Below are positions 1 through 20,439 of a DNA stretch of 20,439 nucleotides, piece by piece. Made by a program: the position numbers and the translations under genes. Origin of the DNA: a virus; IMG/VR virus record IMGVR_UViG_3300037245_000704, positions 1 to 20,439 of that record; one strand, written 5' to 3'. The notes below the pieces were generated by a model. The model saw only the letters and a program-made list of their open reading frames with translations, ran no database searches and was not told where the DNA came from. Positions within the stretch are counted from its first letter, which is position 1, and the number at the start of each line of letters is the position of its first letter.

Positions 1-26
1 AGTTTATGGTATAACAACTAATATTG

Positions 27-413
27 ATGAAAAAAAGAAAAATAAAAGTTAAGATAGAAGCAGTTCTTGTGCTAGACGAGAATGATAGTGCTTTTGATTG
101 GTCTCTACAGCAAATAGAAGACGATATTGACTCAGCAATGAGTCAAGAGTTTAAGTGGAAGTCTTTAGAGATTGAATCAAGCTCTAAGGTAAAAGAAAAA
201 GCTGAAAAAGCTTATCCTAAAGGTACTTACAGGGACGGAGGAACAAAAATGTACATGTTTAGAGATCTAGAAATAGCTATAGATCATAGAATAAATACAT
301 CTACCCCGGGAAGATTTTATCTAGGTTATCCAGAAAGAGATAACTCTAACTTAATAGAAGACAAAGAGCTATTGTCTGCTTTAATCAAATGTTTTAGAAA
401 CAAAACCCTATAA
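27..413 (+). CDS. Hypothetical protein, 128 aa
   Basis: I do not recognise this protein. It has a strongly basic N-terminus (MKKRKIKVKIEAVLVLDEND) that could form an edge beta-strand, followed by a mixed acidic/basic soluble body. There is no signal peptide, membrane segment, cysteine cluster or nucleotide-binding loop. I start it at ATG 27; a TTG directly before it (24) would add one residue and is less likely. The stop is 2 nt before the ATG of the nicotinamide phosphoribosyltransferase gene, so the two are probably co-transcribed. Bases 1-26 are A/T rich with no Shine-Dalgarno. They may hold the tail of an upstream gene, because stops occur at 19-21 in frame 1 and at 50-52 in frame 2, but the stretch is too short to decide. 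Confidence 0.7.
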   Translation: MKKRKIKVKIEAVLVLDENDSAFDWSLQQIEDDIDSAMSQEFKWKSLEIESSSKVKEKAEKAYPKGTYRDGGTKMYMFRDLEIAIDHRINTSTPGRFYLGYPERDNSNLIEDKELLSALIKCFRNKTL

Positions 414-415
414 AT

Positions 416-1918
416 ATGAATAGTGGATTATTAACAGATGGATACAAACTAGGACATATCCATCAGTACCCTAAAGGTACAGAGTATGTTTACTCAAACT
501 TAACAGCTAGAAGCCTTAAGCATGCGCCTAAAGGAATAGAAAAAGTAACTGTTGCAGGTTCTCAAATGGCTGTTATTTTCTTAAAGAATCACTTTCAAGA
601 TAACTTTTTTAGAAAACCTAAAAATGTTGTTTGTAAGCAACTCAAAGAAGAAATCAGTGCTTATTTAGGTTCTCCTTACGATGTATCTCACTTTGAGAAA
701 CTACATGATCTAGGGTATCTACCAATAGAAGTTAAGTCTTTAGCTGAAGGTCAAGAAGTTAATCCTAAGATTCCTTTTATGACTATTCAAAACACAGAGC
801 CTGAGTTCTTTTGGATAACAAACTTCTTAGAGACTATTATCTCTTCTATGATGTGGATACCTGTCACTTCAGCAACTATAGCCACTCAGTACAAAAGAGT
901 GCTTACTAAGTGGGCTAAAAAGACAGACAAAAAAAACTTAGGTTTTGTTGACTTTCAAGGCCATGATTTCTCTATGAGAGGAATGGCTCCTCAAGCAGCA
1001 ATGCTTAGTGGTGTAGGTCATGCTTTTGCTTTTAGAGGCTCTGATACTTTACCCGTTATTCATGCTTTAGATAAGTATTATTTCTCTAAGAATGGAGAGA
1101 TAAACTCTGTAAATGCTACTGAACATTCTGTTATGTGTGCCGGTACTAAAGAGGACGAGTTAGGTACCTTTAAGTACTTGATGGAACAGTTCCCAACAGG
1201 GATCCTGTCTATCGTGAGTGATACTTGGGACTTATGGAAGGTTATAACAGAGATATTACCTCAGTTGAAGGATGATATCTTAGCTCGTGATGGTAAGATA
1301 GTTATCAGGCCTGATAGTGGAGATCCAGTTGATATCATCTGTGGATCATTAGACTGGAGTGTAGACACAACCATCCTTGGGGCGCCATTGAATCATGATA
1401 CAGACATGATAGACTCAGAGAAAGGTGTTATACAGTTATTATGGGAAATATTTGGAGGAACTACGAATGAACAAGGGTATAGAGTTTTGGATAGTCATAT
1501 TGGCGCCATATATGGCGACAGTATTACTCTTGATAGAGCTGAAGAGATCTGCAAGAGACTCGAAGCAAAAGGCTTTGCGTCAACAAATATCGTATTGGGC
1601 ATTGGCAGTTACACATATCAGTATAACACTCGTGACACTTTTGGTATGGCCGTAAAGGCAACATCAGTAGTTGTTAACGGTGAAAGAAGAAGTATCTTCA
1701 AAGACCCGGCAACAGATGATGGTACTAAGAAGTCAGCTCGTGGATTATTACGTGTTGATCATAAAGTAACTGGAGAGTTTGTTTTAAAAGATGAGTGTAC
1801 GGAAGAAGAAGAAAGAGGTGGTGAGCTTCGAACAATCTTTAGAAACGGTAGTTTAATGCTTCCGACTCTTTTAGAAGAAGTTAGACAAAGAGTAAACGAG
1901 AATGTACAACGCTCTTGA
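416..1918 (+). CDS. nadV: Nicotinamide phosphoribosyltransferase family (NAMPT/NadV or NARP1 Namat)
   Basis: This 500-aa protein is full length for the NAMPT family. The family joins nicotinamide to PRPP to make NMN; the phage Namat branch instead joins nicotinamide to ADP-ribose pyrophosphate to make NAD+ directly. Visible family residues: TDGYKLGH at 7-14 (D8, Y10), HDFSMRG at 183-189 (F185, R188, nicotinamide stacking and phosphate contacts), FRGSD ending at D210, ATEHS with H237 (the catalytic His position), SDTWD with D269, IRPDSGDP at 297-304 (R298, D300), YGDS with G367/D368, and GIGS...NTRDT with R406. No key residue is missing. Its end overlaps the HAD gene by 17 nt, and a PRPP-synthetase-like gene follows, which points to a shared NAD pathway. 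Family membership is certain, but substrate choice (PRPP or ADPR-PP) cannot be read from sequence alone. Arg codons shift from all AGA in the first half to some CGT after about 1270. Confidence 0.95.
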   Translation: MNSGLLTDGYKLGHIHQYPKGTEYVYSNLTARSLKHAPKGIEKVTVAGSQMAVIFLKNHFQDNFFRKPKNVVCKQLKEEISAYLGSPYDVSHFEKLHDLGYLPIEVKSLAEGQEVNPKIPFMTIQNTEPEFFWITNFLETIISSMMWIPVTSATIATQYKRVLTKWAKKTDKKNLGFVDFQGHDFSMRGMAPQAAMLSGVGHAFAFRGSDTLPVIHALDKYYFSKNGEINSVNATEHSVMCAGTKEDELGTFKYLMEQFPTGILSIVSDTWDLWKVITEILPQLKDDILARDGKIVIRPDSGDPVDIICGSLDWSVDTTILGAPLNHDTDMIDSEKGVIQLLWEIFGGTTNEQGYRVLDSHIGAIYGDSITLDRAEEICKRLEAKGFASTNIVLGIGSYTYQYNTRDTFGMAVKATSVVVNGERRSIFKDPATDDGTKKSARGLLRVDHKVTGEFVLKDECTEEEERGGELRTIFRNGSLMLPTLLEEVRQRVNENVQRS

Positions 1919-2288
1919 TTTAGATTATGGGGCAAGATTACGAGGAGACTATCTGAAACACGGTAGTCTCTTTGTTGCTTTTGATTTTGACAACACAGTG
2001 TATGATTATCACATGGCTGGTATTGATTACTCAGAAATCATTAACCTTTTAAAGGAGTGTTACGAACTTGATTTTACTCTTATACTTTTTACATCAAATG
2101 AAGGTAGAAAGTTAGAAGATGCAGAGTATTTCTTAAAAAACATAGGTGTTAAGTACAGTTATGTTAATGAGAATCCTGCATTCAAAACAAGAAAACCATA
2201 TTACAATGTCCTTTTGGACGATAGGGCCGGGCTCGTAGAGGCTTATACAATGCTACGAGAACTTATAGACGAAATACAAGATGAGTAA
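1902..2288 (+). CDS. HAD-superfamily hydrolase (small phosphatase), 128 aa
   Basis: This is a compact HAD-type phosphohydrolase. Motif I is DFDNT at 28-32 (nucleophile D28, general acid D30). Motif II is LFTSN at 62-66 (T64/S65). The motif III lysine is K95 or K98, and motif IV is LLDDR at 104-108 (D106, D107). At 128 aa there is little room for a cap domain, so it is a minimal HAD fold likely to act on a large or open substrate. It overlaps the upstream NAMPT gene by 17 nt and the downstream PRPP-synthetase-like gene by 8 nt, so translation is probably coupled. Sitting between two NAD-pathway genes suggests it dephosphorylates an NAD-related metabolite, such as a phosphorylated ADP-ribose or NMN. 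That is inference; a nucleic-acid 3' or 5' phosphatase is also possible. Confidence 0.85.
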   Translation: MYNALDLDYGARLRGDYLKHGSLFVAFDFDNTVYDYHMAGIDYSEIINLLKECYELDFTLILFTSNEGRKLEDAEYFLKNIGVKYSYVNENPAFKTRKPYYNVLLDDRAGLVEAYTMLRELIDEIQDE

Positions 2289-3057
2289 TCAAATGAAGAA
2301 GTTTAAGGACGGTCAGATCAATGTCTCTTTAAGCAAAGAAATAAAAGGAGTAATGGAAGTAGCCATAAGAGGTAATACTTACGAAGACTTGTTTGTTGCA
2401 GCTGCTTACAAGAATGCTATTGACTTTTCTTACAAAAAAGAAACTCAAACTGTCTTAAACATAATGTGTTTAATAGGCCAAAGATCAGATAGAAGGTTTG
2501 GTTTTTTCGAGTCTTTTGATTTACAAGTAGTTACTGACTTCATTAACTCTTTAAACTATGACATAGTTCAGGTATTTCACCCTCACAGTGAAGCGTCTAT
2601 AGGCATGATAAGAAACGGCATAGGGCTTTCTCCTTTAAAGTATATCGAAAAGTCTTTAGAAGATTTTGAAGATTGCTCTACTTTAGTTTCTCCTGATGCA
2701 GGTGCTTACAAAAGTGTAAAGGAATACGCAGAGCTATTAGGTGTTGATGTAGTTGCAGCCAACAAGATACGCGTAAACGGTGAGCCTAAGATAGAGTTTG
2801 CTTCTGACGTTAAAGACAAAAACTTATTGATAGTTGACGATCTAGCTGATGGAGGTAGAACTTTTGTTGCTTTAGCTAAAGAGCTAAAAGCTCAAGGAGC
2901 TAACGAAGTTAGGTTGTATGTTTCTCATGGAATGTTTCACTACGGTTTTGATGAGATCAAGAAAGAAATAGATCATGTGTATTGTAGTAACAGCTACAGA
3001 GATATCGAGGATGATTTTGTTACACAGTTTCAAGTAATACAGAATGGGAAAGATTGA
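2281..3057 (+). CDS. prs: Ribose-phosphate pyrophosphokinase-like (Prs or NARP1 Adps)
   Basis: This 258-aa protein belongs to the PRPP synthetase family, which transfers pyrophosphate from ATP to ribose-5-phosphate. In the phage NARP1 pathway the related Adps acts on ADP-ribose to give ADPR-PP. Visible motifs: QRSDRRF at 67-73 (the ATP-binding RQDRR segment), FHPHSEA at 99-105 (metal/ATP site His100, His102), VSPDAGAYKS at 136-145, a catalytic-loop-like NKIRVNGE at 161-168 (K162, R164), and the phosphoribosyl loop VDDLADGGRTF at 185-195. It is about 55 residues shorter than typical bacterial Prs (about 315 aa), and the N-terminal half has diverged, which may mean different allostery or substrate. 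ATG 2281 overlaps the HAD gene by 8 nt. A second Met at residue 5 is possible as the start. Being third in a module with a NAMPT-like gene supports the NAD role. Confidence 0.9.
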   Translation: MSNQMKKFKDGQINVSLSKEIKGVMEVAIRGNTYEDLFVAAAYKNAIDFSYKKETQTVLNIMCLIGQRSDRRFGFFESFDLQVVTDFINSLNYDIVQVFHPHSEASIGMIRNGIGLSPLKYIEKSLEDFEDCSTLVSPDAGAYKSVKEYAELLGVDVVAANKIRVNGEPKIEFASDVKDKNLLIVDDLADGGRTFVALAKELKAQGANEVRLYVSHGMFHYGFDEIKKEIDHVYCSNSYRDIEDDFVTQFQVIQNGKD

Positions 3058-3829
3058 AATGGACTTGTCGGAATACGACAAGATGCAAGAAAACAAGCGT
3101 CTTCTTGAGGCATCACTTGATAAAGAACGTTCTTTAGGTGATAGAATCAAGGAGCTAGAAGAGGAAAAACGTAAAGCACTGGAAGATTCTGCACATAAGG
3201 TGACTAAAATAACTAAAACAGTGTTGGAAGAACACACTGTTGGTGTTATAGACAGTAGAGGTATTGTTAGGTCGGGAATAGATCATCAACAAACCTTTAT
3301 GAATATACTTAGTACTGCTGCTGATGTTTTAAAAAACAGAAGTCAATCTAGACCTGTTGATGCAGCTCATGATTTTTTAAGACGACACTTGTTTAAAACA
3401 ATAGTTTCTGAATCTGTTCAAGACGAATACGTTGACACTAGTCAGTCTATTAAAGATCTTGAAAGAGAAATAGCGAAAAAAGAGTATGAGAAAGCTACAG
3501 AAAAAGTTCAAGCTGAAATCAATGAAAGATCTAGGTTAAAGAAAAGAATATCAGATTTAGTTAAAAACAAAAAAGGTTTAGAGCGGCAAATAGATGCCTT
3601 AAAGGTCGATAATAACAGTAAAGTTGGTTTCGAAACAAGTATTCAAGATCTTAAAGATAAAAACAAAGAGCTTTTGTCGGAAAACCTTGTAGTAAATGAT
3701 CTTCTTGATAGCTACAATAAAGACATCGTTAGCTTAAAGAGTATTGTTTCAAAAAACTATGGTCTTTTTGGGTCTAAAAACAAGATAGCTGATATTGTAG
3801 CTTTTTGTAATAAAAAGTTTAAAGATTAA
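3044..3829 (+). CDS. Coiled-coil protein of unknown function, 261 aa
   Basis: I do not recognise a family. Residues about 1-55 and 140-245 are rich in E/K/L with heptad-like spacing (for example LGDRIKELEEEKRKALED, then DLEREIAKKEYEKATEKVQ and the stretch around RLKKRISDLVKNKKGLERQI), so two coiled coils are expected. They flank a less charged segment at about 60-120 that contains HTVGVIDSRGIVRSGIDH. There are no catalytic motifs. ATG 3044 overlaps the preceding gene by 14 nt; a second ATG at 3059, just after that gene's TGA, would remove 5 residues and avoid the overlap. A scaffold, partner-binding or host-takeover role is conceivable, but nothing in the sequence fixes one. Confidence 0.8.
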   Translation: MGKIEMDLSEYDKMQENKRLLEASLDKERSLGDRIKELEEEKRKALEDSAHKVTKITKTVLEEHTVGVIDSRGIVRSGIDHQQTFMNILSTAADVLKNRSQSRPVDAAHDFLRRHLFKTIVSESVQDEYVDTSQSIKDLEREIAKKEYEKATEKVQAEINERSRLKKRISDLVKNKKGLERQIDALKVDNNSKVGFETSIQDLKDKNKELLSENLVVNDLLDSYNKDIVSLKSIVSKNYGLFGSKNKIADIVAFCNKKFKD

Positions 3830-3830
3830 G

Positions 3831-3914
3831 ATGAATAGAGTACATTGGTCATTTATTATTGGAGTGTGTGTAGGTTTTAACCTATACATGCTTCTTATGC
3901 ATATAACTTATTAG
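3831..3914 (+). CDS. Putative 27-aa single-span membrane protein
   Basis: This short frame starts 1 nt after the stop of the coiled-coil gene and ends in TAG, 1 nt before the ATG of the next gene, so it fills the gap exactly. The product begins MNRVHWS and then has one hydrophobic run (FIIGVCVGFNLYMLLM) long enough to cross a membrane, ending HITY. The perfect fit between two coding frames and the membrane-like composition are the only evidence. A chance frame of this size cannot be excluded. Its neighbour at 3916 is also a membrane protein. Confidence 0.5.
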   Translation: MNRVHWSFIIGVCVGFNLYMLLMHITY

Positions 3915-3915
3915 T

Positions 3916-4167
3916 ATGAAGTATTTAAAAATGTTTTACCGTAAGTACGGTCTTCCGTTTCTTATTGTACCACTTATAGTCACATTGATTGGATCAGGGT
4001 GTGTATGGTCTGATTGGTTTTTGCAAGAAGTAATGGGTACATCACTCACCTTTTTAGCAAAAACTCTTATATCATCTTTTTATCTTTTGTTGTTTATAGC
4101 TTACAACATTAGGAACTGGTACAGAGTACGAAACTCTGTAAAAAGATCAAATATCTATCATCACTGA
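3916..4167 (+). CDS. Small two-span membrane protein, 83 aa
   Basis: I recognise no family. The N-terminus is basic (MKYLKMFYRKYG), followed by a hydrophobic segment at about 13-31 (LPFLIVPLIVTLIGSGCVW), a short polar loop and a second hydrophobic segment at about 42-62 (SLTFLAKTLISSFYLLLFIA). The tail is basic (RNWYRVRNSVKRSNIYHH). By the positive-inside rule both ends would face the cytoplasm. A lipoprotein reading of GSGC at 26-29 is unlikely, because the hydrophobic stretch continues and the position is not a convincing lipobox. The start is in a TTAGTATG context, where the stop of the previous frame is 1 nt before the ATG. Holin-like topology is possible, but there is no lysis gene in the window to support that. 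Confidence 0.7.
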   Translation: MKYLKMFYRKYGLPFLIVPLIVTLIGSGCVWSDWFLQEVMGTSLTFLAKTLISSFYLLLFIAYNIRNWYRVRNSVKRSNIYHH

Positions 4168-4189
4168 TTAGTTTTTTATATCTTACCTT

Positions 4190-4597
4190 ATGAAAAAAAC
4201 CAAGAAGAAAAACAGCGAATCAGAGATATTGATCATGTTTAAAAAATCTAAAACATCGGTTAATACATATTGTAAAGTTTACTTAACTAATCTAAAGTCC
4301 GGTCAAGGATCAAAAATATCATATGGTACAGAAAACTATTGTTACGGACTCATAAAAGAAGTAAAACTTTTAAGAGATAACGAAGGAATAGCTATAGGTA
4401 TTACGTATATTGTTGACCCTTTAGACGGAAAAATATCTGAAAGACTAGTCAAGAAGAGACTGTCTTCAGGTATAGAGTTCACTAAAGAGCCTATTAATCT
4501 TAAAAGAGAATGCAGTAAGCTAAAAAGACCTATAGATTGGTCAGTGCTTAATGAGTTACTTAAAAGAGAATACGACGAAATAGTGAGTGTTAACTAA
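4190..4597 (+). CDS. Hypothetical basic protein, 135 aa
   Basis: I do not recognise this protein. It opens with a lysine-rich leader (MKKTKKKNSESE), has a probably beta-rich middle around GTENYCYGLIKEVKLL and IAIGITYIVDPLDGK, and ends in a charged helical region (WSVLNELLKREYDEIVSVN). The net charge is positive, so nucleic-acid or ribosome binding would be plausible but is not shown. Its TAA ends only 2 nt before the first base of the tmRNA acceptor stem. The tmRNA is therefore probably cut out of a transcript running through this gene. A Met at residue 16 is an alternative start that would drop the lysine-rich leader. Confidence 0.7.
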   Translation: MKKTKKKNSESEILIMFKKSKTSVNTYCKVYLTNLKSGQGSKISYGTENYCYGLIKEVKLLRDNEGIAIGITYIVDPLDGKISERLVKKRLSSGIEFTKEPINLKRECSKLKRPIDWSVLNELLKREYDEIVSVN

Positions 4598-4599
4598 AT

Positions 4600-4944
4600 G
4601 GGCCCGACCGGTATTGACAGGTTGACGGAAGGTATACAGGGGAGCGTGATGGAATGAGACACGCTAAAAACGTTCCGACTTAAATAAACGCAAACGTAGA
4701 AAATACAACTGAAGACGTACAAGGTATGGAGTCAGTACTTGCAGAAGCTAAGATCATTGCTTTAAATGATACAGTAGGGGTAGAGCCTGCAAGATTAGCA
4801 GCCTAAGTTGCTTAGTTCCTAGACTGTAAAACTAGGTGGTGGAAAGTTAACTTCGGTTGACCCTAGGTGGAGACCTTAAACTCATTCCCGATAACTGTAT
4901 ATGTGAAGCTTCGCTGGACCAGGGTTCGATTCCCTGCGGGTCCA
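4600..4944 (+). ncRNA. ssrA: tmRNA (SsrA) with an unusually long tag frame
   Basis: This is a complete one-piece tmRNA of about 345 nt. The acceptor stem GGGCCCG (4600-4606) pairs with CGGGTCC (4937-4943, one G-U), with discriminator A4944. CCA is not encoded. The T arm is CAGGG-TTCGATT-CCCTG (4920-4936). The reduced D region GGTATTGACAGG resembles canonical GGATTCGACGG. Helix P2 pairs 4632-4639 with 4895-4902. Pseudoknot PK1 is AGCGTG/CACGCT (4643-4648/4660-4665) plus GGAATG/CGTTCC (4651-4656/4671-4676). Downstream elements include CCTAG/CTAGG (4818-4822/4832-4836) and a UUCG-capped hairpin (4846-4861). The resume codon is GCA at 4690 and the stop is TAA at 4804-4806. The 38-codon tag begins ANVEN, as E. 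coli begins ANDEN, and ends ARLAA, against 10 codons in E. coli. The RNA would rescue stalled ribosomes with host SmpB; no smpB is seen here. Confidence 0.95.
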
Positions 4945-5079
4945 CGACTTAAGGTTGAAAGTCGATTTTACCAAGGTGGTAAGTGAAGACTAGAAGCTTT
5001 CGTCTAATGAAATGTCTTATGATTCTGCCTACTCCCGTTTGGGGGTAGGGAGATTGCTTTAATCATTAAAAAAAGTATT
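4945..5079 (+). other. Structured non-coding spacer after the tmRNA
   Basis: These 135 nt lack a convincing gene but contain several inverted repeats. CGACTT/AAGTCG (4945-4950/4959-4964, 8-nt loop, followed by ATTTTA) begins at the base after the tmRNA discriminator and could act as a weak terminator or a 3'-processing signal. TACC/GGTA (4969-4972/4978-4981) is short. A 9-bp G/C-rich hairpin, CCTACTCCC/GGGGGTAGG with loop GTTT (5028-5049), is the strongest element. I found no tRNA cloverleaf. The A7 run with GTATTATG at 5068-5082 forms the start region of the next gene. Confidence 0.6.
5028..5049 (+). terminator. Stable hairpin, possible terminator or RNA element
   Basis: Nine paired positions (one T-G wobble) close a four-base GTTT loop. 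What follows is GAGATTGCTTTAATC rather than a clean T run. It may therefore be a weak intrinsic terminator, a processing boundary or a leader structure of the small membrane gene that starts 31 nt later. Its position between the tmRNA and the next gene fits any of these. Confidence 0.4.
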
Positions 5080-5265
5080 ATGAAAAGTAGTTTTATTGTA
5101 GGATTATTGATAGTCCTTTTATGTTTAGCAGGAGAGGTGAAGTGCTTCATAAAAATGGTTTCTTGTAACTGGGAACCAGTAGGAAAAGCAGAGATTATTT
5201 ACACTGGTGCTTTCTTTACGGGAGCAGGATCTATTGTTGGTTGGATCGATATTAAAGACAAGTAA
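5080..5265 (+). CDS. Small membrane protein, 61 aa
   Basis: This is an unknown protein with two hydrophobic stretches: residues about 4-23 (SFIVGLLIVLLCLAGEVKCF) and about 39-56 (IIYTGAFFTGAGSIVGWI). The first could be a signal anchor; LCLAGEVKC is not a typical lipobox or clear signal-peptidase site. The start lies in an A7-GTATT-ATG context without Shine-Dalgarno. Its TAA overlaps the ATG of the next gene by one base (TAATG), which indicates coupled translation. It is the first gene after the tmRNA and may open a new transcription unit. Confidence 0.65.
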   Translation: MKSSFIVGLLIVLLCLAGEVKCFIKMVSCNWEPVGKAEIIYTGAFFTGAGSIVGWIDIKDK

Positions 5266-5450
5266 TGGTAAAAGTTTATTACGAAACAGAAAACGGAAGT
5301 GCAGCAGAGTTAATAGCTGTTTTTAACGACGAAGATACGTACGAAGCGTGCATTCCTATTTTAGAATCCAGGTGCCTTAAAGAAGGTTGGGACTTGATGA
5401 CTGAATCAATCGACGAAGATGCTGACTTGGAAGAACAAATGGGAGACTAA
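5265..5450 (+). CDS. Small acidic hypothetical protein, 61 aa
   Basis: I do not recognise this protein. It has an N-terminal beta-like segment (MVKVYYETENGSAAELIAVF), a likely helix around DEDTYEACIPILESRCLKEG, and a very acidic tail (ESIDEDADLEEQMGD). It starts in a TAATG overlap with the upstream membrane protein, and its last 32 nt are overlapped by the next frame. Small acidic phage proteins often bind or mimic nucleic-acid surfaces of host proteins, but no such role is demonstrated here. Confidence 0.65.
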   Translation: MVKVYYETENGSAAELIAVFNDEDTYEACIPILESRCLKEGWDLMTESIDEDADLEEQMGD

Positions 5451-5727
5451 AACAGCTCATCCCATTGTTTCTCTTACTAGGCCTATTATCAACAAAAATG
5501 GATACTATCAAGTAACTTCTATAGAGCAGATGAGTGGTGTTTATTTTTGGATGCACCCATCTACTAAGGCTCTTACGCACCAGTTCTTTTTTGAGAAAGA
5601 TAGAGAGGCTCTTTATATGTCTGATATTATCAAACAAATAAAGAAGGGTTGTATATGGAAGAAAGCTGTAGTAGAAACAAAGAAAAAGAAAAAAGAACTA
5701 GATAAAAATCAAAAAAGTTTATGGTAG
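5419..5727 (+). CDS. Hypothetical protein with basic tail, 102 aa
   Basis: This is an unknown protein. The first 15 or so residues overlap the previous gene, and the likely folded part starts near HPIVSLTRPIINKNGYYQV, followed by SGVYFWMHPSTKALTHQFFF. The C-terminus is a lysine-rich helix (KKAVVETKKKKKELDKNQKS). ATG 5419 is the only ATG before residue 38, so it is accepted although it creates a 32-nt overlap; initiation at a non-ATG codon nearer 5450 is possible. The stop overlaps the next small gene (ATGGTAG, 5721-5727). Confidence 0.6.
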   Translation: MLTWKNKWETKTAHPIVSLTRPIINKNGYYQVTSIEQMSGVYFWMHPSTKALTHQFFFEKDREALYMSDIIKQIKKGCIWKKAVVETKKKKKELDKNQKSLW

Positions 5728-5876
5728 TAAGTTTGACTAAAGATGACGCTAAGGAATTAGAGTGTCTTTGTGATGAAGCTGTTTCTAAAGGAAAAGAAGT
5801 ATTTACTTTCAAAGGAAAAGAGTGGTATACAGATTACGCTAAGCATGTAGTTACTTACGTAAGACAAACGCTATGA
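5721..5876 (+). CDS. Putative 51-aa protein between overlapping genes
   Basis: This short frame is tied to both neighbours. Its ATG lies inside the end of the previous gene (ATGGTAG), and its TGA overlaps the ATG of the helicase gene (ATGA, 5873-5876). The product starts MVVSLTKDDAKELECLCDEA and continues with FTFKGKEWYTDYAKHVVTYV near the C-terminus. Two short helices around a beta-hairpin like FTFKGKEWYT would be reasonable. I recognise no family. The stop/start overlaps on both sides and the otherwise empty 145-nt gap make it likely real. Confidence 0.65.
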   Translation: MVVSLTKDDAKELECLCDEAVSKGKEVFTFKGKEWYTDYAKHVVTYVRQTL

Positions 5877-7321
5877 TCACACTCAGTGGTTTTGATAGTA
5901 ATAACAAAAAGTTTGATAATCTCAAGTATATCAGACAGTTACGCGGGGTTGTTAAATGGAAACAATCTAAGGGTAAAGGAACTCTTGAGTGGGCAACTGG
6001 TGTCGGTAAGACAGTAGCTGCTCAAATCATTCTCAACAAAATGAGACTAACAAAGAATATAAAAGGAATCGTAGTGGTACCTACTATACAGCTACGTCAA
6101 CAATGGGAGAAAGGTCTTAAGACTTGTTGTCCTAATGTAGATGTAGATGTTTATGTGGTAAACACGATAGCTTTGAAGCAGAAACTATATTCTTGTGATG
6201 TTCTTATTATTGATGAGATGCACAAGATGGCAGCAGACGAGTTCTCTACCATCTTCAACAAAATCAAGTATAGGTTTCCGTTAGGATTAACGGCAACTTT
6301 GGAGCGACTTGATGGGAAACACTCTCTACTTGTAGAGAAAGCTCCAGTCTGTGATACTATATCGCAGAAGGACGCTATAGATAATGGCTGGATAGCCGAT
6401 TTTATAGAGTTCAATCTTGCTGTCCCTCTTACTAGAGCAGAGGTTAAGCAACAGGTCCAACTAGGGAACCAGATACGATTCTTCATGTCTAAGTTCGATA
6501 GTTTTGACCATATGATAAGTTGTATGCATCCAGGGAATGCCGCAAATTACGCTGCATATGGAGGTCATGATCCTAAAGAAGTAATAAAGTGGGCTACTCA
6601 AGGTTTGAGAAACATCCACAAAAGGAAGGAAATGATCGACGATGCTGAGCGTAAGATTGATGTGGCCGAGAAACTTATTAAACGTTTCGGAGTCCGCACA
6701 ATGACGTTTTCTCAGTCTACAACTTTTGCTATCGAGTTAGCTAAAAGACTTGGTAAAGATGCAACACAGTACCATACTAAAGTACCATCTGCAGATGTGA
6801 TGGTATCTAAGAGTAAAACCGTTAAGACTGGAAAAGGCGCTATTAGTCTTAAAAAAAGACTTAAAGACAAAGGTTGTAACTACATTCGTTGTACCGAAAA
6901 AGACGGACAATGGATTGTGTCATGGCGACAACCTGTCCGCAAAAGCGGTAGTCGTCTTTGTGAAGAAGGTCTTAAAGATTTTATTGATGGAAAGTACAAG
7001 TGGTTAGTATCAGCCAAGGCTCTAGACCAAGGAACCGATGTGGACGATGTTATAATGGGTGTTGATAGTTCTAGAAGTGAGAACAAAACACAACATACAC
7101 AGCGAACAGGTCGTGTTGCTAGGAACTTTAAGCTAAAAGATGGCACTATTGCTACAAAAGTCTATGTAAACATATACATACCGGATTGGTCAGTTCCTGG
7201 TTCGAAAGACGAACAGAAGTTGATCAAGTGTCAAAATGGCGCAAATGTATATGAAGTAGATGATGTAGATGAGTTGATAGAGTCTTTGGAGAAAATCATT
7301 GAACAGCGAGCTTCGAGTTAA
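5873..7321 (+). CDS. SF2 DEAD/DEAH-box helicase, 482 aa
   Basis: This is an ATP-dependent superfamily 2 helicase, broadly of the UvsW/RadD-like phage type, acting on branched DNA or replication intermediates. Walker A is ATGVGKT at 41-47. Motif Ia is around VVVPTIQLRQQW at 67-78. Motif II is DEMH at 114-117, motif III is TAT at 140-142, and motif VI is QRTGRVAR at 410-417. Both RecA-like domains are present. Residues about 308-358 (basic, containing SLKKRLKDKGCNYIRC and GQWIVSWRQPVRKSG) look like an insertion in the second RecA domain and may form an extra binding arm. It starts in an ATGA overlap with the 51-aa gene and precedes the replicative helicase region, which supports a replication/recombination role. 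T4 UvsW is similar in motif layout only; I cannot assign orthology. Confidence 0.9.
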   Translation: MITLSGFDSNNKKFDNLKYIRQLRGVVKWKQSKGKGTLEWATGVGKTVAAQIILNKMRLTKNIKGIVVVPTIQLRQQWEKGLKTCCPNVDVDVYVVNTIALKQKLYSCDVLIIDEMHKMAADEFSTIFNKIKYRFPLGLTATLERLDGKHSLLVEKAPVCDTISQKDAIDNGWIADFIEFNLAVPLTRAEVKQQVQLGNQIRFFMSKFDSFDHMISCMHPGNAANYAAYGGHDPKEVIKWATQGLRNIHKRKEMIDDAERKIDVAEKLIKRFGVRTMTFSQSTTFAIELAKRLGKDATQYHTKVPSADVMVSKSKTVKTGKGAISLKKRLKDKGCNYIRCTEKDGQWIVSWRQPVRKSGSRLCEEGLKDFIDGKYKWLVSAKALDQGTDVDDVIMGVDSSRSENKTQHTQRTGRVARNFKLKDGTIATKVYVNIYIPDWSVPGSKDEQKLIKCQNGANVYEVDDVDELIESLEKIIEQRASS

Positions 7322-7333
7322 CCCCTCAAGCAT

Positions 7334-7927
7334 ATGTTATTTGATATAGAAAAAGACCTGTTTTTGTTAAAAGAACTAAAACTCAATCCTAAGCAGCTAT
7401 GTTTGCTTAAAATGTTAATCCCTGATCCTAGACTAACTGATCGACAAAATCAATCTCGTCTTTATAGACAAAACGATATGATGAAGGCAGCAAAAATGAC
7501 TCCTACACATAATGACTTAGCTGATTTGATTTGTAGAGAGATAGTTTTAGCAGATGGTAAAATCGGATCGCACTTTAAGTTCGCCGAGATGGAGATTAAC
7601 CCAAAGTACATGAAGCATTTGTCTCTAAAGATTAGCGGAGCACCAACACAGTTATTTGATGCTTATCCTGAATGGTTTACTATTCAGCACAAGAGGTTTA
7701 ATGCAAAAGATGGTGGTCCAGTAGACTTCGCTCTTGATTACTTACGTGGAATCGATGGTGACATGGAAGAACACAAGAGGGTGCTAGATGACTTGAGTTG
7801 GGCTATAAAGAACAACGAAGTCAATAGTGGCATCATGAAGTTTGTAAAAACTAAGAGATGGATGGCGATAAGAGAGCTAAGAAATAACTTGAGCTCTAAA
7901 ACATTTAGTGATGTAAACTTAGGTTAG
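7334..7927 (+). CDS. Hypothetical protein in replication cluster, 197 aa
   Basis: I do not recognise a family. The protein appears mostly helical and basic (MLFDIEKDLFLLKELKLNPK, then KTKRWMAIRELRNNLSSK near the end), with no Walker, zinc or nuclease motif. It sits between an SF2 helicase and the DnaB-like helicase, 12 nt after the first and 1 nt before the second. That is where helicase loaders or primase accessory proteins are found in several phages. This is a position-based suggestion only. The start ATG 7334 has no Shine-Dalgarno. Confidence 0.75.
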   Translation: MLFDIEKDLFLLKELKLNPKQLCLLKMLIPDPRLTDRQNQSRLYRQNDMMKAAKMTPTHNDLADLICREIVLADGKIGSHFKFAEMEINPKYMKHLSLKISGAPTQLFDAYPEWFTIQHKRFNAKDGGPVDFALDYLRGIDGDMEEHKRVLDDLSWAIKNNEVNSGIMKFVKTKRWMAIRELRNNLSSKTFSDVNLG

Positions 7928-7928
7928 T

Positions 7929-8981
7929 ATGGAGAAAAGAAAAATAAGAGTTCTACAGAAACATACAGCCCGTACAGTTGCAAATCAGTCTATGGAATAC
8001 GTCGATGGTAGACGTAAAGGCTTAATAACCTCATTATTGACCAAATACACTAGATGTAATAGGTACTTAATGGGTGGTATCGAGCTCAATACTATCATTG
8101 GTATTTCTGCAATGTCTGGAGCTGGAAAAAGTACATTATCTAAAACTATCAGGGATAGTATTTGGGAACTAAATCCTACAATGGACTTTAATCAGTACTT
8201 ATTTAACTTCGAGATGGTAGCTCATGCCCAAGCAGCAAGAAGTGTAGTGACCATGGGTGATATATCCATGCATAAGCTATACTCAGTAGATGAGCCTTTG
8301 TCTGATGTAGAGTTTAATAGGCTGAAAGTTTATTATGAAAGTTTAGCTTCAAGAGAAGGTGTTTTCTTTATAGAGACACCTGAGACTGCCGATGTAATAA
8401 GAGATAGTTTACTTCATTACTACAAAACTGAGTGTAAGCCTTACAACAAGACCATGGTTTATGAGATAGATCATGCGCTCTTGACTAAAGGACAGCAAGG
8501 CGACACTGAGAAAGACAAGATAGATAAGCTTATGGCCGTTCTTGTCGAAGTAAAGAAGATTATTTCTAATGACGGAGGTAGCTCTGTAGGTATTGTGTTG
8601 AGTCAGATGAATAGAAACATAACTAGCATAGAGAGGATTAAGAACAAGGAAATGCATAGACCGCAAACTTCGGATCTATTTGGAGCCTCTTCTATCGAGC
8701 AAGGTTGTGACTATATTTTGTTCGCGCACATGCCTGGTAAACTTCATTTACAGTCTTATACTGAAGCTGACCTTCCTACTAAGATGGTCTACAACGGAGA
8801 GAATATCATGATACCTTACTTTGAACTAGTAAAAAATAGAACAGGTGAGAGTAACTTGACCATTCCTTTGTGGAACAAGCTTAAGAGGTTTGACTTCGAT
8901 GAGATGGATATGGAGGTGTTTAAACAGCTACGTGCTATGCATCAAGCTGGTGAAAAAGTTGAATATAGAGACAGATTTTAG
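7929..8981 (+). CDS. DnaB-family replicative DNA helicase (C-terminal domain type), 350 aa
   Basis: This RecA-fold hexameric helicase would unwind the phage fork 5'-3' ahead of the polymerase. Walker A is SGAGKST at 63-69. The DnaB-like FNFEM segment with E95 matches the FSLEM motif. Walker B is VYEIDHALL with D181, matching IDYLQL, and motif H3 is LSQMNRN with Q226. After that comes SDLFGASSIEQGCDYILF, the usual DnaB region of SDLR..G.IEQ.AD. The N-terminal primase-interaction domain is absent: only about 50 residues precede the ATPase core, against about 170 in bacterial DnaB. A TOPRIM primase is encoded nearby at 11146. The start is in a TTAGTATG context, 1 nt after the previous stop. Confidence 0.9.
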   Translation: MEKRKIRVLQKHTARTVANQSMEYVDGRRKGLITSLLTKYTRCNRYLMGGIELNTIIGISAMSGAGKSTLSKTIRDSIWELNPTMDFNQYLFNFEMVAHAQAARSVVTMGDISMHKLYSVDEPLSDVEFNRLKVYYESLASREGVFFIETPETADVIRDSLLHYYKTECKPYNKTMVYEIDHALLTKGQQGDTEKDKIDKLMAVLVEVKKIISNDGGSSVGIVLSQMNRNITSIERIKNKEMHRPQTSDLFGASSIEQGCDYILFAHMPGKLHLQSYTEADLPTKMVYNGENIMIPYFELVKNRTGESNLTIPLWNKLKRFDFDEMDMEVFKQLRAMHQAGEKVEYRDRF

Positions 8982-8982
8982 T

Positions 8983-9732
8983 ATGGAATTACCTATTGGG
9001 CCAAGACAGGCCAAACGAACAAATCCGAAGAGTATGATCATCTTCGGTAAACCTAAGTGTGGAAAGACCACAATATGCGCGAACCTTACATTAAAAGGCA
9101 ACTGGTGTATTCTTGAGTTAGAAGATGCCGGAGGTGATTTTGTTGATGCTACTATTGTGGAAGCACATGACTTAGCAACAATAAAAGACTTTGGTGAATC
9201 AGTTATTGCGGCAGGTAAACCTTATGATGGTATCATCATTGACACAGTGACAGAATTGGAGTCAATCATTATGCCATTGGCTGCTAATCTTTACAAGAAA
9301 ACACCTATGGGTGCTACATGGAAAGGTAAAGATGTAAGAGAACTTCCTCGTGGCGCGGGCTACTTGTACATGAGACAAGCATTCTTTAAGATCAAAACTT
9401 TCTTAGATAGCTTAGCTCATAACGTAATCTATCTTGGTCACCTTAGCGATAAGATGATCGAGAAAAACGGTGAAGAAGTTTCTTCAAAGGAATTAGACCT
9501 AACTGGTAAAGCTTCTTCTCTTATGTGTGCCGATGTTGATGCTATCGCTTACTGCTATAGAGAAGACAACAAGACTATCTTGAACTTCGATGCTGGTAGT
9601 GACGCTGTATGCGGATCTAGATGCGGTCACCTTAAAGGTAAGCAAGTAGTTGTAGCTGAGTCACATCCTGATCCAGATGGTGGTGACGACATAGTTACAG
9701 TAGATTGGAGTAAGGTGTATCTCCCAGAATAA
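8983..9732 (+). CDS. Sak4-like RecA-fold ATPase (AAA_24 type), 249 aa
   Basis: This is a P-loop ATPase of the kind annotated as Sak4 or phage nucleotide-binding protein, which promotes single-strand annealing or recombination with an SSB. Walker A is GKPKCGKTT at 22-30, and the Walker B-like strand is YDGIIIDTVTEL with D87. A polar stretch IYLGHLSDKM (from about residue 146) matches the sensor strand of RecA-like folds. I chose ATG 8983, 1 nt after the upstream stop, because the 31 codons before it lie inside the DnaB-like gene and read as low-quality sequence (MTSMRWIWRCLNS). Its closeness to an SSB-like gene at 10471 matches the usual Sak4/SSB pairing. The alternative is a general AAA ATPase. 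Confidence 0.8.
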   Translation: MELPIGPRQAKRTNPKSMIIFGKPKCGKTTICANLTLKGNWCILELEDAGGDFVDATIVEAHDLATIKDFGESVIAAGKPYDGIIIDTVTELESIIMPLAANLYKKTPMGATWKGKDVRELPRGAGYLYMRQAFFKIKTFLDSLAHNVIYLGHLSDKMIEKNGEEVSSKELDLTGKASSLMCADVDAIAYCYREDNKTILNFDAGSDAVCGSRCGHLKGKQVVVAESHPDPDGGDDIVTVDWSKVYLPE

Positions 9733-9779
9733 AAACACCAAAAAAAGTAGTATATTTATAACCCCAAAAAAACAAAAAG
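9733..9779 (+). promoter_or_regulatory. A-rich gap with possible promoter motif
   Basis: This is the first true intergenic gap in the replication cluster. It holds an A6-GTAGTAT-ATTTAT element (9741-9759) and a TATATTTA box (9751-9758) that loosely resembles the Bacteroidota -7 element TAnnTTTG. No TTTG or TTG element lies at the expected distance upstream. An almost identical element (A6-GGTAGTAT-TTATG) precedes the rIIB-like gene at 15325-15343, which supports a functional signal for transcription or translation start. Confidence 0.35.
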
Positions 9780-10394
9780 ATGGAATTTAACTTCGCAGGA
9801 TTATCAACAAAAAGAATATCAAAAGTAGATGTAAAAGTGTTATCGGGTAGCCGATTCAAACTTGGTACTGAAGCAATGGAGCTTTTAGGTATCACAGGTG
9901 ACGACACTGTAAGATTGTTTTTAGACAAAGACATCACTTCTGGTAAGTTCTATATTGCTGGTATTCCAGTTCAGAAAAACGAAGAAGATAAAATCGTTAC
10001 TCCTGGTTTATATGTAAACAAGGATGGTATCTTTTCTCAAGGTACATTAAATCACGCTTTAGGCGGAAAGCACACTGAGTTAGAGATCCTTAAGAATGAA
10101 GGTATCCAAAACGGTGAAGTGACTTATTACGGCTTAAAAGAAAACGTAAACGGTGCTCAAAAAAGAGAAGAAATTGCTAGAAACTCAGCTGAGGCTTTAG
10201 CTCTTGATAATCAAACAGAAATGTTTGAAGAAGAAAAAACTGAATCTGCAGTTAACACATTAGATGCTAATGACGAGCAAGATGGTGCTTATGATTCTGT
10301 TGAAGAAAAAGAAGAAGTTGTAGAAACTTTGAACCCTATCTCTGAAGCAGAGAATAGAGCTCAAGTTATCGCAAACACTAGCTTTGACGACTAA
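9780..10394 (+). CDS. Hypothetical acidic-tailed protein, 204 aa
   Basis: I do not recognise a family. The N-terminal 125 residues look like a compact beta-rich domain (KRISKVDVKVLSGSRFKLG, DDTVRLFLDKD, KFYIAGIPV), and the last 70 are strongly acidic and low in complexity (EMFEEEKTESAVNTLDANDE, then DSVEEKEEVVETLNP, ending SFDD). A folded domain plus a disordered acidic tail is the layout of ssDNA-binding and DNA-mimic proteins. Its neighbours (Sak4-like before, SSB-like after) suggest a replication/recombination accessory. It has its own upstream gap and a terminator after it, so it may be expressed at high level. Confidence 0.75.
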   Translation: MEFNFAGLSTKRISKVDVKVLSGSRFKLGTEAMELLGITGDDTVRLFLDKDITSGKFYIAGIPVQKNEEDKIVTPGLYVNKDGIFSQGTLNHALGGKHTELEILKNEGIQNGEVTYYGLKENVNGAQKREEIARNSAEALALDNQTEMFEEEKTESAVNTLDANDEQDGAYDSVEEKEEVVETLNPISEAENRAQVIANTSFDD

Positions 10395-10411
10395 TAAAAC
10401 AAACTAGGTGT

Positions 10412-10446
10412 TGCCCCGGCCTTAATCGGGGCACTTTCATTTATTT
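10412..10446 (+). terminator. Probable intrinsic terminator
   Basis: The inverted repeat TGCCCCG (10412-10418) / CGGGGCA (10427-10433) gives a 7-bp G/C-rich stem with an 8-nt loop. It is followed by CTTTCATTTATTTT, a T-rich but interrupted tail. It lies 18 nt after the stop of the acidic-tailed gene and before the SSB-like gene, and would separate two transcripts or reduce read-through. Confidence 0.75.
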
Positions 10447-10470
10447 TAAAAAAACACAAAAAGTTACATT

Positions 10471-11145
10471 ATGAGTATATTACAAGACGCATTTCAAGAA
10501 GACAATTATGCAGCAGCAGGAGCTCCATTACTTAAGTCTGGTATTTCTAAGGCTAAGATCAAGGAAGTAAAAGACAGACTTGACAAGGAGACTAAACAGC
10601 CTACTGGAGACATCATTGTCACATTTGAAGGTGTTGATGATCAAAAGGGTAGAGAATGGGGATGGTTCTGTTTCGAGTCAGCTTTCGATGAATCTAAATG
10701 CACTGAAGATTGGCACTTTGACGCTTTAAGAAAGAACATACTACAAGTTCAGCACATTCTTTCTGCTTTCTTTGACGAAGAGAAAGTAAAAGCTAAGTTC
10801 GCTACAATCAAGACTCCTAAGGATGTTATTGCTTTGTTGAAAGCAGGATTGTCTCATGACATGGCTAAAATCGAGGCTGAGATTAAGTTGGTTTATGATG
10901 GAAAAAATAGACTTAACTTCCCTAAGGGCGGTAAGAATAAAGAAACTGGTAAGATTTTTATCACAAACTTTATGTCTACTGAGGTTGCTCCTCGTAAGAT
11001 TAGTATCAACTTAAACTATGACAAACTTGAGCCAGAAGAAGCTCCTGAGTCTAATGATGATGATTTTAATACTTCATCTACGGTTGTTTCTGAAGATTTT
11101 CCTACTCCAACTCACCTAGCAGACAACGAAGATCCATTTGCTTAA
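10471..11145 (+). CDS. Putative single-stranded DNA-binding protein, 224 aa
   Basis: The features favour an SSB-like function. There is a beta-rich N-terminal domain with aromatic residues (GDIIVTFEGVDD, REWGWFCFE) and a central region with basic patches (KLVYDGKNRLNFPKGGKNKE). The long disordered acidic C-terminal tail ends DNEDPFA, close to the DDDIPF tip that SSBs use to recruit partners. No sequence family is recognised with certainty, and an OB-fold is inferred rather than seen. It lies between a Sak4-like ATPase and the primase, a common place for phage SSBs. The start ATG is preceded by an A-rich leader (AAAAAAACACAAAAAGTTAC) and the terminator described above. The stop abuts the primase ATG. 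Confidence 0.6.
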   Translation: MSILQDAFQEDNYAAAGAPLLKSGISKAKIKEVKDRLDKETKQPTGDIIVTFEGVDDQKGREWGWFCFESAFDESKCTEDWHFDALRKNILQVQHILSAFFDEEKVKAKFATIKTPKDVIALLKAGLSHDMAKIEAEIKLVYDGKNRLNFPKGGKNKETGKIFITNFMSTEVAPRKISINLNYDKLEPEEAPESNDDDFNTSSTVVSEDFPTPTHLADNEDPFA

Positions 11146-12240
11146 ATGTATATAACTGTAGACGATATATTTGCAAAGGTCACTGAAGCAGAAATATTCG
11201 AGAAATACAGTGAAGTACCAGTCGACACTATGGGGAAGTTTTGTTCTCCATTACGTGTCGATAAAAACCCTACTTGCTCATTCTTAACGGATGATGCAGG
11301 TAGGGTAATTATGAAAGACTTTTCTGGTCATTTCTATGGAGACTGTTTTCAGTTTGTCATGGCAAAGTACAACGTTACCTTTTTTAAGGCTATACGTATT
11401 ATTGCTCAAGATTTTGGAATATCAAGAGAAGAAGAGGTGTTTACTCCTCAAGCAAAAAAGTCTTATTTAAAAGAAAACATGAAACACAGAAAACCTACTA
11501 ACTACTACTACAAAGTAGATAAATGGAATAGTAGGAATGTTTCTTATTGGAGAGATAACTTTAGAGTTGAAGCAGAGATGCTAGACGCCTTTTGTATAAA
11601 GCCTATTAAGACTTTATGGAGAGGTGATGAGATCGTATATAGATGGCAGGATAAAGACCCCTGTTTTATCTATTATTTCGGCAAAGACGACTTTAAGATA
11701 TACTATCCACTGAGAGATAAGTTCAAGTTTATAAGCCAAGCTAAAAGCATACAAGGATGGAATCAGCTCCCAAAGAAGCACAATATTCTTGTAATAACTA
11801 AATCAATGAAAGACGTCGTTATTTTCGGTCTACTAGGTATACCGGCTATAGCACCTCAGTCTGAATCAACATTGATAGATGATAAAGTTATGAAAGAAAT
11901 ATTTAAACGGTTTCGTAGTGTTTTTGTTGTTTATGACTTTGACTTAACAGGTGTTTCTTACTCAAACAGATTAAGAAGAAAGTATGAAAAAAAGATTAAT
12001 CAGTTCTTTTTCACCAACGGAAGATTTGGATCAGCCGATTATGGTGGAAAAGATCCATCCGATATACTCAAAGAAGTATCGAGCTCTAGAAAAGATCAGA
12101 TCGTTGCTTCGTCGAAAAAACAGCTTAGTATCTGGTCTACTTACACAAAAAGCTTCGATAGAAGAACTAGATCTTATAAATCACTCCATAGAAGTATTGA
12201 AAAGGTACTTGAAGACATGTTTGCGTGTAACCGTTTCTGA
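11146..12240 (+). CDS. DNA primase-like protein with CHC2-like and TOPRIM domains, 364 aa
   Basis: The protein has a DnaG/T7-gp4-like architecture for making RNA primers on the lagging strand. The N-terminus resembles the CHC2 zinc domain: FCSPLRVDKNPTCSF (C33, C44), then KDFSGHFYGDCFQFV (H62, C67), then the typical helix AIRIIAQDFGI. The TOPRIM domain spans about 213-290 with VITKSMKDVVIFGLLGIPAI and VVYDFDLTG (D264, D266). The TOPRIM catalytic Glu position (usually EG..D) reads TKS..D here, so metal coordination may be altered. KDPSDIL at about 304-310 is typical of the domain end. It starts directly after the SSB-like stop. Its last 200 nt or more overlap a second long frame (see the next gene), so the true C-terminus is uncertain. 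Confidence 0.85.
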   Translation: MYITVDDIFAKVTEAEIFEKYSEVPVDTMGKFCSPLRVDKNPTCSFLTDDAGRVIMKDFSGHFYGDCFQFVMAKYNVTFFKAIRIIAQDFGISREEEVFTPQAKKSYLKENMKHRKPTNYYYKVDKWNSRNVSYWRDNFRVEAEMLDAFCIKPIKTLWRGDEIVYRWQDKDPCFIYYFGKDDFKIYYPLRDKFKFISQAKSIQGWNQLPKKHNILVITKSMKDVVIFGLLGIPAIAPQSESTLIDDKVMKEIFKRFRSVFVVYDFDLTGVSYSNRLRRKYEKKINQFFFTNGRFGSADYGGKDPSDILKEVSSSRKDQIVASSKKQLSIWSTYTKSFDRRTRSYKSLHRSIEKVLEDMFACNRF

Positions 12241-12667
12241 AACAACTATAGACGGCGAAACGAATATATCTTCCACAGGATTTGATGAAGATCATTTTAA
12301 AGGAAGTTATGACCACTTAAGAGACATGTCTGGTCGACCTATTTATAGGTTTGATGTGTTAGCTACTACTTATGGTAAAGAGTATCTTGGCACCACAAGT
12401 AATGAGTACTGGGGAGCTAATATAAGTAGTTATCACCAATCGTCTTTAGATTTATATATAGTTATCGGTGTTAATAATATAGCAACGTCATTAGACAGCC
12501 TTTGCTTAATGACCGGAAACCATAGAAAAACCAATAACTATCTAAAGTCAAAGTTTAGAAAGATACCTTTAGAGTGTCTTTCACCTATTGAAATAAAAAA
12601 CTACAAAAAAATAGTAAAAGAATATGTCGATTCAAGCAGTAGAAAGCCAATCAGTTTCGGTTGGTAA
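12041..12667 (+). CDS. Hypothetical protein overlapping primase end, about 208 aa (start uncertain)
   Basis: This frame is +1 relative to the primase and stays open to 12667. Its downstream part is clearly coding, because it fills the 12241-12623 gap. The first part overlaps the primase by 200 nt if it starts at ATG 12041, or by 257 nt from ATG 11984. It reads as a convincing helical hairpin (ALEKIRSLLRRKNSLVSG, then ASIEELDLINHSIEVLKRYL). The later part contains TYGKEYLGTTSNEYW and LDLYIVIGVNNIATSLDSL. I recognise no family. Alternatives are a late start near 12326, or a fusion to the primase through slippage at the A6 run 12115-12120. Its end overlaps the RIIA start by 44 nt. Confidence 0.65.
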   Translation: MVEKIHPIYSKKYRALEKIRSLLRRKNSLVSGLLTQKASIEELDLINHSIEVLKRYLKTCLRVTVSETTIDGETNISSTGFDEDHFKGSYDHLRDMSGRPIYRFDVLATTYGKEYLGTTSNEYWGANISSYHQSSLDLYIVIGVNNIATSLDSLCLMTGNHRKTNNYLKSKFRKIPLECLSPIEIKNYKKIVKEYVDSSSRKPISFGW

Positions 12668-15326
12668 AGGTATAAAGAGAGGTATAGATTCTGGAGCTGA
12701 AGGAATGATCATGGAGATTGTTCAATCTTCACAATACACAAAGCCTATACCTAGTTGCGTAAGAGAGTTAGCTTCAAACGCAGTAGATTCACAAAATGAA
12801 AAAGAGAAATATCGTAAAATCTTTAGAGGCGAAGCACGCCCAGAAGATTATTTTATTGAGAGAGATGGGGCGTTATATGCAGACTCCAACTGGGATGCAT
12901 CTTATTACAACAACGCTTACTTATCTGACAAAACTAAAGTAGAATTAGAGTATGTCGAAGGTAATGGTTTGGGTCACTGTGACAAGTTTGTTGTTCGTGA
13001 CCACGGTGTGGGTATTGGGGGGCCTCGCCTTAAAGTTTTGGTTAATGTTGGTGTTAGTACCAAGCGTAATCGTACCGATGCTATTGGTGGCTTTGGTATT
13101 GGATCAAGGTCGCCCTTATCTACTGATGCTGATTATTATAATACTACTTGCGTTTATAATGGTCTAAAGATTAAGCTGAAGACTTTCTCTAACAAAATGG
13201 ATTCTTTGATCGGTAAGTTTAACACTAGCGGAGAGAAGAATATTGAGATAGAAATGCCTGATGGTTCAACCATATATGCTGAGAAAACAGATGAAAAGAA
13301 CTACACTGAAGTTGTTGTTCCTGCTCTAAAAAGAGAGAAGAATGATTACATAAATGCTGTGAAAGAGCAGCTAATGTTCTTTGACAACATAGACTTCAAT
13401 ATTATAGACGAATACGGTTCTTCAAGTCAAGTACGTTTTCAAGCAACTATAGAGTATGAGTCAGATGATATCTTGATCGCTAAAAACATGCCTTTTCAGT
13501 ATCCTTTTGTTGTTATAACAAACGGTACGTCAAAGATATGTTATGGAATTATAGATTTTGATGTCTTAGGAATAGAGAGGAAAAGAGGTCCAGTTGGTAT
13601 TAAAACAAACATCAGACAAGTAAAAATAGAAAATGGTGTTGAGACTGTTATCAAGTCAGGTGTAGATGTAATTCCTTCAAGAGAAGCGCTTCGTTGGAAT
13701 CAAAACACAAAGAATCATATCTTTGAAAAGTTTGAAGCTGCACAGTTAGAAGCTTCTAAAATGGTGGAGAAAGAACTGGTGTCAGATAACTACTTTGATT
13801 GGGTTCATTCGTGCTCAAGTGTGTTCTATAATAATGGGAATAGTGTACTTAATTCACTATATTGTATTATAGATAAGAGTAAGATTATGACAACTTATGA
13901 GTTCGATAACGGACTAAAAGCTAGATACATATCTCCTTATGCAAACCTAGGAATTTTCTTCAATACTAGACAAGTAGGAACTACTTGGAAGAAAGGAAAA
14001 CAGCAAATAGTACGTACTAAAGAAACAATGAGTGGAACAACTCTTTACTATGGTGAAGAAGGTGTTAGATGTCTTGGAACTAAGGATGAGTACATTATTG
14101 ATTTAAAAGGTCAGTTCAATATGATGACAATGAAGGATGAGCTTAGTGGCAAGGCTACATCTGACATAAATAGTGCTCTTTTTGGAAACAAAGTAAAAGA
14201 CTCTAGACTTATCGAAGAAGTTAAGGAAGAGATCTATGATTTAGTTCGTGAGAAAGGAGAAAACTATGAAGAAGTAGAAATAGACGAAAACTGGTCTTCT
14301 TCTATATATACTCATGTTGATGAAGGTAGTGATGGACAAGAAGTTGTGCAGCATGTACTGACTCCTGCAGAAAAACGTAAGTTAAACCAAGAGGTTTCTA
14401 TTGGTTACTTAGCTAAAAAAGCTAACCTACCAGACAGTAACTACTCTAATCATAATGTCTTTGTTAGGAATTCAATGGATGTAAAAGTTGGTGCTTTAAA
14501 AAACATGGATCCTAAAACTTATTGGTATGCTACTAATGATGACAAAGACAAACTTCAGTTAACCGCTTTGTTAATGTCTCAAATAGACTATAGATCTCCT
14601 GCTATACTTTTACAAGAATGTAGAGGAATAAACTTCTATATAGTTACTAAGAAACTTGCTAAACATTTTGACGAATCAAGGCACATAAATAAGTTCTTTT
14701 GTAACGTAGAAGAAAGACAAGATGGTAAAATAGAACTTAGCTGGAGTCCTTTATTAACAAATTGGTACACTAGAAAGAAGTTGTTTCCTATTGTTGAACA
14801 CAGAGAAGCTTACTGGGTTCGTGCTCACTACTGGAGTGATAAATTGTCAAAACACATAGAAGTATTTGATAATGATATGCGTGAAAGACAGATTATTCTA
14901 CAAAAAATAGTTGATTCTTTTAACTTGCCTTATAATTATGTCCAAGATAGTGTTTACGTACCTGATCGCTTATTTAAGTACATGGAAGACGTATCTAATC
15001 AAGAGAACCTTGAAAAGTACTCTCTTCATGACAAAAAGATAGATGTTTTTCCGTCTTTAGGAAATGAAAACTTGACTGAAATGTCTAAAAAGTTTTCAGA
15101 ATACATGGACTTAATGCATCCTTTCTTATCAGAATCAGGCGCAAACAAGCCGAATAGTTTTCACTCATCTTCAGAAAAAAGAAAAGAAGGTTTACAAGAT
15201 GCTGCTTTATTTATAGAAGCTAAAGCGGCGCAAGAAAAGTATAGATATCCTGATTCGTCAGATATAGACACATTTAAAGAAGAGGACGAGTCTCTTAGGG
15301 AAAAACTCGATAACAATAACAAATAA
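12624..15326 (+). CDS. rIIA: RIIA-like GHKL ATPase, 900 aa
   Basis: This is a large protein related to T4 RIIA, a membrane-associated protein of the GHKL ATPase fold that lets phage grow in hosts carrying certain exclusion systems. Visible GHKL motifs: RELASNAVDS at 47-56 (E48, N52, the N box), VRDHGVGIGG at 123-132 (D125, G127, G1 box), and AIGGFGIGSRSPL at 152-164 (G2 box). It is longer than T4 RIIA (725 aa). The extra length lies in the C-terminal half, which I cannot assign. The start ATG 12624 keeps the N-terminal stretch SVSVGKGIKRGIDSG before the N box, so the 44-nt overlap with the upstream gene is accepted. An RIIB-like gene follows 14 nt later, the classical pair. Bases 12950-13150 are markedly G/T rich. 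Confidence 0.9.
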   Translation: MSIQAVESQSVSVGKGIKRGIDSGAEGMIMEIVQSSQYTKPIPSCVRELASNAVDSQNEKEKYRKIFRGEARPEDYFIERDGALYADSNWDASYYNNAYLSDKTKVELEYVEGNGLGHCDKFVVRDHGVGIGGPRLKVLVNVGVSTKRNRTDAIGGFGIGSRSPLSTDADYYNTTCVYNGLKIKLKTFSNKMDSLIGKFNTSGEKNIEIEMPDGSTIYAEKTDEKNYTEVVVPALKREKNDYINAVKEQLMFFDNIDFNIIDEYGSSSQVRFQATIEYESDDILIAKNMPFQYPFVVITNGTSKICYGIIDFDVLGIERKRGPVGIKTNIRQVKIENGVETVIKSGVDVIPSREALRWNQNTKNHIFEKFEAAQLEASKMVEKELVSDNYFDWVHSCSSVFYNNGNSVLNSLYCIIDKSKIMTTYEFDNGLKARYISPYANLGIFFNTRQVGTTWKKGKQQIVRTKETMSGTTLYYGEEGVRCLGTKDEYIIDLKGQFNMMTMKDELSGKATSDINSALFGNKVKDSRLIEEVKEEIYDLVREKGENYEEVEIDENWSSSIYTHVDEGSDGQEVVQHVLTPAEKRKLNQEVSIGYLAKKANLPDSNYSNHNVFVRNSMDVKVGALKNMDPKTYWYATNDDKDKLQLTALLMSQIDYRSPAILLQECRGINFYIVTKKLAKHFDESRHINKFFCNVEERQDGKIELSWSPLLTNWYTRKKLFPIVEHREAYWVRAHYWSDKLSKHIEVFDNDMRERQIILQKIVDSFNLPYNYVQDSVYVPDRLFKYMEDVSNQENLEKYSLHDKKIDVFPSLGNENLTEMSKKFSEYMDLMHPFLSESGANKPNSFHSSSEKRKEGLQDAALFIEAKAAQEKYRYPDSSDIDTFKEEDESLREKLDNNNK

Positions 15327-15343
15327 AAAAGGTAGTATTTATG
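15325..15343 (+). promoter_or_regulatory. A-tract plus GTAGTAT element before rIIB
   Basis: An A6 run, GGTAGTAT and TTATG (the last bases being the start codon) lie in the 14-nt gap between rIIA and rIIB. The same word with one spacing change occurs at 9741-9759, upstream of another gene. It could be a phage promoter or, because the ATG is so close, an A-rich translation initiation region of the kind used in Bacteroidota. Confidence 0.3.
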
Positions 15344-16486
15344 ATTACAGTAAACAGAACAAAAGACTCAATAAACGTATTTTGTCAAGGTAAAGATTAT
15401 GTTGTTCCTTTTAGTGAGGAAAACTTAAAGGCTTTAAACAAGATTTCTGACAAATCTGAAGAAGTTGAATCAATAGAAGATTTACATACTTTGATTGAAG
15501 AAGTAGTTTTTATGGTTCAAAACACATCTTCTAAGTTCTTGCAAGAAGAATGTGGTCTTTACAAGGATCCAAAAACAGGTTATTACCACGTAACAAACTC
15601 TAAAGGGTCAATTATCAAGACTCCTATTATGCCTAAGTTGGCAAACAGAATTGTTGAAAGTCACGGAAAAGGTGAATCAACTGATTACTTGGTAAAGTTT
15701 TTCTTAAGATTTGCTAGAAACCCTAAGTTTAGCTCTTCTTCTTTTAGAAGTTATGTTGACAACTACATGGCAATGACTTATGTAAGACCTGACGTTGTTA
15801 AAGAGTTATTAGAAGAAGGATACAATGAGTCTATTGCTAGAGAAAGAGCAACAGTAAATCAAGTAAAAATCACTAAAGAAGGACTTGTTAATTGTTACAA
15901 GGTTTCTAGAGAGGTTGATTGGAAGTTTGTAGCTTCAGAAGATGGTGAATCTGTTGAAAGAAAAAGCTTATATGGTAAAAGTTTTGACCCTTTAACCGGA
16001 AAAGTTACCGGAGATGAAAGAGACTCTATTGCTATCGAATCTAGAACTTTTTACCCTGCAATAATGGGAGTAGAAGGAGGAGATCCGTTTTATTGTGAAG
16101 GAGGTCAAGGACCGGGTACTTTAGGCCACATCATTAAAGTAGGATCTAATCACAGGTTAGATTCATGGTCGCAAGTAGACTGTAGAGATGGTAGATCTTG
16201 TGTTAAAGGTCTTCACGTTGGAGGTCTTGATTACATCGCTTATATCACTGGTGACATTCATAATGTATTCGTTGACCCTATGTACATAGGAGCGATTGCT
16301 GATGATGAAACTGGAGCAATGAGAGTAAAAGAATACTTTGTTCATTCTTCTTTCGTAGGAGTTACGTCTGGAATGTATCACTCATCTATTTACGCAGCTA
16401 AGAGCGATAAAGAATGGGAGTCAATGAAAGATGAATTAGTTAACGCTAAGAAGCAAGAGGTTAAGGATATCAAAGAGATAGACTAA
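15341..16486 (+). CDS. rIIB: RIIB-like protein, 381 aa
   Basis: This is the partner of RIIA. In T4 the pair protects against superinfection and lambda-Rex-type exclusion; the molecular role is still unclear. Family-like features are the central DPKTGYYHVTNSKGSIIKTP region, the segment with YLVKFFLRFARNP, and the conserved C-terminal DCRDGRSCVKGLHVGGLDYI followed by FVDPMYIGAI. No signal peptide or membrane span is seen. It follows rIIA directly and ends 8 nt before a strong intrinsic terminator, so rIIA-rIIB close a transcription unit. T4 RIIB is 312 aa; this one is somewhat longer. Confidence 0.85.
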   Translation: MITVNRTKDSINVFCQGKDYVVPFSEENLKALNKISDKSEEVESIEDLHTLIEEVVFMVQNTSSKFLQEECGLYKDPKTGYYHVTNSKGSIIKTPIMPKLANRIVESHGKGESTDYLVKFFLRFARNPKFSSSSFRSYVDNYMAMTYVRPDVVKELLEEGYNESIARERATVNQVKITKEGLVNCYKVSREVDWKFVASEDGESVERKSLYGKSFDPLTGKVTGDERDSIAIESRTFYPAIMGVEGGDPFYCEGGQGPGTLGHIIKVGSNHRLDSWSQVDCRDGRSCVKGLHVGGLDYIAYITGDIHNVFVDPMYIGAIADDETGAMRVKEYFVHSSFVGVTSGMYHSSIYAAKSDKEWESMKDELVNAKKQEVKDIKEID

Positions 16487-16493
16487 CAATAAT

Positions 16494-16522
16494 CGGGGAG
16501 GATTTATTCCTCCCTGTTTTTT
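16494..16522 (+). terminator. Strong intrinsic terminator after rIIB
   Basis: CGGGGAGG (16494-16501) pairs with CCTCCCTG (16509-16516) over 8 positions, with one G-T, around an ATTTATT loop. TTTTTT follows at 16517-16522. This is the classic rho-independent form. The T run ends at the base before the ATG of the rusA-like gene, leaving no normal leader for that gene. Confidence 0.9.
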
Positions 16523-17191
16523 ATGCACTCATATAAAGTAGAAATACCAGAGTATATTCGAGAAGTACAAGTATCGAAATCTCGTATGAAAAAATACTAT
16601 GAGTTTGCTAAAAAACACCCAAAAGCAGAAATATATAAAGACAGAAAAAAATACGATTGGAAAAAAGTAAAGGGGTTTGGAGAACGAAAGTTCTTAGTAG
16701 ATTTAAAAACAGGAGAAAGAGTTGTTGCTAACCCAAGGGCGGCAGGCACAGCTAAGTATGAAGTTATTAATGGTCAGAAGATATACAGCGGAATGGTTCA
16801 TCCAACTATGAGAGCTAGAATATTCTCTACATTGAAAGACTTTCTAAAGCCTTTTATGCAAAAGCTACCAAAGATCGATGCGCCGGTAAAGATACGTTGT
16901 GAGATTCATGATACTATTCGTGAAGCAAAATCAAAATCTTTATGGGACCTAGATAATAGAGGTTGGCCATACATAAAAGCTTTTCAAGATTTATTGGTAG
17001 ACCTCGAGGTTATTCATGACGACAATGTCTTGTTTATAACTGGATCAGGAGGTATTGAGTTTAATCCAGTATCTTCTAATGAAGAAAGAAAGCTGGTTTT
17101 TATTATTGAAAAAGAAACAGATAAAGCTGTTATCGCTAAATTAAACAAGGTAAAAGATGAAATGTCACGATTATCTAAAAGGAGTAAATAA
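16523..17191 (+). CDS. rusA: RusA-family Holliday junction resolvase-like, 222 aa
   Basis: RusA dimers cut four-way DNA junctions in recombination and concatemer processing. The C-terminal half carries the family signature: WDLDNRGWPYIKAFQDLLVD at 141-160, with D142 and D144 as the metal-binding pair and D156 as a further acidic residue, then VIHDDNV at 163-169. RusA itself is about 120 aa. The roughly 100 extra N-terminal residues are highly basic (MKKYYEFAKKHPKAEIYKDR) and may add DNA binding. The ATG directly follows the terminator T run; a Met at residue 22 is an alternative start. The end overlaps the MazG-like gene by 35 nt. Confidence 0.8.
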   Translation: MHSYKVEIPEYIREVQVSKSRMKKYYEFAKKHPKAEIYKDRKKYDWKKVKGFGERKFLVDLKTGERVVANPRAAGTAKYEVINGQKIYSGMVHPTMRARIFSTLKDFLKPFMQKLPKIDAPVKIRCEIHDTIREAKSKSLWDLDNRGWPYIKAFQDLLVDLEVIHDDNVLFITGSGGIEFNPVSSNEERKLVFIIEKETDKAVIAKLNKVKDEMSRLSKRSK

Positions 17192-17954
17192 TACGTTTAA
17201 ACATGACGACATGGCAAAAGAAGTTCTTCACTGTACTATGGCTATCCCTGAAGAACTAGGGGAGATCATGGGTTGGTTGAAGAAGCATTATGCTTATGGT
17301 AAGAGCAAAGATGAACGTTGGAAACTAGAAGTAACTCTCGAGCTAGGAGATTTGCTTTATTACACAACTAAACTAGCAGAGTTATCTAACAACTTAGAGA
17401 TAGTAGAAGGTTTTTTCGAAGAAAACGTAGACGTAGAAGTCGGTAAACTTTCTCATGAAGTTATATACACTGCAAGAATGATGAGGGAAACATCATCTTT
17501 AGTTGAATGTTCTTCATTGTCTGATGAAGTAAAGACAAGTCTAATGAATATCATGTATTTTATCATGGTGTTCGCGCACTCTAACAAAATCGAACTTGAA
17601 GACATTATTGTTGAAAACCTTAGAAAGCTTGAGGTTAGACATGGTAATAGCTTTAATATCGACTCTATACTTGAAGAAGGAAGAGACAGAGAAGCAGAAG
17701 CAAATGCTGGCACCGTAATGGTTAATGATGACCCTATAGAAGATTTCGTCATAACTAAAGAAATGAGCATGAAGATTAGGGCTCTAAGAAGAGAAAAAGG
17801 ATTAAAGCAATATGAGGTGGCTTTAATGTGTGGGATATCTCCTACAACTATTTCTCAAATAGAAACAGGCTCTATCACTCAGTCTGAGCAGTTTAGTTTT
17901 GTTTTGGGTATAGCTAAAGCATTAGATGTAGATGTAAAACAAATAATCAGCTAA
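17157..17954 (+). CDS. MazG-like NTP pyrophosphohydrolase fused to XRE helix-turn-helix, 265 aa
   Basis: The N-terminal part resembles the all-alpha NTP pyrophosphatase family (MazG/dUTPase-like), which hydrolyses nucleoside triphosphates to monophosphates. EELGE (E33, E36) and LELGDLLYY (E62, D65) give the ExxE...ExxD metal site. A second helical unit (80-170) ends with the family-like VENLRKLEVRHGNSFN. Residues about 205-265 form an XRE-type DNA-binding domain (IRALRREKGLKQYEVALMCG, then SPTTISQIETGS). The fusion suggests a nucleotide-sensing regulator or an enzyme tethered to DNA; this is inference. ATG 17157 is chosen because MKCHDYLKGVNNTF matches the usual MazG-like opening helix, even though it overlaps the previous gene by 35 nt. 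Confidence 0.8.
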   Translation: MKCHDYLKGVNNTFKHDDMAKEVLHCTMAIPEELGEIMGWLKKHYAYGKSKDERWKLEVTLELGDLLYYTTKLAELSNNLEIVEGFFEENVDVEVGKLSHEVIYTARMMRETSSLVECSSLSDEVKTSLMNIMYFIMVFAHSNKIELEDIIVENLRKLEVRHGNSFNIDSILEEGRDREAEANAGTVMVNDDPIEDFVITKEMSMKIRALRREKGLKQYEVALMCGISPTTISQIETGSITQSEQFSFVLGIAKALDVDVKQIIS

Positions 17955-17955
17955 C

Positions 17956-18918
17956 ATGAGAATAAACACTAGAAAAGAATACTTTGAGTATGATGCGTTA
18001 TCGTATAGTATGCTCAAAGCATTTGACAAAGATCCTTCTTCAGTTTTGAAAGAAAACAATATATCAGGAGCAGCTATAGATTATGGTTCTGCAGTTGATG
18101 TACTCATGTTTGATGGAGAAGAAGAGTATCATAAACAGTTTTCTGTAATATCAGCTACAAAGCCATCTGATACAGGTTTAAAGCTTGTAGATTATATGCT
18201 TAGCAAAGACTCTGTAACTAGAGAAACAGCAAAGCAAGGTATTATTGATCTAGGTTTATGGAAGAACATGAAGATAGAAACTTCTGTCAAAAAGTATATC
18301 ACTGAAGAATTCATGACTTATGCTGGTGAAGTTTACGGCTCAGAAGGCAAGACAGTTCTTGATGTCGAAACCAATCAAAGAGTTGGTGAGGCTGTATATC
18401 ACCTTTGCAATAATCCCTATTGTGCACCATATTTTATTAATACTGATGAAATAGAAGTGCTTACTCAGTTTGCTTGGGTGTTTGAACATCAAGGACAAAA
18501 GTTTAAGTGCATGCTTGATGCTTTAGTTATTAATAAGAAAGACAAGACTATCACTCCTGTCGATTTAAAGACTACATCTGGTAGTTATTCTGATTTCAAG
18601 TTTAATGCTCTTAAATATCGTTACGACTTACAAGCTCAGCTTTACAGTTTAGGTGTTTTTGACTTTATACAAAAAAGCGATGCTTTCGGGTCTTATACTC
18701 TTAAGAACTTTATGTTTGTTGTTTCAGCTAAAGGAGCAGTTGAAACTCCTCATGTTTATATGATGGATCCTGAAATGTTTTTAACAAAAATCAATCAAAA
18801 GTCATCTGTCAAGTACAATGATTTGCTAGATATTGTTAAAAAGTTTAACGAGCACTCTAGTCGTCAAGACTTCGTTAACGATATAGAGATGCAAAAGCAT
18901 GGCTATATAACACTATGA
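17956..18918 (+). CDS. PD-(D/E)XK exonuclease (RecE/Cas4-like), 320 aa
   Basis: This is a nuclease of the exodeoxyribonuclease VIII/PDDEXK_12 type, which resects dsDNA for strand annealing. The N-terminus SYSMLKAFDKDPSS followed by IDYGSAVDVLMF is typical of this family. The active site is KCMLDALVI with D188, VDLKTTS with D203 and K205, and the downstream DLQAQLYSLGV (Q226, Q228, Y230), which is the Q..xY motif. No helicase domain is attached. It starts 1 nt after the MazG-like stop and overlaps the next gene in ATGA. Together with the Sak4-like ATPase and SSB-like protein upstream it could form a Red-like annealing set. Confidence 0.85.
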   Translation: MRINTRKEYFEYDALSYSMLKAFDKDPSSVLKENNISGAAIDYGSAVDVLMFDGEEEYHKQFSVISATKPSDTGLKLVDYMLSKDSVTRETAKQGIIDLGLWKNMKIETSVKKYITEEFMTYAGEVYGSEGKTVLDVETNQRVGEAVYHLCNNPYCAPYFINTDEIEVLTQFAWVFEHQGQKFKCMLDALVINKKDKTITPVDLKTTSGSYSDFKFNALKYRYDLQAQLYSLGVFDFIQKSDAFGSYTLKNFMFVVSAKGAVETPHVYMMDPEMFLTKINQKSSVKYNDLLDIVKKFNEHSSRQDFVNDIEMQKHGYITL

Positions 18919-19208
18919 GACAGGTAGATGAAGATACTCGTAATGCTTGGAGATTTGGTTACGAGATTTATATATCTTCTAACACTAAGACTAAGAAGAG
19001 GGGTAACACCCTCTTTCTTTATCTTCACGATAATCTTATAGCTAGAAAAACTGATGGTGTAGTAGAGATTAACGACTGTGGTTGGGGTACATCTGTTACT
19101 GCTAGAAGGCTATCAGCCATAACTGGAGAGAAGGTCTCATTCAGTAAAAAAGAAGACTTCTGTTTCTTCAGAGGTCAACCTATTGATAAAAAATGGATAA
19201 AAGTATAA
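18915..19208 (+). CDS. Hypothetical protein, 97 aa
   Basis: I do not recognise a named family. It is a small beta-rich protein with RFGYEIYISSNTKTKKRGNT, LFLYLHDNLIARKTDG and NDCGWGTSVTARRLSAITG, probably an antiparallel sheet followed by a helix. There is no catalytic signature, and its two cysteines are far apart. ATG 18915 overlaps the exonuclease stop (ATGA), and its end overlaps the radical-SAM gene by 16 nt, so it is translated in the same operon. Confidence 0.75.
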   Translation: MRQVDEDTRNAWRFGYEIYISSNTKTKKRGNTLFLYLHDNLIARKTDGVVEINDCGWGTSVTARRLSAITGEKVSFSKKEDFCFFRGQPIDKKWIKV

Positions 19209-20059
19209 AGAAAGTGACTAGGAAGTCTATCGACATCAGAGAATCTGGTCGTAGTACAGACTTTATAAGTCCATCCTTTGGTTTTGGTTGCTTACTAAAC
19301 TGTTCGTACTGTTATATGAAGCGTCATACTAACGACAACAGTTTAAGTGTAGCAACTAATACCAACTATATCCTCACCGCTATCAACAACCATGCTATGT
19401 GGCTAGGTCCAAAAGTTTCGAATCAGACTGATAAAGACTACTGGACTTACGACATAGCTTGTAACGAAGACTTTGCTCTGCATGCTAAATATCATCAGTG
19501 GAACCATATATTCAACTTTTTCAAGAATCATCAATCTATAAAGGCTAGCTTAGCTACCAAGATTGTTCCTGAAAAATTCCTTGAGTTTAACCCTGAAGGT
19601 AAGGTTAGAATACGGTTCAGTCTCATGCCGCAATCTATGAGCTCTATTGTTGAGCCTAACACTCCTCTCATTATTGACAGGATAAAGGCCATCGATAGAT
19701 TTATAGAAGCTGGTTATGATGTTCATATCAACTACTCGCCTGTCATAGTGACAGAAAACTGGTTAGATGAATATGAAAACTTATTTAGGTTAGTTGATAA
19801 TCATGTAAAAAACAAGAATAGCGTACTAAGTGAAGTCATATTTTTGACTCATAACGCCAAAAAACATGATCATAACTTAAAATCTAAAACACCAGGTGAG
19901 CACTTGTTGTGGAACCCTGACATACAAGAAGCTAAGACTTCTCAGTATGGAGGACACAACATAAGATATAAGCATGAGTTGAAAGCTGAGTATATCAAAA
20001 AGTTTAAATATTTACACAACCTTATAGTCCCTTGGAACAGAATAAGGTACATCTTTTGA
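19193..20059 (+). CDS. Radical SAM protein, spore photoproduct lyase-like, 288 aa
   Basis: This iron-sulphur enzyme uses S-adenosylmethionine to make a radical. The CxxxCxxC motif is GCLLNCSYCY at 32-41 (C33, C37, C40). The order of later segments (LATKIVPEKFLEF, VRIRFSLMPQSMSSIVEP, AGYDVHINYSPVIV) resembles spore photoproduct lyase, which reverts thymine dimers of the spore-photoproduct type. In a phage it may repair UV damage or modify another substrate; the extra cysteine typical of SPL (C141 in Bacillus) cannot be placed with confidence. It overlaps the previous gene by 16 nt and is followed 3 nt later by thyX. Radical SAM membership is firm; the SPL assignment is moderate. Confidence 0.8.
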   Translation: MDKSIKKVTRKSIDIRESGRSTDFISPSFGFGCLLNCSYCYMKRHTNDNSLSVATNTNYILTAINNHAMWLGPKVSNQTDKDYWTYDIACNEDFALHAKYHQWNHIFNFFKNHQSIKASLATKIVPEKFLEFNPEGKVRIRFSLMPQSMSSIVEPNTPLIIDRIKAIDRFIEAGYDVHINYSPVIVTENWLDEYENLFRLVDNHVKNKNSVLSEVIFLTHNAKKHDHNLKSKTPGEHLLWNPDIQEAKTSQYGGHNIRYKHELKAEYIKKFKYLHNLIVPWNRIRYIF

Positions 20060-20062
20060 AAC

Positions 20063-20439
20063 ATGAAAAAGAATATTAATGCAGAGATTATTGCTGATAG
20101 TGTTAACGAGCATGGTAATAGGATTACAACCTATGTCCTTTCTTATCCAAGAATTATCCATGCCGAGTTACTTACACACCGTTTATTCTCACGTAATGCT
20201 GCTAGTAGTCGTGCTATACCTGCGAGCAAAATGATTAAGGATATAGAAGAAGATCCTTTCATTCCTGTAGCGTTCCAAAAAACCCATAGTGGTATGCAAG
20301 GCACTGAGTATTTTGAGAAAGAATCGGAAATAATGGCTCATGTGTGTGATTGGGAACGTAGTCTTAGAGGTGTTTTAGATATGGCTAGAACAATGAACTC
20401 TAACGGAGTAACCAAACAACTAGTAAACCGTATCTTAGA
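20063..20439 (+). CDS. thyX: FAD-dependent thymidylate synthase ThyX (partial, cut by window end)
   Basis: ThyX makes dTMP from dUMP with methylene-tetrahydrofolate and FADH2. The N-terminal 125 residues are present. The ThyX signature RHRxxSxNxxSxR appears as THRLFSRNAASSR at 38-50 (H39, R40, S43, N45, S48, R50), with Thr instead of the first Arg. It is preceded by TYVLSYPRIIHAELL. A following segment (AIPASKMIKDIEEDPFIP) suggests the longer phage/bacterial subgroup. The frame is still open at base 20439, so the C-terminus is missing only because the window ends. It starts 3 nt after the radical-SAM gene with no Shine-Dalgarno. Confidence 0.92.
   Translation, partial: MKKNINAEIIADSVNEHGNRITTYVLSYPRIIHAELLTHRLFSRNAASSRAIPASKMIKDIEEDPFIPVAFQKTHSGMQGTEYFEKESEIMAHVCDWERSLRGVLDMARTMNSNGVTKQLVNRIL

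Follow-up and report, generated by a model that had tools for sequence, protein, structure and literature searches.

The tmRNA rescues stuck ribosomes and marks the unfinished protein for destruction, and the tag that it encodes is normally a short degron, usually of about 10 residues. The tmRNA gene on the IMG/VR virus fragment IMGVR_UViG_3300037245_000704 (positions 1 to 20,439, 20,439 bases, hereafter the window) contains a tag frame of 38 codons, which raises the following questions: whether this frame is the tag of a working tmRNA, whether such length is peculiar to the locus, and what the long middle of the tag could be for.

A cmscan of the window with Rfam models yielded a full-length match to RF00023 at 4600-4947 on the plus strand (71.5 bits at a gathering cut-off of 47 bits, E 2.6e-26, model positions 1-374), corresponding to a one-piece tmRNA gene of the standard form at 4600-4944 (+). 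The architecture proposed in the first-pass annotation of this DNA was borne out for the acceptor stem, the T arm and PK1 by the RF00023 alignment and by sequence pairing, and the gene end it gave, 4944, is correct, this position being the discriminator A73, followed by ACGA. The parts of the gene are the following.

4600..4606 (+), 5' strand of the acceptor stem, GGGCCCG, pairing with 4937-4943 and including the G3-U70 wobble (RF00023 alignment and sequence pairing)
4607..4621 (+), D-loop-like segment ACCGGTATTGACAGG of the tRNA-like domain (RF00023 alignment)
4643..4676 (+), PK1, in which AGCGTG 4643-4648 pairs with CACGCT 4660-4665, and GGAATG 4651-4656 with CGTTCC 4671-4676
4677..4689 (+), spacer GACTTAAATAAAC between PK1 and the resume codon, fitting the upstream consensus
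4690..4806 (+), tag frame, 38 codons (4690-4803) and the stop codon TAA 4804-4806, peptide ANVENTTEDVQGMESVLAEAKIIALNDTVGVEPARLAA
4708..4776 (+), middle of the tag, predicted as a helix at residues 7-29 (AlphaFold2, single sequence)
4797..4812 (+), P5-type hairpin AGCAGC-CTAA-GTTGCT with the stop codon TAA in the loop (RNA fold)
4813..4880 (+), downstream region, the usual place of PK2-PK4, through which the RF00023 alignment passes with low posterior probability
4920..4936 (+), T arm CAGGG-TTCGATT-CCCTG with perfect pairing (RF00023)
4937..4944 (+), 3' strand of the acceptor stem, CGGGTCC, and the discriminator A73; CCA is not encoded

The tRNA-like domain thus comprises a T arm and a 7-bp acceptor stem with G3-U70, the alanine identity pair; the variant ATTGACAGG in its D-loop-like segment is common to the window and other viral tmRNAs. 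The two 6-bp helices of PK1 were read from the sequence (the nested fold program cannot draw pseudoknots), at a location consistent with RF00023, and end 13 nt upstream of GCA 4690. Directly 5' of this codon there is an A-rich stretch of the usual type, and the codon itself is aligned to the resume GCA of RF00023, so that the covariance model and the earlier reading of the sequence agree on the resume site; the register of the alignment and the translation likewise confirm the 38-codon frame from GCA 4690 to TAA 4804. The frame has a hydrophobic end, RLAA, and closes within a 6-bp hairpin (4797-4802 with 4807-4812; -6.1 kcal/mol for 4792-4815), and the stop codon of the E. coli tmRNA also sits at such a hairpin loop. 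In the region 4813..4880, the folding was no better than that of shuffles. Judged by its anatomy, the tmRNA appears intact and should work as such.

One could suppose instead that the tmRNA is decayed or inactive and the open frame is accidental, as 71.5 bits is modest compared to 100-200 bits for bacterial tmRNAs, and a frame of such length alone is not rare by chance: when the stretch downstream was dinucleotide-shuffled 20,000 times, 3.2% of the shuffles had an open frame of 38 codons or more. In the same shuffles, the chance of an AA end was 0.11%, and of both jointly, 0.01%. The phage and IMG/VR searches provided no close relative for testing decay of the 38-codon segment. Since the acceptor stem, G3-U70, the T arm, PK1, the resume consensus, the stop hairpin and the LAA end are all intact, we consider decay very improbable.

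Immediately 3' of the tmRNA, a stretch of 136 bases (4944-5079) folds better than expected (z -3.45, none of 200 shuffles being equal) and contains a long hairpin, CCTACTCCCGTTTGGGGGTAGG. The Rfam scan yielded no fitting family for it; it is possibly a processing element, a terminator or another RNA. The promoter and terminator scans gave no result.

The length of the tag was read differently by ARAGORN, the usual annotation tool, which found the gene but took as resume codon an internal GCA, 51 nt downstream, and reported 21 residues. Were this call right, the tag would be truly short, starting at GCA 4741, and the resume codon would lie 142 nt from the start of the gene and about 64 nt past PK1, whereas in long-tag and normal tmRNAs alike it is situated about 80-98 nt into the gene. 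GCA 4690, not 4741, is chosen by the covariance model and also by the upstream consensus, and the same internal-GCA type of error is made by ARAGORN in the Cellulophaga phages phi40:1 and Calle_1, and in L098, L168 and L177. Hence the short tag is hardly credible. In general, ARAGORN shortens or misses most tags longer than about 30 codons, and the class of long tags is thus hidden by annotation.

The middle of the 38-residue tag is probably helical: its composition is rich in helix formers, and in the AlphaFold2 model of the single sequence, which is of moderate confidence, residues 7-29 form a helix (pLDDT about 84 at residues 11-20), so that the helical mini-domain suggested in the first-pass annotation holds as a model. 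The layout had been described there as an insertion into the canonical tag ANDENYALAA. The canonical start, the long middle and the LAA end stand, but the insertion does not; an extended tag fits better, because the middle differs among phages and no short-tag parent was found.

We consider it reasonably probable, at about 0.6, that the tmRNA of the window is functional and that its tag is an extended, bipartite degradation signal, in which the RLAA end is combined with a probably helical middle acting as a second recognition element. The host would charge the phage tmRNA with alanine, G3-U70 being present; the charged tmRNA, presumably together with SmpB, would enter ribosomes stalled on broken mRNAs, alanine and the 38 encoded residues would be added to the unfinished protein, and termination would occur at TAA 4804. 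The RLAA end would then be recognised by a ClpXP-type protease of the host, presumably resulting in degradation, and the middle could serve as the second element, through which a protease or adaptor, of the host or of the phage, recognises or engages the tag. The RLAA end is also found in Bacteroidota host tags, e.g. DNNYSYRLAA, and, as the replication proteins encoded in the window are closest to those of crAss-like phages, which have Bacteroidota hosts, the tag end is most simply read as a ClpXP-type degron. The involvement of SspB, also suggested earlier, is unsupported, since crAss-like phages infect Bacteroidota and SspB is a proteobacterial adaptor.

The first-pass annotation had known of no tmRNA with such a layout; however, long tags recur across phage tmRNAs. 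In an IMG/VR sample picked solely by the T-arm sequence, and hence blind to the tag, we observed 35 distinct one-piece tags, of which 24 were of 9-16 residues (any host sequence among the IMG/VR contigs would raise the number of short tags) and 11 of 21-45 residues, with none of 17-20. The resume sites were called with a weight matrix, for which 28 short AA-ending tags called by ARAGORN had served as the training set. The phage G tag is apparently misplaced by this caller, and individual calls of the survey can therefore be wrong. In the control set of 90 Bacteroidota bacterial sequences there were 81 tmRNA calls, 79 of them confident and of 9-10 residues and two failed one-residue calls, while nine sequences gave no call. 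Thus, within the samples read here, long tags mark phage tmRNAs.

Tags were also collected via a neighbouring gene, that of nicotinamide phosphoribosyltransferase: seven of the 80 viral records so fetched had a tmRNA above the Rfam cut-off, two of them sharing one tmRNA, and the six distinct tags were of 49 (L217, GNIDNDAQEVVDINYTFSTPMMVVHKGERKSVSPSQDLSWGTRQVAIAA), 26 (L213 and L214), 25 (L211), 21 (L212), 12 (L216) and 9 (L215) residues. Among these lengths, the 38 residues of the window tag are towards the upper end but still within the range.

In the window, the nicotinamide phosphoribosyltransferase gene belongs to a NAD-salvage set at 416-3057, together with genes for a small phosphoheptose isomerase-like protein (PHROG name) and ribose-phosphate pyrophosphokinase; these genes are also adjacent to each other in other viral contigs. 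The frame at 17157-17954 combines a MazG-like stretch (near the cut-off) with a C-terminal helix-turn-helix domain, and 19193-20059 encodes a radical-SAM protein matching the Pfam spore photoproduct lyase family (76 bits), a possible phage DNA-repair enzyme.

To compare frames, 16 long tags were hand-picked for length, which biases the contrast in open length but not in Ala-Ala ends. The median open length was 28 codons in the tag frame versus 6 and 4 in the others; the tag frame ended in Ala-Ala in 10/16 cases and in Ala in 14/16, and each of the other two frames ended in Ala-Ala in 0/16. A few long tags have ends other than AA (LVTV, AAV, VGV). The G3-U70 pair is present in all 70 of 70 long-tag tmRNAs. 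A gene for SmpB was present in two long-tag phage contigs and was not found in the 20-kb fragment of the window.

Several other forms of tmRNA were encountered. The 484-kb uncultured phage genome LR756508 (L387) carries a full tmRNA with a 36-residue tag and, at 1501-1612, a 112-base element (58 bits) that matches a tmRNA only at the tRNA-like ends and resembles the tag-less tmRNA of phage DS6A. Permuted tmRNAs were seen in the viral contigs L186, L187, L198 and others, with tags of 25-30 residues by ARAGORN, e.g. ANAKAITTEAEVMTFTWDLPANESRYALAA. The gut crAss-like phages cr50_1, cr125_1, cr114_1 and cr10_1 (L493-L496) have permuted two-piece tmRNAs, whose tags of 13-14 residues are related to each other and have the form GN[NF][FY]VTDYT.., and the permuted tmRNA of Chryseobacterium phage MA9V-3 (L497) has a 17-residue tag.

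One family of long tags is large enough for an analysis of selection. In IMG/VR, at least 120 stretches matched a DNA pattern encoding T-F-E-D-A-x-x-F-V, and at least 117 of these, in viral contigs, continue as a short Ala-ending frame. The weight-matrix caller yielded 42 distinct TFEDA tag sequences in complete tmRNA genes, and Rfam, further TFEDA tmRNAs above its cut-off; the tags are of 22-34 residues, mostly 23-25, with the core TFEDA[MLI][SA]FV. Among 84,980 bacteria and archaea (one genome per species) the pattern occurred in 21 stretches, all within ordinary or unrelated frames, and none of these was a tmRNA tag. As the search itself could force conservation of the searched core, the latter was left out of pN/pS, which was 0.45 outside the core for 25 distinct 24-residue sequences and 0.25 for the C-terminal part; in the smaller 23-residue subset the constraint outside the core was weaker (0.76). 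Thus, the TFEDA peptide itself is under purifying selection.

These data bear on the possibility that the long middle is a flexible spacer, the length of phage tags being loosely limited and their function depending on nothing but the first residues and the AA end. The middles of long tags are mostly unrelated to one another, the whole tags span 21 to 49 residues, and proteases can engage a substrate more easily through a long unstructured lead, all of which would suit a spacer. On the other hand, the middle of the TFEDA tag is nearly invariant while synonymous sites vary, in at least 117 viral contigs, and the Bacteroidota host tags stay at 9-10 residues, and hence we regard a mere spacer as rather unlikely. 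The selection seen in the TFEDA family supports a role of the middle there, and the middle of the window tag may have a role likewise.

The tag could also direct proteins to a fate other than degradation, such as sequestration, membrane targeting or assembly, via the helical middle. A phage could gain from a tag unlike that of the host, and none of the bacterial tmRNAs in the genomes scanned had the TFEDA tag, but the retention of the terminal Ala and Ala-Ala in most of the hand-picked long tags makes this improbable. We hence keep to the bipartite degradation tag.

The T arm of one TFEDA tmRNA matches annotated tmRNAs of cultured phages. Among these are the Cellulophaga phages phi40:1 (KC821612) and Calle_1 (NC_062744), where the one-piece tmRNA has, from the consensus resume site, a 30-residue tag, GNNTNAVNAQIEANMEAVNAILNLEVAVGV. 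Streptomyces phages among the same matches have tags of 11-13 residues, and thus long tags are not universal in phages.

The relation of the window tag to the others was considered separately. By eye, there is a tempting likeness, TTED/TVEE/TAED/TFED, among the tags of the window, L213, LR756508, phi40:1/Calle_1 and the TFEDA family, and the window tag starts with ANVE, as some TFEDA members do, with TTED at the position of their TFED. Homology of the window tag to any of these was rejected, as the results of shuffling were not significant after counting the comparisons; the comparison of L213 with one TFEDA tag (p 0.003) was one among several shuffling tests and is suggestive only. Membership of the window tag in the TFEDA family was rejected as well, the core S[TSDA][FMW]TFEDA[MLI][SA]FV being absent and the pairwise similarity not significant. 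Neither the window nor its tmRNA stretch had a match among annotated phages; the exact resume-region DNA had none in IMG/VR, the window tag and the TFEDA tag had none by tblastn against phages, and no IMG/VR relatives were found for the helicase neighbouring the tmRNA.

More broadly, it is conceivable, and we put it forward tentatively, that many phages swap the ten-residue host tag for a phage-specific one of 21-49 residues, whose conserved middle recruits a specific protease or adaptor of host or viral origin. If so, infection would redirect the fate of all stalled-ribosome proteins, and the window tag would be one of the longest examples. A large viral class of long tags, with one family conserved as a peptide and not found in bacterial tmRNAs, suggests that phages gain from a tag of their own, and the cultured long-tag phages phi40:1 and Calle_1 open the question to immediate testing.

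Long tags as such were already known, in Mycoplasma and in the mycobacteriophage Bxz1; what seems new is how common and long phage tags are, the virus-only conserved family, and the systematic shortening by ARAGORN. Phage tmRNAs and SmpB are reported in a survey of huge phages that used ARAGORN (PMC7162821). According to passages of the 2025 tmRNA database paper, phages contribute 79 of the 97,179 sequences in the database, the commonest tag length being 10 residues and the shortest reported 2, and those passages contain no discussion of long phage tags (PMC11915505).

Compared to known systems, the window tmRNA shares with the standard E. coli-type tmRNA (ssrA, RF00023) the acceptor stem with G3-U70, the T arm, PK1, the resume GCA, the stop codon in a hairpin and the LAA end, and differs from it in the tag of 38 rather than about 10 residues, the absence of an encoded CCA and the lower model score. 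The TFEDA-tag tmRNAs are similarly viral and one-piece, with long tags and canonical ends, some beginning with ANVE, whereas the window tag lacks their core. Cultured phages phi40:1 and Calle_1 are Bacteroidota phages and have, like the virus of the window, a one-piece tmRNA and a long tag shortened by ARAGORN, but their tag ends in VGV and has no demonstrable relation to the window tag. Bxz1 also has a phage tmRNA with a long tag, which is, however, shorter (about 25 residues), and it is an actinophage. Long tags are found in Mycoplasma and Mesoplasma too, where they are about 26-27 residues, and a title by Ge and Karzai, cited in PMC3985003, reportedly speaks of multipartite recognition of the extended Mycoplasma-type tag by Lon. 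Passages of PMC3985003 state that these tags end in AFA and that the hosts lack ClpXP. The window tag ends in RLAA, has no demonstrable sequence likeness to them and is accompanied by replication proteins closest to those of crAss-like phages, and its assignment to the Mycoplasma type was rejected; by analogy, the extended Mycoplasma tag with Lon may nevertheless be regarded as the nearest functional precedent for the bipartite reading.
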